Both the position numbers and the translations under genes were made by a program. From Aureitalea sp. L0-47 (GTDB lineage Bacteria; Bacteroidota; Bacteroidia; Flavobacteriales; Flavobacteriaceae), in assembly GCF_026126405.1 (NCBI RefSeq), contig NZ_JAFMTQ010000017.1, forward strand, positions 1-60,070: a DNA stretch of 60,070 nt. Reading direction: 5' to 3'. Within the stretch, counting starts at the first letter, position 1; each line of letters begins with the position of its first letter. Below the pieces are notes generated by a model. That model was given only the letters and a program-made list of their open reading frames with translations. It was not told the DNA's origin and did no database searches. Shown piece after piece: positions 1-60,070 of the stretch.

Positions 1-120
1 GACCTTCGAAATATGGGAAGTGAGCTGTCTATCGACGTCTCAGCACTTGCCTCCGGAGTGTATATGGTTCAGATCAACAGCGAAGCCGCTACAACTGTCA
101 AGCGTTTGATCAAAGAATAA
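1..120 (+). CDS. C-terminal fragment of a T9SS type A sorting-domain protein
   Basis: The window opens inside an open frame that ends at the TAA at 118-120. The last 39 residues include ALASGVYMVQINSE and end in VKRLIKE. This is the typical end of a type IX secretion system type A (Por) sorting domain: a strand with the SGVY(M/L)V motif, then a short linker and a basic tail ending in Lys-Glu. The domain directs export across the outer membrane and surface anchoring. The rest of the protein lies outside the window, so its own function cannot be given. A strong hairpin terminator follows 30 bp downstream. Confidence 0.85.
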   Translation, partial: DLRNMGSELSIDVSALASGVYMVQINSEAATTVKRLIKE

Positions 121-148
121 TCCTAGAGATTATATAACCAACCAAAAG

Positions 149-179
149 AAAACCCCTTCCAATTTGGAAGGGGTTTTTT
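149..179. terminator. Bidirectional intrinsic terminator between convergent genes
   Basis: A 10-bp perfect stem (AACCCCTTCC at 151-160 pairing with GGAAGGGGTT at 166-175) has a 5-nt loop. It is followed by a T-run on the plus strand and preceded by an A-run that gives a T-run on the minus strand. It lies between the ends of two convergent genes and can serve both. Confidence 0.9.
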
Positions 180-196
180 ATTTAAGTTTATCTAAA

Positions 197-592
197 TTAT
201 CTCGCTAACACACCCATCTTCTCCATTACAGGTAATTGCACACGATTGTCTTCAACTACCGAATTTGAAGGAAGTTCAAATCGCTTGTCGTACAATTTAT
301 CTTCAATGAAGTAGGTGATGCTGAAGAAATTATCAAGCCTTAATATACTATCCTCAAGGAACTCGATCTTTGCATATCCTTTAGCGGGCAGTTCTTCAAT
401 AGTATGTCGCATTGGAGCTGTCATATCCTTATCATCATAGCCCTGGGAAACGATTATTACTGTTTCCAGCGGTTGTTCTCCGTCATTGATGATATAGGCA
501 TTCCAGTCCCGGGTATTGAAATCCTCATTGAATTCCAAAACCGCAGCAACATAAACATCCTTAACTTCAGGAATAATTATGTCTTTACGCAT
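197..592 (-). CDS. Conserved hypothetical protein, 131 aa, next to pheS
   Basis: A soluble 131-residue protein with no signal peptide, membrane segment or recognised catalytic motif. It starts MRKDIIIPEV and is predicted to be mostly beta strand with an acidic N-terminal half (residues about 20-60). To my knowledge, proteins of this type commonly lie beside pheS in Flavobacteriaceae, and here it lies 2 bp downstream of pheS on the same strand, so the two are probably co-transcribed. The gene ends against the bidirectional terminator at 149-179. A link to translation is possible only by association. The reading frame is convincing because of its length, compact spacing and codon use like its neighbours. 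Confidence 0.75.
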   Translation of the reverse strand: MRKDIIIPEVKDVYVAAVLEFNEDFNTRDWNAYIINDGEQPLETVIIVSQGYDDKDMTAPMRHTIEELPAKGYAKIEFLEDSILRLDNFFSITYFIEDKLYDKRFELPSNSVVEDNRVQLPVMEKMGVLAR

Positions 593-594
593 AG

Positions 595-1614
595 TTAAAG
601 GGAACTTTTGAATTGTTCCAGGAAACGAATGTCATTTTCGCTAAGCATTCGAATATCGGGGATCTGGTGAAGTAATAGGGCCACCCTGTCGATACCCATT
701 CCGAAGGCAAAACCGGAATATACTTCCGGATCGATTCCGCAGTTGGACAGTACGTTCGGATCAACCATTCCACACCCCATGATCTCCAGCCAACCGGTGC
801 CCTTGGTCATCTTATGATCCGTTTCCGTTTCCAAACCCCAGTATACATCTACCTCTGCGCTTGGTTCGGTAAATGGAAAATAGGAAGGACGAAGTCGGAT
901 CTTCGACTTACCGAACATTTCCGTAGTAAAATATTGTAGTGTCTGTTTAAGATCGGCGAAACTAACACCCTTGTCTACATATAGTCCTTCTACTTGATGG
1001 AAGAAACAATGTGATCTGGCAGAAATAGCTTCATTTCGATACACCCGCCCCGGAGAAATGGTACGAATAGGAGGTTTGTTATTCTCCATATAACGTACCT
1101 GTACGGAAGAGGTATGCGTTCGCAACAATAGGTCTGGATCCTTTTGAATAAAGAAAGTATCCTGCATATCCCTGGCCGGGTGATATTCCGGCAAGTTAAG
1201 TGCAGTGAAATTGTGCCAGTCATCTTCGATCTCAGGGCCTTCGGAAACATTAAATCCTATCCTTGAAAAAATATCTACGATCTTGTTTTTTACAATGGAC
1301 ACAGGATGTCTGGATCCCACTTTAACCGGCTCACCAGGCCTGGTAAGATCCCCATAAACTCCCTTGGTTTCCACAGATGCATCCAGTGAGTTTTTCAAGC
1401 TATTCACCTTTTCCTGGGCTGCCGTTTTCAAAGTGTTAATTACCTGCCCGAATTCCTTCTTTTTATCATTAGGCACATTCTTGAACTCGGCAAAGAACTC
1501 GTTCAGCAAACCTTTCTTTCCAAGATATTTGATTCTGAATGCTTCTACCTCATCGGTCTTTTTGGCCTTAAATGCCTCAACTTCGGCGATATGTTCTTTT
1601 ATCTTGTCTATCAT
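595..1614 (-). CDS. pheS: Phenylalanine--tRNA ligase alpha subunit
   Basis: A 339-residue cytosolic class IIc aminoacyl-tRNA synthetase subunit. With PheT (not in this window) it forms the alpha2-beta2 enzyme that charges tRNA-Phe. The N-terminal about 90 residues form the tRNA-binding coiled coil. The catalytic core starts at about residue 110 and shows the class II motifs: motif 2 around GRVYRNEAISARSH and motif 3 in GFAFGMGIDRVALL near the C-terminus. The HTSSVQVRYM segment is typical of PheS. The length is normal for the family. The start ATG at 1612-1614 follows a short leader with a -7-like TAGTTTTG. The small gene 197-592 follows directly. Confidence 0.97.
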   Translation of the reverse strand: MIDKIKEHIAEVEAFKAKKTDEVEAFRIKYLGKKGLLNEFFAEFKNVPNDKKKEFGQVINTLKTAAQEKVNSLKNSLDASVETKGVYGDLTRPGEPVKVGSRHPVSIVKNKIVDIFSRIGFNVSEGPEIEDDWHNFTALNLPEYHPARDMQDTFFIQKDPDLLLRTHTSSVQVRYMENNKPPIRTISPGRVYRNEAISARSHCFFHQVEGLYVDKGVSFADLKQTLQYFTTEMFGKSKIRLRPSYFPFTEPSAEVDVYWGLETETDHKMTKGTGWLEIMGCGMVDPNVLSNCGIDPEVYSGFAFGMGIDRVALLLHQIPDIRMLSENDIRFLEQFKSSL

Positions 1615-1633
1615 GACCCTGTGATTTCGATGG

Positions 1634-1641
1634 CAAAACTA
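1634..1641 (-). promoter_or_regulatory. Candidate Bacteroidota -7 element upstream of pheS
   Basis: On the minus strand the bases read TAGTTTTG, an exact match to TAnnTTTG, about 20 bp upstream of the pheS ATG. No good -33 TTTG is visible at 19-bp spacing, so this is a motif-level call only. Confidence 0.4.
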
Positions 1642-1649
1642 CATAAAAT

Positions 1650-2006
1650 CTAATCAATGAATTCCTTTTCCAGGAAGTATTGTACTATGGCTTCTTTCAT
1701 CAATACACTTTGCTCCCCGGCTCGTAAAGAAGGTAATTGTTCCTGAACTTTGTAATGAGGCCAGCCCTCTTCATCAAAATAATCGAAAGAATAATATCCG
1801 TAGGGTTCAAGTAGTCTGCAAATAGCGATATGCATTAGATTTACCTTCTCATCCTTTTTAAACTTCCTGTGAAGTTGCCCCAATTCCTGTACACCTACCA
1901 AGTATATAACAGCATCGAGCTCTAGTGGATCGCCATCTGCAAAGCGCTCACTAAGGATCGTTACTACCCTTTCCCATCGTTCTTTTAAAATCTCGTCCCT
2001 GGCCAT
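1650..2006 (-). CDS. Conserved hypothetical protein, 118 aa
   Basis: A small soluble acidic protein starting MARDEILKERW. A helical N-terminal half ends in a block rich in Tyr/Phe and Asp (PYGYYSFDYFDEEGWPHY), and the C-terminus is helical. I recognise it as the kind of short conserved protein found near pheS in Flavobacteriia, but I know of no function. It lies 35 bp upstream of pheS on the same strand, so co-transcription is likely. A perfect -7 motif (TATCTTTG on the minus strand, 2018-2025) lies just before its start, suggesting the operon promoter sits here. Confidence 0.7.
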   Translation of the reverse strand: MARDEILKERWERVVTILSERFADGDPLELDAVIYLVGVQELGQLHRKFKKDEKVNLMHIAICRLLEPYGYYSFDYFDEEGWPHYKVQEQLPSLRAGEQSVLMKEAIVQYFLEKEFID

Positions 2007-2017
2007 AATTTCGTTGG

Positions 2018-2025
2018 CAAAGATA
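2018..2025 (-). promoter_or_regulatory. Candidate -7 element of the 118-aa gene / pheS transcription unit
   Basis: TATCTTTG on the minus strand matches TAnnTTTG exactly and lies 11 bp upstream of the ATG. The matching -33 box is not evident. Confidence 0.45.
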
Positions 2026-2119
2026 CTTCATTATCATTCTATAACCATATGTGCAGCCGATGTAATAGAGATATCCCCGATGCACAAGATAAAAGCTATC
2101 TTTACGTTAAAATCTACAT

Positions 2120-2656
2120 ATGAACCTCATCGATATTGTTTTAGGAGTCATATTACTCCTTGCTTTTTACGCTGGCTATAAGAGAGGATTGTTCGTGGCC
2201 CTGGCCGGACTTATTGGGTTAGTTGCCGGAGCCTATGGCGCGGTTTATTTCTCGGATTTTGCAGCAGGCTATATTTCCGGTTGGTTCAACTGGAGTGAAC
2301 AGACGGTTAATATGGTGGCTTTTGCAGTGACTTTCCTGGGTATTGTCTTTCTAATAGCCGCTGCCGGAAAATTCCTTACAAAAATAGCCGACTTCGCCAT
2401 GCTTGGGATCTTTAACAAATTACTGGGCGGTGCTTTTAATGCATTGAAATATGCCTTTATTGTAAGCGTGGTCTTTATGTTTGTAAATGCTTCGGAAACT
2501 TATAGTATTCTTTCAGAAGAGAAGCGACAGGATTCAATTCTTTACACACCGGTCGCATCACTTGCGCCTGTTGTAATTCCTCATATCCTGCGAGAAGTAA
2601 ACAATTTCACGACGGACGATTCCGAAGAAACCAATACGGAAGACTCCCCTCAGTAA
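2120..2656 (+). CDS. cvpA: CvpA family inner-membrane protein
   Basis: A 178-residue protein with four hydrophobic segments at about residues 4-20, 28-45, 63-84 and 105-125. It has the CvpA hallmark of a glycine-rich first hairpin (GYKRGLFVALAGLIGLVAG) and a conserved LLGGAFNALK stretch. A hydrophilic acidic tail of about 35 residues follows. CvpA proteins affect colicin V production in E. coli and appear to influence envelope homeostasis; the molecular role is not settled. The gene is divergent from the pheS unit and convergent with the SulP gene 9 bp away. A -7-like TATCTTTA lies at 2097-2104. Confidence 0.9.
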   Translation: MNLIDIVLGVILLLAFYAGYKRGLFVALAGLIGLVAGAYGAVYFSDFAAGYISGWFNWSEQTVNMVAFAVTFLGIVFLIAAAGKFLTKIADFAMLGIFNKLLGGAFNALKYAFIVSVVFMFVNASETYSILSEEKRQDSILYTPVASLAPVVIPHILREVNNFTTDDSEETNTEDSPQ

Positions 2657-2665
2657 TAGCGTGCA

Positions 2666-4516
2666 TTAAACCACGTCTTTTACATTCTCTTTTATATAGT
2701 CTAGAGCTTCGTTAAAATCCTCGAAGATCAGTTCCCTTGGAAGAAGGTCTGGAATGATATCGATCGATTCCATCATAACCCGTGGTTGCTTTTCAAGATG
2801 AATCAGAATTGCAGTGATTTTTGCTTTATTGAAACGATATAAGGTCTCTTCCATGGCATAAAGGCCGGACTGATCCATATAAGGCACTTTATCCATGCGG
2901 ATTATAACGTGTGAAGCTGTCTCTGGTATCCCTTTTGCCAGTTCCTGGAAATCGTTGGTATTTCCGAAGAACATAGGTCCATCAAGGTGCTTGATAAATA
3001 CTTCTTCCTTTAATTCCCTCGGAAAATCTCTTTCATCCTTCCAGGCGATATCATTTTCGTCAATATCTGAAAGTGGAATAACCTGAGATCGCGCTGCTGT
3101 AGCGTCTCCTAGTTTTTTCATAAAAATCAGGGAGGCAAGTACCAATCCAATACCTACCGCGTAAATCAGGTTCCAGAAAACGGATAGTACCAGGACCACA
3201 ATCATTACAATTACTTCCGAGATCGGCATATTCGGGATGGCTCGCAGACCTTTATAGTCCATTACACCAATTCCAACGGTAACGAGAATTCCCGCAAGGA
3301 CTGCTGCCGGAATCTGTGAAGCTACAGGCCCCAGTATTAAGAGGACAACCACCAATAGAGAGGCTGCAATCATTCCTGATAACTTTGTCGTTCCTCCTGA
3401 ATTTATATTCACTACTGTTCTGATGGTCGCTCCAGCACCCGGAAGGCCTCCGAATAATGCCGCCAGACCATTCCCTATCCCCTGTCCGATTAATTCCTGA
3501 TTCGGTTTGTGTTTTGTTTTAGTCATATTGTCTGCCACTATGGAAGTGAGAAGGGAGTCTATAGCTCCGAGAAAGGCCAGCGTAATAGCAGTAAAAATGT
3601 ATGGCGATATCTGTGACAGGCTGAAATTCCCGAAAATATCGAGATTTGGCATCGGGAAACCAGCTGGAATCTCTTCTATAGGTTGATAGTCTAACTTCAG
3701 TAAATACGCACCCGTGGTGACCAACAATAGTGCTACTAATGTACTTGGAATTTTAGTAGTAATTCTTTTAAACCCGTATATGAGAAATATGGTTATAAGT
3801 GCTAACGCAACTTCGAGCCATTTGACGTTCTTAGCTGCTCGCAAGGTAGTTTTTATGGTTCCGATCACTCCTGAACTATTGTTCTTCGCTAAAGCAGAAG
3901 CTTCTCTCATAATTTCATCTTCGGTAATCTTCTCTGCTCTTAAAACAGTCTCTCTGAAATCTTCCAGAACAAGGATTCCCTCCCCTGCTTCATCAATTAA
4001 GATCTTATCAAGCAGCACTTCTTCTGCCTGAGGTTTAAATTCTTTGATATACTCCGTGTCATTTTCGGCATAATACCCCAGCACCGGGAGAATTTGGGTA
4101 ACAAGTATTATCACACCGATGGCCGTCATAAATCCTGAAACTACGGGATAAGGAATGTATTTGATGTATCTGCCTAACCCTACCACCCCTATCGCGATCT
4201 GTATTAGACCCGCGAGCATGAATACCATTAAGATATATGGAAGCGCCTTGGACACATCTCCGTCGTTAGCGCCAATAATGCCAGCAATAATTACCATGGA
4301 CAGAGCCGTCATGGGTGCGGTGGGTCCTGAAATCTGTGTGCTGGTTCCCCCAAAAAGAGATGCAAAGAATCCAATGAAGATCGCCCCGTAAAGTCCTGCG
4401 TCCGGGCCTAATCCAGACTGAACACCAAATGCGAGAGCTAAAGGGAGAGCAACGATACCGGCTGTGATACCTCCAAAGAGGTTACCCCGGATATTAGTGA
4501 AAATTCCTTTGAACAT
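2666..4516 (-). CDS. SulP family anion transporter with STAS domain
   Basis: A 616-residue multi-pass inner-membrane carrier. The SulP signature GGITAGIVALPLALAFGV is at residues 15-32, followed by about a dozen hydrophobic segments to about residue 465. A C-terminal STAS domain (about 480-600) contains DKVPYMDQSGLYAMEE. Members move sulfate, bicarbonate or related anions; the substrate cannot be told here. Between about residues 155 and 230 there is a long hydrophilic insert rich in Glu and Lys that is longer than the loop in simple SulP proteins. The gene is monocistronic, convergent with cvpA, and has a roughly 70-bp gap to the bat operon on the same strand. Confidence 0.93.
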   Translation of the reverse strand: MFKGIFTNIRGNLFGGITAGIVALPLALAFGVQSGLGPDAGLYGAIFIGFFASLFGGTSTQISGPTAPMTALSMVIIAGIIGANDGDVSKALPYILMVFMLAGLIQIAIGVVGLGRYIKYIPYPVVSGFMTAIGVIILVTQILPVLGYYAENDTEYIKEFKPQAEEVLLDKILIDEAGEGILVLEDFRETVLRAEKITEDEIMREASALAKNNSSGVIGTIKTTLRAAKNVKWLEVALALITIFLIYGFKRITTKIPSTLVALLLVTTGAYLLKLDYQPIEEIPAGFPMPNLDIFGNFSLSQISPYIFTAITLAFLGAIDSLLTSIVADNMTKTKHKPNQELIGQGIGNGLAALFGGLPGAGATIRTVVNINSGGTTKLSGMIAASLLVVVLLILGPVASQIPAAVLAGILVTVGIGVMDYKGLRAIPNMPISEVIVMIVVLVLSVFWNLIYAVGIGLVLASLIFMKKLGDATAARSQVIPLSDIDENDIAWKDERDFPRELKEEVFIKHLDGPMFFGNTNDFQELAKGIPETASHVIIRMDKVPYMDQSGLYAMEETLYRFNKAKITAILIHLEKQPRVMMESIDIIPDLLPRELIFEDFNEALDYIKENVKDVV

Positions 4517-4588
4517 ATAATTAGTGTAGGTGTTAGTTAGAAATTACCTGAAACTACTCGGGAATTAAGATAGCGAAAAAAACGAACA

Positions 4589-5350
4589 TTACAGTTCCTT
4601 TAGATCGGCAATAGGCATCCACCCATCTTTGCCATCGCTCAGTCGGATTCGCACCCATTCTCCATCTTTCTCAAGCAGCTGAACCTTAGTCCCTTCATGT
4701 AGGATAAAATTCACTCCTCCGCCTACTGTAGGTGCATCTCGTATCTCTACTTCTTCGGAATAAATGATCGCAGGCTTATCTTTCAGATGGTCTGAATAGG
4801 TTAGAAAAGCCAAAACTATACTGGCCACAAGGAAAAACATTATAGCCGCAGATACTGCAAAAAGTAATCTTTTGCGCTTTTCCGAAGTGGAATAATAGTA
4901 ACTGAGAAACAACGCCACAAAGATAAATGCAAACACAACGGCGTTGATCGCCCATCCGTCGTAATTAAATACTCCGGAAACATTCTTATACCAGGTCTTA
5001 AAGACCGTTTGAGGCAAAGGTTCTATAACATCGATGCGCGCATTCTCGGTAAACGCCAGGTTGTTCTTAATATCGGCATCAAATGGATCTAGCTGCTTTG
5101 CTTTTTCATAATAATAAATGCTCGCCCCTATGTTGTTCAGTTTGTAGTGGGCATTTCCAAGGTTGAAGTACAGCGATGCAGAATGCTCGCCATTCTGCAG
5201 GATCTCATTCCAATGGTTTATCGCCTGCTGGTAATTCTCCTCTTTATAAGCTTCCTTTCCTTTATCAAAACCGGATTGATTCTGAGCCAGGATAGCTGAG
5301 TTAGCAAGAAGTAGCAGTCCGCATAGAAATAGTATGCTCAATTTCTTCAT
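4589..5350 (-). CDS. batE: BatE: TPR and SH3-domain membrane protein
   Basis: A 253-residue exported protein: signal peptide (1-22, ending SAILAQ), TPR repeats at about 24-100, two membrane helices at about 130-150 and 163-187, and a bacterial SH3 domain from about 195 to the end (WVRIRLSDGKDGWMP). This architecture and its place as the last gene after batD identify BatE of the Bacteroides aerotolerance operon. It probably scaffolds the VWA/BatD assembly at the inner membrane. Its ATG overlaps the batD stop by 4 bp (ATGA), indicating coupled translation. Confidence 0.9.
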   Translation of the reverse strand: MKKLSILFLCGLLLLANSAILAQNQSGFDKGKEAYKEENYQQAINHWNEILQNGEHSASLYFNLGNAHYKLNNIGASIYYYEKAKQLDPFDADIKNNLAFTENARIDVIEPLPQTVFKTWYKNVSGVFNYDGWAINAVVFAFIFVALFLSYYYSTSEKRKRLLFAVSAAIMFFLVASIVLAFLTYSDHLKDKPAIIYSEEVEIRDAPTVGGGVNFILHEGTKVQLLEKDGEWVRIRLSDGKDGWMPIADLKEL

Positions 5351-7128
5351 AGCACCAGTTGTTTATCGATGGAACTAATGGTTTTCACAGCCTTGTCATA
5401 ATCCTGCTGAATAGTAACGTTAGAGGCTGGTGCATAACGAGCGAATTCACAGCTCTTAAGAATCTCGATAAAGGCATCAACATTATCTTGTGACGCTCCC
5501 TTTTTCAGCAGGAGTGAACTAATCTTCTCTTTGCTGAATTCGCTGCTCTCAATAGCCAGTTTTGCTTTCAGGTAGTTGTGCAGTGCTCGCTGCAAGGATT
5601 CGTAGTAGACTGCTTTATCGCCCATTGATCGCCTGGCTTCCGACAAATACTTTTTCGCAAGTTTATCTGCCTTTCGCAACTTGTTACCATGCACATCCAT
5701 CATCCTTTTCCTGCGCTTCTTACCCACTGCAATAAACAACGGAATTAATAGGAATGGTCCCCCCAATAGCGACCAGAACAAACCGGATTTAAAGAAAACC
5801 TCCTTCTCCACGGGCTTGAGATTGGCGTTCAATTTTATATACTTAAACTGTTCCTCGTTGAGTACGGTGACGGTATTCTTTGTAGTTTCGGAAGATTCAG
5901 TAGAGGCAGTACTAGTAACCGGTCCATTTACAACATTGAGGATGATCTCCTCAGAAGCTAGTGTTTTGTAGGTTTCTGATTTAGGATCGAAAAAGGAGAA
6001 GTTGATCGGTCTTATAGGATAGTCTCCTTTGTACTGAGGCACTACAGTATAGGTTTCTGAGATCGAACCTCGCATTCCATCGGTCTGCGTACTCACATTT
6101 TCGGCCCTTTCAGGTTCGTATTGCTCCAGGGCGCTCGGTAATTTTACCGAAGGCAGATCGAACAGTTTCAAATTTCCTTTTCCACTCACCTTTATACTTA
6201 GCTCAAGTGCCTCATTGGCATCCAGGGCAGTACGATTTGCGCTAACATCAAAACTGAAATCGCCAACAGCTCCGTTGAAGTCGGCTGGTCGGCCATTAGC
6301 TGGTAAAGGCTTTACATCAATGGTCCGGTTGCCCGCTGAAATGGTCTTATTAACCCTGGTCATCAGTCTTCTTCCGAAGAGATCCCTTTTGTTGGTCTCA
6401 ACATCAATAGGGACATCAAGGGTCAATGGCTCAATGGTAAGCTTCCCTGTTTTTTGTGGATACAAAACAGTTGTTTGAACAATGATGTATCGGTAATCCG
6501 TCCTGCCGTTGTACTCTCCGTCATATACGGTGAAGTTCCCGCGGTTCGAAATCGTCTGACTCCAGAAATCGGCATACTTAGGAGTGTCTATCTCCCGGAA
6601 ACCTCTTGTAAGGTTCACATCGTTAGAGACATACAGCCTGTACTGAACAGTTATGGCCTCGTTCAGATACGGATTGGTATTCGAAATACTGGCCACCAGG
6701 TGAACATTCTCACTAGCCACATATTCGGCATTGTTGCCATCTCGCGGGCGTTCCACTGCAGCTGTAACTTCAACCGCGACAGGAGTGGTCTTATACGTCT
6801 CCCCATCAATTTGAATGGTGGCCTGACCAATGGTGAACTTGCCCCTTCTCTGTGGTGTGAGATAATATGAATAGGTCTTGGAGTAGCTGCGTTTTCCATT
6901 GATATAGGAATTACTGATCGCCTGGTTAGGGCCTCCAACAACCCGGAATCCTTCAAAAGAGGGGGGATTAAAATTGTCTCCATCCTGATTCATCTCAAAA
7001 TCCACACGCAACCTTTCATTCACACCTAGTCTGTTCTTACTCACTTTGGCTTCAAAGCGTACCTGGGCCTCGGAAAAACCGATTCCCACCAAAAAAACGA
7101 ATATGTAAACAAAAAACGAACGTTTCAT
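5347..7128 (-). CDS. batD: BatD: periplasmic Ig-like/beta-rich aerotolerance protein
   Basis: A 593-residue BatD. It has a signal peptide (1-21), then a large periplasmic beta-sandwich region with the typical opening FEAKVSKNRLGVNERLRVDF and repeated Ig-like blocks to about residue 430. One membrane helix lies at about 444-465, followed by a basic helical cytoplasmic tail (RRKRMMDVHGNKLRKADK). BatD family proteins are about this length. It is transcribed between batC (2-bp gap) and batE (4-bp overlap). A role in assembling a membrane complex with the VWA proteins BatA and BatB is inferred from family and context. Confidence 0.9.
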   Translation of the reverse strand: MKRSFFVYIFVFLVGIGFSEAQVRFEAKVSKNRLGVNERLRVDFEMNQDGDNFNPPSFEGFRVVGGPNQAISNSYINGKRSYSKTYSYYLTPQRRGKFTIGQATIQIDGETYKTTPVAVEVTAAVERPRDGNNAEYVASENVHLVASISNTNPYLNEAITVQYRLYVSNDVNLTRGFREIDTPKYADFWSQTISNRGNFTVYDGEYNGRTDYRYIIVQTTVLYPQKTGKLTIEPLTLDVPIDVETNKRDLFGRRLMTRVNKTISAGNRTIDVKPLPANGRPADFNGAVGDFSFDVSANRTALDANEALELSIKVSGKGNLKLFDLPSVKLPSALEQYEPERAENVSTQTDGMRGSISETYTVVPQYKGDYPIRPINFSFFDPKSETYKTLASEEIILNVVNGPVTSTASTESSETTKNTVTVLNEEQFKYIKLNANLKPVEKEVFFKSGLFWSLLGGPFLLIPLFIAVGKKRRKRMMDVHGNKLRKADKLAKKYLSEARRSMGDKAVYYESLQRALHNYLKAKLAIESSEFSKEKISSLLLKKGASQDNVDAFIEILKSCEFARYAPASNVTIQQDYDKAVKTISSIDKQLVL

Positions 7129-7130
7129 TC

Positions 7131-8000
7131 TTACCAGTCTTTGTTCGATTTTACTTTGGCGCCCTTCTGTTTTCGGGCATTTATTTTATCCTGAACCTTT
7201 TTCTCTTCGTTGTTCATGGCTTCAAGCAAATTCTTGATCTGCTGAGGCGACAATTGCCCCGGAACAGGTTTTTGTTGTTGAGGCTGTTCTCCTTCCCCGT
7301 CTTTCTGTTCATTCGGGTCTTTAGGGTTTCCTCTATCGTCTTTGTTCTCTCCTTCTTTATTCTCATCCTGCTCATCACCCTTATCCTCATTCTCCTTTTC
7401 ATCGCCTTCATCACCTTCCTGGTCCTTGCCCTGGTCGTCCTTATTTTCGTTCTGGTCTTTGTTCTCCTCGTCCTTATTATTCTCTTCTTCCTTATCGTCA
7501 TCGCCTCCTTCAGGTGGAGGATTCTTTTCAAGCATTTCTTTAGCTAATGCAAGGTTATAACGGGTTTCGTCATCGGTTGGGTTATTCCGAAGGGCATTTT
7601 TATACGCTTCCACCGCTTCCTGATATTTCTTTGAGTTCATAAAGGTATTCCCCAGGTTGTGATAGGCTTTGTGCTTCTCCAATTTGGACTGAGCTATCTC
7701 TGCCGCCTGAAGATATCTCCGCATGGCTTCATCGTTCAGGTCTTTGTCATAATAAGCATTCCCTAAATTGTACTTTCCGGTCTCGTCGGCGGGAATAAGC
7801 GAGATCGCTTTTCGAAGATCTACTTCAGCATTTACAAAATCATCCGAATCCAATTCGGAACTGGCCGACCTCAAATAATTGTTGGCCTGTTTCTCTATCT
7901 TTAATTTTTCCTTATCTGCCTGTGCGTGGAGAACGGCACCGCCAGCCAACAGGCAAACTGCAAATAAAAATATCGTGCTTATTAATTTCCTTCTTTCCAT
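7131..8000 (-). CDS. batC: BatC: TPR protein with long acidic low-complexity tail
   Basis: I chose the ATG at 7998-8000 (MERRKLIST). It follows the batB stop directly, has AAGGGA five bases upstream and gives a clean signal peptide (HAQ cleavage). An in-frame ATG at 8013-8015 would add MKGNN and overlap batB. TPR repeats occupy about residues 30-150 (KYNLGNAYYDK, KAYHNLGNTF, AYKNALRNNPTDDETRYNLALAKE). A region of about 85 residues made almost only of Glu, Asp, Asn, Lys and Gly follows, then a helical C-terminus. The acidic stretch is typical of BatC in Flavobacteriia. The role is likely periplasmic scaffolding within the Bat complex. Confidence 0.88.
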   Translation of the reverse strand: MERRKLISTIFLFAVCLLAGGAVLHAQADKEKLKIEKQANNYLRSASSELDSDDFVNAEVDLRKAISLIPADETGKYNLGNAYYDKDLNDEAMRRYLQAAEIAQSKLEKHKAYHNLGNTFMNSKKYQEAVEAYKNALRNNPTDDETRYNLALAKEMLEKNPPPEGGDDDKEEENNKDEENKDQNENKDDQGKDQEGDEGDEKENEDKGDEQDENKEGENKDDRGNPKDPNEQKDGEGEQPQQQKPVPGQLSPQQIKNLLEAMNNEEKKVQDKINARKQKGAKVKSNKDW

Positions 8001-8001
8001 A

Positions 8002-9039
8002 TTATTCCCTTTCATTGAATAAGTTCAACTTACGTAACCAGGCTGTCCTTCTTTCCAGTAACAGCGCATCTACTATCAACAAAAATAATGCCCCCGCCAA
8101 AAACCACTGAAACTGATCCTTAAAATCTGTAAACTGCTTTGCATCGAATTCTTTTTTGTCCATCCCATTCAGTATCGCAGTTACTTCTTCCACCACTTCT
8201 TTGGTGTTGTTTCCATCAATGTACGACCCGTTTCCCTGGTCGGCTATTTCTATCAGGGTTTCCTCGCCAAGTCTTGTGATCACCTGTTCATTGTTCTGAT
8301 CTCTTTTGTACGACTGCAGCACTCCGTTTCTTTTAATTGGAATAGGCCCTCCGGCTATAGTTCCTACTCCAATGGTGTAGATCTTTATTCCTTCTGAAGC
8401 GGCCTCCTCGGCTATTTGGGCGATATTTCCTTCGTGATCCTCCCCGTCCGAAATGATAAATAACACCCGATTGGTTTGCTCCTCATCGTCGTAATAGGTC
8501 TTTGCCATGGTAATGGCCTCGGTTATGGCAGTTCCCTGAGAGGAAACCATGTCTGTATTCATTCCGTTCAGGAATAATTTAGCCGAAGCAAAATCCGTGG
8601 TTATAGGAACCTGTGGAAACGAACTTCCGGCATAACCTATAATACCCACCCTATCACCCGCAAGGCTATTGATGATCTGGGTTATGAGCTGTTTTGATTT
8701 CTCGATCCGGTTGGGTGCGATGTCCTCGGCTAGCATACTTTTGGAAACATCCAAAGCAAATACAACGTCAACTCCTTCTCGTTTCACCGTTTCCAGTTTG
8801 GTTCCGATCTTTGGATTCACCAGGCCAAATATAAGAGCTGCCAGAGCGAAGCAAAAGACGGATATCTTCAGAAGTGATTTAAAAGAAGATCGGTCCGGAC
8901 TCAACTTTTTCAGCAGCCGACTATCTGCAAATTTTTTCTGAACGCGATACTTCCAGAATAGCACGATCATAAACAGAACCACTATGGCCGGTATGGCCAG
9001 CAGAAGGTAAAAATATATGGGTTCTTCTAATTGATACAT
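8002..9039 (-). CDS. batB: BatB: VWA-domain membrane protein
   Basis: A 345-residue protein with two N-terminal membrane helices (about 9-28 and 57-77), a von Willebrand factor A domain (about 90-285) and a third helix near 308-326. The MIDAS metal site is intact: DVSKS (D-x-S-x-S) in VVFALDVSKSMLAED and a downstream SDGED. Together with BatA it would form metal-dependent protein-binding modules that work with MoxR. It lies 20 bp after batA and immediately before batC. The basic tail after the last helix is common in the family. Confidence 0.92.
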   Translation of the reverse strand: MYQLEEPIYFYLLLAIPAIVVLFMIVLFWKYRVQKKFADSRLLKKLSPDRSSFKSLLKISVFCFALAALIFGLVNPKIGTKLETVKREGVDVVFALDVSKSMLAEDIAPNRIEKSKQLITQIINSLAGDRVGIIGYAGSSFPQVPITTDFASAKLFLNGMNTDMVSSQGTAITEAITMAKTYYDDEEQTNRVLFIISDGEDHEGNIAQIAEEAASEGIKIYTIGVGTIAGGPIPIKRNGVLQSYKRDQNNEQVITRLGEETLIEIADQGNGSYIDGNNTKEVVEEVTAILNGMDKKEFDAKQFTDFKDQFQWFLAGALFLLIVDALLLERRTAWLRKLNLFNERE

Positions 9040-9059
9040 GCTTTTCTATTCAGTATTAA

Positions 9060-10061
9060 CTATACAAAGCTTCTAAACAGTGTATATCGCAAGAGGAACT
9101 CCAATCCTAATAATCCCAGTGCAAGTAGCACCAAAGGCCGGAATTTCTCTTCGTAATTCGTATACTTAAATTCTTCTATGTCTGTTTTTTCCAGTTTATT
9201 GATCTCATCGTAGATTTCGTTCAACTTCGTGGTACTTGTTGCTCGAAAGTACTGCCCACCGGTGGTGGTAGCAATTTCCTTGAGCAGTTCTTCATCGATC
9301 TCTACCTGTATACTTCCATATTGAAAACTACCATCCGGTCGAATCCCGATGGGTGATTGGGCCATTCCGTTGGTCCCCAATCCAATGGTATACACCTTGA
9401 TCCCAAACTCAACTGCCAGTTCACTCGCGATCTTCGGGTCTATAAAACCGGTGTTGTTAACTCCATCGGTCAACAAAATGATCACCTTACTCTTCGCCCG
9501 GCTATCTTTTAGTCTGTTCACCGCCGTTGCCAGGCCCATTCCTATAGCCGTGCCCGGGTCGATAACCGTATTGTATCTCAGCCCTTTTAAAGACGACAGC
9601 ACTATGCTTTTGTCACTAGTGAGCGGTGTCTTTGTAAAACTCTCCCCGGCGTATTCCACCAGGCCGATACGGTCGTTAGGCCTTGCATTGATAAATCGTG
9701 CGGCAACAGTCTTCAGTGCTTCCAACCTACTGGGTCTAAGGTCTCGTGCCAGCATACTTGCAGACACGTCTATCGCCATAACAATATCGATACCCTTGGT
9801 GGTTTTGATACGGGTGGATTCGTCCACAGTTCGAGGACGAGCGAGCGCAACAATTATCGCTGCCAAAGCCGCTATCCTCAACGCGAAAAGTATGGGGCGG
9901 AGTTTTGCTAACCAGTTCTTTGCAGTCTTAAAACCGGTCAAACTGGAAATAGTAAGTGTAGCTGTTTGCTGATGTCGTTTCCATATATACCAAACTACAA
10001 GCAGAGGCAGCAAAAGCAGCAGCCAAAAGAACTCGGGATTTACGTATTCAAATCTGTTCAT
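9060..10061 (-). CDS. batA: BatA: VWA-domain membrane protein
   Basis: A 333-residue paralogue of BatB with the same layout: two N-terminal hydrophobic helices (about 11-26 and 56-75), a VWA domain (about 90-285) with MIDAS motif DVSAS and TDGVNNTG, and a C-terminal helix at about 307-325. BatA is a core component of the aerotolerance operon, probably regulated by the MoxR ATPase. Its ATG overlaps the TAA of the upstream 555-aa gene by 1 bp (TAATG), so translation is likely coupled. Confidence 0.92.
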   Translation of the reverse strand: MNRFEYVNPEFFWLLLLLPLLVVWYIWKRHQQTATLTISSLTGFKTAKNWLAKLRPILFALRIAALAAIIVALARPRTVDESTRIKTTKGIDIVMAIDVSASMLARDLRPSRLEALKTVAARFINARPNDRIGLVEYAGESFTKTPLTSDKSIVLSSLKGLRYNTVIDPGTAIGMGLATAVNRLKDSRAKSKVIILLTDGVNNTGFIDPKIASELAVEFGIKVYTIGLGTNGMAQSPIGIRPDGSFQYGSIQVEIDEELLKEIATTTGGQYFRATSTTKLNEIYDEINKLEKTDIEEFKYTNYEEKFRPLVLLALGLLGLEFLLRYTLFRSFV

Positions 10062-11728
10062 TATTTCTTTGCTTGTTGAGCGGTTTGTACTTCCAGTTCG
10101 ATCGAATTTCTAATCCGCTCGATCATTTGTTCGGCGTATGGGTCAGAATCCAGCCATGCAATGATCACCTGTTGAAGGGCTCCCTGCTGGCCGAAGACAA
10201 ACATCTCGTAATTTTGAGTATCGTATCCTTTTACAAATGGATTGTCACTTTCGAAACTTCCATACGCTTTCAGGCCTTTTACTCCTTTACCCGTTTCAAA
10301 GGCTTCTTTTTTTACCAGTAAATTCTTTGCTCCCTGGGCTTCAAAGCTTCGAAGGGACGCCTCTAATGAAGCATCTAATTCTCCTTCAAGTGGTTGTGAG
10401 AATTCAGTGGTGCTTACTACAACATAGAAACGATCCAGTAAACTACCGTAGGCAAAGAACCTGTTACTTTTCACAGCTTCAGCGATCTCTTGAGGAAGTT
10501 CCTCGTCCAGGCGTTTCAGGACAAAAGGTGTTTCCAGAACAACGGAAGGAATTCCGTATTCACTTCTGTACCACTGTCCCTCCACCAGGTCTTTTGTAGG
10601 GTGGCCGATCACATTATCCTTTAATTTTCCCCATCCGTACACAGAACCGAATATCACAGTCGTAAGTATCAACACCAACAAAGTCGCTAAACTTCCATAG
10701 ACGATTCGTTTTTGCTTGCGTTTTCGCCTTTGTTCCTGGGCGTATATTTCATTCTGAAGCAGTTCCTCTTCCGTAGGTTCCGGCACCGCTTCATGCGTGT
10801 CCGTGATGATCTCTTCAATAGCGCCACGGTCTGCAGAAGCCTGAACCTGGTTTAATTCCAGTTTGGCAAACTTTACCAGGTCTGCGCGCTTGAGGATCTG
10901 ATCCAGTTTTTGGATGGTTTCCTGGTCAAATTCGAAATTCCCGGCATCCTTATGAAGTTGCAGGCGCTCGATCAATTCATCGGACGTACTTTCTAATGCG
11001 GTCTCGTCTATCTCCCGGTCAAGGTAGCGTTTCACGATCTCCGTGAGTTGGGAGTAATAGTCCTTGGATCGGTTCCTGCTCAGCAGGTTGGATTCATCCA
11101 GTTTTTGCAATGAGACCAAAGCTTCCTCGTAAGGTGGTAGTTGAATTTCCTCTGCTTCTCTTTGTTTCTTTTTTCTGAAAAGATACCATCCAATTCCGGC
11201 TAGCACCAAAATAGGAAGAAGCCAATAGAGAAATTTCAGGAAGTTGAATGATGAACCACCAACCGTGATGGCTGGCTTGATCTCGAACATCTTTTGCTTG
11301 GTGGTATCTACCGGGACATCGGCCACTTCTATAAAGATCGAGTCCGAACTGAAAACTTTGTCGTTTATGGCAATTCGCTGGGGTGGTATGGTATATGCTC
11401 CCGAGTCGAACTGGGTAAGGCCGTACTTCTTGATCAACCGGTATTTTGCCTGCTCATAAGTGGTATCCACTTTGTACGACTCTATCATTTCCAGCGGCTG
11501 AAAGGATTGCCCTTCCGGAAATAGAACCAGGTCGGTTGAATCTGCAACTACTTCAATGGAATATTTTATTTCCTCGCCTATCCGAATGTTTGTGGTGTCT
11601 ACGGAAGTTGAAATTTGAGCCTGCACAGAAGCAGCTGTCAGAATAAGACATATGAGTATGAGATTCCTCGCTGACCTTTCGATAGCTCGGAATGACATTT
11701 GACTTATATTTCTTGTCTGCTGTTGCAT
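10061..11728 (-). CDS. BatD-like two-TM protein of the bat operon, 555 aa
   Basis: This exported protein has a signal peptide, an N-terminal Ig-like domain (about 35-150, STSVDTTNIRIGEEIKYSIEV) like the start of BatD, and a membrane helix at about 168-188. A cytoplasmic DUF4381-like helical segment follows (SKDYYSQLTEIVKRYLDREI), then a second helix at about 345-367 and a C-terminal extracytoplasmic domain. It sits between the DUF58 gene (7-bp gap) and batA. The first 25 codons are odd: residues 11-23 (MSFRAIERSARNL) are encoded by a REP-like palindrome (see 11660-11698). The start may be ATG 11728 or the ATG at 11698 inside the repeat; both keep the signal peptide. Confidence 0.82.
   Translation of the reverse strand: MQQQTRNISQMSFRAIERSARNLILICLILTAASVQAQISTSVDTTNIRIGEEIKYSIEVVADSTDLVLFPEGQSFQPLEMIESYKVDTTYEQAKYRLIKKYGLTQFDSGAYTIPPQRIAINDKVFSSDSIFIEVADVPVDTTKQKMFEIKPAITVGGSSFNFLKFLYWLLPILVLAGIGWYLFRKKKQREAEEIQLPPYEEALVSLQKLDESNLLSRNRSKDYYSQLTEIVKRYLDREIDETALESTSDELIERLQLHKDAGNFEFDQETIQKLDQILKRADLVKFAKLELNQVQASADRGAIEEIITDTHEAVPEPTEEELLQNEIYAQEQRRKRKQKRIVYGSLATLLVLILTTVIFGSVYGWGKLKDNVIGHPTKDLVEGQWYRSEYGIPSVVLETPFVLKRLDEELPQEIAEAVKSNRFFAYGSLLDRFYVVVSTTEFSQPLEGELDASLEASLRSFEAQGAKNLLVKKEAFETGKGVKGLKAYGSFESDNPFVKGYDTQNYEMFVFGQQGALQQVIIAWLDSDPYAEQMIERIRNSIELEVQTAQQAKK
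11660..11698. repeat. REP-like palindrome embedded in the 5' end of a coding sequence
   Basis: On the minus strand the element begins TGTCATTCCGAGC and ends GCGAGGAATCTC. This arrangement resembles the short palindromic repeats (TCATTCCGAGC...GAGGAATCTC) that are common between genes in many bacteria. The arms ATTCCTCGCT and AGCTCGGAAT pair at 8 of 10 positions. Here it lies wholly inside the signal-peptide coding region of the 555-aa protein. Confidence 0.6.
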
Positions 11729-11735
11729 ACTGTTT

Positions 11736-12602
11736 CTAAGCTCTCCTCTTGAAATAACCCAATAATTTTTTTACATAGCTTTCATCAACCCGGCAATTGA
11801 TAGCACCCGCTCCACTTTTAGTAAAAGCTTCCTGGTAATACTCCACGCGATCCCTGTAATAGCTGTGATAATTTCTTCGGACCGCTCGTGAGGCCGTATT
11901 CACCAACATATTTTCACCGGTTTCTTCGTCTTGCATTTCCACCATCCCGAGGTTCGGGATAGCTTCTTCTCTGGCATCGTAAATACGGATTCCCGTTACG
12001 TCGTGTTTCTTCGCGACAATCTTCAGAGTGTCACGATAGCCATCTGTGATAAAATCGGAAAGCACGAAAACGATAGCCTTCTTTTTCATCACATTAGTTA
12101 GATATTTCAATGCCTGGGCCACATCCGTCTTTTTACTTTTAGGATGGTATTCGATCAATTCTCGAATGATCCTCAATACGTGCGACTTCCCCTTTTTTGG
12201 TGGAATGAAGAGTTCGATCTCATCGCTGAACAGGATAAGTCCGGTTTTGTCGTTATTCTGCATGGCAGAAAATGCAAGTGTAGCCGCGACTTCCGTGATC
12301 ACTTCGTTTTTAAATTGAGAATCCGTTCCGAAGAATTCAGAACCACTCACATCCACAACCAGCATCAGGGTAAGTTCACGTTCTTCTTCGAATACCTTAA
12401 CGAAGGGTTCATTGTATCGGGCCGTAACATTCCAGTCGATATTTCGAACATCATCACCAAACTGGTATTGCCGAACTTCACTAAACGTCATACCCCGACC
12501 TTTGAAAGTACTGTGGTACTCTCCTCCAAACACGTGGTCACTGAGACGACGTGTTTTAATTTCGATCTTGCGTACTTTTTTTAGAAGTTCTTTGGTATCC
12601 AT
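11736..12602 (-). CDS. DUF58 domain (VWA-like) protein of the moxR operon
   Basis: A 288-residue soluble protein with the DUF58 core, including FGDDVRNIDWNVTARYNEPFVK, which is the family signature. It also has a degenerate VWA fold with VVDVSGSEFFGT (MIDAS-like DVSGS) and VFVLSDFITDG. DUF58 proteins are constant partners of MoxR AAA+ ATPases and are thought to bind client proteins or cofactors during complex maturation. The gene lies 86 bp downstream of moxR and 7 bp upstream of the BatD-like gene. No signal peptide or membrane segment is seen, so it acts in the cytoplasm. Confidence 0.92.
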   Translation of the reverse strand: MDTKELLKKVRKIEIKTRRLSDHVFGGEYHSTFKGRGMTFSEVRQYQFGDDVRNIDWNVTARYNEPFVKVFEEERELTLMLVVDVSGSEFFGTDSQFKNEVITEVAATLAFSAMQNNDKTGLILFSDEIELFIPPKKGKSHVLRIIRELIEYHPKSKKTDVAQALKYLTNVMKKKAIVFVLSDFITDGYRDTLKIVAKKHDVTGIRIYDAREEAIPNLGMVEMQDEETGENMLVNTASRAVRRNYHSYYRDRVEYYQEAFTKSGAGAINCRVDESYVKKLLGYFKRRA

Positions 12603-12688
12603 TTTCAGTAAACTTTAAAAAGTTTGAAGTAGTGAATTTTGAAGTGTTGCCAGGTTGGTCTCCTTGAGCGTTTTGCACTACTTACTGA

Positions 12689-13693
12689 TTACGGTACTTC
12701 TATTACATTGACAATTTTGTTGATGAGATCTTCCGAAGTTACATTCTCGGCTTCTGCTTCGTAGGTCACACCAATTCTGTGTCGTAACACATCGTGAACT
12801 ATCGCCCGAACATCTTCAGGAATTACATAACCCCTGCGCTTAATGAACGCATAGCACTTAGACGCCAACGCAAGGTTGATACTTCCTCGGGGAGAAGCAC
12901 CAAATCCGATGAGAGGTTTAATTTCCGAAAGATTGTAATCTTCGGGATTACGCGTGGCGAAGATGATATCAAGGATGTATTTTTCGATCTTCTCATCCAT
13001 ATAAACATCTCTCACAGCTGCCTGTGCTCTAAGAATCTGTTCCAGGGTCACCACCTGGTTTACTTTTTCGTAAGCGCCTTTCATATTCTGGCGAATAATA
13101 AGTTGCTCTTCCGCCAGTTTCGGGTAATCGATCACAGTTTTCAGCATGAAACGGTCTACCTGTGCTTCCGGAAGCGGGTAGGTTCCTTCCTGTTCGATGG
13201 GGTTTTGAGTAGCCATAACGAGGAAAGGTTGGTCCAGCTTAAACGTATCTTCTCCAATAGTCACTTGTCGCTCTTGCATAGCCTCCAGCAGCGCCGACTG
13301 TACTTTTGCCGGAGCTCTGTTGATCTCATCGGCGAGTACAAAGTTTGCGAATATCGGACCCTTTTTTATACTGAAATCGTTCAATTTCATGTTGTAGATC
13401 AGCGTACCGATCACATCGGCAGGGAGTAGATCCGGGGTAAACTGAATTCTACTGAAAGATCCGTGAACCGCCTGCGAAAGGGTATTTATGGCAAGGGTTT
13501 TTGCCAACCCGGGCACACCTTCAAGTAAAATATGCCCCTGGCCCAGAAGGCCTATGAGTAATCGTTCAACCATATGTTTCTGGCCCACGATCACTTTATT
13601 CATTTCCAGGGTAAGGATGTCTACAAAAGCACTCTCTTTTTCAATTTTTTCATTTAACGCACCAATGTCTAATGCAGTTGTTACTTCTTCCAT
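12689..13693 (-). CDS. moxR: MoxR family AAA+ ATPase
   Basis: A 334-residue ATPase and first gene of the bat operon. Walker A is in EGVPGLAKTLAINTL (about residues 58-72), Walker B in VLADEINRAPAKVQSALLEAMQ, and sensor 1 in LVMATQNPIEQEGTYPLPEAQVDRF, all textbook MoxR. MoxR proteins act as chaperone-like ATPases with VWA proteins, here DUF58, BatA and BatB. The gene is divergent from the aldo/keto reductase. The spacing to DUF58 (86 bp) is the only sizeable gap in the eight-gene run, which otherwise has overlaps or gaps of 21 bp or less. Confidence 0.95.
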   Translation of the reverse strand: MEEVTTALDIGALNEKIEKESAFVDILTLEMNKVIVGQKHMVERLLIGLLGQGHILLEGVPGLAKTLAINTLSQAVHGSFSRIQFTPDLLPADVIGTLIYNMKLNDFSIKKGPIFANFVLADEINRAPAKVQSALLEAMQERQVTIGEDTFKLDQPFLVMATQNPIEQEGTYPLPEAQVDRFMLKTVIDYPKLAEEQLIIRQNMKGAYEKVNQVVTLEQILRAQAAVRDVYMDEKIEKYILDIIFATRNPEDYNLSEIKPLIGFGASPRGSINLALASKCYAFIKRRGYVIPEDVRAIVHDVLRHRIGVTYEAEAENVTSEDLINKIVNVIEVP

Positions 13694-13815
13694 CTTTTGT
13701 AATTGTTTGAACTATATTGATTTCGGTTGATTAGGAACCGCAAATTGCTTATTTATTATGGTTTTCCCTGTTAATGATTGGTTAAAAATAGAGGGGTAAA
13801 AAGCCGCTGACAGCC

Positions 13816-13846
13816 TTTAGCTATTCGGCTCAAATTGTTACCTTTA
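13816..13846 (+). promoter_or_regulatory. Candidate promoter of the aldo/keto reductase gene
   Basis: TTTA at 13816-13819, a 19-bp spacer and TACCTTTA at 13839-13846 fit the Bacteroidota pattern TTTG-N19-TAnnTTTG with one mismatch in each box. The ATG is 20 bp downstream. Confidence 0.55.
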
Positions 13847-13865
13847 AAACTTTCAAAACCCAAAA

Positions 13866-14735
13866 ATGACAATAGAATTTTCACGAATTATTCAAGGTTG
13901 TATGGGATGGGGAATCTGGGGATCAAAACTCTCAGAATCTGAAATGTCCCAACGCATTCATCATTGCCTTGAACTAGGAATAACAACTTTCGATCATGCA
14001 GATATATATGGCGACTATACCACTGAGGCCGCATTTGGAGATGCCTTCCATTCGAGTGGCGTGAAACGAGAGGACATTCAGCTAATCACCAAGTGTGGAA
14101 TACAATACGTTGGAAACACACGGGACAATGAGATCAAGCACTACCAATACGATGCGAATTACATCATCTGGAGTGCAGAAAAATCAATTTCTGATCTTAA
14201 AGCCGACTATCTCGATCTGTTGTTACTTCATCGCCCCAGCCCGTTGATCCGGGCGGAAGAAGTAGCTAAAGCCGTCGATAAATTAACTTCCGAAGGGAAA
14301 ATAAAATCCTTCGGGTTATCGAATTTCACTCCTTCTCAAACAGAACTTGTGGCGAGCCAAAGTAAGGTTAGTGCCAACCAGATCGAATTTTCCATCACCG
14401 CCTTCGAGGCCATGTGGAACGGCAGCCTGGACCATATGATGATGAACAATATCACACCCATGTGCTGGAGTCCGTTAGGTTCGGTTTTCAAAGAAGACAA
14501 CGATCAAACGAAACGAATTCACAAGGTTCTTGATGACTTAATTGAGAAATACAACGCATCCAAAGATCAGTTACTACTTGCCTGGATATTGAAACATCCT
14601 TCGGGCATACATCCGGTGATCGGCACGGCTACTCCTGAAAGGATTACGAAGGCCAGTGAGTCTGTAAAGATCGATCTTTCAGAAATAGATTGGTTTAAAA
14701 TGCTGGTGGCGAGTCAGGGGCACAAAGTGGCGTGA
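13866..14735 (+). CDS. Aldo/keto reductase
   Basis: A 289-residue NADPH-dependent oxidoreductase of the AKR superfamily (TIM barrel). The catalytic tetrad is visible: Asp in TTFDHADIYG, the Tyr of the same motif, Lys in LITKCGIQ and His in LLLHRPSP. The cofactor-binding C-terminal motif is present in HPVIGTATPERI. The overall form resembles the YdhF-type AKRs (IQGCMGWGIWG near the N-terminus). The substrate is unknown. The gene has its own promoter-like sequence, and its TGA is followed at once by a triple heptamer repeat. Confidence 0.92.
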   Translation: MTIEFSRIIQGCMGWGIWGSKLSESEMSQRIHHCLELGITTFDHADIYGDYTTEAAFGDAFHSSGVKREDIQLITKCGIQYVGNTRDNEIKHYQYDANYIIWSAEKSISDLKADYLDLLLLHRPSPLIRAEEVAKAVDKLTSEGKIKSFGLSNFTPSQTELVASQSKVSANQIEFSITAFEAMWNGSLDHMMMNNITPMCWSPLGSVFKEDNDQTKRIHKVLDDLIEKYNASKDQLLLAWILKHPSGIHPVIGTATPERITKASESVKIDLSEIDWFKMLVASQGHKVA

Positions 14736-14756
14736 GAAGTTAGAAGTTAGAAGTTA
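14736..14756 (+). repeat. Heptanucleotide tandem repeat GAAGTTA x3
   Basis: Three perfect copies of GAAGTTA begin at the base after the AKR stop codon (TGA at 14733-14735). Noncoding short tandem heptamers of this type are known as STRR-like repeats in other phyla. Confidence 0.9.
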
Positions 14757-14810
14757 ATATCGTGCTTCTTTGGCATTCTTAGCTGTTGGTTGTGGGTTGG
14801 AGCGATCATT

Positions 14811-14854
14811 TGTCACTTCGAGTGTCCGCCATAGGCCGATGTATCGAGAAGTGG
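14811..14854. repeat. REP-like palindromic intergenic repeat
   Basis: TGTCACTTCGAGTG is followed about 20 bp later by ATCGAGAAGTGG. The arms CACTTCGA (14814-14821) and TCGAGAAGTG (14844-14853) are imperfect inverted copies. The element belongs by eye to the same broad class as the palindrome at 11660-11698. Confidence 0.55.
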
Positions 14855-14881
14855 TATAGTCGATGACATATTGTGAATAAT

Positions 14882-14930
14882 GTTAAGTGTTAAGTGTTAA
14901 GTGTTAAGTGTTAAGTGTTAAGTGTTAAGT
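14882..14930 (+). repeat. Heptanucleotide tandem repeat GTTAAGT x7
   Basis: Seven perfect copies of GTTAAGT (49 bp) end six bases before the SDR start codon at 14937. Because the unit is 7 bp and contains TAA, every reading frame meets a stop within 21 bp, so the repeat itself cannot be translated through. It occupies the place of the SDR leader. Confidence 0.95.
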
Positions 14931-14936
14931 GAACAT

Positions 14937-15695
14937 ATGAAAAATAAAACGGCATTAATAACAGGGGCAACCTCAGGAATAGGAAGGGCAACGGCGCGTC
15001 TGTTTGCGCAAAATGGTATCGACCTGGTACTCTGCGGACGGCGAGTGGATCGTTTGCATGAGCTCCGGTCTGAACTTTCGGAGTTGGTAAAAGTGCATTC
15101 ATTGGTATTCGATGTTCGCAACAGGGAGCTGGTCTTCAAAAGTATTGAAGGGCTTCCGAAGGAATTTTCAGAAATAAATATCCTTATCAATAACGCGGGT
15201 AATGCCCATGGTCTCGATCCTATCCAAACCGGAAGTATGGACGACTGGGACGCGATGATGGACATCAATGTAAAAGGTTTACTATACGTTTCGAAAGCAG
15301 TGCTGCCCGGAATGCTGGAACGTGAAGATGGTCATATTATCAATATTGGTTCCACTGCGGGAAAGGAAGTTTACCCCAGGGGGAATGTATATTGCGCCAG
15401 TAAACACGCGGTAGACGCCATCAACCAGGGAATGCGGCTGGACCTCAACGGCAAAGGAATTAGAGTTGGGGCTGTTAATCCCGGGTTGGTGGAAACAGAA
15501 TTCAGCGAAGTGAGGTTCAAAGGCGATTCCGAAAAAGCCGAAAAAGTTTACCAGGGATTTACTCCTCTCAAACCCGAGGACATCGCAGACATCATCTGGT
15601 TCGCCGTTACAAGGCCACCCCATGTAAATATCGCGGATCTCACCGTAATGTGTCTTGATCAGGCGTCTAGCACTATTGTAAATAAATCGGATTGA
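14937..15695 (+). CDS. Short-chain dehydrogenase/reductase
   Basis: A 252-residue classical SDR. The cofactor motif TGATSGIG is at residues 8-15, then the NNAG motif (LINNAGNAHG). The catalytic Ser is in INIGSTAGKE and the YxxxK pair in YCASKHAV. It resembles the YdfG-like branch, which oxidises 3-hydroxy acids or serine, but the substrate is uncertain. The start chosen is the ATG at 14937. A GTG at 14922 in the same frame lies inside the heptamer array and would add MLSEH, which no SDR needs. The leader is almost entirely tandem repeat, so expression could vary with copy number. Confidence 0.92.
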   Translation: MKNKTALITGATSGIGRATARLFAQNGIDLVLCGRRVDRLHELRSELSELVKVHSLVFDVRNRELVFKSIEGLPKEFSEINILINNAGNAHGLDPIQTGSMDDWDAMMDINVKGLLYVSKAVLPGMLEREDGHIINIGSTAGKEVYPRGNVYCASKHAVDAINQGMRLDLNGKGIRVGAVNPGLVETEFSEVRFKGDSEKAEKVYQGFTPLKPEDIADIIWFAVTRPPHVNIADLTVMCLDQASSTIVNKSD

Positions 15696-15728
15696 TTTAT
15701 TATTATTATTTACTCTTTGTTGAACTAG

Positions 15729-16118
15729 ATGGCCCATTATAACTCACATAATGAACTTGAAATATATAAGTTGGCTCGAGAAATTAACAAAGATGTTTGG
15801 AGTCTTATCAAAACTACTTCTCTGGGAAATGATTATAAACTACGAGATCAGATAAATGGATCGTCGGGATCGATTATGGATAATATTGCTGAAGGTTTTG
15901 GAAGAGGCGGAAATAAAGAATTTATCAACTTTTTGAGCTATTCCCGAGGTTCTTGTTTCGAAACCGAAGCCCAGCTTCAGAGAGCATACGATCGAAATCA
16001 TATTTCTGAAGAAACTTTCAAGGAGATTTCGGTTAAAACACAGGATTTGTCGGATCAAATCTCAAAGTTCATTAACTACTTAAAATCAACCGATCGTAAA
16101 GGCTCAAAATTCGACTAA
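15729..16118 (+). CDS. Four-helix bundle protein (S23/IVP family)
   Basis: A 129-residue protein of the 23S rRNA intervening-sequence (IVP/S23) family. The core motif LRDQINGSSGSIMDNIAEGFGRG is followed by KEFINFLSYSRGSCFETEAQL, the most conserved part of the family. Such proteins were first seen in insertions within 23S rRNA genes but also occur alone, and they share the fold of Avd from diversity-generating retroelements. No rRNA or reverse transcriptase lies nearby. The gene is bracketed by very AT-rich, simple-sequence DNA (15690-15712 and 16119-16174), suggesting insertion here. The function is unknown. Confidence 0.9.
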   Translation: MAHYNSHNELEIYKLAREINKDVWSLIKTTSLGNDYKLRDQINGSSGSIMDNIAEGFGRGGNKEFINFLSYSRGSCFETEAQLQRAYDRNHISEETFKEISVKTQDLSDQISKFINYLKSTDRKGSKFD

Positions 16119-16174
16119 CCCCAATAAATAATAGCAATACCAATAAAAAATAATAATAGTAATAAAAAATAATT
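16119..16174. repeat. AT-rich imperfect simple repeat between two accessory genes
   Basis: Repeated AATAAAAAATAAT and TAATAATAG-like units fill the gap before the TTG start at 16175. A complementary TTATTATTATT run lies upstream of the preceding gene at about 15692-15708, giving loose inverted flanks around it. Confidence 0.6.
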
Positions 16175-17311
16175 TTGATCAACAAACGCCTTCTTGTAAA
16201 AAACCTACTGGCTCACAATGATGAGAGCAGTTTCTACGACAAGAAGCGAAAGATCGACCTGGGCAGCAAGGAAGGAAAGGCAAAATTCCTGAAACATATT
16301 TGTGCGCTCAGCAACAGTAACCCGGCCAATAACAGCTACATCGTAGTTGGGGTGGAAGATGAGGCCAACGAAATAAATGGGGTTGATTTCTTCGATGACA
16401 GCAAACTGCAGAACCTTGTAAACGCCTATCTCACCAACCCTCCATTGATCTCCTACGAAAACATCATGTTCCCACATTTGCCGGATGATAAAGTAGTTGG
16501 CTTAGTAACTATTAGACCAACAGGTGAGATCACATCACTTCGGAAAAACATTTGGAAATACTGGGGTGGATCAATCTTCCTAAGAGACGGTAGCATTTCC
16601 ATGCCTAAAGACTTCGATATCGAGATCAAGGATGTGAATTCGGAGATTGTGAAAGCCATTGAGAATAAAGCGAGGAACAATATTGAGCTCACTCTTGACG
16701 GTGTGATCGACTTCCTGAATAACCGCCACAGTGACCTGCCTTCAGATTATAAGGTTTATAAGGAACAGTTTGTACTGTGTTGGGCCGGTATTCCAAAGCA
16801 AGTTAAGGGAAGCACTTATTATTCAAGGGTGGATATCGAACTCATAAACGAACAGGTGCGTTTGTTCTATTCAGCATTGGACGAAGTGAGTATCGAATAC
16901 GATGACGACCATTTTAAAACACTGGAATATGTGAATCTGGGACTAAACCAACAAACCAAATACTACCCGCTGGAAGAGCTAACCATCGAATTCAGGGAAA
17001 ATGGTTCCTATGCGATGAATTCTGAATTGGTCTTCGAACCACCGCGATTCAATAAAAAGACTCTGTACCACATATATAACGCCAATAACGCTCTGGTGGA
17101 AAAGCTTCAGAAGAAAATCCCTTTGAATCCTTCGGAAGAAAAAGACCTGGTGCAATTACCGGAGACCTACCTCATTTGTTATCTCAATGATTTCGGGGAT
17201 GCGATGGAAAATTTGTTGGAAGCTCGGCCTTACCTGAAACAAATAGGAGGAAATGCATACCAATCGTTTAAAGAGGCGCAACGGATACTGAGGAAGGTGA
17301 AGTATAGTTGA
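16175..17311 (+). CDS. AlbA_2 (Schlafen-type) domain ATP-binding protein
   Basis: A 378-residue cytosolic protein. Residues about 15-150 match the AlbA_2 domain: ICALSNSNPANNSYIVVGVEDEANEINGV corresponds to the usual ANTxGGxIxxGVxD turn, though the glycine pair is replaced by Asn-Asn. The rest, with RDGSISMPKDFDIE, is less familiar. As I recall, homologues start MINKRLL with ATG; here the only in-frame choice is TTG at 16175, because a TAA lies just upstream. AlbA_2 proteins are found in transcription regulation and in mobile or defence loci. Its final 48 codons occur again at 20094-20240, the key oddity of this region. Confidence 0.85.
   Translation: MINKRLLVKNLLAHNDESSFYDKKRKIDLGSKEGKAKFLKHICALSNSNPANNSYIVVGVEDEANEINGVDFFDDSKLQNLVNAYLTNPPLISYENIMFPHLPDDKVVGLVTIRPTGEITSLRKNIWKYWGGSIFLRDGSISMPKDFDIEIKDVNSEIVKAIENKARNNIELTLDGVIDFLNNRHSDLPSDYKVYKEQFVLCWAGIPKQVKGSTYYSRVDIELINEQVRLFYSALDEVSIEYDDDHFKTLEYVNLGLNQQTKYYPLEELTIEFRENGSYAMNSELVFEPPRFNKKTLYHIYNANNALVEKLQKKIPLNPSEEKDLVQLPETYLICYLNDFGDAMENLLEARPYLKQIGGNAYQSFKEAQRILRKVKYS
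17165..17311 (+). repeat. Duplicated 3' end of the AlbA_2 gene, copy 1 (intact gene)
   Basis: The last 48 codons and stop (147 bp) of the AlbA_2 gene are repeated at 20094-20240. By direct count, 124 of 147 bases match. Differences are 16 synonymous codons, 3 amino-acid changes and a different stop codon (TGA against TAG). Confidence 0.95.
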
Positions 17312-17369
17312 GGTATATTTTTATGTCAAATCTAATGCTGGGCAATAGCATGTGAAATATCCTCGGAAT

Positions 17370-19862
17370 CTAATCTTTAATCGTATTAGTCTTAAGATTT
17401 GGGTTTCCGTACAAATGCAAACAGGCCCAAGCTGCAGGTGTAGGGTACTTATCATATACTTTCATGTTAGCATTGAACAATGATTCAGATATGGTTAATT
17501 GTGCATCCAGAGACCTTAAAAACTCCGGTAGCCAATACCTAGGAATGGTAACATCTAGTGCCCAAAACGGTGCAATAACAGCCTCGTAGCCCTGAGCAAT
17601 AAATCTTTTGACCATTGAGGTAACATTGTTTCTGAAAAACTCAGATTTCATTGAGCCAGAATAGCAAACAAAGAATATAAGAATTTTTCCTGCTCCAATT
17701 ACCTTGCTAAGATTATAGGTAGGCTCATCTTCCTGAAATATAATTTGAGTTTCAGAAATGTTCTTAGACCCATGAGAACAAACAACATTGATGTCAGCTG
17801 CTATTGGTCTTTCTAATTCTACTTGCGTTAATACTTCAAAATCATTCTCTTTCAATGTATTCTCTATACCACTATATAACCAGTTTAATGCAATATCTCC
17901 GCTTTCAACTGGGATCCAAATGGATTTACTGTAAGTTGGAGCTAAAGGAGCAACATCATTTGTTTGGAGTAACCATTCCGTTGAAAGAACATTGGTGACT
18001 GGAATATGTTTGGCTAAGAAATCCCCGTCTTCATTTAAAAATAGATTGTGAGGATATTTGGATAACTCCATGTCCTTTACGAAGTAAATTTCCTCTGCGT
18101 GCTTAGCAACTGGCAATATCGCTATACTTAATTGCTTCGTTATTTCATTTTCTTCTTCTTTGAATTCTTCAGGTGATATTTGCCTTACTCCACCTTTGTC
18201 TTTTACTGCATCTTCAAATGTCAGATCAGTGAAATAATTATTCCGAACTAATTCTTTAAATGCATCAAAATTCCAGTCTGCTAATGCGGAAAATGAATAT
18301 TCGCCATTATATAATTCAAGCTGATATAATTTCCCTTCCGAAAATGCCAACCAAATCATCGATATATCTGATTTAACAGGTAATGCTTCTATAAATTTTT
18401 CACTATTCTCGTAAAGTGTTTCTATGCTGTCAACATCTACTTCTGGCAGTATCAGTGGGGCAATCTCTTTTGATTCCTTTTGCTTGAATAAAATACTATA
18501 ATCGGACTTTAGCATCATTGATAGTAGAAATGCGGCTGCATCCTTTTTCTTTGTGCTATATTCAATTAGACGGCTTGAAATTTTAATCGCACTTTCATTA
18601 TCGTAAACAAAGTCAGTAGAATATCGAGTTTCATTTAGTTTAATCAGTGATTCTTTCAAGTGCTTTTTTAAGTCTTCGGAATCTGCTTCTATAACATCCT
18701 TATACTTCTTGACCGTATCTGCTGGAACCATTACTTCAAAAATGTCAAGAAAAAAACCAAAGCCGGCATTACTAAAATCTGCTTTTGGATAAAACCTTCT
18801 CACATTGTACAATGTCAAGAGCCAAGGAAGCGCTTCATTAACACCACCTACTAATATCTCCTCTCTTTCCTTGCGCAAATAATCCAATAACTTCTCCGGT
18901 AGAGAAGGGTCCGTCATCATAAGCAATACAGTAAAATAGCTGTGGTCTAGTGATCTCCTTTCATAATTGAGAAATTTTAATTCGACAGGTATTTCACTAT
19001 ATATCTTTGCCGCCCATGGATAGAGCTTAACATTTCTATAAAACTTTATGCCTTGCCAAACGATTTCTTTGCTGAACTTTTCGGAAAATGGAGGCCCCTT
19101 TTTCAAAATGCAGGTTAGACTAAGGTTAGCATACATTAAAGAAGCATGAATGCTGCCAACATGCGAATACAAACGAAACGAATTGAAATATCCTAACTCT
19201 GGTAAGCCATCCCTATAGGATGATAATATTACTTCTTCTGCTATATCGCGTCCTGACTGATAATATTCCGAAGAGGCTAACCTATCAATAAGTAATCCTA
19301 CTGCATGGTAAAACAATTCTGAATTGTTAAGCGATTTCAATATTTGCCTTAAAAAGGTAAACTGCATCATAGTTACTTCCACCATATCTTTATCCCAATT
19401 CAATTGCTTGGAATCAACTTGAAGCTTACCTATTATAAGAGCCGCCATCTTTCTTTTGTCCTCAACAGATAGAGATGAAATATCAAAATTTTCTTCAGAT
19501 AATCTTTGTTGATTATTTTTTGCAAATGAAGCTTCAAATATTGGTTTCATCCTTTCAAGCGTATCATTATCGACATCGTGACCCATTATGGACAGGTCGA
19601 AAAAACTGAAATGTTTTGAGTTCATAAGCTGCTCATACAACTCAAAGAATAATGAAATTGAATAAGAAATTGAGTGCGGGTTATTGCTTTCTAAACTCGA
19701 TAAGAACATCGGGACGTGCCTTCTGTACTCATTATAATCCGCAGCCATCTCAGATAGAATTTCTTGATATAATCTTTTCAGCTCATTTTCATGGTTGTGA
19801 TGTTCGTTAAGTCGCTCATCAGTCATTTTTTGCTGAAACTCTAATACTATTTTTTCATCCAT
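17370..19862 (-). CDS. CHAT-domain (caspase-like) protease, 830 aa
   Basis: The C-terminal about 200 residues form a CHAT domain. The catalytic His is in VVCSHGSKN (about His697) and the Cys in ILIFFVCYSGS (about Cys733), followed by the family's AVIAPFWALDVTIPRYWLPEF and the closing AAWACLHLYGNP. The N-terminal about 450 residues are helical and likely TPR-like repeats, with no signal peptide or membrane segment. CHAT proteases act in bacterial defence and cell-death systems, for example with gasdermins or in type III-E CRISPR complexes, usually activated by a sensor. No gasdermin is seen next door. The gene is AT-richer than its core neighbours, convergent with the AlbA_2 gene, and enclosed by the duplicated AlbA_2 3' ends. 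Confidence 0.85.
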   Translation of the reverse strand: MDEKIVLEFQQKMTDERLNEHHNHENELKRLYQEILSEMAADYNEYRRHVPMFLSSLESNNPHSISYSISLFFELYEQLMNSKHFSFFDLSIMGHDVDNDTLERMKPIFEASFAKNNQQRLSEENFDISSLSVEDKRKMAALIIGKLQVDSKQLNWDKDMVEVTMMQFTFLRQILKSLNNSELFYHAVGLLIDRLASSEYYQSGRDIAEEVILSSYRDGLPELGYFNSFRLYSHVGSIHASLMYANLSLTCILKKGPPFSEKFSKEIVWQGIKFYRNVKLYPWAAKIYSEIPVELKFLNYERRSLDHSYFTVLLMMTDPSLPEKLLDYLRKEREEILVGGVNEALPWLLTLYNVRRFYPKADFSNAGFGFFLDIFEVMVPADTVKKYKDVIEADSEDLKKHLKESLIKLNETRYSTDFVYDNESAIKISSRLIEYSTKKKDAAAFLLSMMLKSDYSILFKQKESKEIAPLILPEVDVDSIETLYENSEKFIEALPVKSDISMIWLAFSEGKLYQLELYNGEYSFSALADWNFDAFKELVRNNYFTDLTFEDAVKDKGGVRQISPEEFKEEENEITKQLSIAILPVAKHAEEIYFVKDMELSKYPHNLFLNEDGDFLAKHIPVTNVLSTEWLLQTNDVAPLAPTYSKSIWIPVESGDIALNWLYSGIENTLKENDFEVLTQVELERPIAADINVVCSHGSKNISETQIIFQEDEPTYNLSKVIGAGKILIFFVCYSGSMKSEFFRNNVTSMVKRFIAQGYEAVIAPFWALDVTIPRYWLPEFLRSLDAQLTISESLFNANMKVYDKYPTPAAWACLHLYGNPNLKTNTIKD

Positions 19863-19982
19863 AACTAAATCTGAAACTCAAGAGAATTATGATATCATAG
19901 CACATAATTCGTTATATGTCTTATTTTAAAATTACATGCCATGCCCCTAAAATGGATGCGCGACAAAGGGTTCCGTTAAAAA

Positions 19983-20088
19983 AAGGGGAGAATTACTCAA
20001 AGATAGCAAAAGTTGATCTTCGAATTGGGAGGGATTTCCGTAAAATTATACAGGCTTCCAAAAAAGTTGCTGCAGAAAAATCAATTTT
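19983..20088 (+). repeat. Direct repeat B, copy 1
   Basis: The first 33 bp (19983-20015) are identical to 23637-23669, and the next about 70 bp are recognisably similar. The two copies bracket the XRE-ImmA, partner and PD-(D/E)XK genes. Confidence 0.85.
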
Positions 20089-20093
20089 CCGTA

Positions 20094-20240
20094 ACCTACC
20101 TTATCTGTTATCTCAACGATTTTGGCGACGCCATGGAAAATTTAACCGAAGCGCGACCATATCTGCAACAATTAGGAGGCAATGCATATCAATCGTTTAA
20201 AGAGGCGCAGCGGATACTAAGGAAGGTGAAGTATAGTTAG
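20094..20240 (+). pseudogene. Orphan 3' end of a second AlbA_2-type gene
   Basis: This 147-bp segment encodes 48 residues, 45 of them identical to the end of the intact AlbA_2 protein (YLICYLNDFGDAMENL and NAYQSFKEAQRILRKVKYS), then a TAG stop. The rest of the gene is missing upstream. The pattern of 16 silent changes against 3 replacements shows that this copy evolved as a functional coding end before being cut off. It is therefore likely a remnant from a related genome or a full paralogue, not a recent local duplication. Confidence 0.85.
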
Positions 20241-20313
20241 TGCAGTGAAATCATTGATTATAACTCAAAATCCTGGCGTTGATTTATAGCCCCTATTAGG
20301 TTCTGGGTATAGA

Positions 20314-21363
20314 CTATACGATTTTCAATTTAGGGTTGGTTTCACGAATGAATCGTTGTTGAAATTCTCTGACATTCAAGTTGATAAATTTAGCCAAATC
20401 TTCTATTGAATAATTCAATTCTGTAATATGAAGTTTTACAACTTCCTTTATAACAAAAGGAATTTCTTTTGGGACTGGAATAGGTTCGCTCTTGTTGAGT
20501 CCTCTTTTAGAAAAACCAATTTGAAAATTTCTATAATCGTTTTGACTTATAGAACCAAGATCTCTAGCACGTCGTACCAATGCTCTCATCGAAACTTTCC
20601 AATATCTTTTTAGATCAGAAAGTTTATTAAAAGTCAGATTTCTTAGAGAACTCTTAATTTCATTTTCTGGCATTAAGAACTCTGAAGCGAAGCGATCAGC
20701 CTCTTTTTCAATAAAGGATGGATCAGAATTGAATCTAAAATGCATGATGAGATGTCCCAACTCGTGTGCAAGCGAAAACCTTTGTCTGTCTTGGGGCATA
20801 CGCTCATTTAGATAGATAATATGAGTTCCATTATCACTGATCGTTGATACTGCGTCTGTTTTTTCATTAAACAGATCAGTAGTCACTATGACTATTCCAT
20901 TTTTTTCCAATGTATTTACCAAATTTTCAACCGGACCTTTGCCAATATTCAGTTTCAAGCGAGCTTTGCGAGCAATTTGCTCCGGAGTTTCGACATTTGG
21001 GTCGCAGAACGGGATATTAAGATTTGGTAGTTCGATGGAATTCATAAGCGCATCAATATTCTGTCGAAATATTTTAATATTGGCTTCCATCTTCGATATA
21101 ATTTTGTTGGAGATTGTAATTCTCTTCCGATAGTATAGATGACTTACCGGTGATGACGGTGTTGGTTGGTAAAAGAATTGTAAGGGATATTCTAATACTT
21201 GAGCTAATTTATAGAGTATATCATCACCAATGGTCTGCTCTCCTTTTTCTACTTTAGACAGCTTACCCTGTGAAATTGAGATGACTTTTGATAATTCAGT
21301 TTGAGAAAGACCTCTGGATTCCCGTGCCAGGCTGATCATTCTCGGGTTTAAATCATAAAGCAT
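20314..21363 (-). CDS. XRE-family regulator with ImmA/IrrE metallopeptidase domain
   Basis: A 349-residue protein. An N-terminal helix-turn-helix (about residues 8-60, SRGLSQTELSKVISISQGKLSKVEKGEQ) is joined to a zinc peptidase domain. The HExxH motif is at His200-Glu201-His204 (FSLAHELGHLIMH), with the downstream glutamate ligand likely Glu221 in EKEADRFASEFLMP. Such fusions repress a linked operon and cleave a repressor or partner on stress, as in phage ICE regulation and toxin-antitoxin or defence pairs of the RosmerTA type. Its ATG lies 3 bp after the stop of the 194-aa gene, so the two form an operon. The substrate is not known. Confidence 0.9.
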   Translation of the reverse strand: MLYDLNPRMISLARESRGLSQTELSKVISISQGKLSKVEKGEQTIGDDILYKLAQVLEYPLQFFYQPTPSSPVSHLYYRKRITISNKIISKMEANIKIFRQNIDALMNSIELPNLNIPFCDPNVETPEQIARKARLKLNIGKGPVENLVNTLEKNGIVIVTTDLFNEKTDAVSTISDNGTHIIYLNERMPQDRQRFSLAHELGHLIMHFRFNSDPSFIEKEADRFASEFLMPENEIKSSLRNLTFNKLSDLKRYWKVSMRALVRRARDLGSISQNDYRNFQIGFSKRGLNKSEPIPVPKEIPFVIKEVVKLHITELNYSIEDLAKFINLNVREFQQRFIRETNPKLKIV

Positions 21364-21366
21364 AGT

Positions 21367-21951
21367 TTATTGCGCCTGTTTATTAATTTTAGCGGAGTTC
21401 TTAACTTTAACGATAGGAGAATCTGGTTCAGGGGCTTTCAATTCTAAAACTCTAGAATCCCCCTTGTCTGTTATGTCAAAAGTATAAATAATATTCCTCG
21501 GAGAGGAGTAATATCGAAATTCTATTTTTCGAATCTCACTCCAATATTCGTCAACATCATATGTTAAAAACAATACATGCTTATCCAAATTTTGATGTTT
21601 GATTAGGTCATCCTGATATGTTCGTACATTTGAAACAGGAGATTTCTTAAAAAGGAGGACGTATTTATCATCTAAAATTCCAATCGATCTTCTAGTATAA
21701 GATAGTGATTGGACAAAATTAAAGCTTCTATGAGTGCAGTTCTTTTCAATACAGTGAATTATTGCGTCATTTAACATATTGGCCTTACTTGTTTTATGAT
21801 AAAAGTGCTTATTACTTTCGTGAAATTGATTCCAGCCTTCGTATACACTTGTTGCTACTTGATCAAAAAAGAATGGATTTGATGGGTTTTCAAAATCTGA
21901 AGAGTCGAAACTTTCCTTTGAAGGGAAAAATTGTAATTGTTCTATTGTCAT
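21367..21951 (-). CDS. Partner gene of the XRE-ImmA regulator, 194 aa, unrecognised
   Basis: A soluble 194-residue protein starting MTIEQLQFFPSKESF. A helical N-terminal half contains His- and Asn-rich stretches (HESNKHFYHKTSKANMLNDAIIHCI), then a beta-rich centre (RRSIGILDDKYVLLFKKSP) and a basic tail. I do not recognise the family. It is the first gene of a two-gene operon with the XRE-ImmA gene. In such pairs the small gene is usually the toxin or the target controlled by the peptidase-repressor, which is the most likely reading here but is an inference from position only. No membrane segment or nuclease motif is obvious. Confidence 0.75.
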   Translation of the reverse strand: MTIEQLQFFPSKESFDSSDFENPSNPFFFDQVATSVYEGWNQFHESNKHFYHKTSKANMLNDAIIHCIEKNCTHRSFNFVQSLSYTRRSIGILDDKYVLLFKKSPVSNVRTYQDDLIKHQNLDKHVLFLTYDVDEYWSEIRKIEFRYYSSPRNIIYTFDITDKGDSRVLELKAPEPDSPIVKVKNSAKINKQAQ

Positions 21952-22240
21952 CTTAGGTAAATAATAATTAATGCAACAAACATAATAATATTATTCCAAA
22001 ATGATTCCAAAACAATTCCTGAGATTTCAACATTTTTATTAACACCTGCCTATTTTTTCCTTGTGCATGCCGCCCACGGCAATGAATTCGGCGATTTGAC
22101 GGCTGCTATGGATAAGTTTTTGGCACCCAAAAGAATCGGTGCGTTAAGTCAAATTTTCAGTGGACTTTTTTTTAAAACCTGAATTAAATCAACTCGGAAC
22201 GAATTAAGCTGATTTATCTCCTTTATTGTAGCCAGTTAAT
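21952..22240. other. Intergenic stretch with an unexplained open segment
   Basis: These 289 bp separate the 194-aa gene from the 433-aa gene. From about 22030 to 22182 the plus strand is open in one frame, reading LVHAAHGNEFGDLTAAMDKF and APKRIGALSQIF before a TGA. Its GC content is higher than the flanks. No plausible start codon precedes it. It may be a gene remnant, and no family was recognised. Confidence 0.4.
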
Positions 22241-23542
22241 TTAGAGAGGTATATCTTCTCCGTCATCTTCAATATCATCGTTTTCGTCAAATAATTCTTC
22301 GAAGGCTCTAAAAAAGCTATCATCTTCGTCTGGATCATAATCATAATAAGCAAGATTAATAAACTCGTAGTTTGGGTCTATCAATTCATCAAGTAATTCA
22401 AGCCCTAGTTCGGGATCGTTTGATTTTAGGTTAAAATTTCCTTCTTTATATTTTTCTTGTAATCTATCAGAATAGAGTTCCCCAAATACTCCCCAAGAAT
22501 GAAACGAAATTAAATCTGATCTACCTAGCATTGTCTGTTTAAGTATGTCCCAAGTATGAAAACCTTCCATTCTAGGTTCGCAAAATTCCTCTAAAAATTC
22601 TCGTCCAGTTTCTGTTATAGATAGTAATGACTCGCCATGCCCATTGGGATCAAAATCTTTAATGATGTCCACAAATCTTTCTGTGATTGAATTTGGTTCG
22701 AAGTTCTCATCATGAAATAATCTTTCAAGGGATTGAAATGGTGAAAAATTTATTATTGTTATACTATACGGTGCAAGACTTAATTCCCAATTGTCCTTCC
22801 ATAAGAATGCGAACCCGTGGTTTCTTTGTGAATTCCCTTTTGTCGCCATAGCGCTGATTGCTGTATTCATTTGTTCTAAATGAGCGTCCAATCTAGTTCT
22901 GTTATCTGGTTCTGAATATAAATTGTAGTCGTACAAACACAGCTGATACCCTCCCAAATGTTGATACCCAATTTTTAAAGATAAATTATCTTCTATGATA
23001 GAATCTATGTCGACTATTTTCAATTTTATTTTATCATCAATTTTTACAGGTTCAAGACAGATCAAATTTCTTTGAACCCAAAAGATTTCATGAAAAACAT
23101 AGTGCCGAATTAACGTAGGCCATTCAGGAGATATTATGACGTTAACAATATCTCCATCTGAAATAAATGGCACATAAGATTTTACTTCACTCGCATATGC
23201 GCCTAATTCTGTGCCTCCTTCTCTAGTAGCATGTCCTGAATTTTTTATTTCAACAATAACTACACTTTCAGTTTCGAGTGCATACAATAAAAAATCTGGT
23301 TTTAGAGAATCTCCAATTTTGAATGAAATATTCTCATCTTCGGAAATTACTGAAGTATTATATAGTGATTTTAGAGAATGTGAGAAGCTTTGAAATATCT
23401 TTTTAGCAGCCAAAGAGTATGCTACGTATTCTTCAAAATCTTCAATATTTTGAATAAGGTCAGCTAATTGTGTTTTACTAGAAAATTCATCACTTAACCA
23501 TTTTTGCATTTCTTTTTCCGAACTGAAAAATTCCTTACCCAT
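22241..23542 (-). CDS. PD-(D/E)XK nuclease-like protein, 433 aa
   Basis: A soluble acidic protein. Residues 83-112 look like a PD-(D/E)XK nuclease core: Asp83 in KPDFLLYALE, then the strand VVIVEIKNSGH with Glu98-x-Lys100, followed by Arg107 and Glu112. The rest (about 150-433) is unrecognised and ends in a very acidic tail (DENDDIEDDGEDIPL). Cores of this kind occur in restriction and abortive-infection proteins such as Shedu-like DUF4263 nucleases, but I cannot assign the family. It stands alone on the minus strand between the ImmA pair and the second direct repeat, with AT-rich composition. Confidence 0.7.
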   Translation of the reverse strand: MGKEFFSSEKEMQKWLSDEFSSKTQLADLIQNIEDFEEYVAYSLAAKKIFQSFSHSLKSLYNTSVISEDENISFKIGDSLKPDFLLYALETESVVIVEIKNSGHATREGGTELGAYASEVKSYVPFISDGDIVNVIISPEWPTLIRHYVFHEIFWVQRNLICLEPVKIDDKIKLKIVDIDSIIEDNLSLKIGYQHLGGYQLCLYDYNLYSEPDNRTRLDAHLEQMNTAISAMATKGNSQRNHGFAFLWKDNWELSLAPYSITIINFSPFQSLERLFHDENFEPNSITERFVDIIKDFDPNGHGESLLSITETGREFLEEFCEPRMEGFHTWDILKQTMLGRSDLISFHSWGVFGELYSDRLQEKYKEGNFNLKSNDPELGLELLDELIDPNYEFINLAYYDYDPDEDDSFFRAFEELFDENDDIEDDGEDIPL

Positions 23543-24161
23543 ATTTTTAATTGGTTACAACTTGTTATTTCATTAAATCAATTAACATTATCCGTTTCAA
23601 AATATGGGATATGCGTGTAGAGATAACCGTATGATCAAGGGGAGAATTACTCAAAGATAGCAAAAGTTGGACTTCGAAGCAGGAAGGTTTTCCCTAAAAT
23701 TATAAACACTTTCACTAAAGTTGTTCCTGAAACATAAAATTCCCGAAAATGACCATTTTTTGTCTAGTTTAAGTCAAATTCACTCCCATTTGACTGTTTT
23801 TTAGTGAAAATAGGGGTGTTTCTGCCATTTTTACACATTTCCGATTTGTCGAATTGACACCAAACATATTGTGTTCATGGTTCGTTGTTTGTTATTCGGA
23901 TTGTGCCATTTTTTATATGTTTTTATCAAAGATGAGTGTTTTTTGGCTCAATTTTGGGGTTTTTGAAGCGAAATCGGTCAATTTTGAGAGAAATGCTTAA
24001 CTCGACGATTCATAATCTCTTTCAGAATAGAAAAACATCCTGTAGTTCCAATTGAAACATTTACCTGAAAATTCAGACCCATAGACGAAATATAAAATTA
24101 TGGTAACAGGGCATCGCCCAAATTTCCTATCTTTAATATTCAATTTTCAAAACATCACTAC
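23543..24161. other. Non-coding gap holding direct repeat B copy 2
   Basis: This 619-bp AT-rich stretch has no convincing gene or RNA. It contains repeat B copy 2 at 23637-23742. A -7-like TATCTTTA lies at 24128-24135 upstream of the SPFH gene. The remainder has many short T-runs and nothing else I can name. Confidence 0.7.
23637..23742 (+). repeat. Direct repeat B, copy 2
   Basis: The first 33 bp are identical to 19983-20015, and the following about 70 bp are diverged but alignable. It is in the same orientation as copy 1, about 3.65 kb away, and encloses the ImmA-partner-nuclease genes. Confidence 0.85.
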
Positions 24162-25295
24162 ATGGGACTTTTCGATAAAATAAAAGAAAAACTTAGTAAC
24201 GAGTTCATCGACATCGTCGAGTGGCTGGATTACACGGATGATACCATCTGTCATCGTTTCGAACGCTACCAAAACGAGATCAAGAACAACGCCAAACTCA
24301 TAGTCCGCGAAGGGCAGACGGCTGTCTTTGTCAATGAGGGTAAGCTGGCGGACGTTTTCGAGGCTGGAACTTATACGCTGAACACGCAAAACCTTCCGAT
24401 CCTCACCACACTGAAAGGATGGAAATACGGCTTCGATAGCCCGTTCAAAGCTGAAGTGTATTTCGTAAATACACATTTGTTCACCGATGAGAAATGGGGC
24501 ACCAAGAACCCCATCACTTTGAACGATGAACGTTTCGGACTGGTTGAGATCCGCGCCTTCGGAACCTATGCTTTCCGAATTAGTGATCCCGGGAAATTCA
24601 TCGTGGACATTGTTGGAACCGACAATAACTTTACCAATTTCGAGATCAACGAACACCTGAAAAGTTTGATCGCTACGCGATTCACAGACACGGTGGGAGA
24701 AGCCAATCTGCCTATCGAGCTCTACGCTGCAAATACTACCGAACTGAGTGAAACCTGTAAAGAGGTGATGCAGCCGGAATTTGAGAGTGTTGGGATCGCC
24801 CTCGAGAAATTCTTTATAGAGAACGTTTCCATGCCGGAAGATCTTAAAAAGGAGATCTTTGAGTATAGCAGGATCGACAAGCTGGACCTTGACAAATTGA
24901 CCAAATTCAAAACCGCCAAAGCCATCGAAGCCGCTGCCACAAACGAAGGCGGAACGGCTGGTGCCGGAATGGGAATGGGAATGGGCTTTGTCCTTGCACA
25001 GCAAATGGGTGGTATGATGTCGCCTCAAATGGGCGGACAGCAAATGCCACCTCAACAACAGGCGGCTGTACCTCCTCCGGTTCCACAAGCGGTTCAGTAT
25101 TTTTATGCTATTAACGGACATCAATCCGGACCTGTAAGTTTTGAGCAGTTAAGTGCACTATTTGCCAACCGAACCGTGAATCGAGATTCATTGATCTGGA
25201 AGCAGGGAATGTCCGGCTGGACTCCTTTAAAAGATGTGGAAGAATTGAAAGCCTTCCTGGGAGGAAGTACACCTCCACCGCTTCCGGGAGCCTAA
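24162..25295 (+). CDS. SPFH-domain protein with C-terminal GYF_2 domain (YdjI-like)
   Basis: A 377-residue protein. Residues about 40-255 form an SPFH/virion-core-like domain (AKLIVREGQTAVFVNEGKL, then GLVEIRAFGTYAFRI). A Gly/Met/Gln/Pro-rich linker at about 265-305 is followed by a GYF_2 domain (about 308-365, YFYAINGHQSGPVSFEQL through GMSGWTPL). It has no membrane segment of its own. Bacillus YdjI has the same SPFH domain and works with the zinc-ribbon membrane protein YdjG in membrane stress. The next gene here is YdjG-like, which supports that comparison. It is the first gene of a three-gene operon. Confidence 0.88.
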   Translation: MGLFDKIKEKLSNEFIDIVEWLDYTDDTICHRFERYQNEIKNNAKLIVREGQTAVFVNEGKLADVFEAGTYTLNTQNLPILTTLKGWKYGFDSPFKAEVYFVNTHLFTDEKWGTKNPITLNDERFGLVEIRAFGTYAFRISDPGKFIVDIVGTDNNFTNFEINEHLKSLIATRFTDTVGEANLPIELYAANTTELSETCKEVMQPEFESVGIALEKFFIENVSMPEDLKKEIFEYSRIDKLDLDKLTKFKTAKAIEAAATNEGGTAGAGMGMGMGFVLAQQMGGMMSPQMGGQQMPPQQQAAVPPPVPQAVQYFYAINGHQSGPVSFEQLSALFANRTVNRDSLIWKQGMSGWTPLKDVEELKAFLGGSTPPPLPGA

Positions 25296-25301
25296 GAGCT
25301 T

Positions 25302-26408
25302 ATGCAGCAAGCACCTGAGAAAAAAGCCGAGTTAAAGAAATCCTGCGTCAACTGCGGGGCGGAATTGCTGTATGCGCCCGGAACCACAGAACTAAAATGT
25401 GAATACTGCGGTCATTCCCAGGACATCCCTGAAAATGAACTTGGTTTCGAAGAACTCGAGCTGAATACCTACCTCGATTCTCTGGGCCATCATTCGCATA
25501 GCCAGTCCATACTCATGCTTCAATGTAAGAGTTGTGGAGCCAACCAGCACATAGAGGAAAACTACAAATCACTTCATTGTGTGTATTGCAATTCTCCTTT
25601 GATCATCGAGGACGCTCAGAAGGAAGAATGGATACTGCCAGGTGCAGTATTACCCTTCCAGATCGACCAGGGAAAGGCGCATCAGATATTTCAGAAATGG
25701 GTAAAAAAATTGTGGTGGGCCCCGAATAAACTGAAAAAGGCAAGCCTGGATCCCCAGAATACCAAAGGTCTTTATTCACCATACTGGACCTTCGACGCAC
25801 AGTTGTTTGCTACCTATACAGGTCAGCGAGGCGATTATTACTACGTAAGTGTTCCGTATACCACAGTCGTGAATGGTAAGAACGTTACAAAAATGCGACA
25901 GGAAAGAAGAACTCGTTGGACTCCGGCTAGTGGAAGTATCTCGGGCTTTATCGATGATACACTGATCAAAGCATCCAAACAGCAATCCGGGAAAATACCC
26001 AGGAAAGTTGCACGCTGGGATCTTGGCAAATTAGTACCCTTCGACAGCAGTTACCTTGCTGGTTTTGTTACTGAAAAGTATACCATTTCGTTGAAAGACG
26101 GGCACCTGGACGCGACCAAGGAAGCAGAGCGCATAGCCGATCGCTGGGCCCGACGGGACATTGGAGGGGATACGCAACGCGTTAGCTCAATCGATATGAA
26201 GTTAAGTGATGAGACCTTTAAGCACATTCTGTTACCGGTTTATATTTCTGCTTACAGGTACAATGGTAAACGCTATAACTTCTTCGTAAACGGTCAATCC
26301 GGTGTCTTATCCGGTCAGCGGCCGTATTCGTTCTGGAAGATTTTCTTCTTTGTTTTAACCATCCTTGCCGTGTTGGCGGCTATCATTTATTTCACCAACC
26401 AGGGATGA
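25302..26408 (+). CDS. Zinc-ribbon, single-TM protein (YdjG-like)
   Basis: A 368-residue protein with two N-terminal zinc ribbons: CVNCGAELLY paired with CEYCGH (about residues 15-40), and CKSCGANQ paired with CVYCNSPL (about 73-100). A large soluble region follows, with a YSPYWTFDAQLFATYTGQRG block. One membrane helix lies near the C-terminus (about 344-363). Such proteins are often labelled as a primosomal or TFIIB-like protein, but the pattern fits YdjG. It starts 6 bp after the SPFH gene and overlaps the next gene by 4 bp. It is likely the membrane anchor or sensor of an SPFH assembly. Confidence 0.82.
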   Translation: MQQAPEKKAELKKSCVNCGAELLYAPGTTELKCEYCGHSQDIPENELGFEELELNTYLDSLGHHSHSQSILMLQCKSCGANQHIEENYKSLHCVYCNSPLIIEDAQKEEWILPGAVLPFQIDQGKAHQIFQKWVKKLWWAPNKLKKASLDPQNTKGLYSPYWTFDAQLFATYTGQRGDYYYVSVPYTTVVNGKNVTKMRQERRTRWTPASGSISGFIDDTLIKASKQQSGKIPRKVARWDLGKLVPFDSSYLAGFVTEKYTISLKDGHLDATKEAERIADRWARRDIGGDTQRVSSIDMKLSDETFKHILLPVYISAYRYNGKRYNFFVNGQSGVLSGQRPYSFWKIFFFVLTILAVLAAIIYFTNQG

Positions 26409-27130
26409 GGACATTAGTGGTTGGAGACATACACGGAGGGTTAAGAGCTTTAGAACAGGTCCTGGAGCGGGCGCAGGTTTCTTCAAATGATAAGGTGATC
26501 TTCGTAGGAGATTATGTAGATGGCTGGAGTGAAAATGCTGAAACCATTCGGTTCCTGATGAATTTTTCCGAATCCTATTCCTGTGTTTTCCTTAGGGGAA
26601 ATCACGATGAACTGGTGTATAATTTTCTGAAAAAAGGAGATGACCGAGCCATGTGGCTGGCACACGGAGGTCAGGCATCCAAGGACAGTTATGCAAAGCT
26701 TTCCGAAGAAGAAATAGAGAAACACATCGCTTTCTACGAAGCCCTGGAGTACTACCATATAGACAAAGAGAACAGGTTGTTCCTGCATGCCGGTTTTACC
26801 AATATGCATGGTCCGCAACACGAGTATTATCCGAATATGGTATACTGGGATAGAACGCTCTGGGAAATGGCTTGTAGTTTAGATCCTGATATATCATCGG
26901 ATAATCCGTTTTATCCAAGGCGATTAACGCTATTCCGTGAGATCTACATTGGACATACGCCGGTTACCCGGATTGGAGAAATCACTCCCCAACAAAAAGC
27001 CAATGTGTGGAATGTGGATACGGGGGCTGCTTTCAAAGGGCTGCTTTCTATCATAGATGCGGACAGCAAAGAATTCTGGCAAAGCGATCCGGTGTGGACG
27101 CTATACCCCGATGAAAAAGGCCGGAATTAA
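26405..27130 (+). CDS. PPP-type metallophosphoesterase (serine/threonine phosphatase-like)
   Basis: A 241-residue cytosolic phosphatase. The three metal-binding motifs are present: GDIHGG (residues 7-12), GDYVDGW in FVGDYVDGWSEN, and RGNHDE. Later histidines are in HAGF and GHTPV. The pattern matches bacterial PPP phosphatases related to PrpA and ApaH. The substrate could be a phosphoprotein or a nucleotide. The ATG overlaps the zinc-ribbon gene stop by 4 bp, so it is translationally coupled to the SPFH module. Its TAA shares bases with the stop of the convergent glycosidase gene (27127-27130). Confidence 0.9.
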   Translation: MRTLVVGDIHGGLRALEQVLERAQVSSNDKVIFVGDYVDGWSENAETIRFLMNFSESYSCVFLRGNHDELVYNFLKKGDDRAMWLAHGGQASKDSYAKLSEEEIEKHIAFYEALEYYHIDKENRLFLHAGFTNMHGPQHEYYPNMVYWDRTLWEMACSLDPDISSDNPFYPRRLTLFREIYIGHTPVTRIGEITPQQKANVWNVDTGAAFKGLLSIIDADSKEFWQSDPVWTLYPDEKGRN

Positions 27131-28512
27131 GCTTCGATATATTCTTTGTAAACCGCGATAGGAATTAGCGCCGTCCACCCGCAAAAATCTTTCTTTGCCG
27201 GCATTCCATAGGAAACCAGGTCCGGGGCATAATTCTCCCAGAAGGTGCCGGTAGCTTCAAAAACAGTGGCCACATTTCGGTAGATCTTACCAGCCAGGTC
27301 CTTGGCGAGTTCATCTTCTCCGTATTCGGATAGTCCTCTTAACACCATATAAGCTGTGGGTGCCCATACGCCTCCCAGCCAGTAATCACCCCAGCCAACA
27401 TAGTCTGGATCGGCTGCGGATAATGCAGGAAGTGGTGTTTTTCGGTAGAACTCATCCGGATTACGAAGGTGTTCAAGGAAGGATTTCAATCGATCTTTGG
27501 GAACTACTTTTCCAAGCAATGCCCAGTACATTCCAATATGCCTGCGCGGTACTTGCTTATCGAAACCGAGGTCGTAGTAAAATTTATCCTTGTCGTTCCA
27601 GCATTTATCGTTAACCGCTTTTTTAATTCGAGCGTGAATATCTTCGTATTGTGAAACATCAGCTTCATTACCGGTAAGGGTTGCCATTTCTTTTAGCTGA
27701 ACCGCATACATCGCCATCTGGCAAGAGAAATCAACCAATCTCGCTTGTTTGTTCCATACTCCCTGCTTCGTCTCAACGTACTCTGCAATAAATGCATTTA
27801 ATCTTTCTTCCCCTGAGACATTCATTCTACCTAGCTTTTCTCCAAGTTCATGATGGGTCATTCCGTTACCTTCTTGAGGCTCCCAATCGCGGGGTGCGCG
27901 AGGGATATTATCCATTCCCATTCCAAGGGTATCTCCGTAGAAAAGGTTGTCCTCCATCATATAGGTTTTCACATGGAACTCGAAGTTCTTTTTCAGTATT
28001 GGATATACCTTTTTGAGTCGGAGCATATCCTTTGAAACCTTGTATATCTCCCATTCCGCAAAGGCCAGAAGTGGTGGATTGATGGAAACCGGGTGATCTT
28101 TAGACCAGAGTGGGCGACCATCCTGCCTGTATTCGCGACAGATATAACCATCTTCCTCCATTTGCTCGTAGAAATTATCGAGTGCCTGGTAGACCGGGAG
28201 TTCGCTAAGGTGATACTTTGCAAAGCAGCACATAAAACAGGTGTCCCAGAGAAAAATATTCGGGGAGAAGGCCGCATCTATAAACGGTTTTTTGAAAAAG
28301 GGTTCTGCAACGCCGCCTCTCACCTTGGATTTGGTAATTTCCAGGGCTTTGGCATACATGGTGTCTGCCAGTTCCTTGGAAACTGTACTCTTATTTGTGT
28401 TATTTGTTTCTTCGGAAGGGTCCTCGGTTTGCTGTTCGCAGGCTGAAAGCATTCCCAGCCCAATCACTCCCCCGGCGATTGAGAGATTTTTGGCAAAGTC
28501 TCTTCGTTTCAT
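27127..28512 (-). CDS. Tat-exported lipoprotein glycosidase (GH63/trehalase-like)
   Basis: A 461-residue protein with a twin-arginine lipoprotein signal: MKRRDFAKN, a hydrophobic stretch, then the lipobox LSAC (Cys at about 24). The mature part is an (alpha/alpha)6-barrel of the GH63/trehalase clan, with NIFLWDTCFMCCF near the start, AGWGDYWLGG-like motifs (YVGWGDYWLGGVWAPTAY) and WENYAPD near the C-terminus. It probably cleaves alpha-glucosides at the periplasmic or outer-membrane face, but the exact substrate is not visible. I chose the ATG at 28510-28512; a TTG two codons upstream is possible. It is in the same direction as the ALDH gene, separated from it by a terminator. Confidence 0.8.
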   Translation of the reverse strand: MKRRDFAKNLSIAGGVIGLGMLSACEQQTEDPSEETNNTNKSTVSKELADTMYAKALEITKSKVRGGVAEPFFKKPFIDAAFSPNIFLWDTCFMCCFAKYHLSELPVYQALDNFYEQMEEDGYICREYRQDGRPLWSKDHPVSINPPLLAFAEWEIYKVSKDMLRLKKVYPILKKNFEFHVKTYMMEDNLFYGDTLGMGMDNIPRAPRDWEPQEGNGMTHHELGEKLGRMNVSGEERLNAFIAEYVETKQGVWNKQARLVDFSCQMAMYAVQLKEMATLTGNEADVSQYEDIHARIKKAVNDKCWNDKDKFYYDLGFDKQVPRRHIGMYWALLGKVVPKDRLKSFLEHLRNPDEFYRKTPLPALSAADPDYVGWGDYWLGGVWAPTAYMVLRGLSEYGEDELAKDLAGKIYRNVATVFEATGTFWENYAPDLVSYGMPAKKDFCGWTALIPIAVYKEYIEA

Positions 28513-28551
28513 AAGCAAGCGGTTTTAAAGCAAGATACCAATAAAATAAAA

Positions 28552-28575
28552 ACCGCCTCGAATGAGGCGGTTTCT
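28552..28575 (-). terminator. Intrinsic terminator after the aldehyde dehydrogenase gene
   Basis: A perfect 10-bp stem (AAACCGCCTC with GAGGCGGTTT) and 4-base loop. On the minus strand the hairpin is followed by TTTTTATTTTATT, so it ends the transcript of the gene at 28593-30146. Confidence 0.9.
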
Positions 28576-28592
28576 TATCTATGTAGATGCAA

Positions 28593-30146
28593 TTACAGAT
28601 CGAATTTGATCCCCTGAGCAAGAGGTAATTCAGTAGTGTAATTGATGGTATTCGTCTGGCGTCTCATGTAGATCTTCCAGGCATCACTTCCGCTTTCACG
28701 TCCGCCACCGGTTTCCTTTTCACCTCCGAAGGCACCACCAATCTCGGCTCCACTCGTACCGATATTTACGTTCGCGATACCACAATCACTTCCGGCATGG
28801 CTGAGGAAACGTTCGGCTTCCCTCAGGTTATTCGTCATAATAGCTGAAGAAAGACCTTGCACCACTCCATTCTGGATGTCGATCGCATTTTCAACATCCC
28901 CGGAGTATTTCAGTAAGTATAAAATTGGCGCAAAAGTTTCGTGTTGTACGATCTCGTAAGTATTATCCGCTTCAGCAATCGCTGGCTTCACATAACATCC
29001 GCTTTCGTATCCTTCTCCTTCAAGTACACCACCTTCAACAACCAGGTTTCCACCTTCTTCAACTACCCTCTTCAATGCGTCCTGATACATGGCAACAGCA
29101 TCTTTATCGATAAGTGGGCCAACGTGGTTATTCTCATCCAGTGGATTTCCAATTCTGAGTTGTCCGTAGGCAGCCACTACAGCGTCTTTTACTTTGTCGT
29201 ATACACTTTCATGGATGATCAATCTTCGTGTAGAAGTACAGCGTTGTCCGCAGGTTCCTACCGCGCCAAATACCGCTCCGATCACCGTCATTTTGATATC
29301 GGCATCGGGAGTTACGATGATGGCATTGTTTCCACCAAGTTCTAGCAATGACTTCCCGAGTCGTTCACCAACAGTTTTCGCAACAATCTTACCCATACGG
29401 GTGGATCCCGTTGCAGAAATAAGAGGAACTCGCTTGTCGGTGGTCATGTATTCCCCTACTTTGTAATCTCCATTGATCAGACAAGAAATACCTTCAGGCA
29501 GGTTGTTATCTGCAAAGACTTTTGCTGCTATCTTCTGACAGGCAATTCCGCATAGCGGCGCTTTTTCCGAAGGTTTCCAAACACAAACATCTCCACATAT
29601 CCAGGCAAGAGCTGTGTTCCAGCTCCAAACAGCTACAGGGAAGTTAAAGGCAGAAATGATACCTACAACTCCCAGCGGGTGATATTGTTCATACATTCTG
29701 TGTCCGGGTCGCTCACTGTGCATGGTAAATCCGTGCAACTGACGCGAAAGACCCACTGCGAAATCACAGATGTCTATCATTTCCTGTACCTCGCCAAGTC
29801 CCTCCTGGTAACTTTTACCCATTTCATAGGAAACCAATTTACCAAGTGGTTCTTTTAAACGACGAAGTTCTTCGCCAAACTGGCGAACGATCTCCCCTCG
29901 CTGAGGTGCCGGCATAACACGCCAGGATTTAAAGGCCTCCAAAGCCGTTTTCATCATCTGTTCGTATTCATCTTTGGTGGTCGTTGTGACCTTCCCAATA
30001 AGCTTTCCGTCTACTGGAGAATAGGAAGCAATGGTCTCTTCGCCCGGCATCCAATTCGAGCCTGTGGAGGTGCCGTAATTTACCTCCTGAACACCTAATT
30101 TCTCAAGGGCTTCTTCAATTCCGAAGGAAGTTGCTGCAGTTATCAT
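28593..30146 (-). CDS. amaB: ALDH7-type aldehyde dehydrogenase (alpha-aminoadipic semialdehyde dehydrogenase)
   Basis: A 517-residue NAD-dependent aldehyde dehydrogenase. The catalytic Cys is in GTCGQRCTSTRR, the general-base Glu in LELGGNNAIIV, and the Rossmann contact in ISATGSTRMGK. The ALDH7 (antiquitin) C-terminal block NIGTSGAEIGGAFGGEKETG is clear. ALDH7 enzymes oxidise alpha-aminoadipic semialdehyde (piperideine-6-carboxylate) in lysine catabolism. It is downstream of a kynurenine-pathway gene on the same strand after a 90-bp gap, so another semialdehyde is possible. The family assignment is firm; the physiological substrate is less so. Confidence 0.85.
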   Translation of the reverse strand: MITAATSFGIEEALEKLGVQEVNYGTSTGSNWMPGEETIASYSPVDGKLIGKVTTTTKDEYEQMMKTALEAFKSWRVMPAPQRGEIVRQFGEELRRLKEPLGKLVSYEMGKSYQEGLGEVQEMIDICDFAVGLSRQLHGFTMHSERPGHRMYEQYHPLGVVGIISAFNFPVAVWSWNTALAWICGDVCVWKPSEKAPLCGIACQKIAAKVFADNNLPEGISCLINGDYKVGEYMTTDKRVPLISATGSTRMGKIVAKTVGERLGKSLLELGGNNAIIVTPDADIKMTVIGAVFGAVGTCGQRCTSTRRLIIHESVYDKVKDAVVAAYGQLRIGNPLDENNHVGPLIDKDAVAMYQDALKRVVEEGGNLVVEGGVLEGEGYESGCYVKPAIAEADNTYEIVQHETFAPILYLLKYSGDVENAIDIQNGVVQGLSSAIMTNNLREAERFLSHAGSDCGIANVNIGTSGAEIGGAFGGEKETGGGRESGSDAWKIYMRRQTNTINYTTELPLAQGIKFDL

Positions 30147-30236
30147 ATTGTATAATTTTTTATGCTGAATTTAATACTGCGAAGGTACGTAATCCCTTCG
30201 GAAATAGAAATGATATTCAGGGCTTTCGTCTAGAGA

Positions 30237-30839
30237 TCAGGGTTGGATCATTTTCATTTCCCATCCATCATTTTTCTTGCTGAATACTTTACGGAAATGC
30301 AACCTTGTTTTCCTGAACTCCATGAATTCGTAGCGAAAGGGTTCAATCTGAAAACCACTCCAATGCTCTGGCCTTTGGATTTCTTTATCCTTCATATCCT
30401 CGAGCATAATTCGATATCTCCCTTCCAGCATCTCCCAGGATAAAAGTTCAGCCCCCTGTTCACTTATTAAGCTTACCACCTGAGCCTCCTTACGTCTGTC
30501 CTGGAAGAGGAAGTTGGAGGTTTCATCATTTGCTTTCGAAACAACGCCTTGAATTCTCACTTGCCTCATGGATTCTTCCCACCAGAATGTGAGTGCTACA
30601 TTTTTATTTGCATCAATCTCCTTTGCTTTTAGAGAACTAGTGGGAGAACCAAATATAAGGTAGGGGTATTCGAGTCCTTTTATTGAAATGTTACGTGCAT
30701 TGGGTAAGCCATCCTCACCCACAGTCGATAAGACGCAGGCTCCGGTGAATTTGCTATTTGATTTTGAACTGTACTCGTGAAACCAATGGGTAAAAACCAA
30801 AAATGGGTGTGGCTGCTCTTCCGGTTCTAAATCCTTCAT
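30237..30839 (-). CDS. pdxH: Pyridoxamine 5'-phosphate oxidase-like FMN protein
   Basis: A 200-residue FMN-binding split-barrel protein. PdxH features are visible: RNISIKGLE (FMN/phosphate region), QVRIQGVV, FQDRRKEAQV in place of the SxRPxxSQxG motif, and near the C-terminus HWSGFQIEP and KTRLHFRKV with the substrate-binding Arg-Leu-His. The start chosen is the ATG at 30837-30839, because it overlaps the upstream dioxygenase stop as TGATG; a longer frame would run back into that gene. It would make pyridoxal phosphate. The unusual SQxG variant and tight coupling to 3-hydroxyanthranilate dioxygenase leave room for a different oxidase role. Confidence 0.8.
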   Translation of the reverse strand: MKDLEPEEQPHPFLVFTHWFHEYSSKSNSKFTGACVLSTVGEDGLPNARNISIKGLEYPYLIFGSPTSSLKAKEIDANKNVALTFWWEESMRQVRIQGVVSKANDETSNFLFQDRRKEAQVVSLISEQGAELLSWEMLEGRYRIMLEDMKDKEIQRPEHWSGFQIEPFRYEFMEFRKTRLHFRKVFSKKNDGWEMKMIQP

Positions 30840-31378
30840 CAGTCCTCGCTCACAAACCTTGGATCGGCTTCCATCACATGACCGCAATTATTACAGGTTC
30901 GCATATCTTCAGAACCATAGAATTCTTTAAAATGCTTCAGAAAATCCTTCTCGATGTCGTGAAGTGGAAAATAGACTTCGTGAAGTTTGTTATTGCAGTT
31001 GTCACAGAACCACAGCAGACCGTCCTTGGCATCCATGTCGTCTCGTTTTCGCTCAACAACCAAACCTATGGATCCCTCGCTGCGGTTCGGAGAATGCGGA
31101 ACTTTAGCCGGATGAAGGTACATATCTCCAGGGCCTAATGGCATGACTTTGCGTTCACCATCTTCCTGAATGATGACCTCAATATTCCCTTCTAACTGGT
31201 AGAAAAGTTCCTCCGTTTCGTTGTAGTGGTAGTCCTTTCTTGCATTCGGACCGGCAACTATCATTACGATATAGTCGTCGGACTCTTTGTAAAGGTTCTT
31301 ATTCCCCACAGGAGGTTTCAACAGGTCTCTGTTCTGTTCTACCCATTGATTTAAATTGAAAGGTTTTGGAATAGCCAT
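30839..31378 (-). CDS. nbaC: 3-hydroxyanthranilate 3,4-dioxygenase
   Basis: A 179-residue cupin dioxygenase that opens the ring of 3-hydroxyanthranilate in the kynurenine route to quinolinate and NAD. The iron ligands are visible in DYHYNETEELFYQLEG (His and Glu) and HPAKVPHSPNR (His). The C-terminal rubredoxin-like metal site of the bacterial enzyme is present: CDNCNNK and CNNCGHVM. The length is typical. A long palindrome with a -7 motif covers its start region (31377-31417). It forms an operon with the PdxH-like gene, sharing a TGATG junction. Confidence 0.93.
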   Translation of the reverse strand: MAIPKPFNLNQWVEQNRDLLKPPVGNKNLYKESDDYIVMIVAGPNARKDYHYNETEELFYQLEGNIEVIIQEDGERKVMPLGPGDMYLHPAKVPHSPNRSEGSIGLVVERKRDDMDAKDGLLWFCDNCNNKLHEVYFPLHDIEKDFLKHFKEFYGSEDMRTCNNCGHVMEADPRFVSED

Positions 31379-31417
31379 TGCCGTACTTTATATGTGCAAA
31401 CATAAAAGTACGGCAAT
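31377..31417. promoter_or_regulatory. Long palindrome over the start of 3-hydroxyanthranilate dioxygenase
   Basis: The arms 31377-31389 and 31405-31417 pair perfectly over 13 bp (ATTGCCGTACTTT). After a one-base bulge, four more pairs close a TGCAAA loop. On the minus strand the spacer side carries TATGTTTG (31397-31404), an exact -7 motif, and the distal arm includes the first two bases of the ATG. No T-run follows in the direction of the gene, so it is not a terminator. It looks like an operator for a dimeric regulator or a leader hairpin. Confidence 0.65.
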
Positions 31418-31442
31418 TGCTTAACTTATAAAAAAAGTAATG

Positions 31443-31946
31443 TTATTTTCTATAGAACAGCTGGGTGAAGTAAAAATCCCCACGTTCGTTAGCGATGATC
31501 CCAAAACCGGAATGAGTAAACAATCCTTCAATGATCTTTCTGTGTCCGGGACTGTTTAGCCAGGCATGAACCACATCCTCGGCGGTTTCGTAACCGTAGG
31601 CTACGTTCTCACCAACGATCTTCGCACCTCTGTCTTTCAGAGCTTGCGAACGCACACCGAAGTTATCGTGACTCAGGCGTGACTTTTCAATCATATACTG
31701 GGTGTGTTCCACAGCATAGGCTGAAGCATACGTCTGATCTCTTTTGATTGCCGGCAAATCGAGCGTTGCACGGTGTTGGTTCACCAGGTCGAGAACGGCA
31801 TCGGCCAACTCCCAATCGGTTTCCATGGCAAGGTTAAGATCAATAGTGTAATTGGCTTCTTCAACAACGACAGATTCGTCTTTGGAGCATGAGACTACGG
31901 TAGCAAATAATACCATAGCCAGTAGGCTGGTTTTTACAAGTTTCAT
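31443..31946 (-). CDS. CAP/SCP-domain lipoprotein
   Basis: A 167-residue lipoprotein (signal MKLVKTSLLAMVLFATVVSC, lipobox VVSC) with a CAP domain. LDLVNQHRATLDLPAIK is at the domain start, followed by HTQYMIEKSRLSHDNF, then GENVAYGYETAEDVVHAWLNSPGHRKII with the conserved His and Glu, and a closing strand YFTQLFY. Bacterial CAP proteins (YkwD family) sit at the cell surface or periplasm, and most have no known activity. A -7-like TATATTTG is at 31984-31991 on the minus strand. It lies upstream of the dioxygenase but is separated from it by the palindrome. Confidence 0.9.
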   Translation of the reverse strand: MKLVKTSLLAMVLFATVVSCSKDESVVVEEANYTIDLNLAMETDWELADAVLDLVNQHRATLDLPAIKRDQTYASAYAVEHTQYMIEKSRLSHDNFGVRSQALKDRGAKIVGENVAYGYETAEDVVHAWLNSPGHRKIIEGLFTHSGFGIIANERGDFYFTQLFYRK

Positions 31947-31983
31947 AAGCGGGGGGCATCAAATTTGGGGCATGATGCTTCGT

Positions 31984-31991
31984 CAAATATA
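31984..31991 (-). promoter_or_regulatory. Candidate -7 element of the CAP lipoprotein gene
   Basis: TATATTTG on the minus strand is an exact TAnnTTTG match, about 38 bp upstream of the ATG. The leader between them can form a small hairpin (GCATCA with TGATGC, 31956-31978). Confidence 0.45.
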
Positions 31992-32150
31992 GAAAAAAAA
32001 TCATTAAAAATGTATTTCAGCGTATTTTTTATGCACTTTATCGATGAAATGCACGCTCTGTGTAAGATTTAAATGACTGAAAATTCAATCTCACCTTCGG
32101 AAAACAGGGCCTTTTTTGGTATATTCGGAACTCAATATAAAAAAGAGTCG

Positions 32151-33212
32151 ATGTCCAGAATTTTTATTCTCCTAAGTCTTGTTTCCCTGCTATTTAGCTG
32201 TGAAAACAACCCAAAAACCACTGAAAATGACAGCACTTCTTCCGAAAATGTGGCTGAAGCAGCACCAACTTTCGGGATCGTGATCCATGGAGGAGCAGGA
32301 ACCATCCTAAAGAAAAATATGTCTGATTCTATGGAAACGGCCTACAAGCAAAAACTGGAGGAAGCCATTCGAGTGGGCCATGAAATTCTAGTAAACGGTG
32401 GTACAGCTATGGAAGCCGTGACGAGGACGATCAATGTCATGGAGGACTCACCGCTTTTCAATGCTGGAAAAGGATCTGTTTTTACACACGATGAAACCAA
32501 CGAAATGGACGCTTCGGTGATGGACGGTGCTACCCTGAACGCCGGTGCGGTAGCGGGGGTTACCCGGGTAAGAAACCCTATCGACCTCGCTGTTGAAGTC
32601 ATGGACAATTCTCCCCACGTTATGCTTGCGGGAAAGGGTGCCGAATCCTTTGCTGAAGAAAGGGGTATCGAACTAGTAGAACCTTCTTATTTCTATACCG
32701 AACGTCGATTCCAGTCGCTTCAGAGGATTAAGAAAATTGAAAAGGATCGACAGGTATCGGCTACTTTTGAGGATCCCTTTATAAAAGATTCGAAATTCGG
32801 AACGGTAGGTTGTGCCGCCCTGGACAAGAATGGCAACCTGGCTGCGGGAACTTCAACTGGCGGGATGACCAACAAACGGTGGAACCGAATTGGAGATGCC
32901 CCTATCATCGGTGCAGGCACCTACGCCAACAACACTACCTGCGCGGTATCTTCAACAGGATGGGGAGAGTATTTCATCCGGGCGATGGTAGCGCATGATA
33001 TTTCCGCCATGATGGAGTACAAAGGAGTTAGCCTACAGGAGGCTGCTTCAGAAGTAATTCAGAAAAAAGTACCGGACCTGGGAGGTGATGGGGGAATTGT
33101 TGCCATCGATAAGGACGGAAATGTCGCCATGGAATTCAACACAGCGGGAATGTACCGAGCCCACATGAACGCAGATGGGGAACTAAGCATTGGAATCTAC
33201 AAAAACGAATAA
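32151..33212 (+). CDS. Isoaspartyl peptidase / type III L-asparaginase lipoprotein
   Basis: A 353-residue N-terminal nucleophile hydrolase. The catalytic Thr starts the beta chain at KFGTVGCAALDKNGN, with GTSTGGMTNKRWNRIGDAPIIGAG following as in human ASRGL1 and E. coli IaaA. The N-terminal chain opens GIVIHGGAG. The start chosen is the ATG at 32151 (MSRIFILLSLVSLLFSC), which gives a clean lipoprotein signal. An in-frame ATG at 32073 would bury it behind 26 polar residues. It hydrolyses isoaspartyl dipeptides or asparagine at the periplasmic face. The next gene begins 1 bp after its stop. Confidence 0.9.
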   Translation: MSRIFILLSLVSLLFSCENNPKTTENDSTSSENVAEAAPTFGIVIHGGAGTILKKNMSDSMETAYKQKLEEAIRVGHEILVNGGTAMEAVTRTINVMEDSPLFNAGKGSVFTHDETNEMDASVMDGATLNAGAVAGVTRVRNPIDLAVEVMDNSPHVMLAGKGAESFAEERGIELVEPSYFYTERRFQSLQRIKKIEKDRQVSATFEDPFIKDSKFGTVGCAALDKNGNLAAGTSTGGMTNKRWNRIGDAPIIGAGTYANNTTCAVSSTGWGEYFIRAMVAHDISAMMEYKGVSLQEAASEVIQKKVPDLGGDGGIVAIDKDGNVAMEFNTAGMYRAHMNADGELSIGIYKNE

Positions 33213-33213
33213 G

Positions 33214-33516
33214 ATGTCCTATTACGCCGTCATTTTTACCAATGAACTTTCGGAGGACACGGAAGGGTATACCGAGATGGCAACAAAAATGGAAGAACTC
33301 GCCAAACAGCAACCCGGTTACCTGGGCTTCGAAAGCGCCAGGGACGGACTGGGGATATCCATCAGCTATTGGGAAAGCCTTGAAGACATTAAAAACTGGA
33401 AGGAAAACATAGATCATTTGGAAGCACAATCTACAGGCCGTAATCGCTGGTATCAATGGTATAAAACGCGTATCTGCAAGATAGAACGCGAGTATGAGTT
33501 TCGAAGAGGAACATAG
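33214..33516 (+). CDS. Antibiotic biosynthesis monooxygenase (ABM) domain protein
   Basis: A 100-residue single-domain ABM protein: YYAVIFTNELSEDTEGY at the start, GYLGFESARD in the centre, and ISISYWESLEDIKNWKENIDH, the family signature. The start is the ATG at 33214, one base after the peptidase TAA (TAAGATG), so it is translationally coupled. A TTG-start extension upstream is not needed. These dimeric ferredoxin-like proteins include heme-degrading and quinol monooxygenases as well as many of unknown function; the substrate cannot be told here. Confidence 0.88.
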   Translation: MSYYAVIFTNELSEDTEGYTEMATKMEELAKQQPGYLGFESARDGLGISISYWESLEDIKNWKENIDHLEAQSTGRNRWYQWYKTRICKIEREYEFRRGT

Positions 33517-33664
33517 CCTTTTTGTTAAACTTCTGATAAATGTTAAAATTCAGTATACCAAGACAACAAAGCAGCTCGTTTTAAAGGCAACCCTTACCCA
33601 CCCAGCAGACGAATTTACGTTATCAACGAATTGAGATATTTCCCAGTTTGCTGACGAGACCGCC

Positions 33665-33695
33665 TTTGTGCTACCACCCTTTTATCGTACCTTTA
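33665..33695 (+). promoter_or_regulatory. Promoter of the alpha-2-macroglobulin / pbpC operon
   Basis: TTTG at 33665-33668, a 19-bp spacer and TACCTTTA at 33688-33695 fit TTTG-N19-TAnnTTTG with one mismatch. The ATG follows 19 bp later. Confidence 0.7.
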
Positions 33696-33714
33696 ATTAG
33701 TAAAACCATCACCT

Positions 33715-36700
33715 ATGAAATCACTGCTTCGCCTAGGTATCCTGGCTGTAGTTGTCCTCTTTTCTGCCTGTAAGGACAAATCCGAAACCGCCCAAACCGA
33801 CAACCTTTTTAAGTTTAAAGATTACATTTCTCATCATTCCTACGGAAACCAAAGTATCGCGGAATCCATCCGTATCGAACTGGCCCAGCCTCTTGAACAA
33901 TACGAGGTCACCGAGGAGATCGACTCAAAATTTCTGAAGATCGTCCCAGCCACCAAAGGAAAACTATCTATTGAGAATAGCACCACGCTTATCTTTGATC
34001 CCGACGAATTCCTGAAACCCGATACCGAATATTCGGTCACGGTTAAACTGGCCGATCTCTATAGCGACATCGACAAGGAATTCCGAAACTATACCTTCGC
34101 TTTCAAGACAATTACCCCGAATTTCAAAGTGGATCTCGGGAATCTTCAGTCGTACAGCAAAGAATGGCAATACGTCTCCGGAACCATAACCTCAGCCGAT
34201 TTGATTACCCATGACCAGGTTCAGAAGCTCATAACGGTAAGTCAGGGTGGAAAGTCTCTACCCCTTAAGTGGTCCGACGGGATAGACAACTCTAAATTCT
34301 ACGATTTTGTTATCGATAGTATCCAACGAAAAGTAGACGACACGGAGATTCTTATCGAATGGGACGGTAAAGCCATCGCAGCGGAGTCCAAAGGCTCCAA
34401 CACTTTCGCTATCCCGGGGCAAAACAATTTTAAGGTAGTTGACGTGAAAAGCAGTCATTCCCCACAGGCGTCGCTCACTTTTAATTTTTCCGATCCTCTG
34501 GAACCAAACCAGGATTTCGCCGGCCTTGTCACCATCGAGAATGCCTCTGACCTTCGATTTGAAACCGATGGAAATGTGCTAACTGTTTATCCGAACACAC
34601 GGCTAACGGGCACCTCACGAGTCACATTATTTAACGGGATCAAGAATGTGGATGGCTTCCGACTTAAGACCGAATTCTCAGAACTGATCTCCTTCGAACA
34701 ACTCAAGCCGGCTGTTCGTTTGCTTTCTTCAGGCGTAATACTCCCCAATGCGGCCTCTACTCCCCTTTATTTTGAAGCGGTGAATCTGAAGTCGGTAGAC
34801 ATTCGGGTGGTCAAGATCTTTGAAGATAATATGCTTCAGTTCCTGCAAACTTCCAACCTAAATAACACGAGTAACTACAACATCCGAAGAGTGGGCCGAA
34901 GAGTTGCCACCAAGACCATTTCACTAGTAGAAGAAGGTATTCCAGCCGATGGCTTGTGGAAAGCGCATGCTATTAATCTCTCTGAATTTTTTCAGGCCGA
35001 TCCGGGCGCCCTCTACCAGGTGGAATTTAGTTTCAAGAAGGAAAATGCACTCTACGACTGTTCCGGTTCTGAAGAAGGAAACCCGGAGGACGATTACGTG
35101 GAGTACGCGGATGCTTCCGACCTGGACGAAGCGGAACGCGAGGAACGATACTGGGACAATGAGATCTATCGTTGGCGCACCTTTACCTACAACTGGAGCG
35201 AACGCGACAACCCCTGTCACGCCGCCTACTATAACGAAGACCGCAACGTGACATTGAATGTAATGGGTAGCGATCTTGGACTGATCGCGAAAAAAAGCAA
35301 GAACCGGGCATATCATTTTGCTACTTCGAATTTGATCACCTCACAGCCGGAACCTTCGGTGAAGATCAAATTGTACAATTTCCAGCAGCAAATGATACAT
35401 ACGACAACTACCGACGGAGAAGGTCTTACCGTGTACGATAGCGAAAAGAACATAGCCTTTGCCGTTGCACAAAAAGGTTCGAATTACGCCTATGTGAAAC
35501 TGGATGATGGAAACGCATTGTCACTTAGTAATTTCGATGTGTCCGGAAAAGAACTTCAGAAAGGATTAAAGGGGTTTATTTATACTGAAAGGGGGGTTCA
35601 CAGACCCGGTGATAGCATCCATCTTACTTTTGTACTGAACGACCTGTCGAATCCACTTCCGAAAGACCATCCTGTAACCCTTCAGCTGAAGGATGCAAGA
35701 GGCAAATTAGTAGAAAGAAGAGTGCTGAACGGAGCCTCACTATCAAGTGGAATTTCCGAAGAGAACTTCTACTATTTTCCGCTGGCGACAGATGCTTCCG
35801 CACCCACAGGAAACTGGAATGCAAGTGTAAATGTTGGTGGTGTGAATTTCAGTAAAACATTGAGGGTGGCCACCGTTAAACCCAACCGGTTAAAGATCAA
35901 GCTCGATTTCGACGACGAGATCCTGGACGCAAGCAAGGCGGTGAGTGGCAGTGCCGAAGCCATGTGGCTGCATGGCGCTCCGGCGAGAAACATGAAGATA
36001 GAGATGGACGCCACTTTGCGATCTACTTCTACGGCCTTTGAGAAATTCAAAGGATACACCTTCAACGACCCGGTGCGACGGTTTGATGAAGTTGAGGTCC
36101 CGGTACTCAGCACACAATTATCTGAAAACGGAAAAGTGACGTTTTCTGAAAAATTCAATATCAGCAAAAAAGCCCCGGGAATGCTGAACGCGACATTCCT
36201 CACCAAGGTGTTTGAGGGGGGTGGTGACTTTTCCATCGATGTGTTCACGAAACAATTATCACCTTATTCACATTTTGCAGGGCTGCGATCTCCGGAACCG
36301 CATCGTTACGGTTCCTATTATACCAATGAAAAGACAACTTTTAACGTAGCATCTGTGGATGCACAGGGTAATGCGGCAGGAAACCGTAAACTGGAGGTGC
36401 AGGTCTTTAAGATCGAATGGCGCTGGTGGTGGAGTCGCGGAAGGGACAACTTATCGCGCTATGAGAATGCGAGGGTGCATCGTCCGGTTCAAAATTTTAC
36501 CATAACCACAGGGAATAATGGAAAAGGGAATTTTGACCTCACCATTCCTGAAGAGGAAAGAGGGCGATATCTCATACGGGTAATGGACAAGGCTTCGGGT
36601 CACGCCACGGGAACGGTCACTTACTTCTACCGAAATTGGTGGCGACAGCCGGTTGATGGTGATTCCGAAAGTGCCAAAATGTTGATCTTTTCTTCCGATA

Positions 36701-39270
36701 AGGAATCCTACCTGGTAGGTGACAAGGCAAAAATCACTTTCCCATCAGGCAGCGAAGGCAAAGCCCTGATCAGTGTGGAAAGCGGAACGGAAGTGCTCTC
36801 CACTCAATGGATCGATACAAAGAAAGGCGAAACGGTTGCAACCGTAGAACTTACCAAGGAAATGACGCCGAACGTTTTCGTGAACATTTCACTGCTTCAG
36901 CCTCATGAGCAAACCAAAAATGATCTGCCCATCCGACTCTACGGAGTGATCCCGATGCTGGTTGAAGACCCGGCTACAAAACTGGAGCCTATGCTCGATA
37001 TGCCTAAGGTGCTGAAACCGGAAGAAACCTTCACAGTAGAAGTTTCCGAAGAAAACAACAAAGCCATGACCTATACCATAGCCATGGTGGATGAAGGATT
37101 GCTGGATCTTACTCGATTTAAAACTCCCGAGATCCATAAAGCGTTCTACACTCGGGAAGCGCTGGGTGTAAAAACCTTCGATATTTACGATTATATCATC
37201 GGGGCGTATTCAGGAAGTGTGGATAATATTTATGCCGTGGGTGGTGGCGATGATGCCGCGGGGGCAAAAAATCGAAAAGCAGACCGATTTAAGCCCGTGG
37301 TAAAATTCTTAGGCCCGTTTACCCTTAAAAAAGGCAAGACCGCCAAACACGATATTACCATGCCGAATTATGTAGGTTCTGTACGCACTATGATCGTTGC
37401 GGGAGATAATTCAAAAGGTGCCTACGGCAAGAACGAGGTAACTACTCCGGTTAGAAAACCGTTGATGGTTCTCGCATCGCTTCCCAGAAAGCTTTCGCCT
37501 GGTGAAAAAGTGACGCTCCCAGTCACCGTATTCGCCATGGAGAAGAAGGTTAAGAACGCAACGATCACTGTGAAAACCGGTGATGCTCTAAAACCATTGA
37601 ACGGTACTTCTAAACAGGTCTCATTCCCTGAAATAGGCGAACAGATAGTGAACTTTGAGTTCGAGGTCCTGCCTGCTTCAGAATTTCAAACCATAGAGGT
37701 AACGGCTTCAGGAAATGGAGAAAAAGCGACTTACAATGTTGAGATCGATGTTGAAAATCCGAATCCGATCTCCCAGCGAGCACGGCTCTATACCTTAGAT
37801 CCAAACCAGGCCCAGTCGATTAATTTCGACACTTACGGTGTGGCTGGCACCAATTCAGCTGCCATTGAATTTTCAACACTACCACCAATGGACTTCAACA
37901 AGCGAATGGGGTATTTGATCCATTATCCTCACGGTTGTATCGAACAAACCACTTCGGGAGCTTTTCCGCAGTTATACCTAGCAGATATTTTCGATCTAAC
38001 CTACGACAAGAAACAGAAGATGGAGAGCAACGTAAAAGCTGCGATCAAAAGGTTGAATAATTTCCAACGCGCGAGTGGCGGACTTAGTTACTGGCCGGGT
38101 GAATCTGAGATCAATGTTTGGGGAACCAACTACGCCGGTCATTTTATGCTGGAGGCCAAGAAAAAGGGCTATGCCCTGCCGATCACATTCCTGGACAACT
38201 GGTTGCGCTACCAGAAGAATGCCGCGAGACAATGGAGAAGTAACAGTACTTCCTATAATTCCAGTCTCACACAGGCCTATCGATTATTTACCCTGGCGCT
38301 TGCAGGTCAGCCAGAACTGGCAGCCATGAACCGTTTGCGCGAATCCGGACGCCTCAGTAACGATGCCAAATGGCGACTGGCAGCAGCCTACGCCCTGGCA
38401 GGTAAAACAAAGGTTGCGGAGGATATCGCAAAATCGGCTAATATCAACTTTAAGTCGGAGCGCTACAATTATTACACTTATGGCTCGGTGTTCAGGAACC
38501 AGGCCATGGCCCTGGAAACTATGATCGAACTCGGTGACGATCGTCGACGACAGTTATCCGTTTCACTGGCAAAAGGACTCTCGTCCTCCAAGTGGTACAG
38601 CACACAGGAAACAGCCTATGCATTACTGTCCTTGTCGAAAATGATCTCTAAGAATGGAGGGAAGGACATCGACGTCGCTTATACTATGAATGGTAACGCC
38701 TTTGACGTGAAATCCGATCGCGCCATGGCTGAAAGGGACCTTGATGTTCGTATGGGATCCAATAGTTTGAACATTACGAATAAGAAAGGAAACGTGATCT
38801 ACGTTTCCGTATCCCAACAAGGTAAATTACCACTGGGAGAAGAACTGGCAGAGCAGAGGAATCTCGCGGTTAAAACCCAGTACCTCGATGGAGAAGGAAA
38901 GACCATGGATGTTTCACAATTGAGACAAACCACGGAGATCAACCTGAAGATAGCTGTTACCAACACTTCCAATGATTACGTGGACAACCTGGCACTTACG
39001 CAAATACTGCCAAGTGGGTGGGAGATCTTGAATACCAGCTTCACAGAACTTGGAGGCGGTGCTTCCGGTTCGGCGCGATATACGGATATTCGGGATGACA
39101 GGGTGAATTATTATTTCGATCTGAAACGGCGATCCACCAAGACCTTTACCGTTAAAGTGAATGCTTCTTACCTTGGTAATTACTATCTGCCAGGCACACA
39201 GGTTGAGGCAATGTACGACAACACCTATTACGCCCGAAACAAGGGCCAGTGGGTAACTGTAGAACAGTAG
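33715..39270 (+). CDS. Alpha-2-macroglobulin family lipoprotein (YfhM-like)
   Basis: A 1851-residue periplasmic lipoprotein (signal ending VVLFSAC). It has MG-type beta domains in the first about 1000 residues (TEYSVTVKLADLYSDID, GFIYTERGVHRPGDSIHLTF) and an alpha-2-macroglobulin core around AMVDEGLLDLTRFKTPEI. The thioester motif is intact at Cys1408-Ile-Glu-Gln1411 (YPHGCIEQTTSG), followed by an alpha-toroid and a terminal domain. It traps foreign proteases that breach the outer membrane. It is immediately followed by pbpC with no gap, as with yfhM-pbpC in E. coli, linking protease trapping to peptidoglycan repair. Confidence 0.93.
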   Translation: MKSLLRLGILAVVVLFSACKDKSETAQTDNLFKFKDYISHHSYGNQSIAESIRIELAQPLEQYEVTEEIDSKFLKIVPATKGKLSIENSTTLIFDPDEFLKPDTEYSVTVKLADLYSDIDKEFRNYTFAFKTITPNFKVDLGNLQSYSKEWQYVSGTITSADLITHDQVQKLITVSQGGKSLPLKWSDGIDNSKFYDFVIDSIQRKVDDTEILIEWDGKAIAAESKGSNTFAIPGQNNFKVVDVKSSHSPQASLTFNFSDPLEPNQDFAGLVTIENASDLRFETDGNVLTVYPNTRLTGTSRVTLFNGIKNVDGFRLKTEFSELISFEQLKPAVRLLSSGVILPNAASTPLYFEAVNLKSVDIRVVKIFEDNMLQFLQTSNLNNTSNYNIRRVGRRVATKTISLVEEGIPADGLWKAHAINLSEFFQADPGALYQVEFSFKKENALYDCSGSEEGNPEDDYVEYADASDLDEAEREERYWDNEIYRWRTFTYNWSERDNPCHAAYYNEDRNVTLNVMGSDLGLIAKKSKNRAYHFATSNLITSQPEPSVKIKLYNFQQQMIHTTTTDGEGLTVYDSEKNIAFAVAQKGSNYAYVKLDDGNALSLSNFDVSGKELQKGLKGFIYTERGVHRPGDSIHLTFVLNDLSNPLPKDHPVTLQLKDARGKLVERRVLNGASLSSGISEENFYYFPLATDASAPTGNWNASVNVGGVNFSKTLRVATVKPNRLKIKLDFDDEILDASKAVSGSAEAMWLHGAPARNMKIEMDATLRSTSTAFEKFKGYTFNDPVRRFDEVEVPVLSTQLSENGKVTFSEKFNISKKAPGMLNATFLTKVFEGGGDFSIDVFTKQLSPYSHFAGLRSPEPHRYGSYYTNEKTTFNVASVDAQGNAAGNRKLEVQVFKIEWRWWWSRGRDNLSRYENARVHRPVQNFTITTGNNGKGNFDLTIPEEERGRYLIRVMDKASGHATGTVTYFYRNWWRQPVDGDSESAKMLIFSSDKESYLVGDKAKITFPSGSEGKALISVESGTEVLSTQWIDTKKGETVATVELTKEMTPNVFVNISLLQPHEQTKNDLPIRLYGVIPMLVEDPATKLEPMLDMPKVLKPEETFTVEVSEENNKAMTYTIAMVDEGLLDLTRFKTPEIHKAFYTREALGVKTFDIYDYIIGAYSGSVDNIYAVGGGDDAAGAKNRKADRFKPVVKFLGPFTLKKGKTAKHDITMPNYVGSVRTMIVAGDNSKGAYGKNEVTTPVRKPLMVLASLPRKLSPGEKVTLPVTVFAMEKKVKNATITVKTGDALKPLNGTSKQVSFPEIGEQIVNFEFEVLPASEFQTIEVTASGNGEKATYNVEIDVENPNPISQRARLYTLDPNQAQSINFDTYGVAGTNSAAIEFSTLPPMDFNKRMGYLIHYPHGCIEQTTSGAFPQLYLADIFDLTYDKKQKMESNVKAAIKRLNNFQRASGGLSYWPGESEINVWGTNYAGHFMLEAKKKGYALPITFLDNWLRYQKNAARQWRSNSTSYNSSLTQAYRLFTLALAGQPELAAMNRLRESGRLSNDAKWRLAAAYALAGKTKVAEDIAKSANINFKSERYNYYTYGSVFRNQAMALETMIELGDDRRRQLSVSLAKGLSSSKWYSTQETAYALLSLSKMISKNGGKDIDVAYTMNGNAFDVKSDRAMAERDLDVRMGSNSLNITNKKGNVIYVSVSQQGKLPLGEELAEQRNLAVKTQYLDGEGKTMDVSQLRQTTEINLKIAVTNTSNDYVDNLALTQILPSGWEILNTSFTELGGGASGSARYTDIRDDRVNYYFDLKRRSTKTFTVKVNASYLGNYYLPGTQVEAMYDNTYYARNKGQWVTVEQ

Positions 39271-41640
39271 ATGACCCTGGGGACACAGCATATTATTCAG
39301 AAGGTGAAACGCCATAAGCGCAAATTAGTAGCGCTTGTGGTGCTTTTCCTGTTATGGTTGTTTTGTTTGCCTTCGGAATTGTTTAAAGATCCTACTTCTA
39401 CCGTGGTTGAAAGCAGGGAAGGGATCATGCTGGGCGCTCGAATAGCCGAAGATAGCCAGTGGCGATTCCCTGAAATGGATTCCGTCCCCAGCCGTTTTGA
39501 ACAGTGTATTCTTCATTTCGAAGATGAATATTTTTATTCCCATCCAGGGTTCAATCCGGTTTCTATGGGAAAGGCCCTATGGCAGAATCTCACCACGGAT
39601 AAACGTCGGGGTGGAAGTACGCTTACTCAGCAGGTGATCCGACTTTCACGAAAGAACAAAAAACGAACCTACTTCGAGAAAGGGATAGAGATCGTTATGG
39701 CTACCCGACTTGAAGCGGGATTTTCTAAAGAGGAAATCCTGAGTCTTTATGCTTCGCATGCTCCTTTCGGAGGGAATGTAGTGGGATTGGAAACAGCTTC
39801 CTGGAGATATTTCGGTTTGCCTTCTTCGGAACTGAGCTGGGGACAGTCGGCCGCCCTTGCTATTCTCCCGAACGCCCCTTCCTTGATCTTCCCTGGCAAG
39901 AACGAAGCAATTCTGAAACAAAAACGAGACAGCTTACTGAAGAAATTGCTGGATAAAGGCATAATTGATGAAACTACTTATGAACTGGCACTGGCAGAAG
40001 CACTCCCGGGGAAACCCTATCCTCTTCCCGACATCGCGTTTCACCTTACCGAAAGATTGAAAAAAGAGTATCCGGGTGAGCGAAAAGTGAGTACTATTTC
40101 CTATGAACTTCAGAATAAATTAAATCGAATCGTGAGCCGCCATCACTTCGAATTAAAGCAAAACGGCATCCACAATATGGCCGTACTTGTTTTGGATGTA
40201 GACACTCGCGAGGTGCTTGGTTATGTTGGCAACGCTCCAACAACTTCAGAAAACAATAAATATGTTGATATTATCAACAAGAGTCGCAGTACAGGAAGTG
40301 TATTAAAGCCTTTCCTCTTCGCTTCCATGCTGAACAGCGGAGAGTTATTGCCCAACACCCTTGTTGCTGATGTCCCTACGGTTATAAACGGCTACAATCC
40401 GGAAAATTTCGATGGAGAGTTCAACGGGGCGGTTCCCGCAAGTGTGGCACTATCACGCTCACTGAATATCCCGGCTGTTCGAATGTTGCGTTCTTACGGA
40501 CTCGAACGATTCCACAAGCGTTTGAAAGAACTCGATTTCAAAGGAATCGACAAACCTTCGAGTCAATACGGACTTTCCCTGATTCTCGGTGGTGCGGAGA
40601 GTTCTCTTTGGGAAGTGACCAATGCCTATGCCGGTATGGCTGCTACACTGAATTATTTCAATCGAACCTCCAGCGAATACAACCAAAATAGCTTGAGATC
40701 ACCCCTAATGGTCAACGGTAAAAACCCAACTCCAAACAAAAGAGAACAAGATCCTATAGTGTTTGATGCTGGAGCCATCTTTAAGACCCTGGATGCTTTA
40801 CAACAAGTGAACCGGCCAGCTGGGGAGGAAAACTGGAGTTTTTTCAGCAATTCACAACCTATCGCCTGGAAGACGGGGACAAGTTTTGGTTTCAAAGATG
40901 CCTGGGCAGTTGGAGTTACTCCCAAATACGCTATTGGGGTGTGGGTAGGAAATGCCGATGGGGAAGGAAGGCCCGGACTCACAGGAATACAGGCAGCAGC
41001 TCCCGCTTTGTTCAGTGTGCTGGATGTCCTGCCGAAAAGTCGTTGGTTCGACATTCCTTACGACGAGCTCACCGAAGCGGAACTCTGCGCAACGAGTGGT
41101 CACCTGGCTGGAGTTCATTGCGATGATATTGTTACTGAATTTATCCCTGTCAAAGGCATAAGGACTACTCCATGTACCTATCACCAGAGGGTCTTCCTGG
41201 ACGCCAGCGAAACCTTCCAGGTTAACTCTTCCTGCTATTCCCTGGCGGAAATGAAACAGCAGCAACGATTTGTGCTTCCTCCTACTATAGAATACTACTA
41301 TTCTAAAAAACACCCGGAGTACGTTCCCTTGCCGCCGTTCAGAAACGACTGCTTAAGGGACGGGGAACAACTGATGGAGTTCATTTATCCGAAGCCAAAT
41401 GAAGCGATTTTACTGGCAAAGGACTTCGATGAGAATATCAATGATATCATCTTTAAAGTGGCCCATAGAAACGAAGACAGTAAACTCTACTGGTACCTCG
41501 ATGAGAGCTTCATTGGTGTTACCGAAATCTTCCACGAAATTGCGGTACAACCTGTTCCGGGGGAATATATGCTCACGGTTGTGGACCAGGAGGGAAATCA
41601 ACTCAAACAACGGCTCGTCATCACCAAACCCACCACCTGA
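39271..41640 (+). CDS. pbpC: Penicillin-binding protein 1C
   Basis: A 789-residue bifunctional peptidoglycan synthase. An N-terminal membrane anchor (about 19-36) is followed by a GT51 glycosyltransferase with FEDEYFYSHPGFN and GGSTLTQQVIRLS. The transpeptidase follows with the active-site Ser343-x-x-Lys346 in STGSVLKP and the KTGTSFGFKDAWAVG box. The C-terminal BiPBP_C domain begins near SKKHPEYVPLPPF. Family members associate with alpha-2-macroglobulins. The ATG follows the A2M TAG directly, so it is co-transcribed. Length and domain order are normal for PBP1c. Confidence 0.95.
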   Translation: MTLGTQHIIQKVKRHKRKLVALVVLFLLWLFCLPSELFKDPTSTVVESREGIMLGARIAEDSQWRFPEMDSVPSRFEQCILHFEDEYFYSHPGFNPVSMGKALWQNLTTDKRRGGSTLTQQVIRLSRKNKKRTYFEKGIEIVMATRLEAGFSKEEILSLYASHAPFGGNVVGLETASWRYFGLPSSELSWGQSAALAILPNAPSLIFPGKNEAILKQKRDSLLKKLLDKGIIDETTYELALAEALPGKPYPLPDIAFHLTERLKKEYPGERKVSTISYELQNKLNRIVSRHHFELKQNGIHNMAVLVLDVDTREVLGYVGNAPTTSENNKYVDIINKSRSTGSVLKPFLFASMLNSGELLPNTLVADVPTVINGYNPENFDGEFNGAVPASVALSRSLNIPAVRMLRSYGLERFHKRLKELDFKGIDKPSSQYGLSLILGGAESSLWEVTNAYAGMAATLNYFNRTSSEYNQNSLRSPLMVNGKNPTPNKREQDPIVFDAGAIFKTLDALQQVNRPAGEENWSFFSNSQPIAWKTGTSFGFKDAWAVGVTPKYAIGVWVGNADGEGRPGLTGIQAAAPALFSVLDVLPKSRWFDIPYDELTEAELCATSGHLAGVHCDDIVTEFIPVKGIRTTPCTYHQRVFLDASETFQVNSSCYSLAEMKQQQRFVLPPTIEYYYSKKHPEYVPLPPFRNDCLRDGEQLMEFIYPKPNEAILLAKDFDENINDIIFKVAHRNEDSKLYWYLDESFIGVTEIFHEIAVQPVPGEYMLTVVDQEGNQLKQRLVITKPTT

Positions 41641-41684
41641 ATCGCTACAATTATTTAGTAACTTAGGGCGTAGATTACGATTGT

Positions 41685-44000
41685 ATGAACCGACCACTGT
41701 TTTCTCTCGCTATAGGATTTCTTTTATTTCTGAATTTTTCCTGTTCGGATACACCCGAATCAGTCTCCGAAGTAGCTCCCACCATCATCCCGAAACCATC
41801 TTCTCTGGAATTAGGTGAAGGATATTTTGAACTTGACGGCAGCACTGCGATCCACGCACCGGATGAATTTCGAAGTTCCGTGGATTTCCTTCGGAACTAT
41901 GTACAGAATGGAGCCGGGCTTCCATTAGAAGATAGCAAAGCGTCTTCGGCAGAGATTGTGATCGAAATGACAGACTCAATACCTCCGGAAGGATATGAAC
42001 TCACCGTTTCTGAAAAACAAATAAGGATTCAAGCATCTGAAGCCGCAGGAGCATTCTATGCGGTTCAAAGTTTGAGGCAACTGTTACCTCCGGAAATGGA
42101 ACGGATCAATTCCTTCGGAAAAGAGTCTATCCAAATTCCAGTAATCACTATCCGGGATGCACCTGAATTCGCCTACCGCGGCATGCACCTGGATGTAGCC
42201 CGGCATTTCTTTCCGAAGGAATTCGTTAAGGAATACATCTCCCATTTGGCCATGCTTAAGATGAATTATTTCCACTGGCACCTCACCGAAGACCAGGGGT
42301 GGCGAATCGAGATAGAGCAGTTTCCCAGACTCACTTCTCACGCTGCCTATCGCAATGAGACCCTGGTGGGACATTACAACGATCAACCACAGCATTTTGA
42401 TGGTGAGCGATACGGAGGATTCTACACCAAAGAGGACATTCGCGAGATCGTTGAACATGCGAGAAAGCATCATATCACGATTGTCCCTGAGATCGAAATG
42501 CCCGGTCATGCACAGGCGGCCATCAGCGCTTATCCCGAGCTTGGATGTACGGGTGAGCAGATCCCCGTAGCCACCAAATGGGGCGTATTTGAAGATATCT
42601 ACTGTCCGAACCAAAAGACCTTCGCCTTTCTGAAGGGCGTGCTGTCTGAAGTGATCGAATTGTTCCCCGGAGAGTACGTTCATATAGGAGGAGATGAAGC
42701 ACCCAAAACACGCTGGAAAGAGTGCAATCATTGTCAGAAACTGATCCGCGAGTTAGGCCTGGCCGACGAACATGAGCTGCAGAGTTGGTTCATAAAAGAG
42801 ATCGAAACCTTCCTGAACAGTAAAGGCAAAAAGATGATCGGATGGGATGAGATACTGGAGGGTGGCCTAGCTCCTAATGCAACGGTAATGTCGTGGCGAG
42901 GAGTGCAAGGTGGTATCGAAGCGGCGAAGGCGGGACATAATGTGATCATGACGCCTACTTCCCATGCCTATTTCGATTACTATCAAAGTGACAACCCAAA
43001 CGAACCATTGGCCATTGGGGGATTCCTTCCTTTGGAAAAGGTATACGGCTTTAATCCTATTCCTTCGGAACTAAATGCTGAAGAAGCCAAATATGTTCTG
43101 GGTGCCCAGGGAAATGTCTGGACGGAATACATGAAAACCGAGCAACAATTGGAGTATATGATCTTCCCTCGTATGCTCGCCATGAGTGAAGTGGTGTGGA
43201 ACGGGCCCACAAATGATTTTGACAACGACTATCGGGAGTTTGTGAATCGCGTTGAATGGTTTCATTCCAGGCTTGATGTTTTAGGTGTCAATTACGCCAA
43301 TCATTTATACACCATAGATGGGAAAGTGCTGAAGGAAGAAAGTGGTGTGAAATTTCAGCTGCAAACACCAACGCAGGGGAAAGAGATTCGGTATCGTTTG
43401 AATGGCAGTGAATGGCTCGATTATGAAACTCCATTAGAAATTCGAGAAGATTCGGAAATTGAAGCTTTGGTATTTAAGGAAAACAAAAAGCTGAGCGATA
43501 CCTTCAAACAGAAGATCATGTTTCACAAAGGAATTAACGGTAAAATTTCAATCAATAAAGAACCTAATCCCTCCTATTCAGCAGGTGGAAGAGAGGCTTT
43601 GATCAACGGCATTTCAGGAAGTGATACTCGATATGGGGATAGTGAATGGTTAGGGTTTTGGGGAGAGGACTTGGAGATCGAGATCGATCTGGGTGACTCC
43701 CTGGAAATTTCCGGGATCAGGACCCGATTCTACCACGCTCCTGGTCAGTGGATCTATGCCCCAAAAATTATGTCCGTTTCAGGAACCTTGAAGGATGGAC
43801 AAATGTTTGTAACGACAAACAGGTTAGAGCGGGATGCATCTGAGAATTTTTTAAGGGCACACATTGACCTTTCACATCTTGCGGATTACAGCTTGGGCGA
43901 ATTGAAAATTCGTATCCCAAACTACGGAACTATCCCAGAGGGTGCGCAAGGCGCCGGAAACAAGGCCTGGACGTTTATTGATGAAATCATCATAGAATGA
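41685..44000 (+). CDS. GH20 beta-N-acetylhexosaminidase lipoprotein
   Basis: A 771-residue lipoprotein (MNRPLFSLAIGFLLFLNFSC). A GH20b domain covers about residues 30-150, then a catalytic TIM barrel from about 160 with YRGMHLDVARHFFP, HWHLTEDQGWRIEI and the catalytic Asp-Glu pair in YVHIGGDEAPKTRWKEC. The C-terminal part (about 540-771) holds a chitobiase-like and a discoidin-like beta domain. It releases N-acetylhexosamine from chitin, glycans or peptidoglycan fragments at the cell envelope. It lies 44 bp after pbpC and its stop overlaps cutC by 4 bp. Confidence 0.93.
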   Translation: MNRPLFSLAIGFLLFLNFSCSDTPESVSEVAPTIIPKPSSLELGEGYFELDGSTAIHAPDEFRSSVDFLRNYVQNGAGLPLEDSKASSAEIVIEMTDSIPPEGYELTVSEKQIRIQASEAAGAFYAVQSLRQLLPPEMERINSFGKESIQIPVITIRDAPEFAYRGMHLDVARHFFPKEFVKEYISHLAMLKMNYFHWHLTEDQGWRIEIEQFPRLTSHAAYRNETLVGHYNDQPQHFDGERYGGFYTKEDIREIVEHARKHHITIVPEIEMPGHAQAAISAYPELGCTGEQIPVATKWGVFEDIYCPNQKTFAFLKGVLSEVIELFPGEYVHIGGDEAPKTRWKECNHCQKLIRELGLADEHELQSWFIKEIETFLNSKGKKMIGWDEILEGGLAPNATVMSWRGVQGGIEAAKAGHNVIMTPTSHAYFDYYQSDNPNEPLAIGGFLPLEKVYGFNPIPSELNAEEAKYVLGAQGNVWTEYMKTEQQLEYMIFPRMLAMSEVVWNGPTNDFDNDYREFVNRVEWFHSRLDVLGVNYANHLYTIDGKVLKEESGVKFQLQTPTQGKEIRYRLNGSEWLDYETPLEIREDSEIEALVFKENKKLSDTFKQKIMFHKGINGKISINKEPNPSYSAGGREALINGISGSDTRYGDSEWLGFWGEDLEIEIDLGDSLEISGIRTRFYHAPGQWIYAPKIMSVSGTLKDGQMFVTTNRLERDASENFLRAHIDLSHLADYSLGELKIRIPNYGTIPEGAQGAGNKAWTFIDEIIIE

Positions 44001-44692
44001 TAGTAGAGATATGTGCGTCTAATTTCGAAAGTGCCAGGATCGCCCAGGAATGTGGTGCAGATCGCATTGAATTGTGCACGGATCTCGGTGTTGGCGGACT
44101 CACCCCCTCCAGAGAATCAATTCAAAAAGTGACCACAGAATTAGATATCCCCATAAATGTTCTGGTACGTCCCAGGAAAGGGAATTTTGTTTATTCTGAA
44201 GTCGAATTTCATGAAATGCTGGATACGATCGAATTCTGCCGCGAACTCAATTGTGCAGGCGTGGTGAGTGGCGTGCTAACGCAGGAAAACGAGATCGACT
44301 TCGAACGAACAAAACATTTGGTCAAGGCTTCGGAAGGTATGGAATTTACTTTTCACAGGGCCTTCGATGAAGTAGCAGATCCCATTTCAGCATTAAACTC
44401 ATTGATAGCACTTGGTGTGGATCGCCTTTTAAGCTCCGGCCTGGAATTGAATGCGGCGGATGGAATTCCTTTACTGAAACAGCTCCAGGAACATTCGGCT
44501 GGTAGGATAGAGATCATGCCGGGAGCTGGAATAAACGAAACCAATGCCCAACTTTTTAAAGTTGCCGGTTTTCAGAGCATTCACCTTTCAGCAATAAAAA
44601 AGGGAATAGCAATTAACTCAATGTTTGAGACAGGTGTTGAAGGGGTGTCAGATTCAGAAATAATAAAAAAGGTGATCACGATAGTTCGTTAG
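43997..44692 (+). CDS. cutC: CutC family protein
   Basis: A 231-residue TIM-barrel protein. The CutC signature IVEICASNFESARIAQECGADRIELC is at the N-terminus (as successive strands), with GGLTPSRESI and MPGAGINETNAQ further on. CutC was named for copper homeostasis, but its enzymatic role is unproven. Its start overlaps the GH20 stop (ATGA). Its TAG overlaps the stop of the convergent YCII lipoprotein gene, which is His-rich, so a metal link between the two is tempting but unproven. Confidence 0.9.
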   Translation: MIVEICASNFESARIAQECGADRIELCTDLGVGGLTPSRESIQKVTTELDIPINVLVRPRKGNFVYSEVEFHEMLDTIEFCRELNCAGVVSGVLTQENEIDFERTKHLVKASEGMEFTFHRAFDEVADPISALNSLIALGVDRLLSSGLELNAADGIPLLKQLQEHSAGRIEIMPGAGINETNAQLFKVAGFQSIHLSAIKKGIAINSMFETGVEGVSDSEIIKKVITIVR

Positions 44693-45234
44693 CGTAGAGG
44701 AAACCCTTTTGCCGCCCACCAGGGATGGACTTCGATCTCCAAACGTCCAGCTTTTACCGAAGGGTCCATATTTGCGAGGCTATCGGCCATTTCCAAGGTG
44801 GGAACATTGTAGATCGTTATCCCGCGGATGTCACCATCATCTCCGAAGGGGCCTGAAATATCCGCGTATCCCTTTTCATACATTTCACCCAGATGCTTCA
44901 AGTGTGCCTCTTGTAACTTAGCTGCTTCTATCGAATCCTGGGATCGTACAGAGCCCCGCTTTAAAAATGCAATAAAATACTGCTGCATGAGGATAGTGTC
45001 ACCCGTTTTAGAATCTATATAATCGAATATCTGGAACCCCGCGTCCGTTAACTCTTTCTTTTGCTTAGCAACCGATTTGGTTTCGTGCTTGTGAAGCTCG
45101 TCATCGTCATGGCCGTTGTGGTCAACCTCTTTTTGATGTAGTTCATGACCCTCTTTATCACCGTGATGTTCTTCCTTACAGGCCACCAAATTAATCGCAA
45201 CTAAGAATAGAATTAATAACGTGCTACGCTTCAT
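44689..45234 (-). CDS. YCII-domain lipoprotein with His-rich linker
   Basis: A 181-residue lipoprotein. The start MKRSTLLILFLVAINLVAC (ATG at 45232-45234) gives a lipobox at LVAC. An upstream frame extension lacks any signal and overlaps the next gene further. Residues about 20-55 contain eight histidines among Glu and Asp (EEHHGDKEGHELHQKEVDHN), a likely metal-binding stretch. The rest is a YCII-related domain with MQQYFIAFLKRGS, HLKHLGEMYEKGYADISGPF and VEVHPWW-like IEVHPWWAAKG. It overlaps the CYTH gene by 11 bp in one operon. Confidence 0.85.
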   Translation of the reverse strand: MKRSTLLILFLVAINLVACKEEHHGDKEGHELHQKEVDHNGHDDDELHKHETKSVAKQKKELTDAGFQIFDYIDSKTGDTILMQQYFIAFLKRGSVRSQDSIEAAKLQEAHLKHLGEMYEKGYADISGPFGDDGDIRGITIYNVPTLEMADSLANMDPSVKAGRLEIEVHPWWAAKGFPLR

Positions 45235-45703
45235 CTTTCCAATATTTAAAAGGTTGTTTTGCCAGATTCGAATTATAATATCGTACGTCCCCGGTGACCT
45301 CCGTTCCCAACCATTTGGGTTTTGGAAAGTCCTCATTCTCACTTTCCAATTCTATCTCCGCCATTACCAGGCCTTCGTTTTCACCGTGAAATTCATCTAT
45401 TTCGTAGGTGTGATCACCAATCACAACTTCGTATCGTGTCTTTTCGATGATGCCGGGTTCACAGATCTTCAGCAATGCCTTGGCATCGGACAAATTAAGC
45501 TCGTCTTCCCATTCAAATCGTGTGGTGCCGGAATCGTTTGATATTCCTTTTACGGTTATATATCCAATCTCCCCGTGAATTCTTATCCGTACCGTCCGTT
45601 CAGGGTCTGTGTTCAGAAACCCCTGTACCATGGTGGTCTTTGAAGAACACTCTTCCCGATAAGCCATTGATTTCACTAAAAATTTACGTTCGATCTCGAT
45701 CAT
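45224..45703 (-). CDS. CYTH domain protein
   Basis: A 159-residue triphosphate-tunnel protein. The hallmark ExExK is in MIEIERKFLVK at the start, followed by RVRIHGEIGYITVK-type strands and TRYEVVIGDHTYEIDEFHGEN and LVMAEIELESEN. CYTH enzymes hydrolyse triphosphates or bind nucleotides; prokaryotic single-domain forms are often tripolyphosphatases. It overlaps the VOC gene upstream (4 bp) and the YCII gene downstream (11 bp), so the three are co-translated. The substrate is unknown. Confidence 0.92.
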   Translation of the reverse strand: MIEIERKFLVKSMAYREECSSKTTMVQGFLNTDPERTVRIRIHGEIGYITVKGISNDSGTTRFEWEDELNLSDAKALLKICEPGIIEKTRYEVVIGDHTYEIDEFHGENEGLVMAEIELESENEDFPKPKWLGTEVTGDVRYYNSNLAKQPFKYWKDEA

Positions 45704-46083
45704 ACGCCTTCTTTTCTCCAGGGTGGATATTTTCTGTTCCTTCCGGCATTAAAAATAATCAATTGATTCCCATCGGGGTCACGAAGTCGTGCTTCGGTCC
45801 ATAACCAGGATTGTTCCTCAATATCCGTATCGAATTCAAACCCTTTTTCTTTTAATTCGGTCACTGTCTTTTTCACATCATCCACCTCAAAATACACGAT
45901 TACACCATTACCTTCAGGAAGTTCATCCACTTCGTGGATCGAAAAAGTCGCATCACCATCGGGTAGTTCGAACCGTGCATAGCGATCGTGCGTATGTACA
46001 ATTAGTCTGAGTCCGAGTTTTTCGTAGAACTCAATTGCCCTGGGGACATTCTTTGAAGGTATGGTAATTTGGTTGAGATTCAT
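45700..46083 (-). CDS. VOC family (glyoxalase-like) protein
   Basis: A 127-residue single VOC unit. NLNQITIPSKNVPRAIEFYEKLG at the start is the first beta-alpha motif, and VIVYFEVDDVKKTVTELKEKG marks the second, with RDPDGNQLIIFN at the end (metal-binding Glu replaced or shifted). Members include glyoxalases and resistance proteins. It is the first gene of the minus-strand VOC-CYTH-YCII trio, divergent from dinB with a 41-bp gap. Function beyond family is unknown. Confidence 0.9.
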   Translation of the reverse strand: MNLNQITIPSKNVPRAIEFYEKLGLRLIVHTHDRYARFELPDGDATFSIHEVDELPEGNGVIVYFEVDDVKKTVTELKEKGFEFDTDIEEQSWLWTEARLRDPDGNQLIIFNAGRNRKYPPWRKEGV

Positions 46084-46124
46084 TTTATACTGAAAGACTC
46101 ACTAAGATATCATAATTTTATAGG

Positions 46125-47234
46125 ATGGCTGAAGCTTTTCCCATACGAAAGATCATTCATGTGGACATGGACGCTTTTTACGCTTCCGTGGAGCAATTGG
46201 ACAATCCGGATCTCGTGGGAAAACCGGTTGCCGTAGGAGGGGGAGGGAAAAGAGGTGTCGTTAGCGCGGCAAGCTACGAAGCCAGGAAATTTGGTGTGCG
46301 CTCTGCCATGAGTGGGGTTCTGGCGAGGCAACGTTGCCCGGAGCTCATATTCGTTAGACCAAGATTTGATCGCTACAAGGAGATATCGACAGCCATCCAT
46401 AAGATCTTTCACGAATACACAGACCTGGTAGAACCACTGTCCCTGGATGAAGCTTACCTGGATGTTACTGAGAACAAAAAAGGGAATCCGAGTGCTACCC
46501 TGGTGGCAAGGGATATTCGCGACCGCATCAAGGAAAAAACCGGGCTCAATGCTTCTGCGGGTATTTCGGTGAATAAATTCGTCGCTAAAGTTGCCAGTGA
46601 TATCAATAAACCCAACGGCCAGAAAACGGTTCCGCCTGAGGAGGTAATCGAATTCCTGGAAGGATTGGATATCAAGAAGTTCTATGGAGTGGGAAAAGTG
46701 ATGAAGGAAAAGATGTATCGGCTTGGGATCTTTACCGGCAAGGATCTTAAATCGAAGCCTATAGAGTTCCTGGAAGAGCACTTCGGAAAGAGTGGCGCTT
46801 ACTATTTCAATATTGTAAGAGGAATTCAAAACAGCCAGGTAAAGCCCACTCGTACAAGAAAATCGCTGGCGGCCGAACGAACTTTTAGCGAGAATATTTC
46901 CAGCGAGGTTTTCATGCTGGAAAGATTAGAGGATATAGCAGCGGAAGTAGAGCGCCGATTAAAAAAGAGTAAGGTAGCCGGTAAGACCATCACACTAAAG
47001 ATAAAATACAGCGATTTTACCCTTCAAACCCGCAGTAGAACCCTGCCCTACTTCGTTTCAACAAAGGAATTACTCATGGAAAACGTTAAAGATTTGTTAT
47101 TCCAAGACAAAATGCGGGAATCGGTACGTTTGTTGGGTATAAGCTTATCAAACCTCAATAACGAGGACAAGACAAAGGAGGATAAACCTCCACCCGAAAA
47201 TTCAATAGACGTACAACTTAAACTCGACTTCTAG
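46125..47234 (+). CDS. dinB: DNA polymerase IV
   Basis: A 369-residue Y-family translesion polymerase. The catalytic motifs are VDMDAFYASVEQ and LSLDEAYLDVT, the fingers YEARKFGVRSAMSG, the thumb helix-hairpin-helix FYGVGKVMKEKMYRLGI, and the little-finger domain from about residue 240. The C-terminus ends in a beta-clamp binding-like peptide (VQLKLDF). It acts in damage bypass and mutagenesis. It is monocistronic, divergent from the VOC gene. No LexA-type box was recognised, although its absence cannot be proven by eye. Confidence 0.95.
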   Translation: MAEAFPIRKIIHVDMDAFYASVEQLDNPDLVGKPVAVGGGGKRGVVSAASYEARKFGVRSAMSGVLARQRCPELIFVRPRFDRYKEISTAIHKIFHEYTDLVEPLSLDEAYLDVTENKKGNPSATLVARDIRDRIKEKTGLNASAGISVNKFVAKVASDINKPNGQKTVPPEEVIEFLEGLDIKKFYGVGKVMKEKMYRLGIFTGKDLKSKPIEFLEEHFGKSGAYYFNIVRGIQNSQVKPTRTRKSLAAERTFSENISSEVFMLERLEDIAAEVERRLKKSKVAGKTITLKIKYSDFTLQTRSRTLPYFVSTKELLMENVKDLLFQDKMRESVRLLGISLSNLNNEDKTKEDKPPPENSIDVQLKLDF

Positions 47235-47284
47235 CTTGTGAAATGAAATTACTTTAATCATTATTAACTAAATCCTTTACAATC

Positions 47285-48088
47285 ATGAAAAAAGTAGTTT
47301 TAACACTAGCTGCCATCGTCTTAACAGCAACACTAATTTCCTGTAAGAATGACGCCAAAGAGGTTACTTCAGAAGTAAACCCTGAACAAGACATAACCCA
47401 AATTCAGTCCGAAGATATTGCTCTTGCCGATGTAAATGCGGAAACCATGGCAGGTGGCGATTATGTATACGTATTAGCCCCCAGCGGCTTAAGCCTGAGG
47501 GAATATGGAAATCTCCAGAGCGACAAACTTGCTAAAATGCCTTATGGTACTAAGGTTAAAGTAATCAATGCTGAAGACAAAGCCACCATGACTGTGGGCG
47601 GAATCAAAGGAGGCATGGATGAGGTTGAATTCAATCATAAGAAAGGTTATGCTTTCAACGGTTACCTATCGAAATATTTCCCTCCTGAATTGAATATCAC
47701 AGCAAAAGGCTATGCTTCAGAATTAAACCAGTTCTTCCCTGAAGTTGTTTATTCTGAAGAGAACGGGGGAACGGTTAGTAGTCCGGAAAATACCGAATCC
47801 ATTCTTTTACCAGAAGCAGACTGGCATGATGCTTTCTTTATTGCACAGCGATTGTTCGATTTTCCGAAAGAATTCGATTTTCCGAACCCGAAAGGCAAGG
47901 ACGAGCAAACTGTGGCCGACAGCAAGCCTAAGAAGGACGTTTGGACGAGCGAGTTGGATATCAGAAGAAAAGAAAATACGCTTGAAAGGATCTCTTATGT
48001 ATATAAATCGAAGAAACTCGACAACCTGGTCGTAATTGAAAAAACCGACAAAGGCATGAAGATCTCGAAGACGGAAAAGATCAAGTAA
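47285..48088 (+). CDS. SH3-domain lipoprotein, 267 aa
   Basis: A lipoprotein with the signal MKKVVLTLAAIVLTATLISC, a linker rich in Glu and Gln, and a bacterial SH3 fold at about residues 60-130 (YVYVLAPSGLSLREYGN, LAKMPYGTKVKVI, KKGYAFNGYLSKYF). The C-terminal about 130 residues are unrecognised. SH3 domains of this kind bind peptidoglycan or envelope ligands. The gene stands alone between dinB and a convergent T9SS gene, with a strong shared terminator after it. Confidence 0.85.
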   Translation: MKKVVLTLAAIVLTATLISCKNDAKEVTSEVNPEQDITQIQSEDIALADVNAETMAGGDYVYVLAPSGLSLREYGNLQSDKLAKMPYGTKVKVINAEDKATMTVGGIKGGMDEVEFNHKKGYAFNGYLSKYFPPELNITAKGYASELNQFFPEVVYSEENGGTVSSPENTESILLPEADWHDAFFIAQRLFDFPKEFDFPNPKGKDEQTVADSKPKKDVWTSELDIRRKENTLERISYVYKSKKLDNLVVIEKTDKGMKISKTEKIK

Positions 48089-48104
48089 TACGTAAATTGA
48101 TCAT

Positions 48105-48138
48105 AAAAAAATGCGACTCTCATTAGGTCGCATTTTTT
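48105..48138. terminator. Bidirectional intrinsic terminator
   Basis: A 12-bp stem (AAAAAATGCGAC with GTCGCATTTTTT) with a 9-base loop lies between convergent genes and has T-rich 3' sides on both strands. Confidence 0.9.
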
Positions 48139-48155
48139 ATTTTATTCTGAATTTC

Positions 48156-50072
48156 TTATTGCTTCGCAACTCGTTTTGTGGTGGTTCCTTTTTCAGTGGT
48201 AATTTCTACAAGATACATTCCTGAAGCAAGTTCTCTGAGATCGAGTTGGGCCTCGTTGCCTGAGATCTGCGAAATTAATTTAACTACTCGCCCGTTGAGA
48301 TCAACCACGGTGATCTGATCGATCTCTGCAAATGAACTTTGAACATTCAGCACATCGCTAACTGGATTTGGATAAACCGCGATCTCCTTATCCAGGTCAA
48401 ATTGCTCATTGCCTAGTATCACAGATTCCGCCGTTAGAACAAGTTCGTTGTCATTTCTGCATACCACTGAAAATGTATACTGGTTAAATCCATTCTGTCC
48501 GGTTACTGTAGCCGGAAGATTACAGGTGTTTATCGCACCCGTAGTTGTTGCAATCACAAATTCATCATCGATCTCCGGATCAAAACCTAATAAAACATCG
48601 ATGGTTCCATTGAATTCTGCATTACCCACTATTTCGAGCAGGTCGTACTCGTCGCCCTGCATATTTCCATCCAGTTCAACTTCTAAAACCGATGTGGATT
48701 CACTGTCAAAATTTCCCTGGAACGTCAGCACCCCCGGCGATGAACCTGGTGCGTAGGTTCCGCTATTCACGTAGTTTGAATTGGCGGTAAAATCGAAAAT
48801 TCCATTCCCTTTCACAACGCCGTTAGCGGTGTTTGTAAAGGGTAAAGCACTGCTCTTTATGATTTCACCTGTGGCTATATCAATTACCCCATTATTGAAT
48901 AATTCGGGGACGATTGTTGTGAAAGATCCTGAAGTTCTCTCAATCAATCCATTATTAATTATTAAACGGTTATCGGCCATTGCTCCTCCGGCTCCGATCT
49001 GATAATTACCTCCATCCAACATAATAACTCCATCCTCATCATTCTCCAAAACACCGTCGGTAATTGTAAGTGCGTGCGACAATTTCAATTCTCCCTCATT
49101 GCGAAAGGTGGTATTGTCTATAATAGCTTTATTACCTCCTCCGGTCCACATCTCGCTTCTGTTGGTGAAAATTCCACCTCCGCCTAATGTGGCCTGATTC
49201 CAACTCACATAACCTTGTCCTGTGAAATTGAACGATGCGGAATTCGGCACTATCATAGGCGCAGTCCAAACTAAGGCATCATTCCCTGCAAGATTTCCAT
49301 CCAGGAACCCTGAGACTGTAAAAGCATCTCCGATGAATTCTATTTGTCCCGTGGATAAAGTGTTGAAAGTTCCGTTGTTATATAATCCGGGATTATTGAG
49401 AATGACTGTTGTATCGGAAGCGGCTGCAGATATGGTACCATCATCATTTTCCAGCGGCACCAATATAGATGCGTTTTGGGCTCCCACGGTAATGGTAGAT
49501 TGTATCAATCCTTTATTAATAAGTAAACCATTTCCTCCTATAAGGGTAGTATTCTTGAAGTCGATAGTTCCGCTCAATCTATTTTCCACCGTTCCCGTAA
49601 TGATGAAATTACCTCCTTCAAAAAGATTGATAGTGCCTTCATTAACCCAAGTGGAAGCCCCACCTCCAATCTCGTGAATACTTGCAGAAAGTAAGTTAAT
49701 AGTTCCAGAATTATTGAGTGTTCCCCCTCCACCAAAAGCGCCGGCAGACCAGTTAATTGAAGCATTATTCTGTATATCTGAATTTGTGTCCACGACACCC
49801 CACCTGCCTTCTACATTCAGCACAGCGTTTCCAAGCATGGTTATTGACTGTACAGCCAATGTGTCCAAAGGATCGGGATTAGCTCTGATCTTTGAGATTG
49901 ATCCATTAGGTAGTATTACATCACTATTGATATCAGGAATTCCAACCGGATCCCAGTTTTGGGAATCACGCCAGCGGTTGTCTGCACCGGCTCCAATGAA
50001 GGTATAGGTTTGCGCTATCCCAGAAAGGCTCACTAGTAAAACGAGGCCAAGAAGTATATTTTTTGTTTTCAT
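48156..50072 (-). CDS. T9SS type A sorted surface protein, 638 aa
   Basis: An exported protein (signal MKTKNILLGLVLLVSLSGIAQ). A long beta-helix-like repeat region (about 25-470) carries repeated elements such as FNNGVIDIATG, NNGTINLL and NEGTINLFEGGNF, resembling autotransporter or pectin-lyase-like adhesins. A C-terminal T9SS type A sorting domain follows: DKEIAVYPNPVSDVLNVQ, VVDLNGRVVKL, LASGMYLVEITTEKG, then a basic tail. It is likely exported through the type IX system and attached to the surface, possibly for adhesion. No catalytic residues are seen. Confidence 0.85.
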   Translation of the reverse strand: MKTKNILLGLVLLVSLSGIAQTYTFIGAGADNRWRDSQNWDPVGIPDINSDVILPNGSISKIRANPDPLDTLAVQSITMLGNAVLNVEGRWGVVDTNSDIQNNASINWSAGAFGGGGTLNNSGTINLLSASIHEIGGGASTWVNEGTINLFEGGNFIITGTVENRLSGTIDFKNTTLIGGNGLLINKGLIQSTITVGAQNASILVPLENDDGTISAAASDTTVILNNPGLYNNGTFNTLSTGQIEFIGDAFTVSGFLDGNLAGNDALVWTAPMIVPNSASFNFTGQGYVSWNQATLGGGGIFTNRSEMWTGGGNKAIIDNTTFRNEGELKLSHALTITDGVLENDEDGVIMLDGGNYQIGAGGAMADNRLIINNGLIERTSGSFTTIVPELFNNGVIDIATGEIIKSSALPFTNTANGVVKGNGIFDFTANSNYVNSGTYAPGSSPGVLTFQGNFDSESTSVLEVELDGNMQGDEYDLLEIVGNAEFNGTIDVLLGFDPEIDDEFVIATTTGAINTCNLPATVTGQNGFNQYTFSVVCRNDNELVLTAESVILGNEQFDLDKEIAVYPNPVSDVLNVQSSFAEIDQITVVDLNGRVVKLISQISGNEAQLDLRELASGMYLVEITTEKGTTTKRVAKQ

Positions 50073-50156
50073 AATGGTATAGATTTTTTGGTTTATACCA
50101 TTACATCGAACTAATATCTAAATGTGAGCAATAATATCGTTCTTTGAAGTGAAATG

Positions 50157-51587
50157 CTATTGTATATGAGACACCCTCAGGGTATTCACCATACCTTTAT
50201 CCACTATGGGCATAGCCGCCAGGTTTATAAGATAATCTCCTTTCTTCACAAAGCCGTTTTTAAGGGCAATTTGATTGACATCCTCCACTGTTTCATCCGT
50301 ACTTACGTACTTGTCGTAATAAAAGGATCGAACACCCCAAAGCAGATTGAGTCTAGACAGAATACGTTTGTTCGATGTGAAAACTAAAATGTGTGAATCG
50401 GGCCTCCAGGCCGAGATCTGGAAGGCTGTATATCCACTATTAGTAAGTGTACAAATGGCTGTTGCTTCAATCTCGTCAGCCATTTTCGCTGCGTGAAAGC
50501 AAACCGCCTTAGTGATATATCGATTGGTGCGGACATGAGGTGGCTCGTGTGGTACACGGATCAGTTCACTATTTTCGACCTGCTTACAGATATTGGTCAT
50601 GGTTTTGATAACCTCTACAGGGTATTTCCCTACCGAAGTCTCTCCGGAAAGCATTACCGCATCGGCCCCGTCCATTACGGAATTGGCAACATCGTTCACC
50701 TCAGCCCTGGTAGGCGTGAGCGAGCCGATCATGGTCTCCATCATCTGGGTTGCTATGATGACCGGGATTCGGGATCGTTTGGCTGTAAGCACCAACTGTT
50801 TCTGAATAAGCGGCACTTCTTCAGCAGGCACTTCAACTCCCAGGTCTCCCCGAGCTACCATAAGACCATCGCAATATGGGACGATTCTTTCAATATTCTC
50901 AACGGCCTCGGGTTTTTCAATCTTCGCAATTATGGGGATCTTGTATTCACTGTGAGCTTCTATCAAAGCCTGAAGTTCTTTGAGGTCCGCTTCATGACGA
51001 ACAAAGGACAGAGCGATCCAGTCCACTTCTTGCTTTACTGCAAAAATTGCGTCTTTCTTGTCCTTGGCGGTAAGGGCCGGTAATGAGATCTTTGTATTTG
51101 GCAGGTTCACTCCCTTTTTGGAGCGAAGTGGTCCGCCCTGAAGCACCACAGCCTGAACTTCATTTTCGTTGTTTGTAGTCTCTACTTCGAAGATCAGTTT
51201 TCCATCGTCCAGCAGAATGCGTTCACCAGGGTTTACATCCTTTGGAAAGTTGCCATAATTCATATAAACTCGCTCTTTCGACCCTTCGAATTCCTCACCT
51301 GTGCAAAAAGTGATCTTATCACCAGGCTCCACGATAACTTCTTCTTTCATTACACCAACCCGTAGTTTCGGTCCCTGGAGGTCAGCCAATATAGCCGTAG
51401 AGCGATTCAATTCTTCAGCTAACTCTCTTATATACTTAATCCGCTGTTCGACATCCTCATAATTTGCATGAGAAAAATTTATGCGGAATACATCAGTACC
51501 TTCCAGGATCATTTCTTTGATCACATGTTTTTCTGAAGACGCAGGCCCTAATGTGGCTACAATTTTTGTTCTTTTTTGGTTTGGCAT
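50157..51587 (-). CDS. pyk: Pyruvate kinase
   Basis: A 476-residue glycolytic enzyme making pyruvate and ATP from PEP and ADP. It shows RTKIVATLGPASS at the start, the active-site IIAKIEKPEAVENI and DGLMVARGDLGVEVP, and the metal/PEP motif GADAVMLSGETSVGKYP. The C-terminal allosteric domain is present. The start ATG overlaps the TAA of the upstream IPExxxVDY gene by one base (TAATG). It is the last gene of the acpP-fabF-rnc-IPExxxVDY-pyk series, a conserved Flavobacteriia arrangement. Confidence 0.97.
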   Translation of the reverse strand: MPNQKRTKIVATLGPASSEKHVIKEMILEGTDVFRINFSHANYEDVEQRIKYIRELAEELNRSTAILADLQGPKLRVGVMKEEVIVEPGDKITFCTGEEFEGSKERVYMNYGNFPKDVNPGERILLDDGKLIFEVETTNNENEVQAVVLQGGPLRSKKGVNLPNTKISLPALTAKDKKDAIFAVKQEVDWIALSFVRHEADLKELQALIEAHSEYKIPIIAKIEKPEAVENIERIVPYCDGLMVARGDLGVEVPAEEVPLIQKQLVLTAKRSRIPVIIATQMMETMIGSLTPTRAEVNDVANSVMDGADAVMLSGETSVGKYPVEVIKTMTNICKQVENSELIRVPHEPPHVRTNRYITKAVCFHAAKMADEIEATAICTLTNSGYTAFQISAWRPDSHILVFTSNKRILSRLNLLWGVRSFYYDKYVSTDETVEDVNQIALKNGFVKKGDYLINLAAMPIVDKGMVNTLRVSHIQ

Positions 51588-52078
51588 TAGTCGAAAATTA
51601 AGTTATGCTTGGATTTAAGCTGATCGATCTCAACAGTATACACTGAAATAACTTCGTTAATTTCATTGATGCTCTGCGCCATTTTGCGCAAAGGAAGTTG
51701 CAGGGAATCGGAAGATATTTTTAAAAAGTAATCGACGTTCCTAAGTTCGGGAATGAGGTTTTCCGTTACCATCTCTTCTGAATCCTCTTCACCGAATAGT
51801 CCACCGCTGGCCACTGTTCTGGCACCTACTGTTCTAAATTTATTAGATAGGAGATCATAAGTGGTATATTCCTGTTCATCTTCGAATTCAAACCAGGGAA
51901 AAGAAATTTCCAGTCCCTGTTTCGAAAAATCCAGGTCTGTTCTTCTTCTGTGTAATTTCAATCCGAGGTATCGATTTAAAAGATAAGCCATCTTATAAGC
52001 ATCCGCGCTGCAATGGATCGCCAATAACGAGAAATCGGTGTTGAAATCTTCCTCTAAGATCAGTTTATAGTTGGCCAT
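51587..52078 (-). CDS. IPExxxVDY family protein
   Basis: A 163-residue protein of the Bacteroidota IPExxxVDY family, named for its motif, here IPELRNVDYFLKI at about residues 115-127. It opens ANYKLILEEDFNTDFSLLAIHCSADAYKMAYLLNR. No catalytic site is known and the function is not established. It is fixed in place between rnc and pyk in many Flavobacteriia and is translationally coupled to pyk by the TAATG junction. A 114-bp gap separates it from rnc. Confidence 0.9.
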   Translation of the reverse strand: MANYKLILEEDFNTDFSLLAIHCSADAYKMAYLLNRYLGLKLHRRRTDLDFSKQGLEISFPWFEFEDEQEYTTYDLLSNKFRTVGARTVASGGLFGEEDSEEMVTENLIPELRNVDYFLKISSDSLQLPLRKMAQSINEINEVISVYTVEIDQLKSKHNLIFD

Positions 52079-52192
52079 ACTTTAATATTCAGCTTAAAAA
52101 TAGACATTGTTTTGCGTTCCCTGTGTTTACTTAGCTTAAAATTTATGAATACAGCAAGCGAAAACGTTTGCGGTTAATAAGTTGTTTCCAAC

Positions 52193-52936
52193 TTACGCAA
52201 GGTCTCGTTGGATCTCGGTCTGAAGTTTATAGAAAGCCCGTTTGGCAGCCCTTTCCTCTGCTTTCTTCTTGGATGTCGCCCTGGCTTTAGCAACGATATT
52301 ATCTTCTAGTTGTAGCTTCACGGCGAAGTGTTTCAGTTCATCGGCACCCGTATCATCATAAACAATGAACTTGAATGGTTTTTTATTCTTCTGGCACCAT
52401 TCGATGAAAAGACTCTTATAGCTAATGATCTTTCCTTCTAGTCTTTCGATATCAACATAAGGCTTTATAACCCTCCGATGAATAAACTTTTCACAATATC
52501 TGTATCCCCTGTCGAGGTAAATGGCTCCTACTAAAGCCTCGAATACGTTGCCATGAATATTTCCGCCAAACTGATCCAAAGGGATCGATGTTTTTAAGAG
52601 TTTCAGCAGGTTCAGGTCTCGTCCCAATTCATTTAAGTGCTCCCTACTTACTACCTTGGACCGCATTTTTGTTAGATACCCTTCGTCTCCCGATGGTACT
52701 TCCATAAAGAGATGAGAGGCGATCACTGCTCCCAACATGGCATCACCCAGGAACTCCAGTCGCTCGTAATTCTGTCGCTGACCATCACTATTTGTTTCGT
52801 TCATCGACCGGTGCGTAAAAGCCTCTTCGTAAATGCTGATATCTCTCGGTTTAAAACCGAGTATCTTCTTAATCGCCACAAAAAAATCCTCGTCCCTTTC
52901 GGCACGAGGATTAAATATGTCTTTTATTGAAGCCAT
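52193..52936 (-). CDS. rnc: Ribonuclease III
   Basis: A 247-residue double-strand-specific endoribonuclease. The catalytic signature is NYERLEFLGDAMLGAVIASH, with the second catalytic acid in GNVFEALVGAIYLDRG. A C-terminal double-stranded RNA-binding domain (about 175-242) ends with AKARATSKKKAEERAAKRAF. It processes rRNA and structured mRNA. It lies 9 bp after fabF on the same strand. Length and motifs are normal. Confidence 0.96.
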   Translation of the reverse strand: MASIKDIFNPRAERDEDFFVAIKKILGFKPRDISIYEEAFTHRSMNETNSDGQRQNYERLEFLGDAMLGAVIASHLFMEVPSGDEGYLTKMRSKVVSREHLNELGRDLNLLKLLKTSIPLDQFGGNIHGNVFEALVGAIYLDRGYRYCEKFIHRRVIKPYVDIERLEGKIISYKSLFIEWCQKNKKPFKFIVYDDTGADELKHFAVKLQLEDNIVAKARATSKKKAEERAAKRAFYKLQTEIQRDLA

Positions 52937-52945
52937 CTACATGAG

Positions 52946-54199
52946 TTAGTCTTCTAGTTTTCTGAATAAGATACAAGCATTGTGCCCCCCAAATCCGAAG
53001 GTATTACTCATAGCTGCCTTCACTTCGCGGTGCTGCGCCTTGTTAAGCGTTAGGTTGAAAGATGGGTCAATTTCTTCATCCACCGTTGTATGATTGATTG
53101 TAGGAGGAACTGTGGAGTTCTCCATCGCTAAAATAGAAGCGATTGCCTCAATAGCTCCCGCGGCACCCAGGAGGTGACCGGTCATGGATTTGGTAGAATT
53201 GATATTGATGTTTTCGGAATGTTCACCAAAAACTTTTGAGATCGCCTTTAATTCGGCGGTGTCACCTAACGGTGTAGAAGTTCCATGAGTGTTAATATGG
53301 TCTACTTCATCCGGATTCATGTTCGCATCGCGCAAGCAATTCAGCATTACACGTTCAACACCTATACCATCTGGATGAGGTGCCGTCATGTGATATGCAT
53401 CACTAGACATTCCTCCACCTACAACTTCAGCATAGATCTTTGCTCCTCTTTTCTTCGCGTGTTCGTATTCTTCCAGGATCAGTGCTCCTGCACCTTCTCC
53501 CAGGACGAATCCGTCGCGGGTTGCATCGAAAGGACGTGAGGCGGTTTCAGGACTATCATTTCGTGTGGAAAGGGCATGCATGGCATTAAAACCACCCATT
53601 CCAGCTTTGGTCACTGCAGCTTCACTACCTCCTGTAACAATGATATCGCAATGGCCCAAACGAATATAGTTGAGTGCATCGATCATTGCATTCGCAGAGG
53701 AAGCACATGCTGAGACCGTTGTATAGTTCGGCCCCATAAAGCCGTGCTTGATAGAGATATTACCCGGGGCAATATCCGCTATCATTTTAGGAATAAAGAA
53801 GGGGTTGAAACGCGGTGTTCCATCCCCTTCTGCAAAATTTATAACTTCATTTTGAAAGGTCTCCAGCCCACCAATTCCTGCACCCCATATAACCCCTACC
53901 CGAAATTTATCAATTTCGTCGAGATTTATTCCGGCGTCCTTTATGGCTTCGTCTGAGGATACCAAGGCATACTGGGCAAATTTGTCCAGCTTACGCGCTT
54001 CTTTCCTGTCAAAATGGTCTTTAGGATCGTAATTTTTAATTTCACAAGCGAATTTGGTTTTGAACTTTTCAGTATCAAAATAGGTAATAGGCGCGCATCC
54101 GCTTTTTCCATTTTTCAGACCGTCCCAATATTCGGAAACGGTGTTACCAATGGGAGTTAGGGCACCAAGACCTGTAACAACAACTCGCTTAAGTTCCAT
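52946..54199 (-). CDS. fabF: Beta-ketoacyl-ACP synthase II
   Basis: A 417-residue condensing enzyme of fatty acid elongation. The catalytic Cys is in TTVSACASSANAMIDAL, and the two active-site His residues are in HINTHGTSTPLGD and SMTGHLLGAAG. The GFGGHNACILF end is typical of FabF. It uses malonyl-ACP carried by AcpP, whose gene lies 12 bp upstream. The gene order acpP-fabF is near universal. Confidence 0.97.
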   Translation of the reverse strand: MELKRVVVTGLGALTPIGNTVSEYWDGLKNGKSGCAPITYFDTEKFKTKFACEIKNYDPKDHFDRKEARKLDKFAQYALVSSDEAIKDAGINLDEIDKFRVGVIWGAGIGGLETFQNEVINFAEGDGTPRFNPFFIPKMIADIAPGNISIKHGFMGPNYTTVSACASSANAMIDALNYIRLGHCDIIVTGGSEAAVTKAGMGGFNAMHALSTRNDSPETASRPFDATRDGFVLGEGAGALILEEYEHAKKRGAKIYAEVVGGGMSSDAYHMTAPHPDGIGVERVMLNCLRDANMNPDEVDHINTHGTSTPLGDTAELKAISKVFGEHSENININSTKSMTGHLLGAAGAIEAIASILAMENSTVPPTINHTTVDEEIDPSFNLTLNKAQHREVKAAMSNTFGFGGHNACILFRKLED

Positions 54200-54211
54200 A
54201 CGGAAGTATAT

Positions 54212-54445
54212 TTACTTGGCCTCTTCGATGTATGAGATAGCCTGACCTACAGTGGCTATGTTTTCGGCCTGATCGTCTGGGATCTGAATATCGAATTCTT
54301 TTTCGAATTCCATGATAAGCTCAACTGTATCAAGGGAATCTGCCCCAAGGTCGTTGGTGAAGCTAGCTTCATTAACTACTTCATTTTCGTCAACGCCTAA
54401 TTTGTCTACGATGATTGCTTTTACTCTTGATGCAATGTCTGACAT
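54212..54445 (-). CDS. acpP: Acyl carrier protein
   Basis: A 77-residue acidic carrier. The 4'-phosphopantetheine attachment Ser37 is in [17 protein letters not shown], the classic DSL motif. It starts [12 protein letters not shown], typical of Bacteroidota AcpP. It carries acyl chains in fatty acid synthesis. It is the first gene of its operon, with a -7-like TATTTTTG on the minus strand at 54478-54485. Confidence 0.97.
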
Positions 54446-54477
54446 AATGTTTGAATTTAGAATTTAATTAAGTGGCA

Positions 54478-54485
54478 AAAATAAA
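54478..54485 (-). promoter_or_regulatory. Candidate -7 element of the acpP operon
   Basis: TATTTTTG on the minus strand is an exact TAnnTTTG match about 32 bp upstream of the acpP ATG. The -33 box is not clear. Confidence 0.5.
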
Positions 54486-54617
54486 ATATTTTAAATTAAT
54501 ACCCCACTTTAACTAAGAAATGTGATAAGCAATTTAGCAATTTTTGAGCGAAGTAAAACTCCTTTGCCTTACTTTTGTTATTTATAATTTACTTCTACGA
54601 ACAACGACCCCTAGCTA

Positions 54618-55190
54618 ATGAAGAAGCGCATCGCGATTTTTGCCTCTGGCGCCGGTACCAACGCACAGAATATAATTCGATACTTTAAGACCTCATCTGT
54701 TGGAGAGGTTGTCCTTGTGCTCTCTAACAAGAGGCATGCCAAGGTTCTCGAAAAAGCTGAAAATGAAGATATTAAATCTCTATTCTTTGATAAGGTCGAC
54801 TTATACGAAACTGGTCGCGTACTCGACATCCTCGAAAGCAATGAGGTCGATCTTATCGTTCTCGCAGGTTTTCTTCTGAAATTTCCCGATCATATTTTGC
54901 ACGAATACCCAAACAGAGTGATCAATCTCCATCCGGCACTTTTACCTAAATACGGCGGTAAAGGAATGTATGGTAAATATGTGCACGAAGCGATTATCGC
55001 CAATGGTGAAAAAGAAAGTGGTATTACGATACACTATGTTAATGAGCATTATGACGAGGGGACGATTATTTTCCAGGCCAGTACGGCCGTGAGTTCAGAA
55101 GATAATCCGGATTCACTTGCTGAGAAAATCCACGAACTTGAATACAAGCATTTTCCGAAAGTAATCGAGACACTGCTAGAAACTGAATAA
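54618..55190 (+). CDS. purN: Phosphoribosylglycinamide formyltransferase
   Basis: A 190-residue folate-dependent enzyme of purine synthesis (GAR to FGAR). The phosphate-binding loop is FASGAGTNAQNI. The catalytic Asn-His-Asp set is in VINLHPALLPKYGGKGMYG, GITIHYVNEHYDEGTII and the preceding loop. Length is normal. A -7-like TACTTTTG is at 54570-54577, or the start could use TTTG-N18-TAATTTAC at 54563-54592. It is divergent from acpP. The RNase H gene starts 1 bp after its stop. Confidence 0.96.
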   Translation: MKKRIAIFASGAGTNAQNIIRYFKTSSVGEVVLVLSNKRHAKVLEKAENEDIKSLFFDKVDLYETGRVLDILESNEVDLIVLAGFLLKFPDHILHEYPNRVINLHPALLPKYGGKGMYGKYVHEAIIANGEKESGITIHYVNEHYDEGTIIFQASTAVSSEDNPDSLAEKIHELEYKHFPKVIETLLETE

Positions 55191-55191
55191 G

Positions 55192-55827
55192 ATGGCGAAG
55201 AAACAGAAATTCTATGTTGTTTGGTTTGGAAATCCAGCAGGAATCTTCGGGAGCTGGGAGGAATGTCAGCGTTCTATTAAAGGTGTGAAAGGAGCACAGT
55301 ATAAATCTTTTGAGACCTTTGCCGAAGCAAAAACCGCCTACAACAAAGAGTATGCAGACTATAAAGGAAAGGGCAAGAAAAAGACGCGTCTTTCCCCTGA
55401 AGAGCTAGAGAAAATCGGTGATCCAGACCTGTATACCATATCCGTAGATGCCGCTTCAAGCGGTAATCCCGGTAAAATGGAATACAGGGGGGTTGACACG
55501 CAAACGCACAAGGAGCTATTTCGCCAGGGACCTTTTGAACAAGGCACAAACAATGTTGGTGAATTCCTGGCATTGGTTCATGGGATCGCTTACCTGAAAG
55601 AAAAAGAAAGCGACCGCAATATCTACAGCGATAGCAGAATTGCTATGGGATGGGTAAAAAGAAAGAAATGCAATACCAAACTCAAACAGACGGCTAAAAA
55701 CAAAAAGCTCTTTGAACTGATCGCTCGTGCCGAAAAATGGCTTCGGAATAATAAATACGAGACTAAGATCATAAAATGGGAAACCAAGGCCTGGGGTGAG
55801 ATCCCCGCCGACTTCGGAAGAAAATAA
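55192..55827 (+). CDS. rnhA: Ribonuclease H with viroplasmin-type N-terminal domain
   Basis: A 211-residue protein. The N-terminal about 60 residues (KFYVVWFGNPAGIFGSWEEC and AQYKSFETFAEAKTAY) form the viroplasmin / RNase H1 hybrid-binding domain. The RNase H fold follows with Asp in ISVDAASSGNPG, Glu in NNVGEFLALVHG and Asp in IYSDSRIAMGWVK. It cleaves RNA in RNA-DNA hybrids. It follows purN with a one-base gap (TAAGATG) and is followed by a hairpin terminator. Confidence 0.93.
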   Translation: MAKKQKFYVVWFGNPAGIFGSWEECQRSIKGVKGAQYKSFETFAEAKTAYNKEYADYKGKGKKKTRLSPEELEKIGDPDLYTISVDAASSGNPGKMEYRGVDTQTHKELFRQGPFEQGTNNVGEFLALVHGIAYLKEKESDRNIYSDSRIAMGWVKRKKCNTKLKQTAKNKKLFELIARAEKWLRNNKYETKIIKWETKAWGEIPADFGRK

Positions 55828-55855
55828 AAACCCCCTGCTCGAAATCAGGGGGTTT
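55828..55855 (+). terminator. Hairpin terminator after purN-rnhA
   Basis: Stem CCCCCTG (55831-55837) with CAGGGGG (55846-55852), extended by AAA/TTT, and an 8-base loop. The T-run after it is short. Confidence 0.75.
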
Positions 55856-56204
55856 ATCGTACTTTAAAACCGTCTTGAATATGGTCCCAATCTATGAAGT
55901 ATGATGTAGTTCTAAAGTACTTTTTTCAGAATTTGATTTAGTTAGTTGTATTAGGCGAACTCTTCGCCTTACAAAATCAAGATTAAATGTAGGAATTTTC
56001 TTTCTTACTGTTGTGTGAATTACAATTTATTAGTTAAGCAGCGAATATTTTCGATAAACTGCCAACTCCGACTTCCTAATCACCTCTCTTTTAACATTCA
56101 TCATCCATATTTTCAAGTTCAAAACTATCAGTTGTCTCTCTTTTAATAAGGATTTAGTTTTCAATTAAAATACCTAACTTTGCATCTTTCAAAACAGGCC
56201 TTTA
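55856..56204. other. Intergenic region upstream of the PfkB kinase
   Basis: 349 bp without a gene, AT-rich. The only recognisable signal is the promoter at 56152-56182. No riboswitch motif was recognised. Confidence 0.7.
56152..56182 (+). promoter_or_regulatory. Promoter of the PfkB kinase gene
   Basis: TTTA at 56152-56155, a 19-bp spacer and an exact TAACTTTG at 56175-56182 fit the Bacteroidota consensus with one mismatch. The ATG is 22 bp downstream. Confidence 0.7.
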
Positions 56205-57128
56205 ATGAGCAAGCTCGTAATCGTTGGAACCGTCGCGTTCGACGCTATTGAAACACCATTCGGCAAGACCGATAAAATCCTGGGAGGAGCAGCCACTTTT
56301 ATAGGCTTGGCCGCTTCCCAATTCGATGCAGATGGTGCCATCGTATCGGTGGTAGGCGGGGACTTCCCTCAAGAATATATCGACCTTTTAATTTCCAGGG
56401 ATCTGGATGTTTCCGGATTGGAGATCGTGGAATGGGGAAAAACATTCTTCTGGAGTGGAAAATATCACAACGACATGAATTCTCGCGACACCCTGGTCAC
56501 AGAATTAAACGTATTGGAATCCTTTAGTCCCAGGGTGCCTGAGGCATACGTGGATTCCGAAGTGGTTATGCTTGGAAACTTACACCCGGCCGTTCAGTTG
56601 AGCGTGATCGAGCAAATGAAAGATCCGAAGTTGATCGTTCTGGACACCATGAACTTCTGGATGGATAATACACTGGAAGAATTGATGGATGTGGTCTCTA
56701 AAGCGCATGTGATCACCATCAACGATGAAGAGGCGCGACAATTGACTCATGAGTATTCGCTGGTGGTAGCCGCAAAAAAGATTATGGAGATGGGTCCTAA
56801 ATACGTGGTGATCAAGAAAGGAGAGCACGGCGCCTTGTTGTTCCATGAAAACGATATTTTCTTTGCTCCGGCACTGCCATTAGAAGAAGTATTTGACCCT
56901 ACTGGCGCGGGTGATACATTCGCTGGAGGTTTTACCGGTTATCTGGCGAAAACGGGAGACTACAGTTTTGAAGGAATGAAAAACGCCATTATTTATGGTT
57001 CTGCCCTGGCTTCTTTCTGTGTTGAGAAATTCGGAACGGAACGTTTGCTGAACCTTACATCCAAAGAAGTGCATCAGCGTCTGAAGCAATTTCAGAACCT
57101 GACACAATTTGATATAGAATTAACCTAA
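56205..57128 (+). CDS. PfkB family carbohydrate/nucleoside kinase
   Basis: A 307-residue PfkB (ribokinase-like) kinase. The N-terminal opening is GTVAFDAIETPFGKTDKILGGAATF, with the catalytic-site motif near the end: FDPTGAGDTFAGGFTGYLA, whose GAGD Asp is the catalytic base. The substrate is not known. The gene lies directly upstream of the amidophosphoribosyltransferase, which works on ribose phosphates, separated only by a hairpin. Length and motif order are normal. Confidence 0.92.
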   Translation: MSKLVIVGTVAFDAIETPFGKTDKILGGAATFIGLAASQFDADGAIVSVVGGDFPQEYIDLLISRDLDVSGLEIVEWGKTFFWSGKYHNDMNSRDTLVTELNVLESFSPRVPEAYVDSEVVMLGNLHPAVQLSVIEQMKDPKLIVLDTMNFWMDNTLEELMDVVSKAHVITINDEEARQLTHEYSLVVAAKKIMEMGPKYVVIKKGEHGALLFHENDIFFAPALPLEEVFDPTGAGDTFAGGFTGYLAKTGDYSFEGMKNAIIYGSALASFCVEKFGTERLLNLTSKEVHQRLKQFQNLTQFDIELT

Positions 57129-57133
57129 CCACT

Positions 57134-57157
57134 CGCCCTGAAATTCGGGGCGTTTTT
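57134..57157 (+). terminator. Hairpin terminator between the kinase and purF-like genes
   Basis: A 9-bp stem (CGCCCTGAA with TTCGGGGCG, one G-T pair) and tight loop, followed by TTTTT. It lies 20 bp before the purF ATG, so it may also act as an attenuator of the downstream gene. Confidence 0.8.
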
Positions 57158-57176
57158 GGTTCTCATACCTTAAAGC

Positions 57177-59075
<1,899 letters not shown>

Positions 59076-59182
59076 GCTGTTAATTTCCTATAGAAAATAT
59101 AGCAGATCGTGCACTTCAACGATTTATTCACAACCTTTATCTAAAAGTAGGAAAAGTCTGAATCCGGTTCGAGAAATTCATC

Positions 59183-59319
59183 TATATTTGACTCATACCA
59201 TAGCATAAGTAGGTTAAGTTCATGGTAAGATTTGGGGCAAAAAAGGTGAGCGCAAGCTCGCCTTTTTTATTGCCCCAAATCTAAGGGGTGGTGAGCTGCG
59301 TTAGCAGCGAACCGTATCC
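59183..59319 (+). repeat. Structured repeat, copy A (candidate small-RNA unit)
   Basis: It starts with TATATTTG, an exact -7 motif, and its first 45 bp are identical to copy B. A palindrome follows: outer arms GATTTGGGGC (59229-59238) and GCCCCAAATC (59272-59281), inner hairpin GGTGAGC-GCAA-GCTCGCC (59245-59262) flanked by A6 and T6. Then comes a shared tail with GCTGC-GTTA-GCAGC. Confidence 0.85.
59239..59268 (+). terminator. Intrinsic terminator within repeat copy A
   Basis: A6, a 7-bp stem with a GCAA tetraloop, then T6. It would end a transcript of about 75 nt begun at the TATATTTG of the same repeat, and it can also work in reverse. Confidence 0.65.
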
Positions 59320-59400
59320 TACTATCACCTCGTTAAGCTCGCCAATTATTCACAAATCCATGGGGTGGCGACGAAATTCTTTTTTGTAAAATAGTGAAAA

Positions 59401-59429
59401 CAAAAAAGATTGAGGAGCCGTTTTACATC
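59401..59429 (+). repeat. Short dispersed repeat, copy 1
   Basis: 29 bp around GAGGAGCCGTTTT match 59567-59595 at 24 positions by direct count. Confidence 0.6.
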
Positions 59430-59566
59430 CTATTGATCATGCTCGTCTATTTTGTTTCTTATCAACCAAATCTATAGAGTTTGATGCCTGCCGCTCGTGC
59501 GGGTATCTTCACCAAATGTCCACACTTCGACAAGCTCAGCGACCGCAGAACATTCGGTTTTTTTCA

Positions 59567-59595
59567 CAAAAACGATCGAGGAACCGTTTCAAATC
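59567..59595 (+). repeat. Short dispersed repeat, copy 2
   Basis: It is related to 59401-59429 (GAGGAACCGTTTC here). Neither copy lies in a gene. Confidence 0.6.
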
Positions 59596-59811
59596 TCTCG
59601 AATAGGGATCCAAAATCGCATTTCGGGAAATCTTACTGTTAAGTGATTACAGGTATAGGAACGTTTGAATTTAACTATAAAAACCTTAACTTTTGCGAGA
59701 GTATTCGTCTCAAAATGCCCGCTATGAAAGAGAATTCCTATCAAAAGTTGCATTTTAACGAAAAAAGCGGGTTTTGGTCTAAAACTTTGGATTTTGAAAA
59801 ATATAAACCTA

Positions 59812-59950
59812 TATATTTGACTCATACCATAGCATAAGTAGGTTAAGTTCATGGTAGATTTGGGGCAAAAAAAGGTGAATTCTCATTCACCTTTTTTTAT
59901 TGGCCCAAATCGAAGGGGTGGCGAGCTGCGTCAGCAGCGAGGCGTATTCC
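59812..59950 (+). repeat. Structured repeat, copy B (candidate small-RNA unit)
   Basis: Same order as copy A: TATATTTG (59812-59819), the identical 45-bp segment, GATTTGGGGC at 59857-59866 with GGCCCAAATC at 59902-59911, and inner hairpin GGTGAAT-TCTC-ATTCACC (59874-59891) between A7 and T7. Two stem pairs differ from copy A on both sides, so pairing is kept. Confidence 0.85.
59867..59898 (+). terminator. Intrinsic terminator within repeat copy B
   Basis: A7, a perfect 7-bp stem with a TCTC loop, then T7. It corresponds to the terminator in copy A with covarying stem bases. Confidence 0.65.
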
Positions 59951-60070
59951 ATCTTTCAGAATTCTCAACTCATATTCTACCCGATCCAATGTTAATTACG
60001 CAGTTGAACGTACGAGAAGCGTTGCGTTTCAATTCTACACTTACTCCTGATGCATTTCATTATACCCCAA

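Follow-up and report, generated by a model that had tools for sequence, protein, structure and literature searches.

Flavobacteriaceae are major marine polysaccharide degraders, and to our knowledge little is known about RNA regulation in this family. In Aureitalea sp. L0-47, contig C8, which we analysed over its complete length of 60,070 bases (the window), carries near its end two closely similar units with a promoter-like element, a shared segment and a hairpin. What are these units, and what might control them? A sequence-only reading had proposed a regulatory RNA of 75-90 nt. Here we find that the two units appear to be copies of a small RNA regulator, one that has stayed nearly unchanged in most sampled Flavobacteriaceae; the comparative evidence, namely the core, the covarying terminator, the promoter element, the locus and the tandem copies, points to a regulatory RNA of about 75 nt. 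Sequence comparison yields each part of this picture, from the family, its locus and the covariation of its terminator to the -7 element, the upstream boxes and the co-occurrence with a regulator. With a near-invariant sequence in most sampled genomes of the family, a fixed locus and a candidate regulator that can be named, this sRNA provides a defined circuit for the field to test.

Two copies of a candidate small RNA in one intergenic region

The two units lie 629 bp apart from start to start, with TATATTTG at 59183-59190 and 59812-59819, and share 45 identical bases (59183-59227 and 59812-59856) that include this element, all as the sequence-only reading had placed them. A 37-nt piece of the shared segment matches only these two sites in the window when up to three mismatches are allowed, and 100 shuffles gave no match. 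RNA folding z-scores of the units against shuffles are -9.0 and -6.7.

Both copies are on the forward strand. The predicted RNA of copy A, about 75 nt long, spans 59197-59271 (covariance model score 99.1 bits, supported by the fold and by pair counts) and comprises hairpin 1 (59196-59227), a linker or seed, GATTTGGGGC (59229-59238), and an intrinsic terminator (59239-59268). Copy B, likewise about 75 nt, spans 59826-59900 (94.9 bits, and the fold) with hairpin 1 at 59825-59856, the seed at 59857-59866 and the terminator at 59867-59898. A small open reading frame starting at an ATG in the core was considered and rejected because copies A and B are out of frame with each other, copy A having one extra base before GATTTGGGG. 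By eye, a CTTCGACAAGCTCAGCGACC stretch and A/T-rich repeats are seen at 59480-59570 of the same intergenic region.

Upstream lies a purF-like amidophosphoribosyltransferase gene (57177-59075, forward strand), assigned by NCBIfam, Pfam and synteny; its TIGR01134 score of 131 bits is below the NCBIfam cut-off of 350, and Pfam GATase domains are present. Contig C65 opens with 128 bases that match the final 128 of the window at 98% identity, and we therefore took it as the continuation. On C65 lie a solo hairpin element, a gene with a START domain and, in convergent orientation, a superoxide dismutase (sod) gene. The usual order in 46 stretches of named genomes is a PfkB-family kinase gene, the purF-like gene, one to three sRNA copies, the convergent sod gene and a helicase-like gene, with two extra genes between purF and the RNA in three of them. 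The purF gene is found upstream in 42 of the 46, and in the remaining four the sequence stops between 16 and 472 bp before the copy. At further loci (82 readable of 84), which are not independent because some genomes contribute more than one, purF and sod flank the RNA in 61, purF alone is present in 17, sod alone in one and neither in three, so that purF is upstream in 78 of 82.

Conservation across Flavobacteriaceae

A 115-base query searched against 198 relatives at E 0.01 matched 108, nine of them outside Flavobacteriaceae and weak. The 46 named stretches were retrieved with an exact 34-base string; their titles give Flavobacteriaceae, unplaced Bacteroidetes, Bacteroidia or Flavobacteriales, and further genera that we take to belong to Flavobacteriaceae. 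We then used a covariance model (R1) built from 74 chosen copies aligned over 84 columns, 40 of which are invariant. The model search across the family, proposed as a check by the sequence-only reading, bore it out: 261 of 299 sampled Flavobacteriaceae genomes match at E <=0.01, 237 of them below 1e-10 and 24 more weakly, and 38 have no match. In a class-wide sample of 395 genomes all matches of at least 70 bits are in Flavobacteriaceae (70-101 bits), and the best elsewhere reaches 42.8 bits; eight of these outside matches were inspected, look terminator-like, and none was counted. The window has no Rfam match at the gathering cut-offs, and at loose E-values the best Rfam matches are terminator-like stems. 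Among the open-licence papers that our searches listed, none describes this RNA in its title or the opening of its abstract.

For counts of promoters, boxes, arms and spacings a set of 222 copies was collected by a regular-expression search for the initial 26 bases of the core, and divergent copies are therefore missing from these counts. This set contains 15 distinct 41-nt cores. Examined loci carry one to six tandem copies, spaced by 176-1343 bp (median 228 bp), and genomes have one to eight model matches at E 0.01, weak ones included.

Tandem duplication, together with an array of the 3' part in one relative (L022), could also suggest a mobile or extragenic palindromic repeat. The 3.38-Mb genome of Aureitalea sp. 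L0-47 holds just two full units, its other six matches being the hairpins of these two units read on the opposite strand and four weak ones (E >=0.04), and not the dozens of copies among unrelated palindromes that had been named as counter-evidence. As the RNA also occupies the same locus across many genera, we consider a repeat of this kind extremely improbable.

Covariation in the terminator

In the 74-sequence alignment six of the 11 pairs of the terminator stem change on both sides, with all cells paired, whereas hairpin 1 has seven of 11 invariant pairs and none with a two-sided change. Two-sided changes amount to 86 cells compared with 24.6 in shuffles. Covariation therefore supports the terminator, and hairpin 1 is a prediction from folding. 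Between the window copies the inner stem differs on both arms (GGTGAGC/GCTCGCC in copy A, GGTGAAT/ATTCACC in copy B), as first read from the sequence, with one U.G pair in copy A. The proposed self-pairing of the 45-base segment (TACCAT with ATGGTA) holds as pairing and finds no counterpart in covariation, given the lack of two-sided changes in the 74 sequences.

The linker between hairpin 1 and the terminator, AGAUUUGGGGC, is near-invariant. It forms the 5' side of the outer arms, in which its partner is a cis complement that directly follows the terminator. In the window the arms GATTTGGGGC/GCCCCAAATC described by the sequence-only reading are present, the 3' arm of copy A lying at 59272-59281; copy B has GGCCCAAATC, with one mismatch, followed by a GGGGTGGCGA hairpin (together 59902-59950, forward strand). 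As a feature of the family they did not hold up: a cis complement of at least 7 nt follows the terminator in 36 of 195 copies, compared with about one expected from shuffles (27 of the 222 copies were dropped because of an unclear T run). The complement is thus a lineage feature outside the common parts of the family. The 5' arm, being part of the RNA core, is conserved throughout the family.

A GGGGTGG hairpin is found nearby in 29 of the 36 copies with a cis complement. This lineage-specific element reads GGGGTGG-Y-GA-(variable stem)-GA-RCC, its internal loop being GA/GA. On the forward strand of the window it occurs 3' of copy A (59285-59319), 3' of copy B (59915-59950) and as a solo GGGGTGGCGA...GAGCC hairpin with no sRNA copy directly 5' (59362-59425); among relatives it is seen in L090 (from position 131 onward) and in L022. 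Its closing pairs covary, relatives showing changes from GGC/GCC to GGT/ACC. Among the 58 of 84 elements with a readable partner, GGC..GCC occurs 42 times, GGT..ACC 11 times, GGT..GCC four times and GGC..ACC once. In L022 a unit of this hairpin plus an anti-seed is repeated about every 105 bp, with at least five further copies.

Promoter element and paired upstream boxes

A TAnnTTnG element starts 14 to 12 bases before the core ACC in 208 of the 222 copies, compared with an upstream background of 0.08% per position. Lack of a conserved position of the -7 motif had been named as a result that would speak against a regulatory RNA; the position is instead fixed in many genomes, and on this basis TATATTTG is assigned as the -7 promoter element of both window copies.

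Further upstream, an EM search on 193 non-redundant regions, seeded with a motif spotted by eye, yielded paired direct repeats with the consensus GCnnTTYATCGAAA. A period of 20 is seen in 129 regions and one of 21 in a further 37 (together 166 of 193), and the information content is 9.3 bits, compared with 3.1-3.4 bits in five mononucleotide shuffles, where periods are flat. The first box starts at -76 to -73 in 132 of the 193 regions and at -88 to -85 in 35, the latter group sitting about one helical turn further out. The window shows both arrangements: copy A has the far one, with GCACTTCAACGATT at 59111-59124 and AACCTTTATCTAAA at 59132-59145 (21 bp apart), and copy B the near one, with GCATTTTAACGAAA at 59750-59763 and GGTTTTGGTCTAAA at 59770-59783 (20 bp apart), all on the forward strand. 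The nearer box starts 65 bp before the core in copy A and 56 bp before it in copy B. A strict box-pair pattern, which was derived from these two promoters themselves, has two sites in the 3.38-Mb genome, one before each copy, and none in a reversed control.

Boxes do not precede every copy. The last copy of 20 arrays (L028, L030, L034, L038, L083, L092 and 14 more) has a strongly conserved upstream sequence of its own, CCAGTAATTTAG, and often a GGGACGAAAAGGG terminator variant; there the paired boxes appear to be weak or absent, and those of the 20 copies for which a score was read scored low.

The arrangement of LytTR-type promoters, with direct repeats in pairs separated by about two helical turns and placed upstream of the core promoter, is thus found here, and the repeats resemble boxes for LytTR response regulators. 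AlgR sites read CCGTTCGTC and CCGTTCATC (PMC4064291), and the direct repeats bound by AgrA have their centre near -60 (PMC4227749). The box core resembles the AlgR sequences and the repeats recall those of AgrA, whereas the present consensus, GCnnTTYATCGAAA, has a period of 20-21 and an A-rich 3' side.

These promoter features also bear on a simpler view of the locus. Given a position between converging genes and a palindromic hairpin flanked by A and T runs, the units could be bidirectional terminators or attenuators between purF and sod whose transcript has no function. For a terminator, a near-invariant core, a promoter element of its own and upstream boxes would all be superfluous; moreover, the copies are tandem, with a median spacing of 228 bp, and no purF was found upstream in four of 82 loci. 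We regard this explanation as very improbable.

A candidate LytTR regulator

If the boxes are LytTR sites they predict an accompanying LytTR protein, and we therefore searched for this family in 11 genomes that have the RNA, a large part of which are small, and in five RNA-negative ones. A tree was built from 61 of the 62 matches, omitting a partial one from G119. One clade (support 99/99) contains exactly one protein from each of ten of the 11 RNA-positive genomes, the exception being G249, a draft that is 89% complete, and none of the 27 LytTR proteins from four RNA-negative genomes; the fifth RNA-negative genome has no LytTR protein at all. In three RNA-positive genomes (G052, G098 and G262) there is no LytTR match besides this one. 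The candidate regulator combines PF04397 with PF00072, and its gene sits between the divergent rpsF-rpsR genes and a convergent priA-like gene in nine of nine neighbourhoods, with rplI next in eight; in G098 one extra frame separates rpsF and the regulator. In Aureitalea sp. L0-47 the gene lies outside the window, at C17:7538-8227.

A profile of the clade was then run on the same 299 genomes, with E <1e-75 scored as clear and >1e-64 as absent, and tallied and recounted by hand. The regulator is clear in 224 of 233 genomes with a strong RNA match compared with two of the 36 in which the RNA is missing (p 2e-32 in Fisher's test, a value that ignores shared ancestry). This tally left out the 24 weak-RNA genomes and six with middling regulator scores, four of which have the RNA (G049, G085, G269 and G347, of which the tree places two in the clade) and two of which lack it (G220 and G381). 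Adding the weak-RNA genomes to those without the RNA changes the counts to 224 with and nine without the regulator versus seven with and 53 without.

Boxes and co-occurrence together point to this one LytTR regulator as the predicted controller of both copies. Alternatively, the sRNA may be real and its boxes read by a different regulator, the LytTR gene beside rpsF merely being co-inherited or co-lost with it. Such a reading could draw on the statistic's neglect of phylogeny, on the nine strong-RNA genomes in which the regulator is not clear, and on the reverse case of G016 and G325, two genomes of one genus with the regulator and a weak or no RNA match. It could also draw on the receiver domain, whose phospho-Asp is kept in 27 of 33 distinct proteins, mostly the best-scoring ones, and lost in six from genomes of 1.6-2.7 Mb. 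The form and spacing of the boxes are nevertheless of LytTR type, and in three small RNA-positive genomes no other LytTR match is found, so that we consider control by a different regulator unlikely. Among L361-L390 and the clade members in the tree, several small-genome lineages have lost the phospho-Asp of the regulator beside rpsF-rpsR and retained its DNA-binding domain.

Possible targets and mode of action

The reverse complement of the core, CCCCAAAUCUUACCAUGAAC, contains CCCCAAATCTTACCATGAAC, a possible start codon with its upstream stretch. RNAduplex was applied to 285 start regions taken from 400 kb of genome sequence; with these the core has a mean duplex energy of -14.8, compared with -12.7 (sd 0.43) for shuffled cores, none of 40 being as low. 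Windows inside genes reach still stronger absolute energies with the core (-15.6), and the gap between start and internal windows is 0.84, compared with 2.37 (sd 0.45) for shuffled cores. The strong end of the energy range holds six start regions versus 2.6 for shuffled cores (sd 1.7, up to 10). With two mismatches allowed, AAATCTTACCATGAA occurs 18 times in the genome, the RNA gene itself included, versus 22 times for the reversed control, and is not enriched. CCCCAAATC is found at 24 places versus 11 for the reversed control, four of the 24 belonging to the sRNA locus and the C65 continuation. An OmpA-like lipoprotein gene (L150), the single target candidate that looked plausible, was tried and rejected, as the pairing is kept in none of the 14 relatives readable in the right direction (30 loci).

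As pairing is better than with shuffled cores, but with neither enrichment of AAATCTTACCATGAA nor a conserved target in these searches, LytTR-controlled base-pairing is the best reading and titration of a protein its main rival. Titration is the function of CsrB-type and 6S-type RNAs, and here tandem copies, an invariant hairpin and a purine-rich linker might capture an RNA-binding or regulatory protein instead of pairing with mRNA. Invariance extends over the entire core, with the loop and the two strands of hairpin 1 included, which is more than a short seed needs; several copies per locus would suit such a role, and so would the lack of a conserved mRNA target in the searches run. CsrB-type RNAs, however, carry repeated motifs, and the present RNA has one core motif. 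The core also resembles the FopS seed and a FopS-like RNA of another Flavobacteriales family, and has no Rfam match at the cut-off. Protein titration is to us a minor possibility, though one to be kept in mind.

With moderate confidence we therefore read the units as paralogous genes of a trans-acting sRNA of about 75 nt that is controlled by LytTR, acts by base-pairing and likely blocks start codons. Transcription, regulator binding and its sign, the base-pairing mode and the start-codon target are what we infer in this scheme. Both copies would be transcribed from -7 promoters of the Bacteroidota type, and the LytTR response regulator encoded divergently from rpsF-rpsR would bind the paired boxes and so set the dose of both. 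The resulting RNA would consist of hairpin 1, the exposed linker and the intrinsic terminator. Its near-invariant core may base-pair with mRNAs, most likely over their start codons, and this pairing would block translation, as FopS does in Bacteroides.

Comparison with known systems

FopS sRNAs of Bacteroides thetaiotaomicron block the start regions of susC genes and are antagonised by RbpB, as described in PMC11697453; the homolog search given there used BLAST with a word size of 28 and reported Bacteroidaceae. The FopS model (RF04319) scores the two copies at 19.5-19.9 bits, below its gathering cut-off of 56, and is above the cut-off in none of 119 relatives; in the own genome it has seven weak matches, the best at E 1.15. 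Membership of FopS thus fails. The model nevertheless aligns to the core via UUCAUGGUA..AGAUUU in the same order, and the FopS R1' seed shares 9 + 6 identical bases with the core across a 2-nt gap. This score is reached by 149 of 20,000 core shuffles and equalled by one of 285 antisense start windows, so that the likeness of the seed is suggestive only.

Like FopS and GibS (PMC11697453 and PMC7366714), the present RNA comes in multicopy paralogs, here one to six per locus, ends in a terminator hairpin and has the shared string, which is complementary to a start-codon region. FopS has a single-stranded 5' part, whereas the 5' half is here predicted to fold into hairpin 1, a structure without covariation support, and half of the FopS-like seed falls inside this hairpin. 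The 14 FopS members are described as intergenic, antisense or 3'-UTR-derived (PMC11697453); the present copies are tandem, mostly at one locus, with LytTR-like boxes at their promoters.

Two FopS-model matches from another Flavobacteriales family (L110 and L111) are likely sRNAs with a promoter-like element of their own, a terminator and a seed similar to that of the present RNA; their antisense frames have 27-28 codons only. They share TTCATRGTAAGATTTKGGG with the core, a score reached by one of 5000 shuffles (L110 only), compared with 127 of 5000 for L110 against FopS itself, and because both were chosen from FopS-model matches they are not an independent draw. The best FopS-model match among the 119 relatives (L109) was rejected, as it lies antisense over the beginning of a frame of 316 codons. 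We may speculate, at a rather low probability, that an ancient Bacteroidota sRNA with a start-codon-blocking seed gave rise to both this RNA and FopS/GibS, with L110 and L111 as intermediates, that in Flavobacteriaceae a dedicated LytTR regulator linked to rpsF-rpsR captured the RNA, and that in some lineages the anti-seed GCCCCAAAUC after the terminator, repeated in the ~105-bp array of L022, serves as a sponge on the RNA upon read-through. If the link to FopS holds, blocking of start codons by sRNAs would reach far back in the history of the phylum.

Within Flavobacteriaceae, a study of Flavobacterium psychrophilum reports 85 new independent transcripts (PMC9723704). One of these is Rfp18, which is required for precise protease expression and whose deletion lowers two protease mRNAs; Rfp11, 13 and 15 are conserved in other species. 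Candidate sRNAs have also been reported in F. columnare (PMC5395568). The Rfp RNAs resemble the present RNA in being flavobacterial sRNAs, some of them conserved in further species, and one of these or of the F. columnare sRNAs may be this RNA. Rfp18 is set apart by its description, which names a third stem-loop (PMC9723704), whereas two hairpins are found here.

In its proposed logic the system also recalls better-known circuits. Qrr, the Cia-dependent sRNAs and LhrC are sets of sRNAs under response-regulator control. As in these sets, which are named in PMC11697453, several near-identical sRNAs would answer to one regulator. They differ in that the candidate controller here is a LytTR regulator, the promoter is of the Bacteroidota type and the sequence is unrelated.
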